Made by a program: the position numbers and the translations under genes | Shown: positions 1-64,000 of the stretch, piece by piece | Layout: each line of letters starts with the position of its first letter | How positions within the stretch are numbered: position 1 is the stretch's first letter | The notes under the pieces: model-generated | The model's database searches: none | The model's input: the letters and a program-made list of their open reading frames with translations, nothing else | Told to the model about the DNA's origin: nothing | Assembly: GCF_000242635.2 (NCBI RefSeq) | Contig: NC_017770.1 | Coordinates: 4,600,669 to 4,664,668 of the forward strand | DNA from: Solitalea canadensis DSM 3403 | GTDB lineage: Bacteria > Bacteroidota > Bacteroidia > Sphingobacteriales > Sphingobacteriaceae | Length of the DNA stretch: 64,000 bases | Direction: 5' to 3'

Positions 1-678
1 CAATGTAGTTGCCTGTCCGGCATCTCGCTGTAAACGAATGATAAACAATGTGCTATCATTTAGTTCCACATTGTTTTTGGCAATGCGGAGTTGTTCATCT
101 AGCATCAACAGGTTATAATAACCTTGTGCAACGGCCGCAACTACTTGCGTTTGTACAGCTTTGGCAGCTTCCTGGCTTTGAAGGTAGGTAGCTAAAGCAG
201 ACTCCTTTTGCGATCGGATTTTTCCCCAGATATCAGCTTCCCATGAAAGGTTCAAGGTTGCCTGATAATCTTTTACATATTTTGAGCCTAAAAATTGTCC
301 AGCACTGATACCATTTAAGCTATTATCAGAAGGACGAGTGATTGATGCCGCAATTTGTGCCGATAATTCCGGGATGTTTCCCATCTTCGCCTGACTCAAT
401 AATCGCTCTGCACTTTCTATGTTTTTAACCGCCAGCTGAAGATTGATATTATTATGTATTGCACTGTCAATAAGTGATACTAACTCTTCATCTTTAAATA
501 ACGTTCTCCATTCTAATTTTCCTATGGAAGAACTGGTATCAGCTGAAGAAGTATAATCGCGGTATTGTTCCGGCATTTTCTGATCAGGACGCGCATATTT
601 TTCGCTTACGCGGCAAGCATTAAAGCTTGCCGATAAGGCCAAAAGAGCTACACCTAACTGAAATTTATTTTTCATCAT
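1..678 (-). CDS. RND efflux outer-membrane factor (NodT/CusC type), N-terminal part
   Basis: This is the outer-membrane channel of a tripartite efflux pump. The frame opens with ATG ATG at 678 and runs off the window edge, so only about 226 N-terminal residues are seen. Residues 1-22 form a lipoprotein signal ending in SFNAC, with the lipidated Cys at 22. The mature part contains text typical of the family, such as LEWRTLFKDEELVSLID and a long helical segment with NINLQLAVKNIESAERLL. It lies 29 bases after the pump gene on the same strand and is probably the last gene of the adaptor-pump-channel operon. The family is clear; the exported substrate cannot be told. Confidence 0.88.
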   Translation of the reverse strand, partial: MMKNKFQLGVALLALSASFNACRVSEKYARPDQKMPEQYRDYTSSADTSSSIGKLEWRTLFKDEELVSLIDSAIHNNINLQLAVKNIESAERLLSQAKMGNIPELSAQIAASITRPSDNSLNGISAGQFLGSKYVKDYQATLNLSWEADIWGKIRSQKESALATYLQSQEAAKAVQTQVVAAVAQGYYNLLMLDEQLRIAKNNVELNDSTLFIIRLQRDAGQATTL

Positions 679-707
679 TAGTTGATTCTTGATTATCTGT
701 TAAAAAA

Positions 708-3700
708 TTAGTGTAATACAGGTTCTTCTTCACCCTCATCCACGTATTTCTTGATGTAAGCTTTTCCGGTTATCATTTCCTGAATGTATTGGAAAACGAT
801 AAATAATACAGGGATAATAAATACACCTAATACTACCCCGGCAAGCATACCCCCTGCCGCACTGATACTGATGGAGTGGTTACCAATAGCAGATGGACCT
901 GTTGCGCGCATCAACGGAATAAGACCTACCACAAATGCAATTGAAGTCATGATGATAGGACGTAACCTAAGCTGGGCAGCCTCAATAGCAGCGCCCATCA
1001 GGCTCATTCCTGCCCTACGGCGTTGAATGGCATATTCAACAATTAGAATGGCATTTTTGGCTAACAAACCGATCAACATGATCAATCCTACCTGTACATA
1101 GATGTTGTTTTGAATACCCGTTAGATTGATAGCAATAAATACCCCAAGCATACCTGTTGGAATAGATAGAATTACTGCCAATGGAACAATATAACTTTCG
1201 TATTGAGCTGCCAATAAGAAGTAAACAAACAATAAACAAAGAGAGAAAATAATCACCGATTGTCCGCCTGATTCCTTTTCTTCCTTACTCATTCCGGTCC
1301 ACTCGAAAGAATAACCTTGAGGTAATTTACGGGCAGCCACCTCCTCTACACGATTTAATGCATCGCCGGTACTGAAACCTGGCTTAGGCATTACGTTCAC
1401 TGTAATAGAGTTAAACATGTTATAACGGTCTAAAGATTCAGGTCCGTAAACACGTTTTAGTTTCGCTACAGTATTTAAAGGAACCATTTCACCTTTGTCA
1501 TTTTTAACAAATGCGCCTGTTAAAGAACCTTCTGTCTGACGGTAAGGCGCGTCAGCTTGCATCATTACACGGTAATATTTACCGAAGCGATTAAAGTCAG
1601 AAGCCATCATCCCTCCATAGAAAGCCTGCATAACAGTCATCAGGTCTTTTACGTTAACTCCAAGTTGTTTTGCTTTCACTTGGTCAACTTCCAACTCAAA
1701 TTGTGGATAATCGTTTTTGAAGGTGGTATAAGCAACTGCAATTTCTTTTTGTTGCATTAGCTCCATGTTGAATGCAAAGGCTGTTTGGCTAAACTTATTC
1801 AAGTCACCACCGGTACGATCTTGTAATACCATCTCCAAGCCGTCAACGTTACCAAAACCAGGAACGGTTGGTAAAGTAAACACAAAGAATGAAGCTTCTT
1901 TAATGCCGGCAAGTTTCTGGTTCATAAGGCCCATAATACCATTCACATCTTTTACATCACCACGATCCTTTAAGTCTCGAAGATTGGCAAATGCAACGCC
2001 GAATGAAGGACTCGAAGAGTTACTTAACAAGTTGAAACCACTGATGCCGATCACATCACTGATAGCAGGAATTGCCCTTAATGCACTATCAGCTTTAGCC
2101 ATAACTTCATTGGTTCTTTCTAAAGATGATCCTGCAGGAAGTGAAACCGCTACAGCTGCGAAACCGTTATCCTCATTCGGAATAAATCCCTTAGGGGTTG
2201 AAATCATGAACCAAATAGTGGCAGCAGTAATTATTGCAAGTCCTCCTAAAGAGATCCATTTATGACGAACTAAGAACTGAAGACTTTTTATGTACTTGTT
2301 TGTCATTGCGGTGAATCCAGCGTTAAATGCGCTAAAGAATCTACCAGCAAAGTTTTGCTTATGTTGAACGCCGTCGCCTTCTGCATGTGTGTTCTTTAGG
2401 AACAAGGCCGCCAATGCCGGACTTAAAGTCAATGCATTTACGGCTGAAATTAAGATGGCGATTGCTAAAGTAAAGGCAAACTGACGGTAGAATACACCGG
2501 TTGGTCCGGTAAAGAATCCAACAGGCAGGAACACTGCCGACATAACCAATGTAATCGAAACGATGGCGCCAGAAATCTCACTCATTGCAGAGAAAGTTGC
2601 TTTACGTGCCGGCCAATGTGTCTGCTCCATTTTTACGTGCACGGCTTCCACTACCACAATGGCATCATCCACCACAATACCGATTGCCAATACAAGTGCG
2701 AAAAGGGTTAATAAGTTGATGGAGAAACCAAACAACAACATAAAGAAGAACGTGCCGATGATCGCTACCGGAACTGCAATAGCCGGAATCAATGTCGAAC
2801 GGAAATCCTGCAAGAATAAGAACACCACGATGAACACAAGGATAAATGCCTCAACCAGAGTACTTACTACCTGATCGATTGATTCATCTAATTGTTCTTT
2901 TGTACTATAAATATTATCATAGTGAACACCCTTAGGGAAAGCCTTTTCGGCTTTAACCATTAGTTTGTTGATTTGTGTCTGAACCTCGTTCGCATTAGAA
3001 CCCGCAGTTTGGAATACCGCAACCATTGTGCTCTGACGGCCGTTATTTCGAGTATCACCAGCATAAGTGAAAGAACCGAACTCTACTCTGGCAACATCCT
3101 TAAGACGTAGAATTGAGCCGTCGTTGTTAGAACGGATAATGATGTTTTCATAATCCGTTGGTTGGCTCAGTTTTCCCTTGTATTTGATCACATATTCGAA
3201 AGCTTCTTTACTACCTTCTCCGAATTTACCCGGAGCAGCCTCAAGGTTTTGGTCTTGAATGGCTCCTAAAACTTCCTGAGGAGATAATTTATAAGAAGCC
3301 AATTGCTGAGGGTTTAACCAAATACGCATTGAATAATCCTTATTACCAAAGATTAGCGCCTGGCCTACACCCGGAACACGTTTGATTTCCGGAATAATGT
3401 TAATCTTTCCGTAGTTCTGTAGGAAGGTTTCATCATACAACTTATCGTTATCAGAATATAAGCTGATAAGCATGATAAAACTGTTCAACTGTTTTACCGT
3501 AGTGATACCAGATTGTACAACCTACACAGGAAGTTGGTTGGTAACACCAGAAACACGGTTTTGAACGTTTACCGCAGCTTGGTCGGCATCAGTTCCTAAC
3601 TTAAAAAATACGCTTACTGATACAGAACCATCGTTACTTGCAGTTGACTTAATGTAAGTCATGTTTTCCACACCGTTGATAGCCTCTTCAAGCGGAATTA

Positions 3701-3884
3701 CCACTGAACGGAGAACCGTTTCAGCGTTGGCCCCCGGATAGCTTGCTGTCACCTGTACGCTAGGAGGTGCGATATCCGGGAATTGCGTAATAGGCAAGGT
3801 ATATAACCCAATGGCACCAAGCATCACTAATATCACCGATATTACTGTTGCCAGAACGGGCCGTTCTATAAATTTCTTTAACAT
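708..3884 (-). pseudogene. RND multidrug efflux pump (AcrB/HAE1 family) interrupted by one in-frame TAG
   Basis: Read from ATG at 3884 to the stop at 708, this is a full-length 1058-codon inner-membrane proton-driven pump (family length about 1040-1060). Codon 121, at 3522-3524, is TAG. Both sides stay in the same frame: NQLPV, stop, VVQSGITTVKQLNSF. The motif before the stop belongs to the conserved porter region, where a Glu (GAG) is usual in homologues, so one G-to-T change would explain it. The part after the stop keeps the TM4 Asp pair (GIVVDDAIVVVEAV) needed for proton relay. TAG serves as an ordinary stop elsewhere in the window, so recoding is unlikely. Alternatives are a sequencing error or a strain-level nonsense mutation. 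Restart at the TTG at 3488 would lose TM1 and part of the porter domain. Confidence 0.85.
3522..3524 (-). other. In-frame amber codon in the RND pump gene
   Basis: The minus-strand triplet is TAG, between GTG (Val120) and GTT (Val122). The reading frame continues without shift for 926 further residues after an 11-codon bridge and the alternative TTG at 3488. No indel is needed to restore the gene. Confidence 0.9.
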
Positions 3885-3963
3885 GTATTTAACTATTGAG
3901 CGATAATAATGATCTGTTAAATGCCGCGTAGCTCATGGTTTAAGCAGCATTTACGAGCAATTG

Positions 3964-5142
3964 TTATTTCATTGAGAGCTGTGCCTTGTAAACACTGTCA
4001 GTGTTTATAGGCTTAGGAATGATCTTCATCCCGTCTTGCAGACTGCCCAATCCGGTGAAAACGACTTTGTCGCCTTCTTTAACGCCTGTTTTTACTACAT
4101 AAGCGTTTCCACTTTTTCCACCAACGGTAATTGGCGTAGCCTTAACTTTATTGCTGTCGGCCAAAGTGTAAACGAAGATTTTATCTTGCATTTCTAAGGT
4201 TGATTCCTGAGGAACAATCAGTGCTGATGGATTTTCTTCCGAGATTCTGATCTTACCGGTGTTTCCAGAACGCAAAATGCCGCCACTATTAGGGAAGGTT
4301 GCACGTAGGCTGATAGAGCCGGTGGCTTTATCAAACTGACCCTCGCCCATTTGTACTTTACCTTTTTGTGGATATTCACTTCCATCGGCTAAGATTAAGG
4401 TAACACCTGGCACATTTCTCAATTTTTCCTCCAACGTTTTGCCAGGATAACGTTCCTTGAAGCGAATAAATTCAGCTTCACCAACAGAGAAATAACCATA
4501 GATTTCCTGAACGTCTGATAAAACAGTTAATGGTTCAGCAGTTGACCTTCCAACCAAACTACCTACACGTTGTGTAAGACGGCCAATATAACCACTTACT
4601 GGAGCTGTAATGGTTGTATATCCAAGATTGATCTTTGCAGATGCCAATTGTGCTTTTGCTTGTTCAACATTAGCTTTAGCAGTTTGATAATTGGCTTTTG
4701 CTACTTTAAGCTGTATCTCTGATACCACTTTATTTTGAACCAAAGGAGTTAATTTGTCAATCTCAACCTGAGCGTTTGCTAAGCCAGCTTCTGCAGACTG
4801 AATAGCGGCCGCCGCTGTATTTACCTGTTCACGGTAAACGCGATCGTCTATTTTAAATAAAGGTTGACCAGCTTTTACATATTGTCCTTCATCCACCAAT
4901 ACTTTCAATAGGGAACCATCCACCTGGGCTCTGACTTCCACATTTACCCTGCCTTGAAGAGATGTAGTATATTCGGTAAACATTGACGCCGGAGTAGATT
5001 TGATAGTAATCACGGGAAGTTCCTGAGCAGGCATTTGTTGTTGCTGATCTTGTTTAGCAGATGAACCACAACCTGTCAGCAGTACTCCTCCTAGCAATAG
5101 AAACGGAAATAAACGAGCTGCTTCTGATATTTTCATATCCAT
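3964..5142 (-). CDS. RND efflux periplasmic adaptor (membrane fusion) lipoprotein
   Basis: This is the HlyD/AcrA-type adaptor that bridges the inner-membrane pump and the outer-membrane channel. It has 392 residues. The N-terminus is a lipoprotein signal with lipobox LLTGC (Cys25). A biotinyl-lipoyl half (RVNVEVRAQVDGSLLKVLVDEG) follows, then a coiled-coil hairpin rich in Ala, Gln and Lys (about residues 100-170), the second lipoyl half (YTTITAPVSGYIGRL), and a beta-barrel domain. The start could be Met1 or Met3 (5136); both keep the signal. It is followed 79 bases later by the pump and then the channel gene, all on one strand. The RND adaptor family is certain; the substrate is not. Confidence 0.93.
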   Translation of the reverse strand: MDMKISEAARLFPFLLLGGVLLTGCGSSAKQDQQQQMPAQELPVITIKSTPASMFTEYTTSLQGRVNVEVRAQVDGSLLKVLVDEGQYVKAGQPLFKIDDRVYREQVNTAAAAIQSAEAGLANAQVEIDKLTPLVQNKVVSEIQLKVAKANYQTAKANVEQAKAQLASAKINLGYTTITAPVSGYIGRLTQRVGSLVGRSTAEPLTVLSDVQEIYGYFSVGEAEFIRFKERYPGKTLEEKLRNVPGVTLILADGSEYPQKGKVQMGEGQFDKATGSISLRATFPNSGGILRSGNTGKIRISEENPSALIVPQESTLEMQDKIFVYTLADSNKVKATPITVGGKSGNAYVVKTGVKEGDKVVFTGLGSLQDGMKIIPKPINTDSVYKAQLSMK

Positions 5143-5578
5143 AAGTTGTAAAATGATTTAATTATTATATAAGAATGTGTTCGCAAAGAAACTACCCAAT
5201 GTTGTCGAAAAACTGTTGAAAACGCTGGGCAGGAATAGAAAAAAATAAGACTGATAGACTTTTAGAGCGTATCTAACAATGAAGTTACAAAATAAAGCAA
5301 AAAACAAAACGCCAACTTTTCTCTATATTAAAGAAGTTACTTAAGCTCTGTCATCTGTCTGTGATAGGAAGCTTAACACAAGAAATAGCATATTTGTTTT
5401 CTTTTTTTATCCGCAAAAAGTCTGAAGACTCAGTGTTACATATGTCTTTTTTGATAAATGCTCTTTTAAAAAGAAGTTTTTGGTATTGTTAAAAGTCAAA
5501 TTAAGCAATTTAATTTCGTTAAAGTAAAATTTGGTCTGATTTCTAGTATTACAGTACTATCTGCAGGTGGAGGTTAAG
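5143..5578. other. Intergenic region upstream of the efflux operon
   Basis: These 436 bases lie between the end of the histidine kinase and the efflux adaptor, with both flanking genes on the minus strand. I see no credible ORF and no strong hairpin. It must hold the promoter of the efflux operon, and, if the adjacent two-component system controls it, the response-regulator sites. I could not pick out a convincing direct repeat or a full -33/-7 pair. Confidence 0.5.
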
Positions 5579-6868
5579 TTAATTTATCTTTATTGTAAAG
5601 GAATGTAGATTAGTCTGCGAAGAATACTCACAAGTGAAATGCAATGTTTCACAAATTGCTTCCACAATGGCCAATCCTATTCCTAACCTTCCGCTATCCT
5701 TCGAGCTGGTGTGGTAACGGCTAAACATGTCCTTACCCGGCATTGGGGCTTCAACTCCCGTATTACAGATTTTAAAACCTTCTTCAGAAACCTGAACCGC
5801 AATTACTCCCTCATGGTAATTATGTTGAATTGAGTTACGTATTAAATTATCAACTAGAATTTTTATAAGTTCGATATTGGTTGAAAGGGTAAGCTGCAAA
5901 CTTTCTTCTATCGTTACAGAAATTTCTTTGAAGGCTATAAGTTCCTCATAAATTTCAAAGCTATCTTTAATTGCATCGTTGATGTTAACATTTTCTTTGT
6001 CATAATATGAACAGCATTGAATACTCTTGATGCGGGAAAGCAGACTTAAGCCTTTATGAACGCCGGAAAGACGTTGAATAATCTGTTTAACTTCAATTAA
6101 CTCTTTTGCTTCTGCCGACCCTAGGTCTTTATGTTTTAAGATCAACTCTACCTTTGTTAATAAGATAGCCAAAGGTGTTTGCAATTCATGAGATGTGTTT
6201 TCAACAAACTCACGTAACTGTTCGTAAGACTTTTGAGCATTTCCAGTGAAGCGTAAAATGGCCTCATTAAAAAGGTTGAACTCGCGTATATCTGTATTAA
6301 CTAACTGTAAGGGTCTATTGCTGCCAACATTATAGGCATTTACCCGCCTAAGATTACTGTAATAAGGCTTCCACATATTGAACGTCAACCGTTTAATACT
6401 TAAGCGGAAAAACAGCCAGTTCAGGAAAAAGAATAAGCCAGCAGAAATTAACAAAGCGAATATAATTACCCCTGTTCCCGGCCCATCATTGCTTTTATAG
6501 TAGCGATTGATCTTTACTTCGTATAACTGATCGTGTAATGTTACTGATGAGTAATATGAAAGTACTGCCAATTCATTTTTGTCAAAACTAAAGGTTTCAA
6601 CGCCATAGGTTTTTGGTATGGTTCCATAATCCAGTTTCTTATAATGAACATTTTCAATTTCAGGCAGTTCATGATAAGCTACAATGTGTTCATTTATTGC
6701 TTTAACGGTTCGCTCAAACTGAAGTGGATAAATGCATTGATAGTACGTACGGATTGAAACATAATTACATAAAATCGCAAACGTGAGCATTATGGGCAAT
6801 GCTATTATATAATTTCTCTTCAGGCGATTATCGAAACGTCTCCTGTATAAATTGTTATTCTTGCTCAA
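5579..6868 (-). CDS. Sensor histidine kinase
   Basis: Membrane kinase of 429 residues, partner of the response regulator directly upstream. Two membrane segments (about residues 20-37 and 134-156) flank a periplasmic sensor of about 95 residues. The H-box is TSHELQTPLAILLTKVEL with phospho-acceptor His227. The N-box NLIRNSIQHN and the glycine-rich ATP lid RLGIGLAIVE follow. The start is TTG at 6868, overlapping the TGA of the regulator gene (TTGA); the next ATG (6790) would cut into the first membrane segment, so TTG is preferred. The efflux operon lies immediately downstream on the same strand, suggesting that the pair senses a stress answered by export. That link is inference. Confidence 0.9.
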   Translation of the reverse strand: MSKNNNLYRRRFDNRLKRNYIIALPIMLTFAILCNYVSIRTYYQCIYPLQFERTVKAINEHIVAYHELPEIENVHYKKLDYGTIPKTYGVETFSFDKNELAVLSYYSSVTLHDQLYEVKINRYYKSNDGPGTGVIIFALLISAGLFFFLNWLFFRLSIKRLTFNMWKPYYSNLRRVNAYNVGSNRPLQLVNTDIREFNLFNEAILRFTGNAQKSYEQLREFVENTSHELQTPLAILLTKVELILKHKDLGSAEAKELIEVKQIIQRLSGVHKGLSLLSRIKSIQCCSYYDKENVNINDAIKDSFEIYEELIAFKEISVTIEESLQLTLSTNIELIKILVDNLIRNSIQHNYHEGVIAVQVSEEGFKICNTGVEAPMPGKDMFSRYHTSSKDSGRLGIGLAIVEAICETLHFTCEYSSQTNLHSFTIKIN

Positions 6869-7548
6869 TCTTTTTTCTTTAAAGTGTACCCTAGGCCATA
6901 TACAGATTCAATGGTCACGTCGCTGTCGGCCTTTTTTAATTTTTGGCGAAGGTTTTTAATATGTGTATAAATGAAGTCAAGGGAATCCACCATGTCGATA
7001 TCATCCTTTAAAACATAATCGCATAATGATTCTTTTGAAACCACCCTGTTTTTATTTGCCAAAAGAAAATACAGGATCCGTAATTGACTCTTGGTAAGTT
7101 TAAGTTCGCTGCTATTAACAAAGACCTTCTGTCCTTCTAAAGTGTAAGCAACATCAAGAAAGGATAATTCGTTTGCTTCCTGCGGATATTTACGCCGGAT
7201 AATACTTCTAACCCTAGCCACTAATTCACTAATGTTAAATGGTTTTACCAGGTAATCATCAGCTCCGAGGTTAAGTCCTTTTAGTTTATCATCAAGATTA
7301 CTTCTTGCAGAAATTATCAGAACACCTGGCAATGCATTTTTTTGGTCATTGATTGTTGTGAATAGGTCAAATCCTAATCCTCCGGGAAGATTAATATCAA
7401 GTACTACCAAATCATAGATTTTATTGGTTAGCTTACTTTCTGCATCCCTGAATGTATATGCGGCCTCACAATCGAATCCTTCATCTGTTAGGACAGCGAT
7501 TATACTTTCAGATAATTGTTTCTCATCCTCAACAACCAGTATTTTCAT
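6865..7548 (-). CDS. OmpR-family response regulator
   Basis: DNA-binding regulator of 227 residues. The receiver domain has the acidic pocket (VVEDE, residues 5-9), phospho-acceptor Asp51 in VVLDINLPGG, and Lys102 in YLVKPF. The C-terminal winged helix includes KLTKSQLRILYFLLANKNRVVSKESL and ends ESVYGLGYTLKKKD. The frame is open further upstream, to 7671, but that extension runs through a terminator hairpin and lacks family similarity, so the ATG at 7548 is chosen. It is translationally coupled to the kinase through a TTGA overlap. Confidence 0.93.
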   Translation of the reverse strand: MKILVVEDEKQLSESIIAVLTDEGFDCEAAYTFRDAESKLTNKIYDLVVLDINLPGGLGFDLFTTINDQKNALPGVLIISARSNLDDKLKGLNLGADDYLVKPFNISELVARVRSIIRRKYPQEANELSFLDVAYTLEGQKVFVNSSELKLTKSQLRILYFLLANKNRVVSKESLCDYVLKDDIDMVDSLDFIYTHIKNLRQKLKKADSDVTIESVYGLGYTLKKKD

Positions 7549-7620
7549 TTTTTGCAACTCATGGTTTAGTACAAAATAACAGATTAATTCTGTCGAAAAT
7601 CTGCCGGAACGGAATTCTAA

Positions 7621-7672
7621 AATGATAAAGGCCAGAAAACAAGGATCAATCCTGCTTCTGGCCTTTATCATT
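7621..7672 (-). terminator. 17-bp perfect hairpin after the 152-residue gene
   Basis: The arms 7621-7637 and 7656-7672 are exact reverse complements (AATGATAAAGGCCAGAA on the plus strand) around an 18-base loop. It begins 16 bases past the stop of the minus-strand gene at 7689-8147 and ends before the response-regulator start, so it probably ends that transcript. Confidence 0.75.
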
Positions 7673-7688
7673 CTTGTTTAAGTGTTGA

Positions 7689-8147
7689 CTATCCGAACAT
7701 GTTTCCGAAGAAACCTCCAAGGCCACCCGAAACAGATTTTAAAATGTTTTTATCAATGCCAATAAATGAAGCGAAACCATCAAGGTCTGCAGTATTACCA
7801 GACTCTTTAAATTTTTCTACAATTTTTTCAATTGCAAAAGGAACTGTAAAGTCGGTGATTTTTTGCGCTTGTGCGTCATCCATGCTCATGCGAGAGGTGA
7901 AACTTTCAATCAGGCCGCTTGATAAAGCACCCATTAATGGATTGCTTGCATCAGCAGTGTTTGCGCCGGTTAATAATCCGATCACGTCATCCAGCTTACC
8001 TCCAAATACTTGTTTTTTAATGGTATCCACTAATGATCCGCTTACACATTTTAATGTTGGTTCTATTTGAGCGCTCTCTAAGCCTAATACAGACTGTGCT
8101 TTTTCTGCAAACTCCCCTTTTATGGCATTTACTATTGGTTCGAACAT
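7689..8147 (-). CDS. Conserved hypothetical protein, alanine/glycine-rich helical (152 aa)
   Basis: Small protein without signal peptide or membrane segment. The text resembles the loosely related DUF937/DUF2780 type of small helical proteins: an amphipathic N-terminal helix (FEPIVNAIKGEFAEKAQSVLG), a middle section with DDVIGLLTGAN, and a C-terminal Gly/Phe tail (GGLGGFFGNMFG). No catalytic motif can be seen. It stands alone between a foldback repeat and a strong terminator. I do not recognise a function. Confidence 0.75.
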   Translation of the reverse strand: MFEPIVNAIKGEFAEKAQSVLGLESAQIEPTLKCVSGSLVDTIKKQVFGGKLDDVIGLLTGANTADASNPLMGALSSGLIESFTSRMSMDDAQAQKITDFTVPFAIEKIVEKFKESGNTADLDGFASFIGIDKNILKSVSGGLGGFFGNMFG

Positions 8148-8245
8148 ATTATTTAAGAGGTTAACAATTTTGATCGGTGAAAGTAGAAAAATTCCCTGAA
8201 AACCTATGCGTGCAGAGGGATTGATTTTAAGAATATTATGTTTTT

Positions 8246-8314
8246 AACCCCTAACCCCTAAAGGGGAAACTCTTATCTGATTGATCATTACAAGTCCCCC
8301 TTAGGGGTTAGGGT
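8246..8314. repeat. Intergenic foldback repeat (CCCTAACCCCTAA type)
   Basis: Left arm 8248-8271 and right arm 8292-8314 are imperfect reverse complements built on CCCTAACCCCTAA and GGGGA, about 20 bases apart. It lies just after the end of the HerA-type gene and before the 152-residue gene, both on the minus strand. It may act as a terminator; similar palindromes recur between genes in Bacteroidota. Confidence 0.6.
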
Positions 8315-8348
8315 GTATAATACTGTATAATTTTAAAGGTTTATCTTT

Positions 8349-9904
8349 CTAAAACCAGCCTGTCGTTTTCTTCTTACGGGTTGTAGACGATAACCCCAAA
8401 ACACCTAATAAACCTCTGGTTACTTCACGAATGATTGTTTGTCCGGCGCGACTGTTGATGGCTTCTTCTACAAAGCTTTTCTCATTAGCGCTTTTCTTTT
8501 CTTCTTTTTCTTGTTGTTTTGCTTGTTCTTCAGTTTGCTGTTGATTTCTAACCTGTTCTAATTTTTGAGTAAGAATCTCAAAGGCACTTTCACGATCAAG
8601 TTCTTCATTATATTCACGTGCCAAAACAGATTTATCCACAAGAGCATCCATTTCAACAGGAGAAATTACATCCATTCTAGAAGAAGGAGGAGCAATGAGT
8701 GTATGCGCTAAAGGTGTTGGAATACCTTTTTCATTTAGCACAGTTACAAGCGCCTCACCAATACCCATTTGGGTAAGAATATCTTCTGTTGTATAGAATT
8801 CAGTTTCCGGATAGTTTTGGGCCGTTAACTTAATGGCTTTGCGGTCTATGGCGGTAAAAGCACGGAGTGCATGTTGTATTTTCATCCCCAATTGCCCTAA
8901 CACTTCATTAGGAACATCTGTAGGATTTTGGGTTACAAAGAAAATTCCAACACCTTTTGAACGGATTAGTTTTACCATAGTGGTGATCTGGTCCAACAAG
9001 GCTTTGCTAGCTTGGTCGAAGATTAAGTGGGCTCATCAATAAAGATGACTAATTCAGGCATGTCTGCATCACCTCGTTCCGGAAATTTCTGGTAAATCTC
9101 AGCCAGTAAACAAAGCATAAAGGTAGAGAACAGGCGAGGTTTACTCTGTAGGTCTGTCAGTCGGATAATATTTACGTAGCCATAGCCATTTTCGTCTTTG
9201 CGAAGCAAGTCTTCAACTTCAAAAGATTTCTCTCCAAAAAATTTATCGGCACCCTGTTCTTCCAGTGCAATTAATTGACGCAAAATAGTGCCAACCGAGG
9301 CTGGACTAACGGCACCATAAGATGATTCAATTTCTTTTTTTCCTTCGGCGGTAATGTATTGCAAGACTTTACGTAAGTCTTTAATATCCAACAAAGGCAG
9401 ATTCTGATCATCACAGTATTTAAATACTAAGGATAGAACGCCTGATTGTGTATCATTTAAATCAAGGACTCGGGAAAGTAAAACAGGGCCGAATTCGGAA
9501 ATAGTAGCGCGTAAGCGAACACCTTTTTCATCTGAAATTGACATCAATTCTGTTGGAGCAGCTTTGCCCTTCCATTCAATGCCAATTTTTGTTGCACGTT
9601 CAGTTGCTTTTGGATTTTCAGTACCAGCCTGACTAATTCCGCTTAAATCACCTTTAATGTCCATTGCCAGGATAGAAACCCCTTTTTCTGAAAGTTTTTC
9701 ACAAATTACCTGTAATGTTTTTGTTTTACCGGTACCGGTTGCACCTGCAATCAGTCCATGTCTGTTGAATGTTTTTAATGGGGCTTTGATCTGGTTGTTT
9801 TCCAGCACCACACCGTCAAGGATAGATGTTCCAAGAATTATACTGTCACCAGAAAAGGTATATCCATTTGTTACTACTTCGCGGAATTGATCTTTTTTGT
9901 CCAT
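8349..9904 (-). pseudogene. HerA-like DUF853 ATPase (YjgR type), one-base frameshift
   Basis: Two adjacent minus-strand frames, 9904-9023 and 8999-8349, together make one 518-residue ATPase of the DUF853/HerA-FtsK superfamily. The first half has Walker A (GATGTGKTKT, about residues 54-63). It breaks in Walker B at VIFIDE: the DNA reads GATGAGCCCACTTAATC, while GATGAGGCCCACTTAATC would continue DEAHLIFDQASKALLDQI into the second half. So one G is missing near 9031-9032. The C-terminal half contains a charged coiled coil (QQTEEQAKQQEKEEKKSANE) and a basic tail. Real gene loss and a base-calling error are both possible. The family acts in cytoplasmic nucleic-acid or protein translocation; its exact role is unsettled. 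Confidence 0.85.
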
Positions 9905-9995
9905 TGGGGAAAACGTATGTTTAATGTAGAAATTTCAATTTGTTTAGCAGATAAATTTACGTCAATTTGAATGAGAAAAACCAAATTCTTGAAAG

Positions 9996-11048
9996 ATGAA
10001 AAAAAATAGCTGCATATTGGCTTTTGCAGGTATATGTTTGACAAGTTCGGCAATAGCTCAAACAAAGTCATTAATAACGTTTACTCCAGATACCGCCACA
10101 AATATTAGAGCAATTGCAGTAGTAAATGACTCAACAGTTTGGTTTGGGGGAAGCAATGGTAGTTGGGGATATACAACTACAAATGGCTCAGATTGGAAGA
10201 TGGGAAAAACAGAGCTTGGCTGGCAAAATACCGATTTCAGAAGCATTGCCGTAACTCCTGATAATGCGGTTTTGATTGCCAATATTGCTTCTCCCGGATA
10301 CATTTTGAGAACAAATGATATGGGTAGCAGTTGGCGACAAGTATATAAAAACGAAAATAAGGAGCAGTTTTTTGACGCTTTAGTTTTTTCTGACGACAAA
10401 AATGGATGGGCACTGGGCGATCCTCAAAAAGGATGCATTCAGTTGTTGAAAACCGTTGACGGAGGTTTAAATTGGTCTGCTGTTGATTGTGCTTTTTTGC
10501 CAAAGATCGAAACAGGTGAAGCCTTTTTTGCTTCTTCTAATACCTCAATAGATGCAAAAGAGCGTTCTGTATGGATTGCAACAGGTGGTCCGAAAGCCAG
10601 AGTGATCTATTCCAGTAACCGTGGTAAATCATGGAAGGTGTCCGAAACGCCATTGCAGCAAGGTGAAAAAATGACGGGCATTTTTTCATTGGCGATGTAT
10701 AATGAAAAACTAGGGGTTGTTGCCGGCGGTAATTACGATAATAAAGCCAAAACTGATAATACCATAGCGATATCAGTTGATGGTGGAAAAATCTGGAAGA
10801 ACAAATTCGATAAACACGGACAAGAAATAAAGGACCTTCCGTTTGTATCTTGCATTCAATTTGTTCCTAAGTCGAAAGGAAAGAAATTGATAGCAGCTTG
10901 CCTGCCCGGGATTTATTATTCGGATAATTATGGACGTACCTGGGTAAAGATTAACGATGAAGGCTTTTATACTTTTCGTTTTTCTCCTTCCGGAAAAACA
11001 GCTTGGTTTGCAGGTGCAAAAGGAAAAATTGGCAGGATGGATTTTTAA
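9996..11048 (+). CDS. Secreted Asp-box (BNR) beta-propeller protein
   Basis: 350 residues with a signal peptide (MKKNSCILAFAGICLTSSAIAQ). The mature part repeats Asp-box-like turns: TNDMGSSWRQV, TVDGGLNWSAV, SSNRGKSWKVS, SVDGGKIWKN and SDNYGRTWVKI, giving at least five blades. Such propellers occur in sialidases, VPS10 domains and Ycf48-like assembly factors. The sialidase catalytic Arg triad (FRIP motif) is not obvious, so I call it a propeller of unknown role rather than an enzyme. It is divergent from the HerA-type gene and 10 bases ahead of the DUF1275 gene, with which it may be cotranscribed. Confidence 0.85.
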   Translation: MKKNSCILAFAGICLTSSAIAQTKSLITFTPDTATNIRAIAVVNDSTVWFGGSNGSWGYTTTNGSDWKMGKTELGWQNTDFRSIAVTPDNAVLIANIASPGYILRTNDMGSSWRQVYKNENKEQFFDALVFSDDKNGWALGDPQKGCIQLLKTVDGGLNWSAVDCAFLPKIETGEAFFASSNTSIDAKERSVWIATGGPKARVIYSSNRGKSWKVSETPLQQGEKMTGIFSLAMYNEKLGVVAGGNYDNKAKTDNTIAISVDGGKIWKNKFDKHGQEIKDLPFVSCIQFVPKSKGKKLIAACLPGIYYSDNYGRTWVKINDEGFYTFRFSPSGKTAWFAGAKGKIGRMDF

Positions 11049-11058
11049 ACGAAATTAG

Positions 11059-11796
11059 ATGTTCAGACATTCAGGAAGCAGAAGAACTCACAGACACAAT
11101 ATGCGGCTTGCGTCGTTATTATGTCTCACAGCAGGATTTGTAAACGTATCTGGTTTTTTAGCGTTCGCAGTTCTTACCACCAATGTAACCGGACATGTAG
11201 CCATCTTTGCTGAGAAAATTTCAAATGGAGAGTTTGCTTCGGCCCGAATAGTTGGTTTATGGATGTTGCTTTTTTTTCTGGGCGCTTTCTTCTCCAGTCT
11301 TTATAGTTTCTTAATGAGCCGTTATGAACGGTTTTACCACACAATCCCAATAATAATCGAAATCATTATTTTGAGTTTGGTTGGCTTTTATGGAGCTAAC
11401 TATGATAAATCACTTTTAAAGACTGAGTTGTTTGCCGGAGCTCTCTTGTTTGCAATGGGTATGCAAAATGCGATGGTATCAATGGTGTCCGGATCGGTAG
11501 TAAGAACGACTCATTTAACCGGCATATTTACCGACCTTGGAATAGATCTATCCGCTCTTTTTAAAACTAATAAAAGCGAACGATCGGAGCTCATCAAAAA
11601 AATAGGTTTAAGATTAACGATCATCTCTTTCTTTTTCATCGGAGGGATTTCCGGTGGGTTGCTCTTTAAGAAGTTGTCTTATGCAACCTTTTACATTCCT
11701 GCGGCTATTTTGGTATTTGCTATGTTTTATGACATCTTTCGTGTTAAAACGATCCGGTATGTCAGAAGCATTGGGAGAAAAATCCGCGTTCAGTAA
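11059..11796 (+). CDS. DUF1275 (YoaK-type) integral membrane protein
   Basis: 245 residues with about six hydrophobic segments. The text near the N-terminus, CLTAGFVNVSGFLAFAVLTTNVTGHVA, is the family hallmark, and a second GMQNAMVSMVSGSVVRTTHLTGIFTDLG segment around residues 134-161 fits the same family. The function of YoaK/DUF1275 proteins is not established; a transporter-like role is usually assumed. The gene starts 10 bases after the propeller gene. Confidence 0.85.
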   Translation: MFRHSGSRRTHRHNMRLASLLCLTAGFVNVSGFLAFAVLTTNVTGHVAIFAEKISNGEFASARIVGLWMLLFFLGAFFSSLYSFLMSRYERFYHTIPIIIEIIILSLVGFYGANYDKSLLKTELFAGALLFAMGMQNAMVSMVSGSVVRTTHLTGIFTDLGIDLSALFKTNKSERSELIKKIGLRLTIISFFFIGGISGGLLFKKLSYATFYIPAAILVFAMFYDIFRVKTIRYVRSIGRKIRVQ

Positions 11797-11807
11797 AATG
11801 AGATAGC

Positions 11808-12020
11808 TTATTTCTTTTTTAAAGGTTCCAAAAGATACTCTAATCCATTCAGCTTTATTTCATACATTGTATGTAACAACATACCGAGTTTGCCTTCTGG
11901 AAAACCTTTGCTATGGTACCAAACTAGGTAGGGCTCAGGAATATTGCAAATAATAACGCCTTTATACTTGCCGTATGGCATGCGCATCGTAACGAGTTCT
12001 GTAAGTATTTCAGGATTCAA
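11808..12020 (-). CDS. DUF3820 family small protein
   Basis: The recognisable part is LVTMRMPYGKYKGVIICNIP through LNGLEYLLEPLKKK, which is the complete DUF3820 domain (normally about 70 residues). The frame is open back to an ATG at 12137, but those extra 39 residues have no family counterpart. I therefore prefer a TTG start at 12020, giving LNPEILTELV... and 70 residues. Cytoplasmic, function unknown. It is convergent with the DUF1275 gene, ending 11 bases away. Confidence 0.75.
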   Translation of the reverse strand: MNPEILTELVTMRMPYGKYKGVIICNIPEPYLVWYHSKGFPEGKLGMLLHTMYEIKLNGLEYLLEPLKKK

Positions 12021-12438
12021 ATTGAATAGATTTGGAAGGCAAAGATAAACTTTGATTAAAATATCGGGCAAGATAATGTGCGACACCAACGGATTTATCT
12101 CGTGCTGTCTTTTACCCAAGGGGTACATTCTGCCCAATTAAATTCGACGTTCGTTTATTGGCAAACCAACCTGTTCTTGCCTATTTAGTCAATCATGGTT
12201 TACGCACAGGTATTTTTGAGTAATAACGAACAACAAAAGAGAAGGTTTAGCGGTTCATTGTAATTAAAATAATAGAAAGTATTGGTAGTTATGGCTAACT
12301 ATAATACAATTAGGAAACAATGAGCAGAATTTAGCAGCTTCAATCATAAAATTCACAAAAAATTAACTGCTAAATCCATATAGTTTTTGCCATTTAAGCA
12401 GATTATCTCGATTTTAGAAAAATCAAACCAATAGTAGA
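12021..12438. other. Intergenic region upstream of the mannosidase operon
   Basis: Apart from the open extension of the DUF3820 frame there is no credible gene. A Bacteroidota -7-like element TATTTTTG lies at 12211-12218 on the plus strand, about 220 bases before the GH92 start, but no well-spaced TTTG partner is seen. The region just before 12439 is A/T-rich and without hairpins. Confidence 0.4.
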
Positions 12439-15400
12439 ATGAATCGACAATTTATCAAAACTTCGCTTTCTGTTTTGCTAAGTACGATAGTCATGAGCTT
12501 GCATGCTCAAAAAATCACAAAGTATGTTGATCCGTTTATAGGTACAGGCGGACATGGCCATACCTTCCCTGGGGCAACCTTGCCTTTTGGCATGGTTCAG
12601 GTGAGTCCTGATACCGGTACCGAAGGTTGGGATTGGTGTTCCGGTTATCACAGTTCGGATAGTTCAATCATAGGGTTTTCTCACACCCATTTAAGTGGCA
12701 CTGGAGGGGCAGATTACGGCGATATACTGCTGATGCCTACTATTGGTGCATGGAAAATACAGCCGGGTACAAAGGAAAATCCGTCTTCAGGTTATCGATC
12801 TCGCTTTCGTCATGAAACGGAAGAGGCATCTCCCGGTTATTACGGTGTCCTTTTAGATGATTACAAAATTAAGGTTGAGTTAACAGCTACTACGCGTACT
12901 GGATTTCATAAATATGTTTTCCCACGTTCCCCGGTGAGCAATATAGTTGTGGACTTGGGTCATGGTATTTCCGATCAGGTTCGTGAAAGTTTTATGCAGA
13001 TAAACGGGAACGATGAAGTGGTTGGTTTGCGCAGATCAAAAGGATGGGCAGATGATCAATATGTGTATTTTGTAATTAAGTTCTCAAAGCCTTTTAAAAA
13101 GTTTGCCGTAGCTGATGGCGATGATATTGAAGTGGATGGACGGAAAATGGAAGGCAAAAAGGTGAAAGGGATTTTTCGTTTTTCAACCAGGGAGAATGAA
13201 ATCATCTATGCAAAAGTGGCCATTTCAAGTGTAAGCATTGAAGGCGCCCGAAAAAATCTCGCTGCCGAATCTCCGGGTTGGGATTTTGACAAAATAAAAC
13301 ATGCAGCCGACAGTACCTGGGAACAAACATTAGGTAAAATAAAGATCAATGCTCCGGTAGATTCTGTAGATGCCTCCATGGTGGATCAAAAAAAGATCTT
13401 TTATACTGCTCTTTATCATTGCTTCATTCATCCTAATATTTACAATGATGTTGACGGTCAATACCGTGGAATGGATAAACAAATTCATACCACCAAAACT
13501 AATCATTACACGGTATTCTCTCTTTGGGATACATTTCGGGCATTACACCCCTTGTTCACTTTAATAGCTCCGGAAAAAAACAATGAGATTGTACAGTCAT
13601 TGCTTGATGATTATCAGCAATCAGGAAAATTACCAATTTGGGAATTGGCGTCGAATGAAACCGGCACAATGATCGGTTATCATGCGATTCCTGTGATAAG
13701 TGATATGATTTTAAAAGGACTGGGCGATTTTGATGTAAATACTGCTTACGAGGCCATGAAGAAAAGTGCAATGGAAGATGATCGAGGCCTTAAATACTAT
13801 AAACTGCATGGTTTTATTCCACGTGAACTTGAAAATAATGCTGTATCGAAACAATTGGAATATGCTTATGATGACTGGTGCATTGCTCAGGTTGCTAAAA
13901 AGCTTAATAAGCAAAATGATTATGAATATTTCCTCGGCAGAGCATTAAGTTACCGTAATATTTTTGACTCCTCTGTTGGCTTTATGAGAGGGAGAAATAT
14001 CTACGGACAATGGAATCCTGATTTTAATCCTTCTCAAGTGTCGATTTTAGGGAACGGAGATTTCACTGAAGGCAACTCCTGGCAATACAGCTTTTTTGTT
14101 CCTCAGGATATAAATGGGATGGTTGAGATGTATGGCGGAGAACAAAAGTTCGCAGATAAACTAGACAGCCTTTTTAGTCAGAAGCCGGTGGTTGATAATG
14201 AGCACGCTCTGGATGTTACTGGTTTAGTCGGACAATATGCACAGGGAAATGAACCAAGTCATCATGTTGCTTATCTATATAATTATGTTGGTCAACCCTG
14301 GAAAACGCAACAACTGGTAAATAAAATCAGGGAGACTCTTTATACGACCGGTCGAGATGGATTATGTGGCAATGAAGATTGCGGACAAATGTCGGCCTGG
14401 TATGTTTTCGGTGCTCTAGGTTTTTATCCGGTTAACCCCGCCTCCGGTCAATATATAATTGGAACGCCCATGTTCGAGTCGGTTACGATTAATGATGGGA
14501 AACCTAATCAGTTTACGATTAATGCAACGGGGATAAGTGAGGATAACCGATATATTTCATCGGCAACATTAAATGGCAAGCAGCACATACAAAGCTTTGT
14601 CACTCATGGTGACCTTACAAAAACAGGTGAGTTGAGTTTTAAAATGAGTTTTCAACCTAATAAGGAGTGGGCTCAACAGCTGTTAGGTCGTCCGGTGCAG
14701 GAAATCATTACTCCGGGAAAAGAAATAAAGACGGGTCAGTTACTTTTTATGCCCTATGAAGTTTCCGGTAAGACATTATTCTACGGCAAAAAGCAGGTCA
14801 CATTAAAAACAGAAACGACCGATGCAAAAATCTATTACACATTAGACGGCACAGTTCCATCGACAACTTCGAAGCAGTATAATGGTCCGTTTTCCTTAAC
14901 TAAAAGCGCAACGGTAACAGCGATAGCAATAAGTAAGAATGGTGCTCAAAGTGAAATGTCGACTTTAAATTTCATTAGAGCCATTACGAAAGGGCCCAAA
15001 GCTGCTTATCCAAAGATCACTTCCAATATTACGATCGGAACAACTTACAAAAGCACTGCTGAAGTTTTATTGGATGGCAATTTTGGTTCTTATAATTTCA
15101 GAGATGGTAATTGGGTGGCCACAAACAACAGCCTTACCAACATTACAATCGAGCTGGACAAGCCAATGTGGGTAAAGGAACTGAAAATGCGCTTTATGGA
15201 AAATACCGGATCATGGATATTTGTTCCGAGAAATATTCAGTTTAGCGTGTCAACAGATGGAAAAACCTATCAGCAGTTGGATTTGATTGAGAATGAGATT
15301 CCATTAAATCATCAGGAAATTGCTATTAAAGAATTTTTACGTCCATGCAACACTAAAGAAAAGATCAAATTTATAAAGGTTGATATCACCAATATAGAAA

Positions 15401-15474
15401 AATTGCCAGGATGGCACCCAGGTGCAGGAAACCCTGCGTGGATGTTCTCCGATGAGATTATTATAGCCTATTAA
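12439..15474 (+). CDS. GH92 alpha-mannosidase with C-terminal carbohydrate-binding modules
   Basis: Secreted glycoside hydrolase of 1011 residues (signal MNRQFIKTSLSVLLSTIVMSLHAQ). GH92 enzymes are calcium-dependent exo-acting alpha-mannosidases, mostly alpha-1,2, that trim high-mannose N-glycans and yeast mannan. Hallmarks are YVDPFIGTGGHGHTFPGAT (about residue 31), GFSHTHLSGTGGADYGDILL, LPIWELASNETGTMIGYHA (about 400) and GNEDCGQMSAWYVFGALGFY (about 640-660), covering the two catalytic domains. After about residue 760 come a chitobiase-type C-terminal domain (KIYYTLDGTVPSTTSKQYNG) and an F5/8 discoidin-like domain (VKELKMRFMENTGSW). First gene of an operon with cutC, beta-mannosidase and the CBM9-like gene, with gaps of 15-20 bases. 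Linkage specificity is inferred. Confidence 0.94.
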   Translation: MNRQFIKTSLSVLLSTIVMSLHAQKITKYVDPFIGTGGHGHTFPGATLPFGMVQVSPDTGTEGWDWCSGYHSSDSSIIGFSHTHLSGTGGADYGDILLMPTIGAWKIQPGTKENPSSGYRSRFRHETEEASPGYYGVLLDDYKIKVELTATTRTGFHKYVFPRSPVSNIVVDLGHGISDQVRESFMQINGNDEVVGLRRSKGWADDQYVYFVIKFSKPFKKFAVADGDDIEVDGRKMEGKKVKGIFRFSTRENEIIYAKVAISSVSIEGARKNLAAESPGWDFDKIKHAADSTWEQTLGKIKINAPVDSVDASMVDQKKIFYTALYHCFIHPNIYNDVDGQYRGMDKQIHTTKTNHYTVFSLWDTFRALHPLFTLIAPEKNNEIVQSLLDDYQQSGKLPIWELASNETGTMIGYHAIPVISDMILKGLGDFDVNTAYEAMKKSAMEDDRGLKYYKLHGFIPRELENNAVSKQLEYAYDDWCIAQVAKKLNKQNDYEYFLGRALSYRNIFDSSVGFMRGRNIYGQWNPDFNPSQVSILGNGDFTEGNSWQYSFFVPQDINGMVEMYGGEQKFADKLDSLFSQKPVVDNEHALDVTGLVGQYAQGNEPSHHVAYLYNYVGQPWKTQQLVNKIRETLYTTGRDGLCGNEDCGQMSAWYVFGALGFYPVNPASGQYIIGTPMFESVTINDGKPNQFTINATGISEDNRYISSATLNGKQHIQSFVTHGDLTKTGELSFKMSFQPNKEWAQQLLGRPVQEIITPGKEIKTGQLLFMPYEVSGKTLFYGKKQVTLKTETTDAKIYYTLDGTVPSTTSKQYNGPFSLTKSATVTAIAISKNGAQSEMSTLNFIRAITKGPKAAYPKITSNITIGTTYKSTAEVLLDGNFGSYNFRDGNWVATNNSLTNITIELDKPMWVKELKMRFMENTGSWIFVPRNIQFSVSTDGKTYQQLDLIENEIPLNHQEIAIKEFLRPCNTKEKIKFIKVDITNIEKLPGWHPGAGNPAWMFSDEIIIAY

Positions 15475-15489
15475 ACCAACAATATAAAA

Positions 15490-16287
15490 ATGAATAGTAC
15501 TAATTTGTATCACCAAAATACCGGTGAGTATGAACTTGAAATATGCTGTTATTCTGCGGATTCTGTAATTGAAGCAGCAAAAGGCGGTGCCAACAGGGTT
15601 GAATTGTGTGATAACATGCAAGATGGAGGAACAACCCCAAGTGCCGGAACAATTGCACAGGCCCGAAAAGTGGAAGGAATAAAACTGTATGTAATTATTA
15701 GACCTCGAGGAGGTGATTTCTGCTATAATGATATCGAATTTGAGGCAATGAAATATGATATCGGAGAAGTTAAAAGATTAGGAGTAGATGGAATAGTAAT
15801 TGGATTATTAAATCCGGATGGCTCTGTTGATACAGAAAGAACGAAGGAGCTTGTAGAATTGGCAAGACCTTTGGATGTTACTTTTCACCGTGCATTTGAT
15901 ATGACTGCTGATCCTCATAAAGCGTTGGAGTCAGTAATTGAATGTGGCGTTTCAAGAGTATTAACATCAGGAACTTATAATACAGCTGTAGAAGGAGTTG
16001 AATTGTTGGGAGAATTAGTTCGTCTGGCAAATGGACGAATTGCAATTATGGCTGGAAGTGGAGTAAATGCAGGCAACATCCAACAATTGCAGCAAGCAGG
16101 AGTTCGGCAATTCCATTCTTCCGCAATGAAGTTTGTTACCACAGCGATGCAATACCAAAATCCTAAGATTAAAATGGGTAAGGAAAGTCAGCATTCTGAA
16201 TTTGAAAAAGGAATTGTTGATGAAGAGAAAGTAAAGGCGATGAAGGAGATCTTAATAAATCTTCATCGGCAAAGTGTGACCAGTTAA
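15490..16287 (+). CDS. cutC: CutC family TIM-barrel protein
   Basis: 265 residues with the CutC signatures LEICCYSADSVIEAAKGGAN, RVELCDNMQDGGTTPSAG and VIIRPRGGDFCYND, and a C-terminal TSGTYNTAVEG segment. There is no signal peptide, so it is cytoplasmic. The family was named for copper tolerance in E. coli, but that phenotype was later tied to a small RNA made within cutC, leaving the protein's activity unsettled. Here it sits between an alpha-mannosidase (15 bases before) and a beta-mannosidase (20 bases after) in one operon, which suggests work on a mannose-derived product rather than copper. That role is inference. Confidence 0.92.
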   Translation: MNSTNLYHQNTGEYELEICCYSADSVIEAAKGGANRVELCDNMQDGGTTPSAGTIAQARKVEGIKLYVIIRPRGGDFCYNDIEFEAMKYDIGEVKRLGVDGIVIGLLNPDGSVDTERTKELVELARPLDVTFHRAFDMTADPHKALESVIECGVSRVLTSGTYNTAVEGVELLGELVRLANGRIAIMAGSGVNAGNIQQLQQAGVRQFHSSAMKFVTTAMQYQNPKIKMGKESQHSEFEKGIVDEEKVKAMKEILINLHRQSVTS

Positions 16288-16307
16288 ACAATCGAAAAGA
16301 ACAAGCA

Positions 16308-19142
16308 ATGAAGAAATTACTTAGGAATTTATACTCAATTTCGATAATACTTATGTCAACTTCAACAGTTTTCGGGCAAGCACCTAAAGTTGTTGAACTG
16401 AACTCCGGATGGAAGTTTAAACAAGCAGATGCCGGCCAATGGCTACCGGCCAGTGTCCCGGGAACGGTTCATACAGACCTTTTAGCTAATAAAGTGATTG
16501 ACGATCCTTTTTACAGAAACAATGAAAAGGAAGTCCAATGGATTGAAAAGAAGGATTGGGTGTATGAAACCACTATTCAGGTGGATGACCAACTCAATGC
16601 GTATGACAACATCGACCTTAATTTTGAAGGATTAGATACCTACGCAGATGTCTATATAAATGATTCAATTGTTGCCAAAACCAGCAATATGTTTATTGGC
16701 TACCAGGTTCCTGTAAAGTATTACCTGAAAACTGGAGAAAATAAATTGAAAGTATACTTCCATTCTGCGGTTAATGTGGGTGCTCCTCAGGCGAAAGCTG
16801 CAAAATTTAAGTATCCGGCTGATAATGAACAATCGGAAGTAAAGACCAGTATTTTTTCCCGTAAAGCACCCTATCATTATGGTTGGGATTGGGGACCTCG
16901 CTTAGTTACTTCCGGAATTTGGAAACCGGTTAAACTGATTGCCTGGAACGACGCCCGCATTACTGATACTCATGTACAGCAATTATACCTGAGCAATGCA
17001 ATGGCATCTCTGGAGGCAATTATGGATATCGAATCTGACCTTGACGAGAACGTTCAGCTAAAAGTCTCAAGTCCTGATAATAAGTTCGAACCTGTTTACA
17101 TGTCGCAATACCTAACACCGGGTAAGCAAAGTGTAAAGGTCTCTTTCCAGATTAAAAATCCTGAACGTTGGTGGCCAAATGGATTAGGCGAACCTCATTT
17201 GTACAAGGTTAACATGGAGGTAATCACCAAAAGAGCAAGTGATCAGAAATTGCAAAAAATTGGGTTAAGAACATTGCAAGTTGTTAATGAACCCGACGCA
17301 ATGGGCGAAAGCTTTTATGTGAAAGTTAATGGAGCTCCGGTTTTTATGAAAGGAGCCAATTATATTCCTTCCGATAGCTTTTTACCTCGCGTAACGCGCG
17401 ATCGTTTGGCTAAAACATTTGAGGATGTAAAAAAATCAAATATGAATATGCTTCGTATTTGGGGTGGCGGAGTTTATGAAAGCGACGAGTTTTACGATCT
17501 TGCAGATGAAAACGGGATTCTTGTTTGGCAAGACTTTATGTTTGCCTGTACCATGTATCCTTCGGACTCTTCATTTTTGGCCAACGTGAAAAATGAAGCG
17601 GAATACAATATTAAACGTCTACGTAAACACCCAAGCTTGGCCTTGTGGTGTGGGAATAATGAAATTGGTGTTGCGTGGAAAAATTGGGGCTGGCAAAACA
17701 CCTATAAATATACACAAGCTGATACTGCGGAGTTAGCAAACGGCTACAGAAAAATCTTTAATGAAGTGCTGCCTCAAGCTGTTCAACGTTTTGATGCCGA
17801 TCGTTTTTATTTCCCATCCTCTCCTATCAGTAATTGGGGAAAACCTGAGGATTTCAAAAAAGGAGATAATCACTTCTGGGGAGTTTGGCATGCCGAAATG
17901 CCTTTTGAAGATTACAACACCCATGTGCCTCGTTTCATGAGTGAGTATGGCTTTCAGTCGTTCCCGGATATTGTAACCATAAAACGTTTTGCCAAAACAG
18001 AAGATTACGATATTCAATCGGCTGTCATGAAAACCCATCAAAAGAGTTATAAGGGTAACGGTTTGATTAAGGTTTACATGGATCGTTACTATCGCGAACC
18101 AAAAGACTTTCAATCATTTTTGTATGTGGGACAAATATTGCAAGCAGAAGGAATAAAAATGGCAATTGAGGCTCACCGTCGTAATATGCCATATTGCATG
18201 GGAACATTGTACTGGCAATTAAACGATTGCTGGCCGGTTGCTTCATGGAGTAGTATTGACTATTATGGTAGATGGAAAGCTTTACAATATTTTGCGAAGG
18301 ATGCTTATAAACCAATCATTGTTGATCCCGAGATAGAAAAAGGAAAACTGAATATTTATGCTATCTCTGATTTAAGAGAAGCGAAAAAAGGAGAGCTTAA
18401 GCTGAGATTAATCGACTTTAAAGGAACTGAGTTGTGGTCTAAAAATCAACCGGTAACCATTGAGGGAAATAAGAGCCAGGTGGTTTACACCGAATCTGTT
18501 GCCGATCACCTAGACAAAGCAGATAAAAAATCAAGTCTCTTGCTAGTTGAACTGGTAACAGCTGATAAACAGTCGGCTAAAAATATCCTTTACCTGGATA
18601 CTCTTAAAAACATCAATTTGTCAAAACCAACAATCAGTTCAACAGTAACAGAAAATGGTAAACGATTCCGTGTTCATTTATCAGCTGATGTTTTAGCAAA
18701 AAATGTTTATCTCCTATTGGCTAATGATAATTCTTCAGCCTTTGATGAAAACTATTTTGACTTGTTGCCAGGTGAAAACAAAATTGTTGAGTTTAATTCG
18801 TCGTTGAGCCTTGAGCAGGTGAAGAGTAATCTTCAGGTCATTTCCTTGTACGATAGCTTTAAACAAAAGGAAAGCACTACCGATAAAGAACATAAGGATA
18901 AACAAAACATTTTTGATAAAGCGTCAGGATTATTTAAAAAGAAGTCAGAAAAAGAAGCTAGTTCCGACAAGCCGGTGGTTCCGGAGAAAAAGGAAGTAAA
19001 ACCGGTACAGAAAACGGAAACTGTTAAAGAAAAGGACACGACCAAAAAAGGCGGAGAAGAAAAGAAGAAGAGCATTTTTGATAAGGCATCCGGTTTATTT
19101 AAGAAAAAAGATACAGGGAGCTCTTCAACACCTTCCAATTAA
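16308..19142 (+). CDS. GH2 beta-mannosidase with an unusual charged C-terminal tail
   Basis: Secreted 944-residue enzyme (signal MKKLLRNLYSISIILMSTSTVFGQ). The N-terminal sugar-binding domain (WKFKQADAGQWLPASVPGTV) is followed by an immunoglobulin-like domain and the TIM barrel. The acid/base Glu lies in LALWCGNNEIGVAW (about residue 450) and the nucleophile Glu in FMSEYGFQSFPD (about 546), as in GH2 beta-mannosidases that cleave the Man-beta-1,4-GlcNAc link at the N-glycan core. From about residue 855 a Lys/Glu-rich tail follows that is not part of the enzyme family. In it the 12-residue peptide IFDKASGLFKKK occurs twice (868-879 and 923-934). Confidence 0.93.
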   Translation: MKKLLRNLYSISIILMSTSTVFGQAPKVVELNSGWKFKQADAGQWLPASVPGTVHTDLLANKVIDDPFYRNNEKEVQWIEKKDWVYETTIQVDDQLNAYDNIDLNFEGLDTYADVYINDSIVAKTSNMFIGYQVPVKYYLKTGENKLKVYFHSAVNVGAPQAKAAKFKYPADNEQSEVKTSIFSRKAPYHYGWDWGPRLVTSGIWKPVKLIAWNDARITDTHVQQLYLSNAMASLEAIMDIESDLDENVQLKVSSPDNKFEPVYMSQYLTPGKQSVKVSFQIKNPERWWPNGLGEPHLYKVNMEVITKRASDQKLQKIGLRTLQVVNEPDAMGESFYVKVNGAPVFMKGANYIPSDSFLPRVTRDRLAKTFEDVKKSNMNMLRIWGGGVYESDEFYDLADENGILVWQDFMFACTMYPSDSSFLANVKNEAEYNIKRLRKHPSLALWCGNNEIGVAWKNWGWQNTYKYTQADTAELANGYRKIFNEVLPQAVQRFDADRFYFPSSPISNWGKPEDFKKGDNHFWGVWHAEMPFEDYNTHVPRFMSEYGFQSFPDIVTIKRFAKTEDYDIQSAVMKTHQKSYKGNGLIKVYMDRYYREPKDFQSFLYVGQILQAEGIKMAIEAHRRNMPYCMGTLYWQLNDCWPVASWSSIDYYGRWKALQYFAKDAYKPIIVDPEIEKGKLNIYAISDLREAKKGELKLRLIDFKGTELWSKNQPVTIEGNKSQVVYTESVADHLDKADKKSSLLLVELVTADKQSAKNILYLDTLKNINLSKPTISSTVTENGKRFRVHLSADVLAKNVYLLLANDNSSAFDENYFDLLPGENKIVEFNSSLSLEQVKSNLQVISLYDSFKQKESTTDKEHKDKQNIFDKASGLFKKKSEKEASSDKPVVPEKKEVKPVQKTETVKEKDTTKKGGEEKKKSIFDKASGLFKKKDTGSSSTPSN

Positions 19143-19158
19143 AATTTGTTAAAACACT

Positions 19159-19953
19159 ATGACGAGTATAATTAAGATTGCTGCAGTAACATCGTTTTTC
19201 TTTTCTGCTTATGGACAAGCATTTTCTCAAGATTCACCCCTTTCTGCTACTTATGATTGTCGTAAGGCCACCTCATCGGTAAAAATTGATGGTGCTGTTA
19301 ACGATAAGGCTTGGCAAGACGCTGCTTGGACACCTTATTTTATTGATATTGAAGGAGACAAAAGACCGGCTCCTTATTATAAAACACGGATGAAAATGCT
19401 ATGGGATGAAAAAGGACTATACATTTTTGCAGAACTTGAAGAACCGCATTTACAGGGAACAATAACAAAGCATGATGCAGTTATTTTTCAGGATAATGAT
19501 TTTGAGGTCTTTATTGATCCGGATAATGATGAGTTAAACTATTATGAAATTGAGGTAAATACATTGAATACTATATGGGACCTAATGCTTAGTAAGCCTT
19601 ATCGTAAAGGAGGTAAACCAGATAATAGCTGGACAGCTACCGGCTTAAAAACTGCTGTAAAATTAAACGGAACACTTAACAATCCGGCAGATACAGATAA
19701 AGGTTGGTCCGTTGAGATGATGATTCCTTGGAAAGCTTTTAAAGAGAATCGTGTTCCTGCAATTAATGAAATCTGGAAAATGAATTTTTCACGTGTTCAG
19801 TGGGATTTTGAGGTAAAGGATGGAAAATACGTTAAAAAGAAGGACCCGGAAAGCGGAAAAGAATTGCCTGAGTATAATTGGGTTTGGAGCAATATGGGCG
19901 TAATTAATATGCATATCCCTGAAAGCTGGGGCAAAGTCACCTTTGTAGAATAA
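19159..19953 (+). CDS. Secreted CBM9-like carbohydrate-binding protein
   Basis: 264 residues with a signal peptide (ending AYGQAFSQ). The rest is one family 9 carbohydrate-binding-like domain: KIDGAVNDKAWQDAAWTPYF, MLWDEKGLYIFAELEEPH, FQDNDFEVFIDPDNDELNYYEIEVN and GWSVEMMIPWKAF. No catalytic module is attached. It is the last gene of the mannosidase operon, 16 bases after the beta-mannosidase and followed by a strong terminator. It probably holds glycans near the enzymes, though DOMON/CBM9 folds also bind other ligands. Confidence 0.87.
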   Translation: MTSIIKIAAVTSFFFSAYGQAFSQDSPLSATYDCRKATSSVKIDGAVNDKAWQDAAWTPYFIDIEGDKRPAPYYKTRMKMLWDEKGLYIFAELEEPHLQGTITKHDAVIFQDNDFEVFIDPDNDELNYYEIEVNTLNTIWDLMLSKPYRKGGKPDNSWTATGLKTAVKLNGTLNNPADTDKGWSVEMMIPWKAFKENRVPAINEIWKMNFSRVQWDFEVKDGKYVKKKDPESGKELPEYNWVWSNMGVINMHIPESWGKVTFVE

Positions 19954-19962
19954 AAAATTAAG

Positions 19963-20005
19963 GAATTTCAGTGGAGAAATGGACCATAAATCTCCACTGA
20001 AATTC
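19963..20005 (+). terminator. Terminator of the mannosidase operon
   Basis: Perfect 15-bp arms, 19963-19977 and 19991-20005 (GAATTTCAGTGGAGA), enclose a 13-base loop, starting 10 bases after the CBM9-like stop codon. There is no long T run, so it may work as a transcript-end hairpin. Confidence 0.7.
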
Positions 20006-20180
20006 TATTACAGAATTTACGATCCTGTCACTAAAATGATCCTCCCCCAGCTCCCCATAATCCATAAAAATCAACACACATTCACTTAATCCCTATAATC
20101 ATTTCTCACAATCGGTGTAATCCAATATAATACGGAAGTAAAAATTTAAATAATTTAATAACAGATCGCTAACACTTCCC

Positions 20181-20188
20181 TAACTTTG
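20181..20188 (+). promoter_or_regulatory. -7-like element before the LtaS-like gene
   Basis: TAACTTTG matches the Bacteroidota -7 consensus TAnnTTTG exactly, 25 bases before the start codon at 20213. The matching -33 TTTG is not clear, so this is tentative. Confidence 0.35.
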
Positions 20189-20212
20189 CGGAATTTCAAA
20201 ATTCGCAACTAA

Positions 20213-22162
20213 ATGAATTATATAAGAAGCTCAAAGGCTGAAGGTTACAATTTATATATGGCATTGTTACTCCGTTTATTGGTGATAATGCTTTTGATGT
20301 CGGTTTGTAGGGTGATTTTCTACCTGGTTAACCGCTCACTTTTCCCGATAGACAGTGTCGGGCATTTTTTTGAGCTGATGGCTGGTGGAGTTAAATTCGA
20401 TCTTGCAGCGGTATTTTATACTAATGCTTTATATATAGTTGCATTTCTACTTCCTTTCCGATTCCGTTATAATACAATCTATCAAAATGTATTAAAATGG
20501 ATTTTCTATGTGTCTAATGGTATTGCTCTTGCGGCAAACTGTATAGATTTCATTTATTTCCGATTTACATTACGCCGCACCACCTGGACAGTTTTCAATG
20601 AGTTTTCGAATGATAAGGGAAATAGCCGCCTTGGCTTACAATTCCTGATCGATTACTGGTACGTGGTCCTAATATTCATTGCATTGGTAGGAGTTATGGT
20701 CATACTTTACAGAAAGATTATCGTTCGACCTACCCGTATCGAAAGTAACTGGATTTATTATCCTACTGCTGTTGCTCTTTTAGCTTTAGGCGCAGGTTTG
20801 TTCATAGGTGGTGTAAGAGGAGGCTTTAGACATAGTACTCGTCCAATCACGTTGAGCAATGCAGGTGAGTATGTAAATACACCGGTTGAGATCGGAATTG
20901 TAGTAAACACTCCTTTTTCTATTTACAAAACGATGTCGAAACGCTCACTTAAAAAAGTGAATTATTTCGGATCAGAAAAAGAACTGGAAAGCGTTTATAG
21001 CCCGGTTCACTATCCGAAACCCGACAGCGCCTTTAAGAAAGAGAATGTTGTTATCATTATTTTAGAAAGTTTTAGTAAGGAATTTTTCGGAGTATATAAT
21101 AAAGACTTGGATGGCGGGACCTACAAAGGTTATACACCATTCCTGGATTCATTGGTTGGAGAAAGCAAAACCTTCAAATGGTCATTTGCCACCGGTAAAA
21201 AATCAATCGACGCAATGCCCTCTGTTTTAGCAAGTATTCCATCAATTGTTGAACCTTATGTTTTATCGAATTACTCAGGAAATAAGATCAACAGTATTGC
21301 AAGTTTATTAAGTAAAAAAGGATACGATTGTTCATTCTTCCATGGTGCTCCCAATGGTTCTATGGGTTTCAGCTCTTTTGCTAAACTGGCAGGATTCCAA
21401 CATTATTATGGGAAAACAGAATACAATAATGACGATGATTTTGATGGAATGTGGGGAATCTGGGACGAACCGTTTTTTAAGTTTTTTGCAACTACATTAA
21501 ATCAAAAACAACAGCCTTTTATGGCTTCGATTTTTTCTGTTTCATCACACCACCCATTTAAAGTACCGCAGCAATATGAAGGTAAATTCCCTAAAGGAAA
21601 AGAAGAAATTCACCAATGTGTTGGTTATACAGATAATGCATTACGTAAATTCTTTGCAACAGCTTCAAAAATGCCTTGGTTTAAAAACACATTGTTTGTT
21701 ATTACGGCCGACCATACCAGCAACCAGGTAACGCATGATGTTTACAATACCAGTGTAGGCTCATTTGCGATTCCGATTATTTTTTACAAACCGGGAAGCG
21801 ATCTTAAGGGAATGGATAATAAATTGTTTCAGCAGATTGATATTATGCCTTCAATTTTGGGCTATTTAAATTATGATGAGCCTTATTTTGCTTTTGGTTC
21901 GGATGTGTTGAATACTCAAAATCCTGAGCATATCGGGATTAATTATACGGGTGTTTTTCAGTTATACCAGGGCGAGTATGTATTACAATCTGATGATAAA
22001 GGACCGATTGCTTTATTCAATTATCAGAAAGACCCGTTGTTAAAAAACAATGAATTAAAAACTAATAATGTCGAACGCGAAAAATTGGAGAAATACATGA
22101 AAGCGTTCTCGCAACAATATAATAACCGAATGATTGATGATCGGTTAACCGTTCAAAAATGA
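20213..22162 (+). CDS. LtaS/sulfatase-superfamily membrane transferase
   Basis: 649 residues: five membrane segments in the first about 210 residues, then a large extracytoplasmic alkaline-phosphatase-like domain. Metal and catalytic motifs are visible: VVIIILESFSKEFFG (metal Glu), WSFATGKKSIDAMPS (nucleophile Ser/Thr segment), FHGAPNGSMGF and FVITADHTSNQ (metal Asp-His). The family transfers phosphoglycerol or phosphoethanolamine groups to envelope polymers and lipids. Bacteroidota lack classical lipoteichoic acid, so a head-group or glycan transferase role is more likely. Not a formylglycine sulfatase, since no CxPxR motif is present. Confidence 0.88.
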   Translation: MNYIRSSKAEGYNLYMALLLRLLVIMLLMSVCRVIFYLVNRSLFPIDSVGHFFELMAGGVKFDLAAVFYTNALYIVAFLLPFRFRYNTIYQNVLKWIFYVSNGIALAANCIDFIYFRFTLRRTTWTVFNEFSNDKGNSRLGLQFLIDYWYVVLIFIALVGVMVILYRKIIVRPTRIESNWIYYPTAVALLALGAGLFIGGVRGGFRHSTRPITLSNAGEYVNTPVEIGIVVNTPFSIYKTMSKRSLKKVNYFGSEKELESVYSPVHYPKPDSAFKKENVVIIILESFSKEFFGVYNKDLDGGTYKGYTPFLDSLVGESKTFKWSFATGKKSIDAMPSVLASIPSIVEPYVLSNYSGNKINSIASLLSKKGYDCSFFHGAPNGSMGFSSFAKLAGFQHYYGKTEYNNDDDFDGMWGIWDEPFFKFFATTLNQKQQPFMASIFSVSSHHPFKVPQQYEGKFPKGKEEIHQCVGYTDNALRKFFATASKMPWFKNTLFVITADHTSNQVTHDVYNTSVGSFAIPIIFYKPGSDLKGMDNKLFQQIDIMPSILGYLNYDEPYFAFGSDVLNTQNPEHIGINYTGVFQLYQGEYVLQSDDKGPIALFNYQKDPLLKNNELKTNNVEREKLEKYMKAFSQQYNNRMIDDRLTVQK

Positions 22163-22177
22163 GCCGATGTTGATACT

Positions 22178-22222
22178 AAAAAAGAATCCCATCCAGGTTC
22201 AACCGGGATGGGATTCTTTTTT
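22178..22222. terminator. Bidirectional terminator
   Basis: Perfect 17-bp arms, 22178-22194 and 22206-22222 (AAAAAAGAATCCCATCC and its complement), around an 11-base loop. A-run and T-run ends make it usable from both sides. It lies between the ends of the LtaS-like gene (plus) and the DsbA/FrnE gene (minus). Confidence 0.88.
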
Positions 22223-22236
22223 ATCGCTATTATATA

Positions 22237-22941
22237 TTAGTTACAGACACCATCGGTAGAGCACATGCCTGCCGGATCAGTATCATTATTAACAAGTGTA
22301 ATTGGATTTGCTTCATTCCATGCTTTGTTTAAAGTTTCTGTGAAAACTTCTAATGGTTGAGCGCCCGAGATTCCATATTTGCGGTCAACAACAAAGAATG
22401 GAACACCTCTTACACCTATATGTTGAGCTTCCTGCTCGTCAACACGAACATCATAGCCGAATTCATCTCCTCCCAGCATTTGCTTTATTTCTTCTGCTTC
22501 CATGCCGAGCTCAATACCTAATTCAATTAGTTGCTCATGATTGCCAACGTCTTTTCCTTCGGTGAAGTAAGCTTTTAGCAAGCGTTCTTTTGCTTTATCC
22601 TGCAATCCATGCTTAGCTGCCAGGTGAATCAAACGGTGGGCATCAAAAGTATTTGCCGGAACCGCTTTGTCGAAGTCAAATGTTAAACCCTCTTCACTAG
22701 CCATTTGAGCGACATTAGCTCCCATTTGAATGGCCCACTCACGGTCTTTTCCATATTTGTCTGCAAGAATGTCATGAATATCTTTATTGCTTTCATAGTT
22801 TGAATTAGGATCTAACTCAAAGCTATGCCATACAACTTCAACATTTTCTTTGTTAGAAAATTGATTTAGTGCGTTTTCAAATCTTCTTTTACCGATATAA
22901 CAAAACGGACACATAATGTCCGACCAAATTTCTACTTTCAT
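22237..22941 (-). CDS. DsbA-family FrnE-like oxidoreductase
   Basis: 234 residues, no signal peptide, so a cytoplasmic thioredoxin-fold protein. It opens MKVEIWSDIMCPFCYIGKRR, with the redox pair Cys11-Pro-Phe-Cys14, and has the inserted helical domain and the cis-Pro region GVRGVPFFVVDRKYGISGAQ typical of FrnE/HCCA isomerase-like proteins. It ends in a Cys-containing tail (GMCSTDGVCN). FrnE homologues are linked to oxidative stress and disulfide isomerase activity; the substrate is not known. Convergent with the LtaS-like gene across a shared terminator. Confidence 0.92.
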   Translation of the reverse strand: MKVEIWSDIMCPFCYIGKRRFENALNQFSNKENVEVVWHSFELDPNSNYESNKDIHDILADKYGKDREWAIQMGANVAQMASEEGLTFDFDKAVPANTFDAHRLIHLAAKHGLQDKAKERLLKAYFTEGKDVGNHEQLIELGIELGMEAEEIKQMLGGDEFGYDVRVDEQEAQHIGVRGVPFFVVDRKYGISGAQPLEVFTETLNKAWNEANPITLVNNDTDPAGMCSTDGVCN

Positions 22942-23170
22942 TTCTATAATTAATTATTATTCAGTCTGTTTTAAATCAAATGGAGTGCCGTTGTAGTTTT
23001 GGCAGTGTTTAGCTCCGATTATTGAATGTTATAACAACTAGTTTTTCATTCTGTTTTATTTTGCTTATGATTTATCGTATAACTGTTCACTGCATGACTA
23101 AGCGACCAGGCTTTCTGTTAAAATTTCTATTTTTGCACAACGCTAAAAACTACTATTACCTATATCTTTT

Positions 23171-23881
23171 ATGTTTTTCACCCATTTTACTTTTACAAAA
23201 AGGAACGTAACATTTTTTTACACGCTGCTAATTTTCGTTGTTACAAGCACAACAACATACGCTCAAAAAACAAAAGCCTGGGAAATTACGTATGCATCTT
23301 CATTCGAAACGTTGAACAATACTGAAAAGCTCAGCGAAAAAGATGCTGCAGCCTTGGAATTCTTAAAAGCTTTATCGTCAGGAAAAGACGACAAGCCACA
23401 ACTTCTTTGCTATGTAACTGCTGATAGATTACGAGTAGAACAGAACGCGCTTATTTCATCAGTTTACATCGGCAACAAAGTTGATTCGACTTGTTATGTA
23501 TATTCCGGACATACTAAGACTGCTTATAAAACTCTGTTGGCAGCGCCAGCATTTATTGATCTAGGCGATTCCATTACAGTGTTAACTGCGGATGATTATA
23601 AGATAAATTTTGAAGCGGAAACTAAGATAATTGCAGGCATTACCTGCAAGAAAGCGGTGATTGACATTGGAGCGAAAATGACGGTATGGTATGCCGAACA
23701 TATTCCACAATTGTATTGGGACAAGTACGCTTATCTGCAAAGAATTCCGGGATGTGCATTGGCTATTCAGACTGAGCAAAGTGAAATGCTAATCGGAATA
23801 AAGGCGGCGTCCGTTAAAGAGTTGGAGGTTGATGAGCACTTATTTAAAGTGCCGGAAGGCTATGAAATTATTGAATATTAG
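23171..23881 (+). CDS. Secreted GLPGLI/DUF4412-like protein
   Basis: 236 residues with an N-terminal signal (about residues 1-32, ending TTTYAQ). The body has features of DUF4412/GLPGLI-type periplasmic proteins: ETKIIAGITCKKAVID, MTVWYAEHIPQLYWDKY and RIPGCALAIQTE. These proteins are common in Bacteroidota, with unknown function. A perfect -7-like TATTTTTG lies at 23128-23135, 35 bases before the chosen ATG, which supports this start. Family assignment is from motif resemblance only. Confidence 0.7.
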   Translation: MFFTHFTFTKRNVTFFYTLLIFVVTSTTTYAQKTKAWEITYASSFETLNNTEKLSEKDAAALEFLKALSSGKDDKPQLLCYVTADRLRVEQNALISSVYIGNKVDSTCYVYSGHTKTAYKTLLAAPAFIDLGDSITVLTADDYKINFEAETKIIAGITCKKAVIDIGAKMTVWYAEHIPQLYWDKYAYLQRIPGCALAIQTEQSEMLIGIKAASVKELEVDEHLFKVPEGYEIIEY

Positions 23882-23905
23882 TTGAGATTAGTCCTTAAAT
23901 AAATG

Positions 23906-23933
23906 AAAAATGCACCGTAACAGGTGCATTTTT
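23906..23933. terminator. Bidirectional terminator
   Basis: Perfect 11-bp arms, 23906-23916 and 23923-23933 (AAAAATGCACC and its complement), with a 6-base loop and A/T tails. It separates the converging GLPGLI-like and GH20 genes. Confidence 0.85.
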
Positions 23934-23970
23934 CGTTTTATTTAATTTGTAAAGAAAAGTCGGTCGATAG

Positions 23971-26529
23971 TTAGTTCTTGATCTCCTCAATTCTGCCACT
24001 TCTTCCGTAACTATCAAATACACAAAGTTTTATTAATCCTTTTTCTGTGATTGGATTCGTGTATGTTTTGCTTTTTATAGTTGGAGTTGAACCATTTGTG
24101 GTGTATTTTATGATAAAACCAGGTAATTGAACGTTTGCTTTTACTGTTCCGTTTTCAACAATTGCTCCGGCCGTAGGAATTCTGTATTTGAATCCTCCGT
24201 GATAAAAACTTAAGCGAGGTAATTCACGTTTGCTAACGGTATTTATAAACTCATTCCAAGCTTTGGTATAGGAAGTGGTAAATGAAGCTTCGTCTTTTTC
24301 GTTGGCCCATTCAGGATCTTTAGCCCAGGCTCTTTCTGCCAGTCCTAGAAGTTTTGGGAATAGCATATATTCTAATCTTTCCGGACCGACCATTGTCTCC
24401 GACCAGATCAAGCCTTGAACGCCTACAATGTTTGATTTTCCGTAATCGGTTAGACGTTCTTTTCCTTTGAAGAAATCTTTGGTAAGAGCATTCCCCATCC
24501 GGTCTTCATTTGAATTCTTATAGTAATCAAATGGAATAAATTTGAAAGGTTTGTCGACGTCAATAAATCCGCCCCAGTAGTAACCTTGCTCATCAAACGA
24601 TTTATTGTAAGACATATCGAAGTACACGTTACTCACCGGAGAAAGAACAACCTTATAGCCGGCATTTGCCAGTTTATAGGCCAGATCTTCCGCACCCCAG
24701 CCTAACAAGTTATTCCAAACATCAAGATGAATATTTTCATTGCTGAAATCAGGATTAGGAATATAAACTTTATTTCCATCAAGCAGGGTCTTCCGCATTC
24801 CTACTTCTTCCCAACCATATAAGAATAAACCACGGTCTTTAAGGATGTTGTTTACTTTGCCGAAATAGTAATACCAAAGGTCGTCGGTGTTTTTAATTGA
24901 ACTGTTTTCCTGTTTAAGTTTTTCGAATGCGGGTGATTTTTCCCATGAGCCCGCTGGAACTTCATCTCCTCCCATGTGGATAGTTTCTAACGGAATTCCA
25001 GCTTCTTTGTACATTTCAATAAATCCGTCAACTACTTTCGCAAGGAAATTATAGGTAGATGGCATAGATACATCCATTACGTTGTCGGTCCAACCCTGTA
25101 CAGAGCGGTGGATCGATTGATCGCCGGGAGCACGAAGTAAATATCTTTCCGCTTCCTCTTTTTTGCCTTCTTTCATCAACCTGTCATAACGTACCTGCAT
25201 TGAAACCACAGCTGCCCGCGCATGCCCCGGAGTCTCAATTTCAGGAATAACTTTTATGTGACGCTGGTGAGCATATTTCAGGATCTCAATAAACTCAGCT
25301 TTTGAATAGTGTCCGGTTCCAAAGCTGTTATTGTCTGGTCCGGAGCCGAATGATGGAGGCAACTGGTTTTTGTCAAAATCTTTATGACCGCGTTTCGCTC
25401 CTACTTCGGTAAGTTCTGGTAATCCCGGGATTTCGATTCTCCAGCCTTCATCTTCACTAAAGTGGAAGTGAAACACATTGATCTTGTAAAGCGCTAAAAC
25501 ATCAAGTACTTTTAAAACTTGCTCTTTCGTTTGAAAATTACGCCCGACATCCAACATGAAGGCTCTCCATGCAAAACGTGGTTCATCTTTCACCTCAACG
25601 GTTTGTATTTGAACTGATTTTTGAACGGAAGCCCATGCATTTGCAGGGAATAATGATTTTAGTGATTGGATCGCATAAAATGCTCCGGCAGGAGTTGCAG
25701 CAGTAATGATAACCTGGTTTTTGTCGACAGTTAATTCGTAAGCCTCAGCGCCCATTTCTCCTTTTTTGAAAACAATGCTCGCTGAACCATTAACGATCGC
25801 AGGTTTCTTTCCTAAAATGGGTTGCAATTCAGCGGCCAATAGTTGAGCTTCTTTTGCAAAAGCATTATCTGTGCTTATGGTTAAAGCAGCAGTGAGTTCA
25901 AAAAAACCTTGCTTCTCCTTATATTCAACTGGCGACGGGAAAATCTTGGTTAGCTTCTCTGCAGGAATATCAATGATTTCCTTATTCTTTTCGTAAACAA
26001 CTTGCGCCGTAGTTATAGGCATAATGTCAGTGTTGTTACGATTCATTTGTTTTCCTTCAGTTGAAGGGATTATTTTATAAGTGGGTAAAATTTGAGCGTT
26101 TTGTGGTTCATCATCCCAAACTAAATACAAGCCAGACGGTGCATCAGCACTGTTTAGTGTCCAGTCGCTTGCCTTCATTTGTATGGAAACAGATTGCCCC
26201 GGTTTTAAACCTTGAAATCCAGAAGTTGGTACGATGCGACTAAGATCTCCGTTGATGCGATCAAATTTTAATTCTTTATAAGCAAAGGCTGTATCAATAA
26301 TTCTTGGCAGGTTAAAATAAATACTCCAGCCTTTTGTAGGTAACGTATTCTTTGAATTATTGGTAATTGTAAATGCCGAAATGTAGCCAGATTTACCTTG
26401 GTAATTATTTTCAATTACCTGCCACTGAATACTAATGTCTTTTGGTTGAATAGCATGTTTGTTGGTTTGCGCATTTGCCTGATGCAAAATACTTGCACAG
26501 ACAAGCAAACTAAGTGTGAAATTTTTCAT
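23971..26529 (-). CDS. GH20 beta-N-acetylhexosaminidase
   Basis: Secreted 852-residue chitobiase-type enzyme (signal ending QANA). Domains in order: an N-terminal CHB_HEX carbohydrate-binding domain (about 30-170, IQWQVIENNYQGKSGYISAF), the GH20b domain, the GH20 TIM barrel with the catalytic Asp522-Glu523 pair in HMGGDEVPAGSW, and a C-terminal chitobiase domain (IIKYTTNGSTPTIKSKTYTN). It removes terminal beta-linked GlcNAc or GalNAc by substrate-assisted catalysis. With the GH92 and GH2 mannosidases 5-12 kb away it would complete stepwise N-glycan trimming. It is not in their operon. Confidence 0.95.
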   Translation of the reverse strand: MKNFTLSLLVCASILHQANAQTNKHAIQPKDISIQWQVIENNYQGKSGYISAFTITNNSKNTLPTKGWSIYFNLPRIIDTAFAYKELKFDRINGDLSRIVPTSGFQGLKPGQSVSIQMKASDWTLNSADAPSGLYLVWDDEPQNAQILPTYKIIPSTEGKQMNRNNTDIMPITTAQVVYEKNKEIIDIPAEKLTKIFPSPVEYKEKQGFFELTAALTISTDNAFAKEAQLLAAELQPILGKKPAIVNGSASIVFKKGEMGAEAYELTVDKNQVIITAATPAGAFYAIQSLKSLFPANAWASVQKSVQIQTVEVKDEPRFAWRAFMLDVGRNFQTKEQVLKVLDVLALYKINVFHFHFSEDEGWRIEIPGLPELTEVGAKRGHKDFDKNQLPPSFGSGPDNNSFGTGHYSKAEFIEILKYAHQRHIKVIPEIETPGHARAAVVSMQVRYDRLMKEGKKEEAERYLLRAPGDQSIHRSVQGWTDNVMDVSMPSTYNFLAKVVDGFIEMYKEAGIPLETIHMGGDEVPAGSWEKSPAFEKLKQENSSIKNTDDLWYYYFGKVNNILKDRGLFLYGWEEVGMRKTLLDGNKVYIPNPDFSNENIHLDVWNNLLGWGAEDLAYKLANAGYKVVLSPVSNVYFDMSYNKSFDEQGYYWGGFIDVDKPFKFIPFDYYKNSNEDRMGNALTKDFFKGKERLTDYGKSNIVGVQGLIWSETMVGPERLEYMLFPKLLGLAERAWAKDPEWANEKDEASFTTSYTKAWNEFINTVSKRELPRLSFYHGGFKYRIPTAGAIVENGTVKANVQLPGFIIKYTTNGSTPTIKSKTYTNPITEKGLIKLCVFDSYGRSGRIEEIKN

Positions 26530-26585
26530 GAAGCGTTGATTCTTTATTTCAATAAAATTGGTTGTTTCTTAAATCGGTTTAAAAA

Positions 26586-26615
26586 TTTACACCAATGAAT
26601 CGCTGAAATGGTGTA
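26586..26615. promoter_or_regulatory. Inverted repeat upstream of the GH20 gene
   Basis: TTACACCA (26586-26593) and TGGTGTAA (26608-26615) form a perfect 8-bp dyad with a 14-base spacer, 57 bases upstream of the GH20 start. The flanks extend the match by A/T pairs. It could be a regulator site for hexosaminidase expression or a leader hairpin. Confidence 0.35.
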
Positions 26616-26727
26616 ATTTTCAATAAAAGCCTAGCAATGTTAGTGATAAATTAGCAAAAAAGCGCTTTTACCTGATATAATATAAATGATAAGTATGCAA
26701 CATGTTTGATAGGAGATTAAAAAAACA

Positions 26728-26768
26728 AAAAGCCCGAAGGCAGTTTTTAACTGATTCTTCGGGCTTTT
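26728..26768 (-). terminator. Terminator of the metallopeptidase lipoprotein gene
   Basis: Arms 26728-26739 and 26757-26768 (AAAAGCCCGAAG and its complement) enclose a 17-base loop. On the minus strand the hairpin is followed by a long T-rich stretch, right after the stop at 26788. Confidence 0.88.
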
Positions 26769-26787
26769 AAAGTATCCGCTAAACGGA

Positions 26788-27723
26788 TTATTCTATAATA
26801 ACTTTTCCTCTTGAGTTCGCAAATTCTTTGGATAGTTGCAAAATTTTTGCAGGCGTTAAAGCTAAGACAGATGGGTTGGTACGTATGCTGTTTCGAAGTT
26901 CAACCAAGGCCGGCTCTGTATACATTAACTTTACTTTCTGCTCTCGGATAGTATTGCCATTTGGTTTTGAATAAAGAACAAAACTTGTAAAGGTTTCAGC
27001 GATATCTTCAACAACATTTGTAGCAGCATACGGAGTCACAAATCTGTCCTGGTATTTATTGTAAAAACCGGCTAACGCATCATCGTCATCTGCTGAAATA
27101 AGAGTGTTTTCAGCCAGTATATCTGTCCACCCTAATTTATACTGATTAAAAATATATGACTTGTCTCTTGGGCAGCCTTCACTTAATCTAAATGTTTTGC
27201 AATTTTCGGATGAAGTTGATGGATCAAGCTGTTCTTCGTTTAACGTCAATACATGGCCAAGTTCATGAATAACAGTGTAAGCAAATCCCTGATTACGCAG
27301 ATTGATTTTGTTTAAATCACCTGAATATTCAATTGCCAGTGCAAGTTTCCACTCGTTGAGTTTATTACTTAATGGTGATACATATCCGGTCACTTTTTGA
27401 TTTCCGTAAACAATATCAAATTGTTTTATGCGAGTGCGGTATTCAGCCGGGATGAGCGTGGTAAAGTATTGCCACATTTTTTGATGTGTGTATTCATCAT
27501 TCTGATATTTTACTAATGAATCAGGAACTTTATAGTTGGCCACTTTAATAAGTGACTCTCCAACAACTTTGTATTTGGTTATCGATATTGCTGATGCAAG
27601 GTTATTCTGTTCAAGAGTTTGTACAGAAGTTGCTGATTCGCGTATGATTTCTTCTTTTTTGCAGGCTCCGTTTACAAGAGCCACAGAAAGCAATGTTATT
27701 GCTAAGAGGCGTTTTGAGGTCAT
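26788..27723 (-). CDS. Putative zinc metallopeptidase lipoprotein
   Basis: 311 residues with a lipoprotein signal, lipobox VNGAC (Cys21). The zinc motif HELGH is at 153-157 in YTVIHELGHVLTLNEEQLDP, and a downstream Glu in VVEDIAETFTSFVLYSK (about 236-252) may complete the site. The layout matches the Bacteroidota lipoprotein metallohydrolases (Peptidase_Mx1-like) usually found in SusC/SusD loci. Here it stands alone between GH20 and a LOG-like gene, with no SusC/D nearby. The enzyme class is fairly sure, the substrate unknown. Confidence 0.8.
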   Translation of the reverse strand: MTSKRLLAITLLSVALVNGACKKEEIIRESATSVQTLEQNNLASAISITKYKVVGESLIKVANYKVPDSLVKYQNDEYTHQKMWQYFTTLIPAEYRTRIKQFDIVYGNQKVTGYVSPLSNKLNEWKLALAIEYSGDLNKINLRNQGFAYTVIHELGHVLTLNEEQLDPSTSSENCKTFRLSEGCPRDKSYIFNQYKLGWTDILAENTLISADDDDALAGFYNKYQDRFVTPYAATNVVEDIAETFTSFVLYSKPNGNTIREQKVKLMYTEPALVELRNSIRTNPSVLALTPAKILQLSKEFANSRGKVIIE

Positions 27724-27939
27724 TTACTGTTTGGTTTAACAATTGCGAAGAAACGTAAAAAAAATGTTCACTACAAAATCAGGTGGTCTATTATTAATTG
27801 TTAAAAGTATCTGCCGATATTAGTAGGATAATTTTACCGTAAGGAAATGGACCATATCCGGTGTGCCAGGTCAGGGTGCCGGAGCTAATTAGTGTCTGCT
27901 AACAGTTTTCGTAAGTATATTTTTTGATACGTCATATAT

Positions 27940-28506
27940 ATGAAAAGTCTTTGTGTTTTTTGCGGCTCAAGCTATGGACAAAATGATAGTTATCGCAAAG
28001 CAGCTCGTGAGTTGGCAATGCTGTTGGTCGATAAAAGAATTACCCTGATTTATGGTGGAGGAAATATTGGTTTGATGGGAGAAGTTGCCCGCACTGTACG
28101 GGATTTAGGGGGTAGAGTAGTCGGTATAATCCCGGAGTTTTTAATGATAAAAGAAGTAGGCATGGTAGAAGGTTGTGAGCTGCATGTAGTGGAAAATATG
28201 CATCAGCGAAAGGCGTTGATGGCCGAATACTCGGATGGTTTTCTGGCATTGCCTGGTGGTATTGGGACTTTTGAAGAACTGTTTGAAGTACTTACCTGGA
28301 AACAGCTTCGTTTGCATCAAAAACCGATAGGGTTGCTTAATATTAATGGATATTATGATCATCTGTTAGCATTTTTAGAGCGCACCAAAAGGGAAGAATT
28401 TTTTAAGGATTGGGGGCTAATGAAAGTTGCCGAAAAACCTAAAGAACTACTTGACCTGTTACTTCATGAACATTCAGGAATTAGTACTAACTATGATCTG
28501 ATTTAA
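27940..28506 (+). CDS. LOG-family protein (TIGR00730)
   Basis: 188 residues, cytoplasmic Rossmann fold. Motifs are SLCVFCGSSYGQN, LIYGGGNIGLMG, MHQRKALMAEYSDGFLALPG and the family signature PGGIGTFEELFEVLTWKQL. Members hydrolyse nucleoside 5'-monophosphates at the glycosidic bond, including cytokinin ribotides, though in most bacteria the true role is unclear. Followed 50 bases later by a phosphodiesterase gene on the same strand. Confidence 0.92.
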   Translation: MKSLCVFCGSSYGQNDSYRKAARELAMLLVDKRITLIYGGGNIGLMGEVARTVRDLGGRVVGIIPEFLMIKEVGMVEGCELHVVENMHQRKALMAEYSDGFLALPGGIGTFEELFEVLTWKQLRLHQKPIGLLNINGYYDHLLAFLERTKREEFFKDWGLMKVAEKPKELLDLLLHEHSGISTNYDLI

Positions 28507-28556
28507 ACGTTGATCGTTGTGCCGGAATAAGTGAATTAAACTAAAAATATAGAAGA

Positions 28557-29102
28557 ATGAAATTAGCCATTTTATCGGACTCGCACGATAATGTTTGGAA
28601 TCTTGAAGCTGCACTAAAGTATGTACAGCATACCGACGCATTAATTTTTTGCGGAGATATTTGTGCGCCATTTATGCTAACGCTATTGGCGAAAAATTAC
28701 GCAAAACCAATTTATATGGTTTTTGGCAACAATGATGGCGACCGTTTTAACTTGGCGGCCAAAGCAGCACCATTTGATCATGTTACATTGTTTGGAGAAG
28801 TAATGAATAAAGAGTTGGGGGGAAAGAAATTCTATGTGAACCATTACCCTGAAATTGCGTTAGAAGTTTCTCGTTCAGGAGATTTTGATGTGGTCTGTTA
28901 TGGGCACGATCATGAATATGCAATTCTTCAGAATGAAGATTATTTAGTAATTAATCCGGGTACGGTAATGGGCTTTGCTCCGCGTAAATTGGCTGCATGT
29001 GCTGCAACTTTCGTAATATACAATACAGTAAGTAATCGGATTGAGAGCTTTGAAATTGTAAATGGAGAAAATGGGAAAGAGATAGTTGCTTATGGTAACT
29101 GA
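28557..29102 (+). CDS. YfcE/MJ0936-type metallophosphoesterase
   Basis: 181 residues, cytoplasmic. Metal-binding motifs of the calcineurin-like family are present: SDSHDNVWNLEAAL (Asp-x-His), ALIFCGDIC, VFGNNDGD (Asn), VNHYPE and CYGHDHEY. MJ0936/YfcE enzymes cleave phosphodiesters with manganese or nickel; the natural substrate is not fixed. Its 3' end overlaps the end of the following minus-strand gene by 13 bases. Confidence 0.92.
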   Translation: MKLAILSDSHDNVWNLEAALKYVQHTDALIFCGDICAPFMLTLLAKNYAKPIYMVFGNNDGDRFNLAAKAAPFDHVTLFGEVMNKELGGKKFYVNHYPEIALEVSRSGDFDVVCYGHDHEYAILQNEDYLVINPGTVMGFAPRKLAACAATFVIYNTVSNRIESFEIVNGENGKEIVAYGN

Positions 29103-29659
29103 GAAGAATCCTGATCTATTGATCGCTGTTTTATGATAGCGTTATGACTCTTGATTATTTTTTCAAACCTGCGGACAATACGATCGCGGTTAAATCGGGT
29201 GTCGACAAGTAACGCAATCAGCATTCCAACGATCCAAACGGCAATAGCTGATAACAACTGGAACTTGAATGCCCAGATGCATAATGCACCCATTGCACAA
29301 AAAATAAAACCGGCAAAAGAATAAAAATTTGATTGTTTTAATTTTAGGATTGCACCATCCTCCTGAAAGTTTAATTTAAAGGGAAAGGTTAGTATTGGGA
29401 CCCAACAGAAATAAAATAAGCTTTTTAGGAATAGCGAAAGTTCTTCGTGTATGTTTTTCTCAATGTATAACTCCGCCTTTCGATATTTGGTCGCCACATA
29501 ATCTTTTATGTCTTGCTCAGAAAGGTGCCTCCGTTTAACTTCACAAGTAGCAACATTTACTGCGAGTTCGGTGTATGATTCCCTGTCATTCAAAAGATCA
29601 AGTAATTGTTCATTTGAATAATCAGTGTATCGTTTTTCCAACTCCGTTTTACTGGGCAT
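29090..29659 (-). CDS. Hypothetical membrane protein (189 aa)
   Basis: The first about 75 residues are charged and helical (ELEKRYTDYSNEQLLDLLND, CEVKRRHLSEQDIKDYVATK). Three hydrophobic stretches follow (about 82-102 and two between about 117 and 155). It ends in a basic tail. No signal peptide and no family I recognise with confidence. The N-terminal helical part might bind a partner in the cytoplasm. It overlaps the phosphodiesterase gene tail to tail. Confidence 0.75.
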   Translation of the reverse strand: MPSKTELEKRYTDYSNEQLLDLLNDRESYTELAVNVATCEVKRRHLSEQDIKDYVATKYRKAELYIEKNIHEELSLFLKSLFYFCWVPILTFPFKLNFQEDGAILKLKQSNFYSFAGFIFCAMGALCIWAFKFQLLSAIAVWIVGMLIALLVDTRFNRDRIVRRFEKIIKSHNAIIKQRSIDQDSSQLP

Positions 29660-29794
29660 ATGTTTGCTTGGTGAAAAAGTGCTTTGACGAAAAATTGCAA
29701 AACTATTAAGAATGCTCCATGGAGGCCTGTAACTGTAAACTAATAACCGTTATGCTTACTTACAGATTCTTAACCATTAATTTATGAATTTATT

Positions 29795-29827
29795 TTTGAA
29801 ATTCAATTTGTTTTCCTAATAATTTTA
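29795..29827 (+). promoter_or_regulatory. Probable promoter of the PPK2 gene
   Basis: TTTG at 29795-29798 and TAATTTTA at 29820-29827 are 21 bases apart, close to the Bacteroidota arrangement TTTG-N19-21-TAnnTTTG (one mismatch in the -7). The start codon is 35 bases further on. Confidence 0.4.
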
Positions 29828-29861
29828 GGACAAAATGGTATTTTAATAGAAATTTTACGCC

Positions 29862-30755
29862 ATGATAAAACTTATCAAAGACGATCGCATTACCATTACC
29901 TCTGGGAAGAACTTTAAACTTAAAAACTTTGACACCGACTTTTCCCTTGACTTCGTTTCAAAGGAAAGTGCAGGTGTGATTATGCAAGAGCATATTCAAC
30001 GAATAGCAGCACTGCAAGAACGACTATATGCTTCCGATAATCATGCCATATTAATGATTTTCCAAGCGCGTGATGCAGCTGGGAAAGATAGTACTATTAA
30101 GCATGTAATGTCTGGTATCAATCCTTCCGGTTGTCAGGTGGTAAGTTTTAAAGTTCCCACTTCTACAGAGATTGAGCATGACTTTTTATGGAGAACAGCC
30201 GTTCAGCTTCCTGAACGTGGCCGAATTGGCATTTTTAACCGTTCTTATTACGAGGAAGTGTTAGTAACGAAGGTTCATCCGGAGATTATTCTCAACCAAC
30301 GCCTGCCATCTGTTTTAACTGAGAAAGATTTAGACAAGAAATTTTGGGAGCATCGTTATGAATCGATACGTGATCATGAAAAGCATTTAAGCAGAAACGG
30401 CTTTGTGATTCTGAAGTTCTTTTTAAATGTTTCTAAGAAGGAACAAAAGAAACGTTTCTTAGAACGAATCGATCAACCCGATAAAAATTGGAAGTTTAGT
30501 TACGGTGATATTAAAGAGCGTCAATATTGGGATCAGTATGAAGATGCCTTTGAACAGATGATTGAGGAAACAGCCGAAGAGCATGCGCCTTGGTTCGTTA
30601 TTCCTTCAGATAAAAAGTGGTTTGCACAATTGGCTGTAGCTCGTATTTTATTGGAAACTCTTGAATCGCTTGATCTGAAGTTTCCTGAATTAGGTGATGA
30701 AGAAAAAGCTGTGCTTGAAAAGGCTAAAATGGAATTAGAATCGGAAAAGGATTAG
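29862..30755 (+). CDS. Polyphosphate kinase 2 family protein
   Basis: 297 residues, cytoplasmic. Walker A is IFQARDAAGKDSTIKHVM (Asp71, Lys75), followed by NPSGCQVVSFKVPTSTEIEHDFLWR, RIGIFNRSYYEEVLV (Walker B region, about 121-135) and a lid region (FLERIDQPDKNWKFSYGDI). PPK2 enzymes move phosphate between polyphosphate and nucleotides. The one-domain length and intact Asp71 suggest class I (NDP kinase) or class III, but the class cannot be fixed by eye. Confidence 0.93.
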   Translation: MIKLIKDDRITITSGKNFKLKNFDTDFSLDFVSKESAGVIMQEHIQRIAALQERLYASDNHAILMIFQARDAAGKDSTIKHVMSGINPSGCQVVSFKVPTSTEIEHDFLWRTAVQLPERGRIGIFNRSYYEEVLVTKVHPEIILNQRLPSVLTEKDLDKKFWEHRYESIRDHEKHLSRNGFVILKFFLNVSKKEQKKRFLERIDQPDKNWKFSYGDIKERQYWDQYEDAFEQMIEETAEEHAPWFVIPSDKKWFAQLAVARILLETLESLDLKFPELGDEEKAVLEKAKMELESEKD

Positions 30756-30763
30756 GTAATTTC

Positions 30764-30949
30764 GGGTTACGAGTTACGAGTTTCGGATTATCCTAATTAA
30801 CTCAAGTTGTAAGTTCAATAATGTCGTATCGTGGATAATAGGTCGGTAATAAATGCTGCTTTTTTAATTTTTTTGCTACCGATCTTTTGCTCCGATGGAG
30901 TATTCATTTAATAACTGGCAACTTGAGTTAACTATTTAACTCGTAACCC
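30764..30949. repeat. Nested foldback element between PPK2 and DUF192 genes
   Basis: Two pairs of perfect 13-bp inverted repeats are nested: GGGTTACGAGTTA 30764-30776 with 30937-30949, and TTAACTCAAGTTG 30797-30809 with 30919-30931. Inside lies a weaker dyad (GGTCGGTA 30841-30848 and TACCGATC 30877-30884) followed by CTCCGATGGAGTATTCATTT at 30890-30909, which recurs at 49593-49612. No transposase frame is inside. It resembles a small non-autonomous palindromic element. Confidence 0.7.
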
Positions 30950-30969
30950 ATAACCCTCAATCCGCAATA

Positions 30970-31482
30970 TTAAAAGGCAACCTTATCCCCTTCGGCAACA
31001 CCAAATTTATCTGAAAAGCCACCAATAACCTCAATAACGTATTGTGCGTTTTTCTCTGAATTGAGGTTTTGATTCTCCTTTAAAGGTTCTGCGTTTTTGC
31101 AGATCTTGACAATCTCTTTGTTTTCATTTACATAAATAATATCAAGGGAGATATACGTATTGTGCATCCAAAAGCTTTGGGGTTCTGCTTTGTCGAATTT
31201 AAACAGCATTCCTTGTGTGTCTGCCATTGACCTTCTATACATTAAGCCTTGTGCGCGTTGCTGTTCATCGTCAGCAACTTCAATTTCAATTTTTTTAATT
31301 TCTTTTCCTTCTTTATTTAAGAACGATAGTTCACCTTCTTTCAGGAATTTAGGCTCCGGAATAGTAGTAAGATCTTCGTTAGTTTTAACGTTCGATTTGT
31401 TAGAGCCACCATCACAAGCGGCCATTAACAGGCTAGTCGCAATTAGTAAGGTAAATGCGGTACGTTTCGCTTTATTTTTCAT
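30970..31482 (-). CDS. DUF192 lipoprotein
   Basis: 170 residues from ATG at 31482 (the open frame reaches a TTG at 31494, less likely). Lipoprotein signal with lipobox LLMAAC. The DUF192 domain covers the C-terminal two thirds: KKIEIEVADDEQQRAQGLMY, RRSMADTQGMLFKFD, QSFWMHNTYISLDIIYVNEN and a final VIEVIGGFSDKFGVAEGDKV. Exported DUF192 proteins are widespread with no known activity. Confidence 0.9.
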   Translation of the reverse strand: MKNKAKRTAFTLLIATSLLMAACDGGSNKSNVKTNEDLTTIPEPKFLKEGELSFLNKEGKEIKKIEIEVADDEQQRAQGLMYRRSMADTQGMLFKFDKAEPQSFWMHNTYISLDIIYVNENKEIVKICKNAEPLKENQNLNSEKNAQYVIEVIGGFSDKFGVAEGDKVAF

Positions 31483-31589
31483 AAAAAATATCAAATGAGT
31501 TAATCCAAACAGGTTGGGGAATTTAGTAAATCCTATAACGTATGTAAAACTAAAATATTTGATAACAAATAGCTAAATTGTGTAATCAA

Positions 31590-32102
31590 TTAATCTTGCC
31601 ACCATTTGCTTTTCTTTCTTATCAGTAAGGAGATCGTTAGGGAAATAATAATTCCGATAAACATGGTACTAGCAAAAGATTGCTGCATATAGTTTTTCAT
31701 GGTAAAAAACTGGGATGCATTTTTAATTGCCCGAGCAATATTTTCCCCGCTTTCGGCAGCTTTTTGCGCTGCATGAGCGATCATAAATGCCGCATAGTCA
31801 GGGTTGATAAATTTGAAGTAAATAATGATGCTGAATATGCTTAATACTGCGCAGATAACGGTAATAAGAGTTCCACACTGCATTGATTGCCAAAAAGTTA
31901 TTCGCCCATTATAGTGATAATCCCGCTTTTCTCCAATAGCCATTCTCAATCCGACAATTGGAATAATAATTGAAAAAATAGTAACGTACGGAAGTATATC
32001 AACATACCGATTATGTAAGCCGGTAACGTACTCAGCACATAACCATACAAAGTTTAGAACACTTATAATTATTGACCACTTCAATTCAGTTTTCATAAGC
32101 AA
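31590..32102 (-). CDS. DUF4199 integral membrane protein
   Basis: 170 residues with four hydrophobic segments (about 10-30, 37-56, 73-98 and 140-160). The soluble loop between the third and fourth carries AAFMIAHAAQKAAESGENIARAIKNASQF, typical of DUF4199, a Bacteroidota family of unknown function. It stands alone, divergent from dps, with about 220 bases between them. Confidence 0.85.
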   Translation of the reverse strand: MLMKTELKWSIIISVLNFVWLCAEYVTGLHNRYVDILPYVTIFSIIIPIVGLRMAIGEKRDYHYNGRITFWQSMQCGTLITVICAVLSIFSIIIYFKFINPDYAAFMIAHAAQKAAESGENIARAIKNASQFFTMKNYMQQSFASTMFIGIIISLTISLLIRKKSKWWQD

Positions 32103-32320
32103 TAAGCTTCTTTGATAAAACCAGATTTGTCTGTCTGAAGTAAAAAAATGAAATATGTGAGTTTAGGATAGGAATGATGACCATGCCGTTTTATTCGGCG
32201 ATTTATTTTTAATAAATTGCTTCATTCGCAAAGATCATCCCTTTAACGGTAATTTAACAAAATCTTAGCCGTTATGATAATGAACAGAATCCTATACTTA
32301 CACAAAATTAATTTACGCAT

Positions 32321-32809
32321 ATGGCAAAAAAATCAAAACAAACCAACGCCATCGGCTTGGATACAGACAAGACAAAACAACTTGCAGCAAAACTTAATGA
32401 CCTGTTAGCGAACTACCAGGTGTTCTATCAAAATACACGAGGGTATCACTGGAATATTAAAGGAGAAAAGTTCTTTGAGTTACATGTGAAATTTGAAGAA
32501 GTATATACAGATTCTCAGCTAAAGATTGATGAAATAGCTGAACGTATTCGTACCCTTGGTTATACACCAATGCATTCCTTCTCCGACTATGTGAAGAATT
32601 CTGATATTAAAGAAATAACAGGAGTTTCAGATGGTTTAAAAGGGGTAGAAGGAATTTTAAATGGCTATAAGATCCTATTGGAAAAAGAACGTGAGATTCT
32701 TGATCTTTCAGCCGATGCCGATGATGAAGGCTCTAACTCTTTGATGAGTGATTACATTTCGCAACAAGAAAAATTGGTGTGGATGTATTCGGCCTATCTC
32801 GCCAGATAA
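32321..32809 (+). CDS. dps: Dps-type ferritin-like protein
   Basis: 162 residues, cytoplasmic. The ferroxidase residues of Dps are visible: NTRGYHWNIKGEKFFELH (His) and KFEEVYTDSQLKIDEIAERI (Asp/Glu), in a four-helix bundle of the right length. The Lys/Gln/Asn-rich N-terminus (AKKSKQTNAIGLDTDKTK) may bind DNA. Dps cages store iron and consume peroxide to protect DNA. It is followed by a strong terminator and stands as a single gene. Confidence 0.95.
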   Translation: MAKKSKQTNAIGLDTDKTKQLAAKLNDLLANYQVFYQNTRGYHWNIKGEKFFELHVKFEEVYTDSQLKIDEIAERIRTLGYTPMHSFSDYVKNSDIKEITGVSDGLKGVEGILNGYKILLEKEREILDLSADADDEGSNSLMSDYISQQEKLVWMYSAYLAR

Positions 32810-32846
32810 ACGAAACTCTTGCGGACGATCTTGTATATTGAATAGA

Positions 32847-32877
32847 AAAGCTCTCCTGGTTTTGACCGGAGAGCTTT
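32847..32877. terminator. Terminator after dps, shared with the convergent peptidase gene
   Basis: AAAGCTCTCC (32847-32856) pairs with GGAGAGCTTT (32868-32877) across an 11-base loop, between the stop of dps and the end of the C1 peptidase gene. Confidence 0.82.
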
Positions 32878-32900
32878 CCTGTTTTTTGACTGTGTTGAAA

Positions 32901-34460
32901 TTACTTAAGTATTTCAACAATAACAGCTACGGCTGCATCAGAGCTGTTAACTGGAGTTTCAAAGGCGATCTTTTGTCCTGATGAAAAATTAACGCCACTG
33001 GTGTTCATGTTACCCAATGTATTCTTAAGCTTTTCGGCATAAGAACCTCCGGAGCTTTGATTAATACGTTGGTTAAAGGCTTTGAAATCTAAAGGTTTTT
33101 TTGTGACAACAACGGCCATAATATCTTTCCCTCCAACTTCATCGATTTGCATAGAGTAATCTTTGGGAAATAATCGAGCACCGGTAATACCACAATAGGG
33201 AGAATGTTTAGACGTATATGGGAATAAAACGGTGCTTTTTCCTAATGAATCCTGGAAAACATAAGTATAACACTCAATGCTATTGTTCACTTCAATTTTA
33301 AATTTTGTACCCTTTCTAATGGCAGAATTTGTACTGAACACATTTCCGTTTTTCTGACTCAGCGGAATGTAGCTTTTAGTATTATTATCAACTAATGCTA
33401 CGCTCACTTTCAGCTCATTTGATTTGGCTTCATTTCTGGCTCCCATCGGATAAACCCCGTAAGCCTCCTTGGCAAAATGGATGAAATCGTTATACCTTAC
33501 CCATCCAAAGCCATTCTCGCCCCATTCTGGTCCCCAGCTGTTCATAATCTGGAAAGCTCCTCCTTCCAGGTAATCGTCATACCCAACAATGCACATGGCA
33601 TGTCCACCAAAGCCTCGCATTGAATAATCAGTATTTGTTGGATGCCATACTTTCTGCCCCATCATGTCTTGCATAAAGCTGCCACCTACCATCATTCCGA
33701 TTACGACAGGAGCTCCTTGTGCTAAATTTTGGCGCATGGCATTTAAATCAATCGTATAATCATCGCCTCCCTGAGTAAGTCGGTTGTAACCCAACATGGT
33801 GTACTGGTTGGCATCTGAGATTTGAGAAGAATTTGGTTGACGACTACAATCCTGGTCGTTATAAGGGAATTGACTGAAGGGAAGAGCACCTACATCTTTC
33901 ATTGATTTCATCGCACGAATAATATAAGAACCCTGACAGCCGTCAAGTTTAATCTGGTTATATAAAAATGCAGGGCTGAAAGCAATCTGATTCGGATCTG
34001 CACCTGTTTTTCTTGATTCTAAAATGGTACGTGCACCATAAGCACTTGACCAGGCTACGCAAGAGCCTTGTTCTCCCTGATTTAAACGATTAGGACAAAA
34101 TTGCTGAAGAGTTATACGTTCAGGCAGCGGATTTTTGTTTTTATCATAAGCCAAAGGCTCAAAAACTTCTGCTTTGTCATATTGCTTCAGATCGAAGTTG
34201 GCTCCGGTACTTAATACCTTTGACGCAATTTGTGCAATATTGCCTCCTCCGGAGCAGCCGCCTTTAAAAAAATAAAAGGCACCCCCGATAACCAGTGCGA
34301 CTAACAATAACTTCGGATTTTTTAACAGCAGGCCAAGTAAGAGCGCTAAAAGTCCGCCACCGCCGCCGCCTCTTCCGCCGCCGGAAAAACCTCCGCCTCC
34401 TCCACCTGGAGGGCCTCCTTGTGATGAGTCGTCCTCATCTTTTACCATTCTGATAGGCAT
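32901..34460 (-). CDS. Membrane-anchored C1 (papain-like) peptidase with DUF4384-like domain
   Basis: 519 residues in an unusual order: an acidic N-terminus, a Gly-rich stretch (residues 15-36), one membrane segment (about 37-66), then the papain-type domain. The catalytic Cys134 is in NQGEQGSCVAWSSAYG, His287 in RGFGGHAMCIVGYDD and Asn307 in QIMNSWGPEWGENGFGWV, so the triad is complete. After about residue 345 a DUF4384-like domain follows (KFKIEVNNSIECYTYVFQDS). No signal peptide or propeptide is clear. Substrate unknown. Confidence 0.87.
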   Translation of the reverse strand: MPIRMVKDEDDSSQGGPPGGGGGGFSGGGRGGGGGGLLALLLGLLLKNPKLLLVALVIGGAFYFFKGGCSGGGNIAQIASKVLSTGANFDLKQYDKAEVFEPLAYDKNKNPLPERITLQQFCPNRLNQGEQGSCVAWSSAYGARTILESRKTGADPNQIAFSPAFLYNQIKLDGCQGSYIIRAMKSMKDVGALPFSQFPYNDQDCSRQPNSSQISDANQYTMLGYNRLTQGGDDYTIDLNAMRQNLAQGAPVVIGMMVGGSFMQDMMGQKVWHPTNTDYSMRGFGGHAMCIVGYDDYLEGGAFQIMNSWGPEWGENGFGWVRYNDFIHFAKEAYGVYPMGARNEAKSNELKVSVALVDNNTKSYIPLSQKNGNVFSTNSAIRKGTKFKIEVNNSIECYTYVFQDSLGKSTVLFPYTSKHSPYCGITGARLFPKDYSMQIDEVGGKDIMAVVVTKKPLDFKAFNQRINQSSGGSYAEKLKNTLGNMNTSGVNFSSGQKIAFETPVNSSDAAVAVIVEILK

Positions 34461-34488
34461 AAATGTAAGAGTATTGATTTATTCTAAT

Positions 34489-35019
34489 TTATTGATTTTT
34501 GACGATTAAAATATGGCCTAAATGATGTTTGCCATGCCATGCATACATTAAAACAACTTCTGCCAGTTTAAGTGACGACTTTTTTTCAGGATGGAAAAAC
34601 GTACGTTCAAAATCTTCCGGTTTCATCGACTTTAATAACATTACCCATCGTTGGTGCAACGATTTTAATAATTGAAGTGATACTTCGATCGGAGTGTTGC
34701 TTGTATCGGCAAGCTCGGCCCATTTGTCTTCAAAGTAAGGCCTGATAGTGGGATTATCTTCTGTAAGGGCTAGTTTACAACGGATATAAGCATTCATGTG
34801 ACTATCGGGCACGTGATGAATTACCTGTCTGATAGTCCAACCCTCGGGTCTGTAGGGTGTATTTAACTGGTTTTCGCTAAAATTTATTAATGCGTTTTCA
34901 ATTTGAGCAGGCAAATTTGCTATTTCTTCAATAGCGGAAACAATCATTTCGGGAGTAATGGTTGTTGGGGGTTGAAATTTTCCAACCGGGTATTTTAACG
35001 CGTCTAAGCCTGCAATCAT
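34489..35019 (-). CDS. YfiT/BstA-type bacillithiol S-transferase (DinB superfamily)
   Basis: 176 residues, cytoplasmic four-helix bundle. Metal-binding His residues of the DinB/YfiT fold appear in TIRQVIHHVPDSHMNAYIR and in YAWHGKHHLGHILIV. The N-terminal YPVGKFQPP is the hallmark of the YfiT branch. Family members use divalent metal to join bacillithiol or similar thiols to electrophiles. It lies 28 bases upstream of the C1 peptidase on the same strand; the pairing has no obvious meaning. Whether this organism makes bacillithiol cannot be seen here. Confidence 0.87.
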   Translation of the reverse strand: MIAGLDALKYPVGKFQPPTTITPEMIVSAIEEIANLPAQIENALINFSENQLNTPYRPEGWTIRQVIHHVPDSHMNAYIRCKLALTEDNPTIRPYFEDKWAELADTSNTPIEVSLQLLKSLHQRWVMLLKSMKPEDFERTFFHPEKKSSLKLAEVVLMYAWHGKHHLGHILIVKNQ

Positions 35020-35363
35020 AGTGAATTTTGTATATAATTTGAAGTTATAAAGATTTTAAAGAAATCACCCCAATGGGGGCCCAAAGTGTAGAATGATTTC
35101 CCTTTAAATTTTAAAGAAATTAATAAAGGTTAAATTAAACGTTTAAATACGCGGTCATAAAAGTCAAAAACAAATCGGAATAACTTTTGAAGATTCTTTC
35201 TGTAACCTTCATATATAGAGCGTATTTTAGGTATTTACGAATCCCTTTGATAAAAGATCGAAGGGATTTTTGTTATAACTAGGATGCAAACTTTTTTGTC
35301 ATTATCTACCTTATAACCTAACTTGGAACAAGCCTAATAGTTTAACCTCATTTGAACAGTAAT
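35020..35363. other. Divergent intergenic region
   Basis: 344 bases between the BstA-like gene (minus) and the DMT transporter gene (plus). It contains a short G/C block around 35069-35083 (CCCCAATGGGG) and a terminator-like hairpin at 35240-35268, and no convincing ORF. Confidence 0.5.
35240..35268 (+). terminator. Terminator-like hairpin in the leader of the DMT gene
   Basis: AATCCCTT (35240-35247) and AAGGGATT (35261-35268) pair, and a T run follows on the plus strand. No plus-strand gene precedes it closely, so it could be a leader attenuator for the transporter gene 96 bases on, or a remnant. Confidence 0.4.
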
Positions 35364-35828
35364 ATGAACATTTTCCTCTATCTGTTTGCCTTTGTTATTG
35401 GCTTAATCATTCCACTTCAAACGGCAGTTAACAATCAGTTGCGAATAACTGTGGCAGGAAGCCCGGTTGTTACGGCATTTATCTCTTTTCTGGTTGGAGC
35501 AATAACACTATTGATAATAGCTTTGGTAACGGGTCAGAAAATGGATCAGTTTTTTAGTCAGCAAATAAGCTGGTGGAAATTTTCGGGTGGGGCAATGGGT
35601 GCTTTGTTTGTTTTTGGTTCAATTGTGTTGGCTCCACGGATTGGGATGGCAGGGATGATTAGTTTGATTATTGCCGGTCAAATCTTTTCATCACTCATTT
35701 TTGATAAATTCGGACTTTTAGGGTTGGCCATAAGAGAGATATCATGGGCTCGAATCATTGGAGCGTTACTGGTAATTATTGGAGTTGTGTTAGTCAACTT
35801 TTCCGACCAATTATTTAAATCAAAATAA
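35364..35828 (+). CDS. YdcZ-type (DUF606) small DMT transporter
   Basis: 154 residues from ATG at 35364 (an in-frame TTG at 35352 is less likely). About five hydrophobic segments fill almost the entire length: NIFLYLFAFVIGLIIPLQTA, VTAFISFLVGAITLLII, GAMGALFVFGSIVLAPRIGM and IIGALLVIIGVVLVNF. DUF606 proteins are short members of the drug/metabolite transporter superfamily, thought to work as pairs. The substrate is unknown. It precedes the DUF885 gene by 14 bases. Confidence 0.85.
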   Translation: MNIFLYLFAFVIGLIIPLQTAVNNQLRITVAGSPVVTAFISFLVGAITLLIIALVTGQKMDQFFSQQISWWKFSGGAMGALFVFGSIVLAPRIGMAGMISLIIAGQIFSSLIFDKFGLLGLAIREISWARIIGALLVIIGVVLVNFSDQLFKSK

Positions 35829-35842
35829 TATTCATCAACATA

Positions 35843-37627
35843 ATGAAAAAAATCACGTCAATATTCTTTCTGGCGGTTATTGCTGGAGCCTGTAATCAGT
35901 CGCCTAATAAGAGTGCAAAAACAATCGATAAAACAGATTCTATCATTTTTCATAAAATGCTCGATAATTATTGGGATGAACGCATGCAGCTTTTCCCTTT
36001 GGAAGCAACGACTAATGGAGATAATCGTTTTAATGACCAATTAAGAAATGATGGAAGCGCAGCATTTCTAAAAAAGAGCAAAGACTTTTTCACCAAGTAT
36101 AGTGAGTATTTAAAGAAAATTGACCGGAACACGCTAAGTGATAACGATAAAATTAGCTTCGACATATTTAATCGTGAAATGAGTATTTCGTTAGAAGGGT
36201 TTAATTACCATCCGGAATATATGCCCATAAACCAGTTCTGGAGCTTGCCTTTGTCGTTTCCTCAGTTAGGTTCCGGCGAGGGTAATCAGCCATTTGTAAC
36301 GGTTAAAGATTATGATAATTTCTTGGGCAGAATCACAGGCTTTTCAATCTGGACAGATACTGCAATTGCCAATATGCGCACAGGAATTAGAAAGGGATAT
36401 GTTTTGCCAAAGGCATTGGTGGAGAAAATCATACCTCAAATGGAATCTATTCCGGCTGATGATGTAACAAAAAGCATTTTTTATGGACCAATTAATAAAA
36501 TGCCTTCGAGCTTTAGTGATGCGGATAAAAAACGCTTGACGGAGGCCTATGCTAAAGCAATTAACGATCAAATCAACAAAGCATATAAAAAGCTGGGAGA
36601 GTTTTTTAAGGATGAATATTTACCGAAAGCCAGAACAACTTCAGGTATTGATACTATTCCACAGGGTAAAGAAACTTATCAGTACTTGATTAGGTATTGG
36701 ACGACAACAGATAAAACTCCTGACGAAGTTTTCAATTTAGGTTTACAAGAGGTGGCAACGATCAGGGCTGAAATGGAGAAGGTAAAAAAACAGGTGGGCT
36801 TTAAAGGCGACTTGAAGGCATTTTTCAACTTTGCAAATTCCGATAAACGTTTTATGCCATTTAAAACTCCTAAAGAAGTTATTGATGCATTTTGGGCCAT
36901 AAAAACAAAAGAAGATCCGCAACTACATAAAATGTTTGATCATACACCAAAAATGAAATTTGAGATCAGGCAAACAGAAGCGTTCAGGGCAGCATCGGCC
37001 AGTGCAGAATATCAACCGGGAACAGCTGACGGATCAAGGCCAGGTATATTTTATGTTCCGATTATCGATGCTACCAAGTTCAATACAGTTGGAATGGAGA
37101 CGTTGTTTTTGCATGAAGCAATTCCGGGGCATCATTATCAAAATGCACTGCAGATAGAGAACACTTCTTTACCAACATTCCGCCGTTTTGCATGGTATGG
37201 AGCTTATGGCGAAGGTTGGGCTCTTTATGCTGAAAGTCTTGGGAAAGAATTGGGCTTGTTTTCAGATCCGTACCAATATTTAGGACATTTAAGTGATGCG
37301 ATGCTTCGTTCTGTTCGTTTAGTGATTGATGCCGGTTTACACTCAAAAGGCTGGACACGTGAGCAAGCGATTCAATATATGCTTGACAATATGCGGATTT
37401 CAGATGCTGAAGCAACATCAGAAGTTGAGCGTTATATGGCCATTCCGGGGCAAGCATTATCTTACAAAATCGGACAGCTAAAAATCAGGGAGCTGCGTAC
37501 AAAATATGAGAAGCAATTAGGAAAGAAATTTAAGTTGGCCGAGTTCCATGACCAGGTATTGAATGACGGATGCTTACCGTTAGAAGTTCTGGAATCTAAA
37601 ATGGATGCCTGGGCAGCTAAAAAGTAG
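35843..37627 (+). CDS. DUF885 family metallopeptidase-like lipoprotein
   Basis: 594 residues. The N-terminus MKKITSIFFLAVIAGAC is a lipoprotein signal (lipobox IAGAC, Cys17). The DUF885 hallmark is METLFLHEAIPGHHYQNALQ, with HEAIPGHH near residues 424-431 resembling a zinc site, and a conserved WYGAYGEGWALYAESLGKELG shortly after. DUF885 members are treated as M32-like carboxypeptidases of the envelope. It follows the small DMT gene with a 14-base gap. Confidence 0.9.
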   Translation: MKKITSIFFLAVIAGACNQSPNKSAKTIDKTDSIIFHKMLDNYWDERMQLFPLEATTNGDNRFNDQLRNDGSAAFLKKSKDFFTKYSEYLKKIDRNTLSDNDKISFDIFNREMSISLEGFNYHPEYMPINQFWSLPLSFPQLGSGEGNQPFVTVKDYDNFLGRITGFSIWTDTAIANMRTGIRKGYVLPKALVEKIIPQMESIPADDVTKSIFYGPINKMPSSFSDADKKRLTEAYAKAINDQINKAYKKLGEFFKDEYLPKARTTSGIDTIPQGKETYQYLIRYWTTTDKTPDEVFNLGLQEVATIRAEMEKVKKQVGFKGDLKAFFNFANSDKRFMPFKTPKEVIDAFWAIKTKEDPQLHKMFDHTPKMKFEIRQTEAFRAASASAEYQPGTADGSRPGIFYVPIIDATKFNTVGMETLFLHEAIPGHHYQNALQIENTSLPTFRRFAWYGAYGEGWALYAESLGKELGLFSDPYQYLGHLSDAMLRSVRLVIDAGLHSKGWTREQAIQYMLDNMRISDAEATSEVERYMAIPGQALSYKIGQLKIRELRTKYEKQLGKKFKLAEFHDQVLNDGCLPLEVLESKMDAWAAKK

Positions 37628-37630
37628 GGA

Positions 37631-37785
37631 CCTCACCCTAAATCCCTCTACTCAAGGAGAGGGATTTGAAGACAGTGCAAGAATGCTCAATTATACACTC
37701 AAAACTTTTGGACAAAACAAAGGTTATTCAGCCGTCATTCCGAGCGCTCCCTTCTCCTCAAGGAGAAGGCCGGGGATGAGGTGAC
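37631..37785. repeat. Pair of intergenic hairpins (CTCAAGGAGA type)
   Basis: Hairpin one: AAATCCCTCT 37640-37649 with AGAGGGATTT 37658-37667. Hairpin two: CCTTCTCCT 37750-37758 with AGGAGAAGG 37761-37769. Both centre on CTCAAGGAGA and the outer ends (CCTCACCCT and GGGGATGAGGTGA) are roughly complementary. The element lies between converging genes and may end both transcripts; no ORF is inside. Confidence 0.6.
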
Positions 37786-37787
37786 TT

Positions 37788-38609
37788 TTAGTACTTCTTA
37801 TACAAATTATACAAAATAAGCTTTGTTGAATCCGTCAGTGCCGGAGTAACATCCGACTGAATAAAATGCCTTTTAAAAGCAGTTATCGCAGCATCGCCAT
37901 TTCGAGTATCGTAACCGATAATTCGTAAGGCCTCTAACGGTTTAAAATCAGTTGGGACAGTATCTAAAGGCATTGTGTACCATAACCCGAAACCTTTATC
38001 AGCAAGTTTTTTCCAGGGGAATTTTTCGCTTGGATCGGGTTTGCGAGTTGGAGCAATATCGGCATGTCCGATAAAGTTTGCCGTTGGAATGTTATAGTTG
38101 GTTTTCAATTTACCAAGTAAAACCAGCAGACTATTTATCTGTGCATCCGCAAAAGGCTCTTTGCCATTGTTGTCTAATTCAATACCAATAGAGTTAGAAT
38201 TAATATCAGTGCAATTTCCCCATTTTGCGTTTCCCGCATGCCAGGCACGCAGATAATCATTAAGCATATGCACCACTTTGCCATCTCTACTCACCACATA
38301 ATGAGCGCTTACTTGTGTGCGAGTAAGTGTAAATGTTTTTAATGTTTGTGCTAATGAGTCCTGTGCTGTATGATGGATAATTACATAGTTTGGCTTGCGC
38401 AGGTTATAGTTTACGGTTGCAACCCATTGCGATGCCGGCACCGAATCCGGAGGTAAAACAGTCGGTGTCATTTCTTTTAAAGTCTGTATATATGTTTTTA
38501 ACTGTTTTTTATAAGCTTTCCGACTGGCAGCATAAGGGTCATTACTGCAAGAATTCAACAACATAGCCGTGGAAAACAGGTAGAGCGCATTTTTGAAAGT
38601 AAACCTCAT
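37788..38609 (-). CDS. N-acetylmuramoyl-L-alanine amidase lipoprotein (Amidase_2)
   Basis: 273 residues with a lipoprotein signal (lipobox LLNSC, Cys21). The AmpD-like domain has the zinc ligands: VIIHHTAQDSL (His pair near 97), the later HADIAPTRKPDPSEKFPW (His and Asp), and NSNSIGIELDNNG. It would cut the lactyl amide bond between MurNAc and L-Ala in peptidoglycan or in muropeptides, on the periplasmic side. The C-terminal about 60 residues look like a peptidoglycan-binding or regulatory extension. Confidence 0.9.
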   Translation of the reverse strand: MRFTFKNALYLFSTAMLLNSCSNDPYAASRKAYKKQLKTYIQTLKEMTPTVLPPDSVPASQWVATVNYNLRKPNYVIIHHTAQDSLAQTLKTFTLTRTQVSAHYVVSRDGKVVHMLNDYLRAWHAGNAKWGNCTDINSNSIGIELDNNGKEPFADAQINSLLVLLGKLKTNYNIPTANFIGHADIAPTRKPDPSEKFPWKKLADKGFGLWYTMPLDTVPTDFKPLEALRIIGYDTRNGDAAITAFKRHFIQSDVTPALTDSTKLILYNLYKKY

Positions 38610-39045
38610 TAGTAAATCTTTTTATCAATGTCGAAAGATAATGAATCAAAAACGCCAATAAGAATCGATAATGTAAAATAGCCGGCAGACTAAAATGAAG
38701 GTCATGAAACCTTACAATAACAGCCAACGTCTGCAGGAATTTTACATATCGACCTTATATTTCTCAAATTTTGAAAACCTATGATTGCTTGGAAGACAAT
38801 CTAAATTGTTTTTCTGATCAGGTAATGTAGAGGAGGTAGCATTGCTGATGTAAAAACTAAGACATTTAACTTCTGATGCCCATAGAAGTTACCGGGAAAT
38901 AGGATTTTTTTAAATAACATTTATAACTCCCTGAATCTTAGTATTGAAAAATGAGACTAACGTAACATTTCCTTGATGATGACAGGAAATATAAAGAATG
39001 CATTTATTTTTCGGCTTCTTCACTATTAACTAAAGAAGCTGTATA
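38610..39045. other. Divergent intergenic region before the M3 peptidase gene
   Basis: 436 bases between the amidase (minus) and the M3 peptidase (plus). I find no ORF with coding character, no strong hairpin and no complete promoter pair. Confidence 0.45.
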
Positions 39046-41172
39046 ATGAATTTAAAGAGACAATTACCTGCTATGATAATGGTATGTGGAATGTTAGTGG
39101 CTGTGGAGGATAAAGCTTTTGCTCAAAATGCTAATCCTTTACTAAGTGATTACAAAACACCATTTGGTGTACCCGATTTTGAAAAAATCAAACCGGAGCA
39201 TTTTATGCCTGCTTTTGAAGAAGGTATGAAATTGCAACAGCAACGTATTGCTGCAATTACAATGCAACGTTCTGTTCCGACTTTTGAGAATACAATTTCC
39301 GCGCTAGAGGGTAGTGGCGAGGCACTGGGTAAAGTATCGACGGTGTTTTTTAATCTTACTTCGGCCAATACAAATGCCGAAATTGAAAAGATCTCCCAAC
39401 AAATTGCTCCTAAGTTATCACAACATAGTGATGATATTTACCTGAATGCAGAACTGTTTAAACGTGTTAAGACCGTTTATGATAACAGATCGAAGGCTAA
39501 ACTAACTCCGGAGCAAACCCGCCTACTGGAAAAAACATACAAAGCATTTGTGCGTAGCGGCGCAAATCTAGATTTGGCTAAGCAAACAAAAATGCGCGAG
39601 ATCAATAAAGAGCTATCCGTGTTAACAGTTAAGTTCGGTCAGAATTTATTAAAAGAGACTAACGGATTTGAGTTAATTATTGATAACAAGGAAGATCTCG
39701 CTGGTTTACCAGAGTCAGCGATTGCCGCTGCTGCTCAATCGGCAAAAGGAGCTGGTAAAGAAGGAAAGTGGCGATTTACTTTACACAATCCCAGTGTGAT
39801 GCCATTCTTACAATATGCTGATAACCGCCAGTTGCGTAAGAAAATGTACAATGCGTACATCAATCGTTGTAATAACAACAATGAGCTTGATAACAAAGAA
39901 GTGCTTTCAAAGATCGTTTCGCTACGCGCTGATAAAGCTTCATTATTAGGTTACAGTGATCATGCATCATACGTTTTGGAAGAAACAATGGCTAAATCTC
40001 CGGATAAAGCTTATGAGTTGTTGAATGGTCTATGGCAGTCTGCTCTTCCTGTTGCAAAACGCGAAGCAAGCGAAATGCAATCGTTAATGAACCGCACCAA
40101 TCCAGGACAACAATTGGAGGCTTGGGACTGGAGTTATTATGCTGATAAAGTACGTAAGGATAAGTACAATTTCAATGCTGAAGAAATGCGTCCGTACTTC
40201 AAACTTGAAAACGTTCGTGAAGGTATTTTTGAAGTTACCAGAAGGTTATACGGTTTAAGTTTTACAGAGATTAAAGACATTCCTAAATATCATCAGGATG
40301 TTATTGCATATGAGGTAAAAGAAGTAAATGGTCGTCATGTAGGTGTTTTCTATATGGACTTTTTCCCTCGTGCATCTAAACGCAGTGGTGCATGGATGAC
40401 TTCGTATCGCAAACAAGCGATAAAAGACGGTAAAATGATCAGTCCTGTTGTTTCAATTGTTTGCAATTTCTCACAACCAACAACAGACAAGCCTGCATTA
40501 TTAACCGCTGATGAGGTAGAAACTTTCTTCCACGAGTTCGGACATGCATTACACGGGTTACTTTCAAATGTGAAATTCGAGAGTTTATCAGGAACCTCAG
40601 TGCCACGAGACTTCGTTGAGCTTCCATCACAAATAATGGAAAACTGGGCGTTTGAACCGGAAGTATTGGGCTTCTATGCTAAACATTACCAAACTGGTGA
40701 ATTGATCCCTACAGCATTGGTTGAGAAAATGAAAAAAGCTTCTAAATTCAATCAGGGGTTTGCTACAGTAGAATACTTGGCAGCGTCATTGTTGGATATG
40801 GGTTATCATACTACGCCTGCCGGAAAACAAATCAACACCACTGCATTTGAGAAAGAGCAAATGGACAAAATCGGTTTAATCGGACAGATTGCACCACGTT
40901 ACCGCAGTACTTACTTCCAACATATTTTCTCAGGAGGATATTCAGCGGGCTATTACAGCTATATATGGTCTGAAGTGTTAGATAGCGATGCTTTTGCCGC
41001 ATTTAAAGAAACAGGAAACCTGTTTGATCCTAAAACGGCTGCCTCATTCCGTAAGAACGTTTTAGAGAAAGGCGGAACCGAAGATCCGATGACACTTTAC
41101 AAATCATTCAGAGGCGCTGAGCCTAATGTGAAGTATTTGTTGGAGAAACGCGGGTTGGATAAGGCGTTGTAG
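39046..41172 (+). CDS. dcp: M3 family oligopeptidase (Dcp-like)
   Basis: 708 residues with an N-terminal signal (ending DKAFAQ), so secreted or periplasmic. The zinc motif HEFGH is at 496-500 in ETFFHEFGHALHGLLS, followed by SGTSVPRDFVELPSQIMENW with the third ligand Glu, and a C-terminal FSGGYSAGYYSYIWSEVLDSD, the substrate-binding Tyr loop typical of Dcp and oligopeptidase A. It should cleave dipeptides from the C-terminus of short peptides. Single gene with its own terminator. Confidence 0.93.
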   Translation: MNLKRQLPAMIMVCGMLVAVEDKAFAQNANPLLSDYKTPFGVPDFEKIKPEHFMPAFEEGMKLQQQRIAAITMQRSVPTFENTISALEGSGEALGKVSTVFFNLTSANTNAEIEKISQQIAPKLSQHSDDIYLNAELFKRVKTVYDNRSKAKLTPEQTRLLEKTYKAFVRSGANLDLAKQTKMREINKELSVLTVKFGQNLLKETNGFELIIDNKEDLAGLPESAIAAAAQSAKGAGKEGKWRFTLHNPSVMPFLQYADNRQLRKKMYNAYINRCNNNNELDNKEVLSKIVSLRADKASLLGYSDHASYVLEETMAKSPDKAYELLNGLWQSALPVAKREASEMQSLMNRTNPGQQLEAWDWSYYADKVRKDKYNFNAEEMRPYFKLENVREGIFEVTRRLYGLSFTEIKDIPKYHQDVIAYEVKEVNGRHVGVFYMDFFPRASKRSGAWMTSYRKQAIKDGKMISPVVSIVCNFSQPTTDKPALLTADEVETFFHEFGHALHGLLSNVKFESLSGTSVPRDFVELPSQIMENWAFEPEVLGFYAKHYQTGELIPTALVEKMKKASKFNQGFATVEYLAASLLDMGYHTTPAGKQINTTAFEKEQMDKIGLIGQIAPRYRSTYFQHIFSGGYSAGYYSYIWSEVLDSDAFAAFKETGNLFDPKTAASFRKNVLEKGGTEDPMTLYKSFRGAEPNVKYLLEKRGLDKAL

Positions 41173-41486
41173 GGTTAGTTAACTCCACTGCAAAATAGTT
41201 GAAAAATAAAATATAATTTTAAGCAGTAGTAAGCATCGGTTTACTACTGCTTTTGTTTTTATACAACCAAGGGTTTGACAATTGAACGCTAAAGCTGATC
41301 TTTTGTCTCAATCACTATTATATTAGAAGATAATTACAGTTTTTGGGAAAGTAGAGTATAATAAAATGTATCTAAATGAATTGAGCGAAAGCTCTTATGA
41401 GTAACAAAGGAGTAAGAGTAAACATTATTCTTTGACAATTTCTACTATTTCATATGGCTTGAAGCAGCTAACCTCAAATCATTCCT
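41173..41486. other. Intergenic region with terminator and small hairpins
   Basis: Apart from the terminator at 41221-41252, two small stems lie ahead of the next gene: GAGC-GAAA-GCTC at 41383-41394 and CTCTTA with TAAGAG between about 41392 and 41418. They may belong to the leader of the surface-repeat gene. No ORF is supported. Confidence 0.4.
41221..41252 (+). terminator. Terminator of the M3 peptidase gene
   Basis: AAGCAGTAGTAA (41221-41232) and its exact complement (41241-41252) enclose an 8-base loop, followed by TTTGTTTTT. Confidence 0.9.
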
Positions 41487-42089
41487 ATGCGAATTACATT
41501 AACCGTTTTTTTAGTATCGCTGACATTGTTGGTCCATGGGCAACAAAAGAAAACCTATTTTCCTGCCTGGACCTTTCAGCAAAAGAATATAAATATCTAT
41601 GGTGTTTCAGCGGGTTTGTGGAACTTTACGAATGATCCACAAAATACATCCAGCAACGGCCTTCGTTTTTCGCTAATTGGCGAAGGCATTGTGGTAGCCT
41701 TAGCTCCCCGAAGTCCGATCGCAGAGAGTGACAATTTGTTCCAATCTATTATAGATGAACCCATTTCGGAGCGAGTTAATGGCATTAGTTTACCCGGAAC
41801 AGGTAATGCTGGCAGCTATGAAATTAATGGAGTTGCCATAGGTTTAGTTGGGCATCTGCATAACAGCGTCAATGGAATATCTGTTGCTGCGATGATAAAT
41901 GCGGCGCAGCGGCACAATGGTATTCAAACCACATTATTTATGAATCAATGCTATCAAATGAATGGAATTCAGGTGGGTATTTTTAATACCAGCAAAAAGA
42001 CACGAGGCTTTCAAATAGGTCTTTGGAATGTAAATGAAAGAAGAAAACTTCCGCTAATTAACTGGAATTTTGGCAGTAAAAATAGTTAA
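41487..42089 (+). CDS. LA_2272-type surface repeat protein
   Basis: 200 residues with a signal peptide (MRITLTVFLVSLTLLVHGQ). The mature part is a run of short repeats based on N-G-hydrophobic-x-hydrophobic-G (YEINGVAIGLVGHLHNSVNG, HNGIQTTLFMNQCYQ, MNGIQVGIFNTSKKTRG, FQIGLWNVNERRKLPLINWN). Such repeats are found in the LA_2272 surface-protein family and probably make a beta-solenoid. No function is known. The gene is flanked by long spacers. Confidence 0.72.
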   Translation: MRITLTVFLVSLTLLVHGQQKKTYFPAWTFQQKNINIYGVSAGLWNFTNDPQNTSSNGLRFSLIGEGIVVALAPRSPIAESDNLFQSIIDEPISERVNGISLPGTGNAGSYEINGVAIGLVGHLHNSVNGISVAAMINAAQRHNGIQTTLFMNQCYQMNGIQVGIFNTSKKTRGFQIGLWNVNERRKLPLINWNFGSKNS

Positions 42090-42192
42090 CGTGTATATGA
42101 AAATCCTTTTAGATGTGGAATGGAGAAAGCTCTGAATATTTTATAAGGCAAATAACACAATAACAACAATTCTGTAAAAACTTATATCAACT

Positions 42193-42555
42193 ATGAATAT
42201 CCAAACTCATTTAATAAATAATACGAAGGTTGCAGAAGTGATTTCGGATGAAATGATTATTAGGACAGCTGAAGACGGTCTCGGTTTGTTAGGAGATATT
42301 TATTATCAGGGTTTTGATAATCTGATTATCTATGACCGAAATATTACGGTCGATTTTTTTGACTTGAAGAACCGGATAGCCGGAGAAATTCTTCAAAAGT
42401 TCTCCAATTACCGCGTTCGACTGGCTATAGTTGGAGATTTTACTAATTATTCAGGAAAAAGCATTAGGGATTTTATATTCGAAAGTAATAAAATGGGACA
42501 TATTAATTTTGTGAGCTCTCTTTCTGAAGCATTGGCCAAACTTTCAAAAAGATAA
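42193..42555 (+). CDS. DUF4180 protein
   Basis: 120 residues, cytoplasmic. The text IRTAEDGLGLLGDIYYQGFDNLIIYDRNIT, DFFDLKNRIAGEILQKFSNYRVRLAIVGDF and SIRDFIFESNKMGHINFVSSLSEA fits DUF4180, a STAS-like fold family of unknown function. It is followed by a bidirectional terminator. Confidence 0.85.
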   Translation: MNIQTHLINNTKVAEVISDEMIIRTAEDGLGLLGDIYYQGFDNLIIYDRNITVDFFDLKNRIAGEILQKFSNYRVRLAIVGDFTNYSGKSIRDFIFESNKMGHINFVSSLSEALAKLSKR

Positions 42556-42617
42556 TAGAAAACCATGTGGGAAGACTTATTGTTTTATCCAATTTGGCTA
42601 AATCATAGGTAACCGTT

Positions 42618-42655
42618 AACAAAAAGGGACTTTTATATAAAAGTCCCTTTTTGTT
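42618..42655. terminator. Bidirectional terminator between DUF4180 and gltX
   Basis: Perfect 18-bp arms, 42618-42635 and 42638-42655 (AACAAAAAGGGACTTTTA and its complement), with a very small loop. The right arm abuts the gltX stop codon. Confidence 0.9.
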
Positions 42656-44170
42656 TTATTGCAACTGCCCTAAAGCAATTCTAATCCTTTCAATCGTCTC
42701 TTCTTTGCCGATCATCTCAGCAATATCAAAAACTGCTGGTCCGAATTTACCACCCACCAACATAATCCGTAAAGGAAGCATAATCTCCCCCACTTTCAAT
42801 CCTTTTTCAGCACCTAATGCTTTAAATTCATTTTCAAGATCAGTTGCGTTCCATGATGGGGTTTGAGAGAATGCTGCGATCAAATCATTAAAGAAAGCTG
42901 TTTTTTCATCATTCCATTTCGGTTTTACAGAGTCAATATCTAATTCGTGCGGACGGCGGAAAAAGAACGAAGCTTGTTGCCAAAAATCAGGTAAAAGCAC
43001 GCAACGATCTTTTATCAATGCAATCACTTTATTTAGATAAGTCTCATCAGTTACATTGATGCCGTTTGATTCTAATACCGATAATACGTGTGGGCGTAAG
43101 GTTTCGGTATCAGTCTTTTTGATCCACTCAGCATTGAACCATTTAGCTTTTTCGAAATCGAATTTTGCCCCGGCTTTGCTAACGCGTTCGATAGAGAATT
43201 TTTGGATCATTTCATCAAGCGTAAATAACTCCTGGTCCGTTCCGTCATTCCAACCCAACATCACCAATAAATTGATAAAAGCTTCTGGCAAGAAACCCAA
43301 TTCACGGAATCCTTTGGTTAGATCACCGGATTTTGGATCTGTCCAGTTCATCGCATACACAGGGAATCCTAAACGATCACCATCGCGTTTGCTTAGTTTA
43401 CCATTTCCATCAGGTTTTAAGATAAGCGGTAAGTGAGCCCACTCAGGCATCTCATTTTCCCAACCTAAATATTTCCACAACAAAATATGGATTGGCGCAG
43501 ATGGCAACCATTCTTCACCACGGAAAGCGTGCGAGATTTTCATTAGATAATCATCCACTACAACCGCTAAGTGATAAGTTGGCATACCATCAGCTTTCAA
43601 AAGCACTTTATCATCAACGAGGTTAGTATCGAAACTTACTTCACCACGAATCATATCGGTAAACGTTACGGTTTCATCGGCAGGCATTTTTATCCGCACC
43701 ACATGAGGAATGCCTTGTTCGATCAATGATTTCGTTTCATCAGCCGAAAGCGAAATTGAGTTACGCATTTCCTGGCGAAAAGTATGTCCATATTGAAAAT
43801 TTGGAATAGCTTCACGTTTAGCCGTTAACTCTTCAGGGGTATCAAAAGCATAATAAGCGAAACCGGCATTTACCAGCTGCTCTGCATACTGACGATACAT
43901 TGGTTTACGTTCGCTTTGGCGATATGGAGTATAGGGGCCACCCAGTTGCGGACTCTCATCCGGATTTAGGCCGCACCATTTCAAACACTCAACAATATAT
44001 TCTTCAGCACCAGGAACGTAACGGGTTTGGTCAGTATCTTCAATACGCAACACAAACTCACCACCATGATGCTTTGCAAACAAATAATTAAATAATACGG
44101 TACGAACACCTCCGAGGTGCAAACCTCCGGTAGGGCTTGGTGCAAAACGAACTCGAACTTTATTAGCCAT
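42656..44170 (-). CDS. gltX: Glutamyl-tRNA synthetase
   Basis: 504 residues, cytoplasmic class I synthetase that charges tRNA-Glu. The HIGH-type motif is FAPSPTGGLHLGGVRTVLFNYLFA (about 8-31), with EFVLRIEDTDQTR after it, and the KMSKS-type loop is GKLSKRDGDRLGFPVYAMNW (about 258). The C-terminal anticodon-binding helical domain is present and the length is normal. A perfect -7 element for it lies at 44251-44258. Confidence 0.97.
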   Translation of the reverse strand: MANKVRVRFAPSPTGGLHLGGVRTVLFNYLFAKHHGGEFVLRIEDTDQTRYVPGAEEYIVECLKWCGLNPDESPQLGGPYTPYRQSERKPMYRQYAEQLVNAGFAYYAFDTPEELTAKREAIPNFQYGHTFRQEMRNSISLSADETKSLIEQGIPHVVRIKMPADETVTFTDMIRGEVSFDTNLVDDKVLLKADGMPTYHLAVVVDDYLMKISHAFRGEEWLPSAPIHILLWKYLGWENEMPEWAHLPLILKPDGNGKLSKRDGDRLGFPVYAMNWTDPKSGDLTKGFRELGFLPEAFINLLVMLGWNDGTDQELFTLDEMIQKFSIERVSKAGAKFDFEKAKWFNAEWIKKTDTETLRPHVLSVLESNGINVTDETYLNKVIALIKDRCVLLPDFWQQASFFFRRPHELDIDSVKPKWNDEKTAFFNDLIAAFSQTPSWNATDLENEFKALGAEKGLKVGEIMLPLRIMLVGGKFGPAVFDIAEMIGKEETIERIRIALGQLQ

Positions 44171-44250
44171 AATTTTTTAGAAGGATAAATGGATTGAACA
44201 TCTGCGTCTTAACCTGATTAGGAAGATGGTGTTCTTTTTCCAGATCGGCG

Positions 44251-44258
44251 CAAATATA
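44251..44258 (-). promoter_or_regulatory. -7 element of gltX
   Basis: Read on the minus strand, TATATTTG matches TAnnTTTG exactly, about 80 bases before the gltX start. A clear -33 partner is not seen. Confidence 0.45.
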
Positions 44259-44325
44259 CCTTATTTTACAATCTTGTCGTTTTATAAATAACACGCTGTG
44301 TTTTTAGCAAGGTGATCATGCTTAA

Positions 44326-44349
44326 AATTGCATTAAGCTCAATGCAATT
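44326..44349. promoter_or_regulatory. Operator-like dyad between gltX and the histidine kinase gene
   Basis: AATTGCATT (44326-44334), six bases, then its exact complement AATGCAATT (44341-44349). It is 68 bases upstream of the gltX -7 element and about 140 bases upstream of the kinase start. Which gene it serves is unknown. Confidence 0.45.
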
Positions 44350-44489
44350 AATTCTAAAATTGTACATTTAAAATCACCATGTGTAATAATTTATAAAAAT
44401 TAAATGAATGTTAGCTTGTGACTGCTTGATGACCATAAAAAAACAAACTAACTTTCAGAAAAATTGTATTTGACTCTGTATTGCCGTCG

Positions 44490-45671
44490 ATGAGAATGGA
44501 TGTTTATGCGCAAAAAAGGCGCTGGAAATTGTTATTGTTAATATTTGCGTTGTCTATAGGTGCTATCTCACTAGTTTATACTAATTATCTCGTGAGTTTG
44601 ATGGCAGAAAGCGAACGTAGAAATGCAGAATTGTGGGCATTAAGTACCAAACTTAAAATTGAAGTGGAAGATGAGCATTTCCTGGATTTCCTAACCGACG
44701 TACAAAATAAGTATACACAAATCCCTGCTATACTTACAGATTCTAAGAATCAAATCCTTTCTTATAAAGGTCTTGATTCCTTAAAGACAAATATTTCTAC
44801 GGATAAAAGCCGAACCTATGATCCGGTTTACTTTAAGGAACAGTTGGAAATTATGAAGGATCAACATCCTCCTATTATAGTGAAGGTGGGCTCTGATGAT
44901 GCTTTTTATGTGTATTATAAAGACTCACAATTGCTTAATTCAATCAAGTATTTTCCATACCGTCAGTTAACAGGTATTGCAGTGTTCTTGATTCTGGCAT
45001 ACCTGGCCTTTAGTTCATCCCGTCGATCCGAGCAAAACCAGGTTTGGGTAGGTATGGCAAAAGAGACGGCGCATCAATTAGGTACGCCTATTTCATCAAT
45101 GATGGCCTGGATTGAAATATTGAAAGACAAATACGGTGAAAAGGATGCAGAATTGTTGGAAGAAATGGAGAGTGATGTTGGTCGGCTAGAGGTTATTGCC
45201 GAACGTTTTTCTAAAATTGGGTCGGCCCCGGTACTTGAAAAGCATAATGTAAAAGATGTAGTCAGAAATTATATTGATTATTTAGAGAAACGAATATCTA
45301 AGAAAATCAGTTTTAAAGTTACCGGAGAACCTGTAGCAGCAGAATTAAGCGTTCCGTTGTTCGAATGGGTAATTGAGAATCTTTGTAAAAACGCAGTAAA
45401 TGCCATTGGTACCAATGAAGGTGAGATTACGTTAAATGTCTCTCAGAATAAAACACACGTGTATGTGGATGTTTCAGATACGGGTACTGGTATCCCTAAA
45501 TCAAAATTTGAAACCGTGTTTCAGCCTGGTTATACAACCCGGAAACGAGGTTGGGGCTTGGGACTTTCACTTACGCGTCGTATTGTAGAGAATTACCACA
45601 AAGGTCAGGTATATGTTAAAGATTCTGAATTAGGAAAAGGAACAACATTCAGAGTAGTTCTGAATGGATAA
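44490..45671 (+). CDS. Sensor histidine kinase (orphan)
   Basis: 393 residues from ATG at 44490 (a TTG nine bases earlier is in frame). Two membrane segments (about 13-35 and 160-176) flank a periplasmic sensor of about 125 residues. There is no HAMP domain. The H-box is AKETAHQLGTPISSMMAWIE with His195, the N-box NLCKNAVNAIG, and the ATP motifs VSDTGTGIPKSKFETVF and RGWGLGLSLTRRIVEN. No response-regulator gene adjoins it. It is followed 47 bases on by tsaE. Confidence 0.9.
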   Translation: MRMDVYAQKRRWKLLLLIFALSIGAISLVYTNYLVSLMAESERRNAELWALSTKLKIEVEDEHFLDFLTDVQNKYTQIPAILTDSKNQILSYKGLDSLKTNISTDKSRTYDPVYFKEQLEIMKDQHPPIIVKVGSDDAFYVYYKDSQLLNSIKYFPYRQLTGIAVFLILAYLAFSSSRRSEQNQVWVGMAKETAHQLGTPISSMMAWIEILKDKYGEKDAELLEEMESDVGRLEVIAERFSKIGSAPVLEKHNVKDVVRNYIDYLEKRISKKISFKVTGEPVAAELSVPLFEWVIENLCKNAVNAIGTNEGEITLNVSQNKTHVYVDVSDTGTGIPKSKFETVFQPGYTTRKRGWGLGLSLTRRIVENYHKGQVYVKDSELGKGTTFRVVLNG

Positions 45672-45718
45672 GTTGCTGCTCAAATAGTATTTTTGCTGCC
45701 TGTAAATGCAAATTGACC

Positions 45719-46141
45719 ATGGAAGTTATTGTAGAGAATATTGATGGACTTTCTGATGCCGCACAAAAACTGATCGAGTTTGCTGCTGACGATCGTGTTA
45801 TAATTTTTAATGGTGATTTAGGAGCAGGCAAAACTACTTTTATTAAAGCTGTATGTAAAGTATTAGGCGTTGAAGAAGTGGTTTCCAGTCCTACTTTTTC
45901 ATTGGTGAATCAGTATGAAACGGATGGTCCTGTGATTTATCATTTCGATTTTTACAGGTTAAAAAATGAAATGGAAGCTTTTGATATGGGCTATGAAGAA
46001 TATTTCTATAGCGGGAGTTATTGTTTTGTTGAATGGCCTTCAAAAATCCCTAACCTACTTCCTGAGCATTATACTGAAGTAATTATTGCAGAGGCCGAAA
46101 ACGGACATCGAAATATTCGCCTTGTTAAGCATATAAATTAG
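45719..46141 (+). CDS. tsaE: tRNA threonylcarbamoyladenosine ATPase subunit
   Basis: 140 residues, cytoplasmic. Walker A is FNGDLGAGKTTFIKAVC (about 30-46), followed by VVSSPTFSLVNQYE and YHFDFYRLKNEMEAFDMGYEEY with the family's Asp and Glu. TsaE works with TsaB and TsaD to make the t6A37 modification of ANN-decoding tRNAs. The in-frame TTG at 45713 is less likely than the ATG at 45719. Confidence 0.95.
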   Translation: MEVIVENIDGLSDAAQKLIEFAADDRVIIFNGDLGAGKTTFIKAVCKVLGVEEVVSSPTFSLVNQYETDGPVIYHFDFYRLKNEMEAFDMGYEEYFYSGSYCFVEWPSKIPNLLPEHYTEVIIAEAENGHRNIRLVKHIN

Positions 46142-46231
46142 TTTAATTGAACACGAACAAATTTCTGATATAAAGGTTTAAAAGAAGAGCAATACTTTAA
46201 AGAATGCACATCCTTGAAGTAATTTTTTTGC

Positions 46232-46239
46232 TATTTTTG
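46232..46239 (+). promoter_or_regulatory. -7-like element before alanine dehydrogenase
   Basis: TATTTTTG matches the Bacteroidota -7 consensus, 31 bases before the start codon. The nearest TTG upstream is too close to be a normal -33. Confidence 0.3.
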
Positions 46240-46270
46240 AAAAACACGGTATTATCCACACGTATTATTA

Positions 46271-47497
46271 ATGAGTTCTACAACCATGCAGGGGTTTAGT
46301 GAAGTAGCCAAGCAGGCGCTGATGCAGCCACAAGAATCATTGTTGAAGCTTAAGCATAAAAAACGCGAGCTTGTTATTGCCATTCCTAAAGAAACTTATT
46401 TCCAGGAAAAACGGATCGCAATAACACCATCTTCCGTTGAAGTATTAGTAAACAATGGTCATGATGTGCATGTTGAAGCCGGAGCTGGCGAAGGTGCCCG
46501 TTTTTCTGACAAGAAATACAGTGAGGCTGGCGCAAAAATCATTTACGATCGTAAAGAGTTGTATCAGTCGGATATCATCATGAAGGTGGCTCCTCCATCA
46601 ATGTCTGAGATAGAGCTCATGAAACCCGGACAAACTCTCATTTCAGCCCTTAATCTTGCTAATTTAAAAGAAGATGCCATCAAAGCATTAATGCATAAGA
46701 AAATTAATGCATTAGGCTATGAATACCTGAAGGATGACGATGGCAGTTTTATGGTGGTGCGTTCAATGAGTGAAATTGTAGGGAATACCGCTATTTTAAT
46801 AGCCGCTGAATATTTGAGCAATAGCAAGCATGGAAAGGGAATGATGTTTGGAGGCGTGACAGGGATACCTTCTACAGAGGTCGTTATTCTCGGCGCAGGA
46901 ACAGTTGCCGAATTTGCAGCTCGTGCAGCTTTGGCTCTAGGTTGTGAAGTTAAAGTTTTTGATGACTCCTTATATCGCTTACGCCGTTTGCAAGGTGCAC
47001 TAAGTCAACGCATTTTCACTTCTGTTATTCAACCCAAAGTACTGCTAAAAGCATTAAAAACCTGTGATGTGGCTATTGGTGCCATTCGCGCAAAGAACGG
47101 TCAGGTTCCATGTGTGGTAAGCGAAGAAATGGTGGCCCAAATGCCTGCAGACTCAGTGATTATTGATGTAAGTATTGATCAGGGCGGATGTTTTGAAACC
47201 TCAAAGGTTACAAATCATGACACCCCGGTTTTTATGAAAAACAACGTAATTCATTATTGTGTTCCAAATATTGCTTCCCGGGTAGCCCGAACAGCCTCTT
47301 ATGCACTTACCAATATTTTTACACCTATTTTGTTAGATATTGGTGATCATGGAGGGATAAAAAATATGCTGTGGAATAAAACGGGCGTTAGACACGGTGT
47401 TTATGTTTACCAAGGACATTTAACAAATAAATACCTGGGCGATCAGTTTAATATTCCTTATAAGGATCTTGATTTATTGGTTGCCGCACAGGTTTAA
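46271..47497 (+). CDS. ald: Alanine dehydrogenase
   Basis: 408 residues, cytoplasmic. The AlaDH/PNT N-terminal domain starts around residue 35 (VIAIPKETYFQEKRIAITPSSVEVL) with catalytic Lys and His in the family positions, and the NAD-binding Rossmann fold has VVILGAGTVAEFAARAALALG (about 211-231). It interconverts L-alanine and pyruvate with ammonia and NAD. The first about 35 residues are an extension compared with the usual 370-residue enzyme. The next gene (a VanX-type dipeptidase) begins 10 bases later. Confidence 0.9.
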   Translation: MSSTTMQGFSEVAKQALMQPQESLLKLKHKKRELVIAIPKETYFQEKRIAITPSSVEVLVNNGHDVHVEAGAGEGARFSDKKYSEAGAKIIYDRKELYQSDIIMKVAPPSMSEIELMKPGQTLISALNLANLKEDAIKALMHKKINALGYEYLKDDDGSFMVVRSMSEIVGNTAILIAAEYLSNSKHGKGMMFGGVTGIPSTEVVILGAGTVAEFAARAALALGCEVKVFDDSLYRLRRLQGALSQRIFTSVIQPKVLLKALKTCDVAIGAIRAKNGQVPCVVSEEMVAQMPADSVIIDVSIDQGGCFETSKVTNHDTPVFMKNNVIHYCVPNIASRVARTASYALTNIFTPILLDIGDHGGIKNMLWNKTGVRHGVYVYQGHLTNKYLGDQFNIPYKDLDLLVAAQV

Positions 47498-47507
47498 TCT
47501 TCTTCGA

Positions 47508-48221
47508 ATGAATAAAAGACACTACACCTTTTTTCTTGCACTCAGCTTCTTGTCTTTCCATGCATTTAGCCAGATGGCTAAGCCGAATAAATATGGACTG
47601 AAGATAGTTTCGGATGTTGAAAGCTATAAAGGACAAGTAAAACTGGATTCGAATAAAACGTTGGTAGAGATCAATAAATATATTCCCAATGTTGCCCTCG
47701 ATATACGTTATGCAACAACAAAAAATTTCATGGGCGAGCAAATGTATGCTTCTGCCGCCGCGTTTACCCGTTTACCTGTTGTTAGAGCATTACAAAAAGT
47801 GCAAAAGGAGTTAAATGAAAAAGGTTTGGGTTTGAAAATATTTGATGGTTATCGACCTTATACTGTAACTGTCGCCTTTTATGAAAAGCAAAAAGATTCA
47901 GTTTTCGTTGCTGCACCTTGGAAAGGTTCGCGTCATAACAGAGGTTGTGCAATCGATCTTACTATCATCAATTTAAAAAATGGTAAAGAACTCAAAATGC
48001 CAACGGGCTTTGATGACTTCACCACAAAAGCCTATGCTGATTCTCCCAATGCTTCTAAAAAGGAAATAGCCAATAGGGAATTGCTAAAATCAGTAATGTC
48101 TAAAAATGGTTTTACCGTTTATAAAGAAGAGTGGTGGCATTATGATTTCAATAATTGGAAAGACTATGACCTTACCGACATCAGTTTTGAAGAACTTTAT
48201 CGGTTACAAGTAAGTCAGTAA
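47508..48221 (+). CDS. D-alanyl-D-alanine dipeptidase (VanX/DdpX type, M15D)
   Basis: 237 residues from ATG at 47508, giving a signal peptide (MNKRHYTFFLALSFLSFHAFSQ). Upstream codons of the open frame overlap ald and are rejected. Zinc ligands and catalytic residues are SRHNRGCAIDLTII (His and Asp) and the C-terminal EEWWHYDFNNW (Glu, His), as in VanX. It should split D-Ala-D-Ala in the periplasm. With no VanH or VanA nearby, this is more likely wall-peptide recycling than resistance. It overlaps the end of the BioF-like gene by 18 bases, tail to tail. Confidence 0.93.
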   Translation: MNKRHYTFFLALSFLSFHAFSQMAKPNKYGLKIVSDVESYKGQVKLDSNKTLVEINKYIPNVALDIRYATTKNFMGEQMYASAAAFTRLPVVRALQKVQKELNEKGLGLKIFDGYRPYTVTVAFYEKQKDSVFVAAPWKGSRHNRGCAIDLTIINLKNGKELKMPTGFDDFTTKAYADSPNASKKEIANRELLKSVMSKNGFTVYKEEWWHYDFNNWKDYDLTDISFEELYRLQVSQ

Positions 48222-49259
48222 TGCATTTGCCAACTGCTCTACATCTTCTTTAGTGTGTGTACTGTTTAATACAACACGAGTTACCGGTTCACTTTGAGGA
48301 GTTGGGTAAGGAAATGACGACAACAGGATATGATGATGAAGCAGTTTTTCTGTGATCCCGTTGTTGTTAATGTTAAAAACCGGAAGTCCTTCAGAAGTGA
48401 TTGTTTTCTTCAATGAATCAATCAGGATAGCAAAATGAGTCCTTATCGTTCTTAATTTTTGCCTCTCGTCTTCATAGATCGATTGCGCATTTACAAATGC
48501 ATGTAAATAAGCAGGTACAAGCGGAGAGCCTCCAACAAACACCCCATCAGATTTAATTTTATTGACCCGATTCTCACTGCCGGCTATAATGCCGCCCGGT
48601 AATCCAAGTGCTTTTCCCATCGATGAAACCATGATCCGCTCGATGGTAGGTGATTTTGGAAGTTGCGGCCAATGACCTGCCCCTTGTTCTCCTATTAATC
48701 CGAATCCATGTGAATCATCAATTACTATAATTAGTCGTAGGTCGTTAGGCAAGTTTTGCAACCAACTTAAATCATAGCGTTTGGCTTGCAGAATATCAAT
48801 AGTGTTAAGAAAAATAACAGCTTCCGGAAACTTGTGCGATTTTAACTCTTTTAACACATGATCGGTCCAGTGTTCATAGGTCTGAATCCGCGATTGGTAA
48901 TTTAATGGCCTTAAAGCCGGATGTATTCCGGGAGAAATGAATAAATGTGCATGATCTTCAAACTGTCGTAATACCAGTTGTCCGGCCAGCATACCCGAAG
49001 AAACAGTTAAGGCTGAGTCGCTACCGACCATTTCTGCAAGCTTAGCTTCTGCTTCTTCATAAATGTCGAAAACCACATTCCCGTTTCTGGAGCTCCCATA
49101 ATTGGTTCCAAAACGTTCGAACCCTTCCATTAGTAACTTCCTGAAAACTTCGTTCTGAGGAATGCCTAAATAGGCAGTTCCCGCGAAAACAAGAAACTCT
49201 TCATTGTTTCGTAAAACAGTACGTCCTGTATGAGATGAAATAATTAGTTTTTCCGGCAT
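48204..49259 (-). CDS. BioF-like alpha-oxoamine synthase family PLP enzyme
   Basis: 351 residues, cytoplasmic fold-type I enzyme. The PLP Lys is Lys216 in MVSSMGKALGLPGGIIAG, and IVIDDSHGFGLIGEQGAGHW (about 178-197) supplies the Asp and His of the pocket. FGTNYGSSRNG near residue 50 corresponds to the Gly-rich substrate loop. Family members condense an amino acid with an acyl-CoA (8-amino-7-oxononanoate synthase, 2-amino-3-ketobutyrate ligase). It is shorter than BioF (about 385) at the N-terminus, and no bio gene is near, so the substrate is unknown. Confidence 0.85.
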   Translation of the reverse strand: MPEKLIISSHTGRTVLRNNEEFLVFAGTAYLGIPQNEVFRKLLMEGFERFGTNYGSSRNGNVVFDIYEEAEAKLAEMVGSDSALTVSSGMLAGQLVLRQFEDHAHLFISPGIHPALRPLNYQSRIQTYEHWTDHVLKELKSHKFPEAVIFLNTIDILQAKRYDLSWLQNLPNDLRLIIVIDDSHGFGLIGEQGAGHWPQLPKSPTIERIMVSSMGKALGLPGGIIAGSENRVNKIKSDGVFVGGSPLVPAYLHAFVNAQSIYEDERQKLRTIRTHFAILIDSLKKTITSEGLPVFNINNNGITEKLLHHHILLSSFPYPTPQSEPVTRVVLNSTHTKEDVEQLANALLTYL

Positions 49260-50117
49260 CAGCCTAAAGATAGTAGTAATGTGTTAAGTTGGAAATAGAT
49301 GGGTTGAAATTAGGTATTAATTACCTTCAAGGTGCGTGTAAATCAGATGTTCCTATTTGGACAATAGATCGGCAACTCCCGCATTATAGATAGTAGCAAT
49401 GTGTTAGGCTGGGAAATCGATGGTTGAAAATAGTTGCCAGTTCAATAAGATGTCCCGATAGGGACAATAGATCGGTAAAAATATCTTGTTCCCCTTATGT
49501 CTATAGCCCTGTTAAGGGCTAAACAATTGCTGGAAGTTTTGCACCTGACGGCGCAAAAGCTGTTTTATAATCGCTGAATTACCGACTTTTTACTCCGATG
49601 GAGTATTCATTTTATAACCGACGACTTTGGTTGGTTAACATTTAAAAACCTTTACTATAAAACCTCAACTAATTGTGACGAAAAATTCCCGATCATTTAT
49701 AGAACGACCGGGAACTTACTTCTAAAGATCCAATCGCCATAAAGCAATTCAGATCCTTACTCTCTCATTTTTATTTAACGACTAATTGATATAAAGGTTG
49801 TTATGAAAAAAAAGTATGTATTGTAGAAGGCTCAAACTATGGAGTATTCGCGCTTTAATGGGTAGTGAGGGGATCTAATGAGAAGTATGTTTAACCAAGT
49901 GAAATGAATTTCCGAATATATAAATACTACTTGTTAGTTAATTCCTATCTAAAAGGCTTAAAGGTAATTTCTTCAGGAATCATTATAACGATTTCATAGC
50001 TCACTAAGAAAAATAGTAGTAAGAATTTCTCCTTCCATCTCCTAACAAACCCTTCCGAAAAACAGTATAATTCATTTGGGTTAACCGTTGTTAGACATTT
50101 AAGGAATTTAAACAGCT
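49260..50117. other. Long intergenic region rich in repeats
   Basis: 858 bases between the BioF-like gene (minus) and yifB (plus). The first about 370 bases hold diverged direct and inverted repeats (see the repeat entry). The rest is A/T-rich with no supported ORF and no clear promoter. Confidence 0.55.
49268..49640. repeat. Cluster of diverged short interspersed repeats
   Basis: A unit starting AGATAGTAGTAATGTGTTA at 49268 recurs imperfectly at 49387, and each copy ends in a box close to TCCCGATAGGGACAATAGAT followed by CGGTAA or CGGCAA (about 49350-49374 and 49452-49478). Further palindromes follow: AGCCCTGTTAAGGGCT at 49506-49521 and CTCCGATGGAGTATTCATTT at 49593-49612. The latter is identical to 30890-30909. 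Spacing is irregular, so it is not a CRISPR. Confidence 0.6.
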
Positions 50118-51659
50118 ATGCTTGTAAAAACATTTGGCAGCGCCGTGTACGGTGTTCAGGCCATAACCATTACTGTTGAAGTAAACGTTACTGCCGGTAC
50201 TAAATATTTCATCGTCGGTCTACCTGATAATGCAGTAAAGGAAAGCTATCAGCGTATCGAAGCGGCTTTAAAGAATACAGACTTTCACCTGCCACGCATG
50301 AAAATCGTGGTAAACATGGCTCCGGCAGATATTAAAAAGGAAGGATCCGCTTATGATCTCACTATTGCTGCCGGAATTTTAGCAGCTTCGGGACAGATTG
50401 TTGACGTAGAAAATGTGGGTCGTTACATTATTATGGGTGAATTGTCATTGGATGGAGGATTACAACCAATAAGAGGAGCGTTACCCATCGCTATTCAGGC
50501 TCGGGAAGAAGGCTTTAAGGGGATTATACTTCCCAAACAAAATGCACGAGAGGCTGCGATTGTAAGTGATTTGGATGTTTATGGTGTAGAATCAATAAAA
50601 GAGGTGGTCGAACTTTTAAATGGAAATTCGACGCTAGAACCTGTAAAAGTCAATACGCGCGAAGAATTTTATAAAAACATCAATAACTATGAGTTTGACT
50701 TTGCCGATGTTAAAGGGCAGGAAAATATAAAGCGAGCCTTGGAAATTGCTGCAGCTGGTGGTCATAACCTGATTCTGATTGGTCCACCGGGGGCAGGGAA
50801 AACAATGCTGGCTAAACGATTGCCTACGATTCTTCCTCCTTTAAATCTTCATGAAGCGTTAGAAACAACCAAAATTCATTCTGTGGCCGGAAAGCTTTCT
50901 GCTAGTGATGCCTTGTTGACAATTCGTCCTTTCCGATCTCCTCATCATACTGTTTCTGATGTAGCATTGGTTGGAGGAGGCGGAAATCCTCAGCCGGGTG
51001 AAATTTCTCTGGCTCATAATGGTGTTTTGTTTCTGGATGAACTGCCGGAGTTTAAGCGAACGGTGTTGGAGGTAATGCGACAGCCGCTGGAAGAGCGTCG
51101 AGTAACTATCTCTCGTGCTAGAATTTCCGTGGAGTATCCGGCCAGTTTTATGCTGGTAGCGTCTATGAATCCTTGTCCTTGTGGTTTTTATAATCATCCG
51201 GAAAAAGAATGCGTTTGTGCACCGGGAGTGGTGCAGAAATACCTGAGTAAAATATCAGGACCCTTACTCGATCGTATTGATATTCATGTAGAGGTAACTC
51301 CGGTTGCATTCCATGAGCTTTCGGCTGAGCGTTTATCCGAGAAAAGTGAAGTGATTCGTAATCGTGTAATTGTGGCGCGCGACTTACAGCAAAGGCGTTA
51401 TGAAGACAAAAAAGAGGTGTATTGTAATGCCCAGATGAGCTCAAAGATGGTAAGGGATCTTTGTAAGATCAATGAAGAAGGTCTACAGCTATTAAAAACA
51501 GCGATGGAGCGTTTAGGTTTATCGGCGCGTGCTTATGATCGTATTTTAAAAGTAGCCCGTACAATTGCAGATCTTTCAGATACAGAAAACATTGAAGTGG
51601 AGCACCTGGCCGAAGCAATTAATTTCAGAAGCCTGGATCGGGAAGGCTGGGCCGGATAA
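50118..51659 (+). CDS. YifB family Mg-chelatase-like AAA ATPase (ComM-like)
   Basis: 513 residues, cytoplasmic. An N-terminal ChlI/Lon-like domain ([20 protein letters not shown], then [20 protein letters not shown]) is followed by the AAA core with Walker [20 protein letters not shown] (about 217-235), Walker [13 protein letters not shown], and the Cys-rich segment [19 protein letters not shown]-terminal Mg_chelatase domain ends the protein. ComM/YifB helicases aid branch migration during uptake and recombination of DNA. Confidence 0.95.
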
Positions 51660-51667
51660 CAAAAAAT

Positions 51668-51693
51668 GGAAGAGCATATAGTTACGCTCTTCC
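51668..51693. terminator. Terminator of yifB
   Basis: GGAAGAGC (51668-51675) and its complement (51686-51693) make a stem with a 10-base loop just after the yifB stop. It also precedes the end of the small minus-strand ORF. Confidence 0.7.
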
Positions 51694-51704
51694 TTTCCTT
51701 CTGT

Positions 51705-51839
51705 TTAGTTGGATGCTGATTTTTTTGAATTATAATGCTTGAAGACCTTCCTAAGCACGAATACGATTACAAAAAGCCAAAAAGCGGCGTGTAAGGTAGT
51801 CCAGATAACTAACATGGAAGATGGCGATTCTATACTCAT
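51705..51839 (-). CDS. Small single-pass membrane protein (44 aa)
   Basis: ATG at 51839 to TAA at 51705. The protein begins MSIESPSSMLVIW, has one strongly hydrophobic segment (about residues 9-29, including HAAFWLFVIVFVL), and ends in a basic tail (RKVFKHYNSKKSASN), which predicts an inside C-terminus. It lies 52 bases beyond the stop of the MDR reductase gene on the same strand, so it may be the last gene of the OhrR operon. No family is recognised. Evidence is the membrane-protein composition and position only. Confidence 0.5.
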   Translation of the reverse strand: MSIESPSSMLVIWTTLHAAFWLFVIVFVLRKVFKHYNSKKSASN

Positions 51840-51891
51840 AAGTAAATAATAATTGAAGTGCTCAAAATTAATAAATACTTAATGATTAAGA

Positions 51892-52890
51892 TCACGCTTT
51901 AACAATCATTTTGCCGGTATTGTTGCCTGAAAATAAGCCCAACAATGCTGCTGGTAATTGATCAAATCCTTCTACGATTGTCTCGGTATACTTTAGTTTT
52001 CCCGTCTTCACCCATTCCGCTAATTGTACTATCCCTTCTTTAAAGCGACTTGCATAATTACCAACAATAAATCCTTGCATCAGCACACTACGGGTTAGTA
52101 AAAAAGGTTGAATACGAGGACCAAGAGCTACCTCAGTATTGTTATACAGCGCAATTTGACCGCAAAGAGGAATTCTTGCATGAAAGTTCAGCTGTTGAAT
52201 AACCGCGTCAGAAATTTCTCCGCCCACATTATCGAAGTAAATATCGACTCCATTGGGAGTAGCATGCGCAATTGCTGCGCTTAGATCAGTTGTTGCTTTG
52301 TAATCAACAACTGCATCAAAACCGAACTCATTTAAGAGCATATTCGTCTTTTCCGGTCCGCCTGCAATGCCTACTACACGGCAACCCTGTATTTTGGCGA
52401 TCTGTCCGACCAAAATTCCTACAGCTCCGGCTGCTCCTGAAACCACCACTGTTTCTCCAGCCTTCGGTTTACCTATGTCCATCAATCCGAAAAAAGCAGT
52501 TAATCCAGGCATCCCCAGAATACCCAGGTAGTAACTTGCAGGAGCTAAGTTGGTATCTATTTTTTTTAAATCTTTAGCCTTGGCAATTATGGTTGTTGAC
52601 CACGGTAGGTAACCTAAAACAACATCTCCTTTGGCAAATTCCGGAGAGGTACTTTGTACTACTTCCGCTACTATCCCTCCATGTATTGGTTGGTCGACTT
52701 CGTATGGTGCAGCGTATGATTTTGCTGCACTCATTCTTCCCCTCATATAAGGGTCAACAGAATAATAAAGGCCTTTTAATAAAACCTCTTCGTTCTGTAA
52801 GTCAGGGAGTGTTATTTCTTCGGTTCGGAATGTCTCTACGGTTGGCATTCCTTTGGGGCGAGCTGCCAAAACGATTTGTCGAGCGTTCAT
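51892..52890 (-). CDS. NADP-dependent MDR reductase (CurA / prostaglandin reductase type)
   Basis: 332 residues, cytoplasmic, zinc-free medium-chain reductase. The N-terminus has the family texts LKGLYYSVDPYMRGRMSAAK and VLGYLPWSTTI; the NADP fold has VVSGAAGAVGILVGQIAKIQG (about 148-168) and DIYFDNVGGEISDAVIQQLN. Such enzymes reduce the C=C bond of enals and enones. It is the fourth gene of the OhrR-DJ1-Ohr operon, 8 bases after ohr, which fits removal of lipid-peroxide breakdown products. Confidence 0.92.
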   Translation of the reverse strand: MNARQIVLAARPKGMPTVETFRTEEITLPDLQNEEVLLKGLYYSVDPYMRGRMSAAKSYAAPYEVDQPIHGGIVAEVVQSTSPEFAKGDVVLGYLPWSTTIIAKAKDLKKIDTNLAPASYYLGILGMPGLTAFFGLMDIGKPKAGETVVVSGAAGAVGILVGQIAKIQGCRVVGIAGGPEKTNMLLNEFGFDAVVDYKATTDLSAAIAHATPNGVDIYFDNVGGEISDAVIQQLNFHARIPLCGQIALYNNTEVALGPRIQPFLLTRSVLMQGFIVGNYASRFKEGIVQLAEWVKTGKLKYTETIVEGFDQLPAALLGLFSGNNTGKMIVKA

Positions 52891-52898
52891 AATTAAGA

Positions 52899-53327
52899 TT
52901 AATTGTTTGAAACGTTTAATTCAACTGTGATATTTCCTCGGGTAGCATTTGAATAAGGGCAAACCTGGTGCGCCTTTTCTACGAGATTTTTTGCAAGCTC
53001 TTCACTTACCCCTGGAACATTTACGTGTAGAATTACGCCTAGGCCATATCCTTCTGCTTCATTTTTACCAATGCTCACATGTGCAGTAACGTTGGTTGGG
53101 CCGGCTATTTCTACTTTCGCCATTCGTATAACAAGACTTAATGCACTATCAAAACAAGCCGCATAGCCTGCAGCAAATAATTGTTCAGGGTTGGTGTACT
53201 CTCCTCCCGAACCACCTAATTCTTTCGGAGTTCTTACCTCAAGGTCGAGCACATTGTCTGATGAGGTTACTTTACCATTTCTTCCGCCGGTTGCAAAGGC
53301 TGTTGCTGTATATAAAGGCTTAATCAT
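52899..53327 (-). CDS. ohr: Organic hydroperoxide resistance protein
   Basis: 142 residues, cytoplasmic. The two reactive cysteines of Ohr are present: Cys58 in AAGYAACFDSALSL and Cys123 in HQVCPYSNATRGN, and the N-terminus KPLYTATAFATGGRNGKV is characteristic (OsmC superfamily, Ohr branch). It reduces organic and fatty-acid hydroperoxides using lipoylated protein thiols. It follows the DJ-1/PfpI gene by 8 bases and is under the OhrR-type promoter at 54476-54507. Confidence 0.96.
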   Translation of the reverse strand: MIKPLYTATAFATGGRNGKVTSSDNVLDLEVRTPKELGGSGGEYTNPEQLFAAGYAACFDSALSLVIRMAKVEIAGPTNVTAHVSIGKNEAEGYGLGVILHVNVPGVSEELAKNLVEKAHQVCPYSNATRGNITVELNVSNN

Positions 53328-53335
53328 GTTTAAAT

Positions 53336-54025
53336 TTATTTGTTGATTGTGTTTAATAATTCTTTAGCGGTAATTTCTGAGGATGCAGGGTTTTGACCTG
53401 TAATTAATAATCCATCTTTGATCATGAAAGGGGCGAAATCTTCCTTTTTTGAATAATTGGCTCCCAGGTTTTTCAACTCAGTTTCAAGTAAAAATGGAAC
53501 TACTTTGGTAAGGCCAACCAGCTCTTCTTCTGTATTGCTGAAGCTGGTAAGGTTTTTACCCTTTACAATTGCATGGCCATCTTTATCCCTGAGAGGAATC
53601 AAACCGGCTACTCCATGACAAACAGAGCCGATTGGTTTTTGAGCGTTATAAAAATCCTCCAGTAATAACCTTAATTCATAGTTGTCTGAAAGGTCCCACA
53701 TTGGCCCATGTCCGCCCGGTAAAAATGCAGCATCAAAATCTTTCGCTTTTACATCTTCAATCTTGACAGACTTGGCAAGTTGTAACAAAGCCTCACGATC
53801 ATTGCTGAATCTTTTTGACATTTCTGTTTCTGAAGAAGCATCTTCGCTCTTTGGATCAAGAGGTACCTGCCCACCTTTTGGAGAAGCGATAGTTATTTCA
53901 GCTCCTGCATCCTTAAAGATGTAATAAGGAGCAGCAAGTTCTTCCAGCCAAACACCTGTTTGGTGGCCAGTATTTCCCAATTCGCTATGGGAGGTTGTGA
54001 TCATTAATACTTTAAGAGAGCCCAT
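53336..54025 (-). CDS. DJ-1/PfpI family protein (Hsp31-like, class I glutamine amidotransferase fold)
   Basis: 229 residues, cytoplasmic. The nucleophile elbow is PIGSVCHGVAGLI with Cys136-His137, and the family texts HQTGVWLEELAAPYYIFKDA and AAFLPGGHGPMWDLSDN are present, which places it in the Hsp31/YhbO-like branch (glyoxalase III or protein-repair type activities). It starts 3 bases after the MarR-type regulator stop, so it is surely in the same operon. Confidence 0.93.
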   Translation of the reverse strand: MGSLKVLMITTSHSELGNTGHQTGVWLEELAAPYYIFKDAGAEITIASPKGGQVPLDPKSEDASSETEMSKRFSNDREALLQLAKSVKIEDVKAKDFDAAFLPGGHGPMWDLSDNYELRLLLEDFYNAQKPIGSVCHGVAGLIPLRDKDGHAIVKGKNLTSFSNTEEELVGLTKVVPFLLETELKNLGANYSKKEDFAPFMIKDGLLITGQNPASSEITAKELLNTINK

Positions 54026-54028
54026 AAT

Positions 54029-54457
54029 TTATACGTCTTTTAGTTTATTTAAGAGTTTGATTATTTGCGAACGTGTAACCACTATATCTTCATCAGAAAG
54101 ACTGAGGCTGCATTGGAGTTTATTCGGAACCTCGACGGCTTTTTCTTGCAATTTTTTTCCATCCGGAGTTAACGAAATAAGTACGATTCGTTCATCTTCA
54201 GCACTTCTTTTTCTTGACACAATTTTCTTTTGTTCTAATCTTTTTAAAAGAGGAGTCAGCGTTCCGGAGTCGAGCATCAGGTGATCCCCTAATTCTTTAA
54301 CAGATAATGTTTGATGTTCCCATAACAAAAGCATGACCAGGTACTGCGGGTAAGTTAAATCCAGTTCATCTAATAATGGTTTATAGTGTGCTGTTACTTT
54401 TCGTGATAACGCATATAGTGGAAAACAAAGCTGGTTTTCTAACTTCAGAAAGTCCAT
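54029..54457 (-). CDS. ohrR: OhrR-type MarR family redox regulator
   Basis: 142 residues from ATG at 54457. The open frame extends to a GTG at 54493, but that codon lies inside the operator palindrome. Cys11 in LENQLCFPLYALSRKVTAHY is at the position of the peroxide-sensing Cys of OhrR, followed by the winged helix: LDLTYPQYLVMLLLWEH, ELGDHLMLDSGTLTPLLKRL and RSAEDERIVLISLTPDGKKL. Such repressors leave DNA when the Cys is oxidised by organic peroxides. Here the gene heads its own target operon, so it is autoregulated by inference. Confidence 0.93.
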   Translation of the reverse strand: MDFLKLENQLCFPLYALSRKVTAHYKPLLDELDLTYPQYLVMLLLWEHQTLSVKELGDHLMLDSGTLTPLLKRLEQKKIVSRKRSAEDERIVLISLTPDGKKLQEKAVEVPNKLQCSLSLSDEDIVVTRSQIIKLLNKLKDV

Positions 54458-54475
54458 AGTTTTAATTTGATGATG

Positions 54476-54507
54476 CAAAATTAAATTGTGCACAATTTAA
54501 TTGCAAA
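54476..54507 (-). promoter_or_regulatory. OhrR operator inside the ohrR operon promoter
   Basis: A perfect 24-bp palindrome at 54479-54502 (half-site AATTAAATTGTG) overlaps the promoter. On the minus strand TTTG (rc 54504-54507) and TAATTTTG (rc 54476-54483) are exact Bacteroidota -33 and -7 elements 20 bases apart. The palindrome fills the spacer and most of the -7. The ATG is 18 bases further. The half-site resembles known OhrR boxes (ACAATT/AATTGT). Confidence 0.85.
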
Positions 54508-54561
54508 TAAAACCTGTCATTAAAATGTAAGTTTTTGTTGATTGAATTGGTTAATAATAGA

Positions 54562-54595
54562 AAAAGCACCCTTGAGTATATTTAAGGGTGCTTTT
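54562..54595. terminator. Terminator of the alcohol dehydrogenase gene
   Basis: AAAAGCACCCTT (54562-54573) and its complement (54584-54595) with a 10-base loop. On the minus strand it follows the stop at 54614 and ends in CTTTTTCTATT. Confidence 0.85.
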
Positions 54596-54613
54596 CAGAA
54601 TATTAAATACTGC

Positions 54614-55657
54614 TTAAAGAGTTGCCATGTCAATAACAAAGCGATAATGAACATCCCCTTTGAGCATTCGTTCGTAAGCTTCGTTAATATCTTTCATAGC
54701 GATAACTTCTACATCAGACATAATGTTATGCTCCGCACAGTAATCCAGCATTTCTTGTGTTTCCGGAATGCCTCCGATTAATGAACCGGCAAGTCGGCGA
54801 CGTTTTGCAATAAGGTTAAATGCCGCTATTTGCGGAGCTTCAGGAGGAACCCCCAATAAAACCATAGTTCCATCTAAACGCAATAAGTTCAGATAAACAT
54901 TCAGATCGGTAGGTGCCGAAACAGTGTTAATAATCAGATCAAAATAATTATTAACGGAGGCTAATGAATCTTCGTCTTTGGTAACCACAAATTTATGAGC
55001 TCCCAAGTCTTTCGCGTCTTTTTCTTTAGAAGGAGAAGTGCTTAATACGGTGACTTCGGCTCCCATAGAAGCAGCCAGTTTAACTGCCATATGTCCTAAT
55101 CCTCCAAGTCCGACAACCCCCACTCTTTCACCTTTGCGCACTTTCCATTGACGTAATGGAGAATACGTTGTAATTCCGGCACATAATAAAGGAGCAACAC
55201 GTTTAAGGTCTAACTTTTCGGAGATGCGTAATACAAAACCTTCGTCGACAACAATTTGATTTGAATAGCCACCATAGGTTGGTGTTTTCATATCCATTTC
55301 AACACTGTTATACGTGCCAACCCAATGTACCTCACAATATTGTTCTAATCCTTGGACACAGCTAGTGCATGTCCTGCATGAGTCGACCAGACAGCCAACG
55401 CCGGCAAGATCTCCTGCTTTGAAGTTCTTAACATGCTCTCCAACTTTAATAACTTTTCCGACGATTTCATGCCCGGGAACCATTGGAAAGATAGATCCTC
55501 CCCATTCATCACGAACCTGGTGAATATCAGAATGGCAAACACCACAGTATTGAATTTCGATTATCACATCGTGCGGACCCGCTTCACGACGCTGGAAATT
55601 AAACGGAGCTAAAGGAGCTTTCGCTTGGGCAGCTGCGTACCCTTTTACTTGAATCAT
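54614..55657 (-). CDS. Zinc-dependent alcohol dehydrogenase (CAD/YahK type)
   Basis: 347 residues, cytoplasmic. Catalytic zinc motifs are QYCGVCHSDIHQVRDEWGGS and VPGHEIVGKVIKVGEHVKNF. The structural zinc Cys cluster is GVGCLVDSCRTCTSCVQGLEQYCE-like (about 94-118), and the NADP fold is VGVVGLGGLGHMAVKLAAS. YahK-type enzymes reduce aldehydes with broad specificity. It is not in the OhrR operon; the terminator separates them, but an aldehyde-removal role would fit the neighbourhood. Confidence 0.94.
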   Translation of the reverse strand: MIQVKGYAAAQAKAPLAPFNFQRREAGPHDVIIEIQYCGVCHSDIHQVRDEWGGSIFPMVPGHEIVGKVIKVGEHVKNFKAGDLAGVGCLVDSCRTCTSCVQGLEQYCEVHWVGTYNSVEMDMKTPTYGGYSNQIVVDEGFVLRISEKLDLKRVAPLLCAGITTYSPLRQWKVRKGERVGVVGLGGLGHMAVKLAASMGAEVTVLSTSPSKEKDAKDLGAHKFVVTKDEDSLASVNNYFDLIINTVSAPTDLNVYLNLLRLDGTMVLLGVPPEAPQIAAFNLIAKRRRLAGSLIGGIPETQEMLDYCAEHNIMSDVEVIAMKDINEAYERMLKGDVHYRFVIDMATL

Positions 55658-55681
55658 ATTTTTAGCGATTTATTAGATGAT

Positions 55682-56860
55682 TTACTTGAGGTCTTTAACA
55701 CACCGTAAGCCCACATGGTTTGAGGCAGAGCGAAATTCTCCTTTCCCTCTTGTTCCGACCATATAACGGGTGCAGTATTGATCGGTACAAAGAAATGAGC
55801 CTCCACGTTGTACTTTTTTCTTTTCGTTGGGTTCCATCGGGTCAAATGCTGAATCAGGACCTTGTGGGTTGCGAGCAACATCTCTATGGGCAAGTTCTTC
55901 ATAATAATCGGGGCGATACCAATCTTCACACCATTCCCAAACATTTCCGGCAATATCATATAGTCCGTAAGTGCTGGCAGAAAATTGTTTAATGGGAGCG
56001 ATACCCACAAAGCCATCTTTTCCTTCGTCACTTACGGGAAATTTGCCCTGGAAAATATTGGCCATCCATTTTCCGTCCGGTTTAAACTGATTTCCCCATG
56101 CATACATCTTTCCAAAGTCGCCTCCACGTGCTGCGAATTCCCACTCTGCTTCTGTTGGCAAGCGTTTACCCGCCCATTTTGCATAGGCCTGTGCATCTTC
56201 CCATGCAATATGTACAACCGGATAATTGTCTTTCCCCTGGATGTTACTTTGTGGACCGAGCGGATGTTTCCAATCAGCACCTTTTACATATTGCCACCAT
56301 TGATAGTGGTCGTTCAGTGAAACATCATGATCCGGCGGTGTAAATACAACTGATCCGGCAACAAGATTTTCTTCAGGCGCGCCTGGAAATTCTTCTCTTG
56401 TTGGTTTTCGTTCGGCAATGGTAATGTAGCCGGTTGCTTTTACAAAAGCTGTAAATTCGGCATTAGTCACTTCGGTTTCATCCATGTAAAAACCATCCAC
56501 ATAGACACGATGGATAGGCCTGGCATCATTCATATTTTGTTGGCCGCCGTTTTCCATCCCGACAGGGTTAACCCCTCCCATGCTGAACTCGCCTCCAGGA
56601 ATGAAAACCATTCCTTTAGGAGTAGGCCCTTTAGGTTTTACTGTATTTACCTTTGATTCATAAAATTCTTTTCCACCACCTTCCATATATAAAGCACTAT
56701 CCACAGGAAAGAGTCCGTTGGAGGTACAGGAAACTATGCCATCAACTTTTCCATTGACAAATAATTGGGAGGTTTGAGAACTCTTCGCCTTATTGCATGA
56801 AACGAAAAAGAGGACTGCGGGAACTGCTGAAAACAGAAGTAAATAGTTTTTGTGATACAT
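55682..56860 (-). CDS. Formylglycine-generating enzyme-like lipoprotein (SUMF1 family)
   Basis: 392 residues from ATG at 56860, which gives a lipoprotein signal (MYHKNYLLLFSAVPAVLFFVSC, about Cys22). The open frame extends to 56956 but overlaps a small lipoprotein gene. The SUMF1 domain has MVFIPGGEFSMGGVNP, VYVDGFYMDETEVTNAEFTA, LPTEAEWEFAARGG, YDIAGNVWEWCEDWY and VQRGGSFLCTDQYCTRYM. The last holds the paired Cys (CxxxxC) of copper-type FGE. It would convert a sulfatase Cys to formylglycine outside the cytoplasm. No such sulfatase is encoded in the window, so a non-FGE role is possible. Confidence 0.87.
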   Translation of the reverse strand: MYHKNYLLLFSAVPAVLFFVSCNKAKSSQTSQLFVNGKVDGIVSCTSNGLFPVDSALYMEGGGKEFYESKVNTVKPKGPTPKGMVFIPGGEFSMGGVNPVGMENGGQQNMNDARPIHRVYVDGFYMDETEVTNAEFTAFVKATGYITIAERKPTREEFPGAPEENLVAGSVVFTPPDHDVSLNDHYQWWQYVKGADWKHPLGPQSNIQGKDNYPVVHIAWEDAQAYAKWAGKRLPTEAEWEFAARGGDFGKMYAWGNQFKPDGKWMANIFQGKFPVSDEGKDGFVGIAPIKQFSASTYGLYDIAGNVWEWCEDWYRPDYYEELAHRDVARNPQGPDSAFDPMEPNEKKKVQRGGSFLCTDQYCTRYMVGTRGKGEFRSASNHVGLRCVKDLK

Positions 56861-56949
56861 GTAGGGAGCATTTTTTATAAGCGTTAAATTATGAATAAGT
56901 TGACTGTTTTGAAACCTGTTTTTCATAATAAAATAATAACGCCACTCGA

Positions 56950-57126
56950 TTACCAAACATGCCCTCCGTACATTCCTACATTGATGGACGGCGTAACCAT
57001 TGGTCCGTAAGGACCGCCAGCAAAGTTGACACCGTAACCAACCCCTACTGACATTCCTGAACAGGCGGTTAAAAAAAAGATAACAAATCCAATTACCACT
57101 ATTTTTAAGAATGCTGATTTTTTCAT
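56950..57126 (-). CDS. Small Gly-rich lipoprotein (58 aa)
   Basis: ATG at 57126 to TAA at 56950. The N-terminus MKKSAFLKIVVIGFVIFFL ends in lipobox LTAC (Cys22), a textbook lipoprotein signal. The mature 37 residues are rich in Gly, Val, Met and Tyr (VGVGYGVNFAGGPYGPMVTP). It lies between the VOC lipoprotein gene (13 bases before) and the FGE-like gene (89 bases after), all on one strand, so a three-gene lipoprotein operon is likely. No family recognised; similar short Gly-rich lipoproteins occur in the phylum. Confidence 0.65.
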   Translation of the reverse strand: MKKSAFLKIVVIGFVIFFLTACSGMSVGVGYGVNFAGGPYGPMVTPSINVGMYGGHVW

Positions 57127-57139
57127 TTGGAAAGCGATT

Positions 57140-58000
57140 TTAGTTTAAAGGTGTAAATTCTTGTAAAACGATTGGTGCCCGTGAGGGATCAAGTATAATA
57201 GCCACCGTACTGTTTCGAATGGTTGGAGAAGGTGTAAGCATAATAGTTGCCCCGGCAGCTTTGGCTTTATCTACCATTGCAGAAACGTTTTCTACCCTAA
57301 TATAGGGCATCCAATGGGTACGAACATCTTTACTGGGGTTCTTTAATAAAGCAGCGTAGATCATTCCGTCTTTTTTAAAGGCCGTGAAAGGAACAGACGA
57401 ATCCTTTATTTCTTCGGCCTCATAGCCAATCACTTGTTTATAGAAACTTTTGGATGCTTCAGGGTTATTGGTCCAGAGCTCCATTCCCAACCAGTCATTA
57501 ATTTCGGGAGATTTGATAAGTGGATCGCCTCCCGTGGCGCGCATATAGGCTAATATACCACCTTGTGGATCTGCGACCAACGCCATTTTTCCTCTCCCAT
57601 CAATATCTTTTACACCTCTTAAAACTTTGCCACCATTTGAAGTTGTTAGGTTAACTGCTTTTGCAACATCGGAAACCGACATTGATGCAACCCATTCTCC
57701 AGATGTGACCTTTACGTCTTTAGGTATAGGAAAGATTCCTCCGATTGTATTTCCGGATCTTTTAATAAGGGTATATTCTGTATCTCCTGATCCAGAAGTT
57801 TCGAAAGTCCAGCCAAAAACAGCGCCATAAAATTGTTTAGCCTTTGCAACATCGGGAGTTACCAGATCGTGCCAGACAAAACGTCCGGGAGTGTAAAGAT
57901 TGGTAGGTTCTTTTGAAATGGGTGGTAAGGAATGCTGCGAATGACAGCCAAACAGGCAACCGCAAAGAAAAGTAAGGATAAGAGAGCGTGATAATAGCAT
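57140..58000 (-). CDS. Two-domain VOC (glyoxalase-like) lipoprotein
   Basis: 286 residues with a lipoprotein signal (lipobox LFGC, about Cys19). Two vicinal-oxygen-chelate domains follow: the first begins GRFVWHDLVTPDVAKAKQFY (about 38-57) and the second NDWLGMELWTNNPEASKSFY (about 168-187). VOC proteins bind metals and include glyoxalases and antibiotic-binding proteins. The enzyme activity of this exported type is unknown. It is the first of three genes with the small Gly-rich and FGE-like lipoproteins. Confidence 0.87.
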   Translation of the reverse strand: MLLSRSLILTFLCGCLFGCHSQHSLPPISKEPTNLYTPGRFVWHDLVTPDVAKAKQFYGAVFGWTFETSGSGDTEYTLIKRSGNTIGGIFPIPKDVKVTSGEWVASMSVSDVAKAVNLTTSNGGKVLRGVKDIDGRGKMALVADPQGGILAYMRATGGDPLIKSPEINDWLGMELWTNNPEASKSFYKQVIGYEAEEIKDSSVPFTAFKKDGMIYAALLKNPSKDVRTHWMPYIRVENVSAMVDKAKAAGATIMLTPSPTIRNSTVAIILDPSRAPIVLQEFTPLN

Positions 58001-58245
58001 TTAAATAAAAGTTAAGAGATTGTATGTTATTGAATTTAACAATTATCTATTAAAAATTAACAGAAAAGAAAAAAGAATAGCACTCTTTATTGAAAATTGA
58101 ATGAATAGATTTTTAGCACGGAAAAATTAACTTCAATCGCATTAACATTTGCAAATTTTACCTTAAATTAAAGTCAGCATAGGCTCTACTCTTTACGCTC
58201 ATTCATCCGGTACCTATCATCGCCTATAAATTATTCGAACTTTTT

Positions 58246-59934
58246 ATGGAAACATTACAGCACATTATTAAACAAGCTCCTGAGTTTGCGGTATTTTTTT
58301 CGTTGGCGTTGGGCCATGCAGTCGGGCGTATTAAGATTGGCAGTTTTAGTCTGGGTGCGGTTGCCAGTACGTTAATTTTTGCCTTACTGATCGGGCAGCT
58401 TGGAGTAACTCTTTCTCCTGTTTTTAAGGCAGCATGTTTTGCCTTATTTGTTTATTCAATAGGGTTTAAGAGTGGCCCTGAGTTTTTCGGAAGTCTAAAT
58501 CGAGGAACGGTTAAGTTGCTGATACTTGCGGTAGTGGTCTGCGTTACCGGGTTAATTCTGGTCATTGGTATTGGACATGCACTGCACCTCAATAAAGGCT
58601 TGGCTGCAGGTCTGGCCGCCGGCGCATTAACTGAATCTGCAACGATGGGTACCGCCTCAGATGCCATTAATCGTTTAGGGCTAAGTGCGGATGAAACTCA
58701 AAATCTGAGTTCAAACATGGCGGTGGCTTTCGCCATAACCTATGTGTTAGGAACCATAACAGTGATCATCTTTCTGCGAAATATTGCTCCATTGTTGCTA
58801 AAAGTTAATTTAAAACAGGCTGCTAAGGAGTTGGAGGAATCATTGTCAGGTGATCAGGGAAAAGAAATATCCGGAAGTATTAATCCCTATTCCCCGGTTA
58901 TTGCCAGGGCGTATAAACTCGTTTTTATTCCGGATAGTGTAAAGACCACTGGTGATATTGAGCAATTATTAGGCGACCGGACTTCTGTATTTAGAATTGT
59001 TCATGAAGGGAAAATTATTGATGCGGATCGTAGTACCCCTGTTGTTAAAGGCGATATTGTTGCTTTGATGGGAAATTACACCACTATTATGAATGCAGAA
59101 CATATCATTGGGCCCGAAATCAACCATCCGGAAGCTTTAAGATTTACCGGAAAGATAGTTAAGGTAGTTCTGACTAATAATAAATACCATAATAGAAGTA
59201 TTAAGGAGATTGCTGAAGGTGCTGATCCGCATGAGTTACGTGGGGTTTTTCTGGTAAGCATAAAACGTCAGGATAATGATTTGCCCATGTTTCCATATAC
59301 TCAATTGCGTCGTGGTGATGTAATTCAGTTGATGGGTGATGAAGAACAGGTTGACAGAATTTCCGAACGAGTAGGGTATGTGGAAAAATCCAGCGAAAAA
59401 AGTGATTTGGTAATGCTTACTGCGGGTATTGTAGCTGGAATTTTAGTTGGGTTATTATCTGTTGACGTAGGTGGTGTGCCAATTACATTAGGTGTTGGTG
59501 GAGGATGTTTGGTTTCCGGATTGTTTTTTGGTTGGCTACGATCTAAATATCCGGTTTTTGGTAGCTTACCGGGAGCCGCACAGTGGGTACTGGCAGAGTT
59601 TGGACTAAGTGCTTTTGCTGCCGTGGTCGGATTGTCTGCCGGTCCTGATGCAATTGATGCTTTGCATAAATCGGGCCCTGTGTTAATTATTTTAGGAATT
59701 CTTGTCGCGCTTGTACCTCAAATGGTCGGGCTTTTCGTTGGACATAAATTTCTGAAGCTTAATCCAGTGATTTTATTGGGAGGCCTATGTGGAAGTCAAA
59801 CGGTGGCAGCCGCACTTTCAGCAATTTCGGATGAAGCGGAAAGCACGACTCCGGTTTTGGGTTTTACAGTTACCTATGCAATCGGGAATGTATTGTTGGC
59901 TATCTGGGGGCCAATAATTGTGAACCTTGTTTAG
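58246..59934 (+). CDS. Aspartate:alanine antiporter family transporter (AspT/YidE type)
   Basis: 562 residues. Membrane segments occupy about 14-200 and 385-560, with two cytoplasmic TrkA-C (RCK) domains between (about 215-375; YKLVFIPDSVKTTGDIEQLL and VLTNNKYHNRSIKEIAEGAD). Conserved repeats LAAGALTESATMGTASDAI and GGLCGSQTVAAALSAISDEA hold the transport residues. AspT swaps aspartate for alanine to drive proton-motive force, but YidE-type homologues have other or unknown substrates. No aspartate decarboxylase gene is nearby. Confidence 0.9.
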   Translation: METLQHIIKQAPEFAVFFSLALGHAVGRIKIGSFSLGAVASTLIFALLIGQLGVTLSPVFKAACFALFVYSIGFKSGPEFFGSLNRGTVKLLILAVVVCVTGLILVIGIGHALHLNKGLAAGLAAGALTESATMGTASDAINRLGLSADETQNLSSNMAVAFAITYVLGTITVIIFLRNIAPLLLKVNLKQAAKELEESLSGDQGKEISGSINPYSPVIARAYKLVFIPDSVKTTGDIEQLLGDRTSVFRIVHEGKIIDADRSTPVVKGDIVALMGNYTTIMNAEHIIGPEINHPEALRFTGKIVKVVLTNNKYHNRSIKEIAEGADPHELRGVFLVSIKRQDNDLPMFPYTQLRRGDVIQLMGDEEQVDRISERVGYVEKSSEKSDLVMLTAGIVAGILVGLLSVDVGGVPITLGVGGGCLVSGLFFGWLRSKYPVFGSLPGAAQWVLAEFGLSAFAAVVGLSAGPDAIDALHKSGPVLIILGILVALVPQMVGLFVGHKFLKLNPVILLGGLCGSQTVAAALSAISDEAESTTPVLGFTVTYAIGNVLLAIWGPIIVNLV

Positions 59935-59983
59935 GCAAAAAAGATTATACTTGACAATTCATTTATGCATTGAAAAAATCCCT

Positions 59984-60433
59984 ATGGTTATCAGAAGAAT
60001 TGAAAGTGCTGAATATAAAATAGTAGTTCCCCTTTTTAATAAGTATAGGGTGTTTTACGAACAGCCATCCGATATTGATCGCGCCGACCGGTTTATAAAA
60101 GAACGGATGGAAAATAATGAGTCGGTCATTTTTGTTGCTTTTGACGGTGATGATCCTGTAGGTTTTACGCAACTTTATCCAAGCTTTTCATCTGTACGGA
60201 CTATACGTAATTATATTCTGAATGATTTGTATGTGGATGAATTTAACCGTAAAGGTGGTGTAGGGCGATCTTTAATACATGCGGCAATCGCATTTGCCCG
60301 ACAACACCATGCAAAGGTACTTACATTGGAAACCGCAGTTGATAATTACAATGCGCAACAATTATACGAGAAAATTGGTTTTGAACGTCAAAGCGAATCT
60401 GATGGTTTTTATTTGTATGCCTACACACTCTAA
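59984..60433 (+). CDS. GNAT family N-acetyltransferase
   Basis: 149 residues from ATG at 59984. The extended frame to 59927 overlaps the transporter and is rejected. The GNAT core is visible: FVAFDGDDPVGFTQLYPSF, LYVDEFNRKGGVGRSLIHAA (acetyl-CoA pyrophosphate loop, about 86-105), and VLTLETAVDNYNAQQLYEKIGFER. The substrate cannot be told. It starts 49 bases after the transporter gene. Confidence 0.9.
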   Translation: MVIRRIESAEYKIVVPLFNKYRVFYEQPSDIDRADRFIKERMENNESVIFVAFDGDDPVGFTQLYPSFSSVRTIRNYILNDLYVDEFNRKGGVGRSLIHAAIAFARQHHAKVLTLETAVDNYNAQQLYEKIGFERQSESDGFYLYAYTL

Positions 60434-61105
60434 TTAATCTTTCCGGTTTTCACCTTTATGTTTGGATGATAGGTAAATCCGGAATGTTAAACCAATAGCG
60501 CTGAGTTCGCCAATACTGGGCTGGTTAGCAAATTGGAAGAGGTAGTAAACTTCAAAGTCGGTCTCCAACGGTTATGATCAGCATCTGCAAAATCAAGGAA
60601 ATATTCTCTATATAAGTAAGAAGAAAAAGTGAGGTATTCCGTATGGAAATCTTTGCTGAACCTTACCCGTGGTCGATAGCGTGGTTCAACGTCTCCATTA
60701 TTTATCGACCAATCGAAACTGTTTCTGATTTCTGTTTCTATTCTCCACTTTAATGGAAAATAGTAATCACCTTGAGTTACAATAGTGTGCTCTCTAAAAG
60801 TATCAGTTGAATTGGGAGTATTTACTCCGAACAAATAGCCAAATCTGATTCTTAGTGTTCGTTCCCTTAATGAATCAGCTTTTGTAACTTACCCTTAAAA
60901 TTTTGTAAGTAACCCTGCTTTTCCTTCGGTATAATAACTCCTGTTAAGCCGTGTTGCTGATTGTGCATGCAACCTGAAATGGGGATTAAAGCTGTAAAAT
61001 AGCTTAGCTTCGGGCCATACCTCTTGTGTGGAAACAGCTTCCTGTGTTAGTAAATATAATGGCTCAAATGTTATCACTAGTATGAAAATAAGTTTTCTGG
61101 CCCAT
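60434..61105 (-). pseudogene. Decayed DUF2490 paralogue
   Basis: Remnants of a DUF2490 outer-membrane protein, homologous to the intact gene just upstream (61123-61851): VWPEAKLFYSFNPHFRLHAQ, LRIRFGYLFGVNTPNSTDTF, RYRPRVRFSKDFHTEYLTFS, NRWRP, YYLFQFANQPSIGELSAIGL. Lesions: two TAA codons six bases apart (60895-60897 and 60889-60891), a shorter segment there, and a deletion after NRWRP that puts the C-terminal part (stop at 60434) in another frame. The apparent ATG at 61105 is also out of frame with the signal-like ILVITFEPLYLLTQ. This many lesions make it a real pseudogene. Confidence 0.88.
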
Positions 61106-61122
61106 AATTGTAAATAATTACA

Positions 61123-61851
61123 TCACTTGTTCTTTTTATTTACAGCATGGAAGTAAGCTTTTAGTACAAGTCCAATGGCGTTTACTTTTCCAACATCAGG
61201 TGAGTTTTTAAACTGATATAAGTAATACCATTCAAAATTTAGGTTCCGGCTAACCCTGATCTCGGCTCCTCCGCAGAGTCTCCATCTATTAATGTTGGGT
61301 TTCCCGAAATTCAAGAAATATTCGCCATATAGGTAGGCATTAAATGTTAGGTAGTGGGTTTTGCAGTCGCGCTCTATTGTTAAGCGAGGCCGGTAACGTG
61401 GCAAAAATTCGCCGTCTCTGATACGCCAGTCGATTCGGTTCTTGGCCGTAATCAGTAATTGGTAAGACAATGGAAAAGCATGGATGGTTTCAGTTAGCAG
61501 GGTGTGCTCCTTAAAAGGATCTTCGGCACTGGGTGGTGTAGTCCCATACATATAACCCACTCGAACACGCAATAAACGATTTTTTAAACTGTCGTATTTA
61601 CCGAGTGCTCTTTTAGCTTGATAAGGTTTAAAATAATCGAGGTGGATACCAAATGCCCCATCAGAGTAATAAGATTTTTCAACCTTAGTACCAGATATCA
61701 TCGTAAATAAGCGGTATTTTGAATTAAAGGAATAAAAAGCATTCAACTCAGGCCATACCTCTTCACTGGGGGGAATTTCGTCTTGCGCTAAAACTACCTG
61801 AGTAACAAACAGCAGAAAGAAAATAGCGATCGCAAGAAATTTCATCAGCAT
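61123..61851 (-). CDS. DUF2490 outer-membrane protein
   Basis: 242 residues with a signal peptide (MLMKFLAIAIFFLLFVTQVVLAQ). The rest alternates aromatic and polar residues as in an outer-membrane beta-barrel, with the family texts EVWPELNAFYSFNSKYRLFT, RVRVGYMYGTTPPSAEDPF, FLPRYRPRLTIERDCKTHYL and WYYLYQFKNSPDVGKVNAIG. The function is unknown. The ATG overlaps the last base of the preceding stop codon (TAATG), so it is coupled to the barrel gene upstream. Its diverged copy lies directly downstream. Confidence 0.88.
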   Translation of the reverse strand: MLMKFLAIAIFFLLFVTQVVLAQDEIPPSEEVWPELNAFYSFNSKYRLFTMISGTKVEKSYYSDGAFGIHLDYFKPYQAKRALGKYDSLKNRLLRVRVGYMYGTTPPSAEDPFKEHTLLTETIHAFPLSYQLLITAKNRIDWRIRDGEFLPRYRPRLTIERDCKTHYLTFNAYLYGEYFLNFGKPNINRWRLCGGAEIRVSRNLNFEWYYLYQFKNSPDVGKVNAIGLVLKAYFHAVNKKNK

Positions 61852-62915
61852 TATTTAGGGATCTCATTTTTTCCTGAGGCTATATTTCGGCCTTTTATAC
61901 CAAATCGATAGCCAACAGAAAGCATGAATTGTTGTTTTCTATAAGCACCACCAGCTTCACCTCTAAACTGCCAACGCTTATTTAATTGCCATTGAGCCCC
62001 TAATGAAACATGCCATGGAGTAGCAAGGCTTTTGCTAAAGTGATAGCGAACATATCCGTTTTCAATATTGTTTGCAGCATTATCAAATCCTTCGCTTAAT
62101 TTGGTATACATATTTTCGTAGAGCTTTTGTTGCGCGGGTGACAAATTATTATACCAGGTATCTAATTGTGTGCTAAATTCTTCAAATTTGCTTCCCGTTA
62201 GTCCTAATTCTGAAAAGGATATCTGACCATCGGTTTCATTGAATATTTTTTGATTTTGCGTAGCTACCCAAAATGCGATGTTTTGCTGTGGATGTTTATT
62301 AAAATTAAAGGTGCGACCAAATCTTATACCTGCTACGCGGGTTTTTACAGGATGATCCAATAGGTCAAGATCTGTCCATGCAAAGTTGATATCTGAAGTT
62401 ATCCAGTATTTCCCAATGCCACCGGCCAGCATCAACCCGAAACCATAATATTGGCCCGGATTGCTGGTTGTAGTAGAATATTGAATTGGCTCAGCAAGGG
62501 CTACGCTGGTATTTCCGTTCATGGTACCTGCGAGGAAATAAACATTCAAAAACGGGAAAATATAAGTGTCAAATCTGAAATTGGTTACAATGCCTTCACC
62601 CGTTACATGGTCAAAAACCACAATTGAATCAATATTTGTCAAGTCTGTGGTATTAAACCCCACAGAAAGGTCGGAGAGTTCAATATCTTGTTTGGTATAA
62701 ATAGAGTTAAGCATTACTCCATGAGGAAGAATTATATCAAATCCCTTTTTCTGAGCTTTTGCCCCTAAGGCCGGAAATACAAAGGGATACTTTACATTTT
62801 TTAAACTGTCGAGGTATTTTTCGCGTTCACTTTTTTTAGGAGGAACAGTAGTGTATTGTGCTCTGGCAGAAATGCAAATAAGAATAAAAGAGAGTAGTAA
62901 GAGCGTTTTTTTCAT
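61851..62915 (-). CDS. Outer-membrane beta-barrel protein, unknown function (354 aa)
   Basis: Signal peptide (ending CISARAQ) followed by a barrel-like sequence with many alternating strands (FGLMLAGGIGKYWITSDINF, VAGIRFGRTFNFNKH, YVRYHFSKSLATPWHVSLGA, FMLSVGYRFGIKG). The last strand is followed by a hydrophilic tail, so the C-terminal aromatic signature is not terminal. A helical plug-like stretch (about 240-285) interrupts the strands. No family is recognised. It is the first gene of the pair with DUF2490. Confidence 0.78.
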   Translation of the reverse strand: MKKTLLLLSFILICISARAQYTTVPPKKSEREKYLDSLKNVKYPFVFPALGAKAQKKGFDIILPHGVMLNSIYTKQDIELSDLSVGFNTTDLTNIDSIVVFDHVTGEGIVTNFRFDTYIFPFLNVYFLAGTMNGNTSVALAEPIQYSTTTSNPGQYYGFGLMLAGGIGKYWITSDINFAWTDLDLLDHPVKTRVAGIRFGRTFNFNKHPQQNIAFWVATQNQKIFNETDGQISFSELGLTGSKFEEFSTQLDTWYNNLSPAQQKLYENMYTKLSEGFDNAANNIENGYVRYHFSKSLATPWHVSLGAQWQLNKRWQFRGEAGGAYRKQQFMLSVGYRFGIKGRNIASGKNEIPK

Positions 62916-63070
62916 GAGCGTATGATTCTTTGGTAGTTATTGGTACATAGTATATAGTTAGTGTCGAGAATAAATTATTAGTCTGAATTATGAAAACGAA
63001 GCGGTTTTCAATATTAAGTTAGTATAAATTAAGCGATTAAACAACGGGTATGCCTTAGGTTTTTGCTCCA

Positions 63071-63102
63071 TGTTGTTATTTAAATAACAACAGATATTTT
63101 TG
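63071..63102 (+). promoter_or_regulatory. Perfect palindrome overlapping a promoter before the dioxygenase gene
   Basis: TGTTGTTATTT (63071-63081) is followed directly by its exact complement (63082-63092), a 22-bp palindrome without spacer. TATTTTTG (63095-63102) is an exact Bacteroidota -7, and GTTG (63072-63075), 19 bases earlier, is a one-mismatch -33. The palindrome lies between them, as a repressor operator would. The start codon is 20 bases after the -7. Confidence 0.55.
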
Positions 63103-63121
63103 AACTAATAATAAAATCGAT

Positions 63122-63868
63122 ATGAACTTAGCGCGGTCTAAAAGAGAAATTGCTGAAAATGGCTTTACCATTATTAATGATGTATTTACGCCAGAGGAAG
63201 TTAGTGTTATTCTTCACCTAATTACCTGGGCAGATACCGCTAAAGATACGTTCAGAAAATCGGATGATCTTTTTGCCATCAGGCAGTTTCTAAAAGAAGT
63301 GCCCGATGTAGCGGGTACAATCTTATCGGAGAAACTTAGGATGCTGATTAAAGAATTATTTGGTCCGGAGTATTTCCCTGTAAAATCTATTTATTTCGAT
63401 AAACCGAAGCAATCTAATTGGTTTGTAGCTTATCATCAGGACTTAACCATATCTGTTGAGCATAAAGTGGAAGTTGAAGGTTTTGGCCCCTGGACGGTTA
63501 AGCAAAATCAGTTTGCTGTTCAGCCTCCATTGTCAATTTTGGAAAATATTTTTACCTTTCGAATACATCTGGACGACACCGATGAAGGAAACGGTGCATT
63601 AAAAGTTGTTCCTGGTTCACACGCAAAAGGTATTTACCGCCCTGAAACAATAGATTGGACGGTAGAGAAAGAAGTATTTTGTAATGTGCAAAAAGGTGGT
63701 ATAATGATTATGCGGCCGTTATTATTGCATGCTTCAAACAGAACAACTACTGATCACCAACGCAGGGTAGTGCATATTGAATTTAGCGATAAAAAATTGC
63801 CAGTGCCCCTAAAATGGGCTGAGTTATTGACTAATGATTGTGATAATGAAGTTGCAATCAGCCGTTAA
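63122..63868 (+). CDS. Phytanoyl-CoA dioxygenase (PhyH) family protein
   Basis: 248 residues, cytoplasmic, Fe(II)/2-oxoglutarate type. The iron motif HxD is in WFVAYHQDLTISV (about 99-111), the distal His in MRPLLLHASNRTTTDHQRRV with the 2-oxoglutarate Arg (about 199-218), and FRIHLDDTDEGNGALKVVPG is characteristic. Bacterial members hydroxylate diverse small molecules; no substrate can be inferred. A palindromic operator-like site precedes it. Confidence 0.88.
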   Translation: MNLARSKREIAENGFTIINDVFTPEEVSVILHLITWADTAKDTFRKSDDLFAIRQFLKEVPDVAGTILSEKLRMLIKELFGPEYFPVKSIYFDKPKQSNWFVAYHQDLTISVEHKVEVEGFGPWTVKQNQFAVQPPLSILENIFTFRIHLDDTDEGNGALKVVPGSHAKGIYRPETIDWTVEKEVFCNVQKGGIMIMRPLLLHASNRTTTDHQRRVVHIEFSDKKLPVPLKWAELLTNDCDNEVAISR

Positions 63869-63924
63869 CCACTAATTAACCTTAACTTCGCCTTCGCTTT
63901 TTAAAGACACATTTACAATTTTTC

Positions 63925-64000
63925 ATGAAGAGATTAGCGTTTGTAATTATATTATTAAGTATTGGAAGCTCTTTGTTGGCCCAGGAACGAAAGCCTAAAA
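63925..64000 (+). CDS. Start of a secreted protein gene, cut by the window end
   Basis: ATG at 63925 opens MKRLAFVIILLSIGSSLLAQ followed by ERKPK, a clear signal peptide with a cleavage site after LLAQ. Only 25 residues are visible, so no family can be given. It lies 56 bases after the dioxygenase gene on the same strand. Confidence 0.65.
   Translation, partial: MKRLAFVIILLSIGSSLLAQERKPK

Follow-up and report, generated by a model that had tools for sequence, protein, structure and literature searches.

The ohrR locus and its operon

Four minus-strand genes follow one another in the window, the whole stretch of 64,000 nucleotides of Bacteroidota DNA analysed here: the regulator gene ohrR, a DJ-1/PfpI family gene (pfpI), the organic hydroperoxide reductase gene ohr, and a gene for a CurA-like reductase of the MDR family (mdr). 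The gaps between them are 3, 8, and 8 bases. Before ohrR lie a perfect palindrome, promoter elements of the Bacteroidota type, and a terminator-like hairpin (Table 1).

Table 1. Features of the ohrR locus, in window positions
Feature	Position	Strand	Basis
ohrR, 142 aa, with Cys11 and Cys116	54029-54457	minus	protein matches and family models
DJ-1/PfpI family gene, 3 bases after ohrR	53336-54025	minus	family models
ohr, organic hydroperoxide reductase, 8 bases after pfpI	52899-53327	minus	TIGR03561, 183 bits, cut-off 88.85
MDR-family gene, 8 bases after ohr	51892-52890	minus	nearest is NADPH-dependent curcumin reductase CurA, with 419 bits slightly below its cut-off of 440
OhrR box, perfect 24-bp palindrome AATTAAATTGTGCACAATTTAATT	54479-54502	.	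inverted-repeat search; pattern scans of window and genome
-33 element TTTG	54504-54507	minus	sequence; read 54507-54504
-7 element TAATTTTG	54476-54483	minus	TAnnTTTG; first five bases common to the box
Predicted transcription start, inferred, 14-nt leader	54471	minus	TAnnTTTG at -12 to -5 (PMC9723704); leader lengths in relatives
Intrinsic-terminator-like hairpin	54551-54606	minus	inverted repeat; fold -19.8 kcal/mol, z -6.0; T run

A linked ohr gene accompanies the regulator. The preliminary description had named ohr as a visible target; the gene is present, its TIGR03561 score above the cut-off, but it stands third in a tight operon of four genes, which the description leaves out. Related loci share parts of this gene set: ohrR-(DoxX-like)-pfpI-ohr in L163 (the intervening frame was read in this locus only, and called DoxX-like by eye), with the same spacing in L164 and L165; ohrR-ohr-pfpI in L166; ohrR-ohr-mdr in L167 and L014; and, in L168, ohrR-ohr-mdr followed by further genes, including an iron-ADH-like one (by eye), and then pfpI. 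From the family names, we infer that the operon may serve in the removal of carbonyls arising from lipid peroxidation.

The operon is accessory and patchy, since few related genomes hold an OhrR at E ≤1e-25: none of 3 congeners, 2 of 33 from the rest of the family, 31 of 395 in a class sample, and 25 of 395 in a phylum sample (the last two samples overlap, and both contain the window's genome).

The regulator

Comparisons drew on 125 OhrR loci: 80 named loci (the best 80 of 570 relatives), L082-L086, of which L082 is the window, and 40 more (L112-L151). L082-L086 are the matches with E below 1e-30 among the 30 loci of a family-level search, the others of which were left unused. By title or kinship, 86 loci were assigned to Bacteroidota and 39 to other phyla. 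L151, a short frame, was omitted from the protein alignment, leaving 124 rows. Some genomes may duplicate others, and three identical pairs occur in the tree.

The best solved relatives of the regulator (P0001) are OhrR of B. subtilis (1z91/1z9c, E 2.8e-47) and of Xanthomonas (2pfb, 2pex). The Pfam model of the MarR winged helix recognizes it (PF01047, 64.9 bits, cut-off 24.6), as does the SarA/Rot model (PF22381, 78.5 bits, cut-off 27), and a structure model (pLDDT 93.5) places helices at residues 53-60 and 64-76. The NCBIfam equivalog NF052638 is the best of 12 families (182.3 bits, the next reaching 55.5) and falls short of its cut-off of 200; its name suggests a Vibrio-based model, and curated cut-offs of this kind regulate naming; they do not describe a trait of the protein. 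In PMC4027180, a DNA-binding comparison with OhrR-ohrA lists Val57, Lys58, Asp67, Ser68, Arg77, Arg86, Glu93, and Arg94; all eight positions carry the identical residue in the window OhrR, numbered four lower.

A gapless alignment over 135 residues, with an offset of 11, sets Cys11 on position 22 and Cys116 on position 127 of Xanthomonas OhrR. Tyrosines neighbouring the reactive cysteine of OhrR have a role, and Tyr15, Tyr25, and Tyr36 accompany Cys11 here. The preliminary description had singled out Cys11 as the sensor, a residue that is indeed present and so aligned, but it overlooked Cys116, which occupies the position of the second redox cysteine of the 2-Cys OhrR subfamily. In the 2-Cys OhrR of X. 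campestris, Cys22 and Cys127 form an intersubunit disulfide (PMC3469484). Cys11 is conserved in all but one of the 85 Bacteroidota rows (84) and in all 39 others; a cysteine at column 116 occurs in 6 of the 85 (window included) and in 19 of the 39.

The regulator might instead be a 1-Cys sensor like B. subtilis OhrR, which pairs with a small thiol in a mixed disulfide, and Cys116 would then be dispensable. The 79 Bacteroidota OhrRs that lack a cysteine at column 116 speak for this, as do the 23 of 85 with none in columns 105-130, and so does C. violaceum, where the first cysteine was critical for sensing and the second seemed to prevent over-oxidation (PMC3469484). The exact, gapless coincidence of Cys116 with XcOhrR Cys127 argues against it, and on balance we find the 1-Cys reading rather doubtful, preferring the 2-Cys assignment.

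The other Bacteroidota proteins show a further pattern. In 49 of 85, a second cysteine stands at column 108 (34) or 109 (15), column 116 being the Xanthomonas position; the disulfide geometry is possibly different in these proteins.

A palindromic OhrR box

As first described, a perfect 24-bp palindrome precedes a Cys-containing gene of the OhrR type. The arms of AATTAAATTGTGCACAATTTAATT, 12 bases each, are 100% complementary with no gap between them, and the palindrome lies 21 bases before the ATG of ohrR on the minus strand. First-order Markov copies of the window yield perfect palindromes of at least 24 bp at a rate of 0.017 per 64 kb (1 event in 60 copies). With up to 3 mismatches allowed, the palindrome is the sole match both in the window (0 in 100 shuffles) and in the genome of 5,202,069 bases (0 for a control pattern). 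Its half-sites, AATT-A-AATT and AATT-T-AATT, carry the core AATT-N-AATT of OhrR sites in other bacteria (PMC3469484), arranged as an inverted repeat at the promoter.

Similar boxes accompany ohrR elsewhere. At up to 6 mismatches, a box is found within 300 bases of ohrR in 32 of the 86 Bacteroidota loci and in 23 of the 39 from other phyla, leaving 54 and 16 ohrR genes, respectively, with none at that distance; within 1600 bases the counts are 62 of 86 and 30 of 39. The scores of boxes within 300 bases were almost never reached in shuffles of those 300 bases, which preserve base composition only (100 per locus, named loci only). The palindrome thus appears to belong to the classical OhrR box class and to be a clear new case of a known type of switch.

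Three palindromes of at least 22 bp occur in the window, of 38, 24, and 22 bp. The 22-bp one, TGTTGTTATTTAAATAACAACA, is perfect, has no second copy within 3 mismatches anywhere in the genome, and is located at 63071-63092, 29 bases before a gene (63122-63868) that by eye resembles the phytanoyl-CoA dioxygenase family; TATTTTTG stands just after it, and the two could form an operator-promoter of similar design for some regulator. The 38-bp one, also perfect, lies at 42618-42655, directly after the end of a gltX-like gene, with runs of A and T, and is probably a two-way terminator.

The preliminary description had proposed the box as a means of finding the regulon. In this genome it leads to no further member: nothing else comes within 3 mismatches of the box, and the regulon may consist of this single operon, although boxes in relatives were counted at up to 6 mismatches, so that a weaker second box may exist. 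With up to 3 mismatches allowed, a relaxed core pattern gave 214 forward matches across the genome, as compared with 153 for its reversed control. Two sites with a single mismatch to this core were set aside. The first, at 44326-44349 of the window, between divergent gltX-like and histidine kinase-like genes (by eye), differs from the box at 7 positions and is a different inverted repeat, AATTGCATT-N6-AATGCAATT. The second, G000:C1:5185939-5185962, has 5 differences from the box, is self-complementary at 16 of 24 positions, and falls inside a long minus-strand open frame; neither site is claimed as a target. Searches for a second OhrR and a second Ohr in the genome gave two weak matches (E 2.2e-8 and 1.4e-4) and one (E 2.2e-4), respectively.

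Promoter elements before ohrR

Bacteroidota promoters carry TTTG near -33 and TAnnTTTG at -7 (PMC7366714), the latter spanning -12 to -5 (PMC9723704). On the minus strand before ohrR, TTTG (54507-54504) is followed by 20 bases (54503-54484) and then by TAATTTTG (54483-54476), the order and spacing of a primary-sigma promoter of this phylum; a spacing of about 20 follows from the -33 and -7 positions. The exact elements 20 bases apart had been recognized from the start. The claim that the palindrome fills the spacer holds in part: it covers 19 of the 20 spacer bases, but also takes the TAATT of the -7 element. A 24-bp palindrome cannot fit inside a 20-base spacer, and so it overlaps five of the eight -7 bases. 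We place the predicted start near 54471, two bases from the earlier estimate of 54469.

The overlap has a cost for the argument. Beyond the box arm, a -7 match requires only TTG and could therefore arise by chance; with its letters partly supplied by the box, the -7 element alone is weak evidence. Of the Markov copies made from the intergenic stretch, 15% contain TAnnTTTG taken alone, and 0.48% contain TTTG-N19..21-TAnnTTTG. Elsewhere in the window, TAnnTTTG lies upstream of 7 of 32 genes in the sense orientation versus 1 of 32 in antisense (frames of at least 180 aa, ohrR not included), a sense bias that fits the Bacteroidota promoter type. A sigma-70 scan found no promoter-like site in the ohrR intergenic stretch. 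The alternative phase, with the TTG of the box as -33, has no TAnnTTTG after the box in the window and was discarded.

The hairpin at 54551-54606 follows an aldehyde-reductase-like gene on the same strand and separates that gene from the ohrR operon, which therefore probably needs a promoter of its own here. A consensus terminator scan missed it, its loop of 10 exceeding the limit of 8.

Two promoter layouts among relatives

Related loci provide a broader view of how box and promoter are combined. Layouts were counted where the best box had at most 6 mismatches, which leaves aside 24 of 86 Bacteroidota and 9 of 39 other loci. Two layouts stand out. TAnnTTTG starts 5 or 6 bases after the box (+5/+6) in 35 of 62 Bacteroidota loci versus 0 of 30 others (p 9e-9), and 5 bases before the box end (-5, the layout of the window) in 10 of 62 versus 1 of 30 (p 0.07); by locus, the -5 excess alone is weak. 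Since many Bacteroidota loci are close kin (Chryseobacterium), loci were also clustered at 70% OhrR identity. By cluster, +5/+6 occurs in 7 of 26 Bacteroidota versus 0 of 16 others (one-sided Fisher p 0.024), and -5 in 10 of 26 versus 1 of 16 (p 0.022).

In the +5/+6 layout, the TTG of the box itself serves as -33, and the spacer is 19 or 20 bases in 34 of 36 cases, partly by construction. Among the ten loci with the -5 layout, four have a TTTG at exactly 20 bases from -7, namely the window, L005 (Chitinophaga), L081 (Apibacter), and L117; of the other Bacteroidota boxes (up to 7 mismatches), 0 of 62 do. This count was made post hoc, and leaving the window out gives 3 of 9. L012 and L116, also among the ten, have a +6 element too. 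The two main layouts are 10-11 bases apart, or about one helical turn.

Leader lengths were compared where the box lies directly before ohrR, taking the nearest in-frame ATG as the start. Box and ATG are 7-24 bases apart (median 20) in the 8 loci that have only the -5 element, and 29-44 (median 32) in the 16 whose -7 comes later (p 1e-4 by Mann-Whitney), whereas the predicted leaders are alike: 11-17 nt in 7 of 8 -5-only loci (0 in L114) and 11-19 nt in all 16 others, with medians of 13 and 14 (p 0.17). This shift of the box with the -7 position, at constant leader, is the best evidence that the -7 elements are real. Neither layout was seen in 8 of the 32 Bacteroidota loci with the box directly before ohrR.

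These data bear on a rival reading, that the palindrome is the OhrR operator and the promoter lies elsewhere, the TTTG and TAATTTTG letters being by-products of the box arm. Four of the ten -5 loci (L013, L034, L084, L114) lack both a TTTG at spacers of 14-27 and a -7 at +5/+6, in keeping with such an arrangement, and the frequency of TAnnTTTG in Markov copies points the same way. Against it stand the absence of any other exact TAnnTTTG on the ohrR strand between the upstream gene and the ATG (54457), the hairpin that sets the upstream gene apart, and the leader comparison. We judge a promoter elsewhere to be unlikely, and the comparison supports a promoter at the predicted place in the window.

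In Chryseobacterium-type loci, some 700 bases separate the OhrR box from ohrR, and the box stands in front of a further gene that is followed by ohrR and ohr, which suggests a three-gene operon. In L012, the only such locus in which it was read, that further gene is nitroreductase-like by eye.

Box core and recognition helix

A second class of OhrR box has the core ATCG-N4-CGAT instead of ATTG-N4-CAAT and was seen in L039, L085, L086, L126, L131, L133-L137, L147, L149, L022, and L062. Among the 124 aligned OhrRs, 79 go with ATTG only, 14 with ATCG only, and 31 with no box by the pattern used. D63 and G65 occur together in 79 of 79 ATTG rows versus 0 of 14 ATCG rows, and none of the other columns among the 142 separates the two classes as well as 63 and 65 when residue make-up is compared. 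Both residues lie where the recognition helix begins (modelled as 64-76), and D63 corresponds to the Asp67 of the DNA-binding comparison (PMC4027180). The 31 rows left out (D63 and G65 in 24, not in 7) have no bearing either way.

This partition suggests that OhrR may read the box directly, and it is confounded by phylogeny. In the OhrR tree (139 columns; 124 rows, 121 of them different), 58 of the 118 inner branches are open, and no supported neighbours group with the window row. Two ATCG rows, L022 (ENG at these columns) and L062 (DSA), fall within the fork that holds nearly all ATTG rows, which suggests separate switches; the other 12 lie outside. Phylogenetic control yields 2 independent pairs when supported branches are used and 4 when all are, too few for significance, and the partition is thus a lead, not a test. 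Tentatively, and with somewhat more doubt than belief, we propose a rule in two parts: the two box positions, about one helical turn apart, would keep the repressor on the same face of the promoter, and D63 with G65 (versus E/Q/N/K63 or N/A65) would set the ATTG-N4-CAAT versus the ATCG-N4-CGAT core.

Proposed mechanism

Gene order, cysteines, box, and promoter letters can be read directly from the DNA, and the OhrR-type identity, operator, promoter, Cys11, and ohr target of the preliminary description are supported by both the sequence and the comparison with relatives. Taking binding, repression, oxidation chemistry, co-transcription, and substrates from homology, we consider it highly likely that the AATTAAATTGTGCACAATTTAATT region is the autoregulated operator-promoter of the ohrR-pfpI-ohr-mdr operon, with OhrR repression lifted by organic peroxide. 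A reduced OhrR dimer on the palindrome would block RNA polymerase, since almost the whole spacer between -33 and -7 lies within the box, as does over half of the -7 element. An organic hydroperoxide would oxidize Cys11, which would form a disulfide with Cys116 of the partner subunit; the DNA would be released and the operon transcribed from about 54471. Ohr would then reduce the hydroperoxide, and the PfpI-family and enone-reductase-like proteins would handle carbonyl by-products.

Activation of its own promoter by OhrR, as reported for ohrR of Streptomyces coelicolor (PMC3469484), is very improbable here, for a dimer bound across the -7 element and spacer should exclude polymerase. Still less credible is an RNA hairpin, a terminator, or the site of another regulator: the palindrome is self-complementary, but it is AT-rich, has no T tail, lies before the predicted start, and has counterparts before ohrR in several phyla.

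Significance

The locus offers a legible redox switch in a phylum whose promoters are unlike the usual sigma-70 type. The switch itself is ordinary and very clear; wider use lies in the pair of promoter layouts and in the helix-box partition. The layouts provide a testable rule for where a promoter of the TTTG/TAnnTTTG kind can accommodate a repressor. Should the partition hold, OhrR operators would become predictable from protein sequence, and both together, if true, would amount to a readable operator code for the whole phylum. The single strong box suggests a one-operon regulon that joins peroxide removal to carbonyl clean-up, and a natural peroxide-inducible promoter could serve as a reporter part in Bacteroidota. 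In a literature search, no title or abstract opening described an OhrR operator in Bacteroidota; subscription papers lay mostly outside this search, so that absence is unproven.

Comparison with known systems

The promoter at the ohrA operator of B. subtilis is of the sigma-A type. The OhrR that binds there (PDB 1Z9C) resembles the window protein at 163 bits over 138 residues, sharing the conserved cysteine and the listed DNA-contact positions, a likeness drawn at the protein level. It differs in being of the 1-Cys type (PMC3469484), whereas the window OhrR has a second cysteine and is paired with Bacteroidota -33 and -7 elements.

The 2-Cys OhrR of X. campestris has its cysteines at equivalent places, and in C. 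violaceum the OhrR footprint overlaps promoter elements (PMC3469484), as the box does here; both differ from the window in promoter class. In C. violaceum, ohrR and ohrA also have transcripts of their own, and the available text makes no mention of pfpI or mdr (PMC3469484). Within the phylum, BmoR of Bacteroides fragilis is likewise a MarR-family regulator of oxidative stress, named among OspR/MgrA homologues (PMC8567585), and is likened here by description only. The +5/+6 loci of Bacteroidota such as Chryseobacterium, Flavobacterium, and Tenacibaculum share the box of the window, but there it covers the TTG of -33 and the spacer, and the -7 element lies 5-6 bases beyond it.
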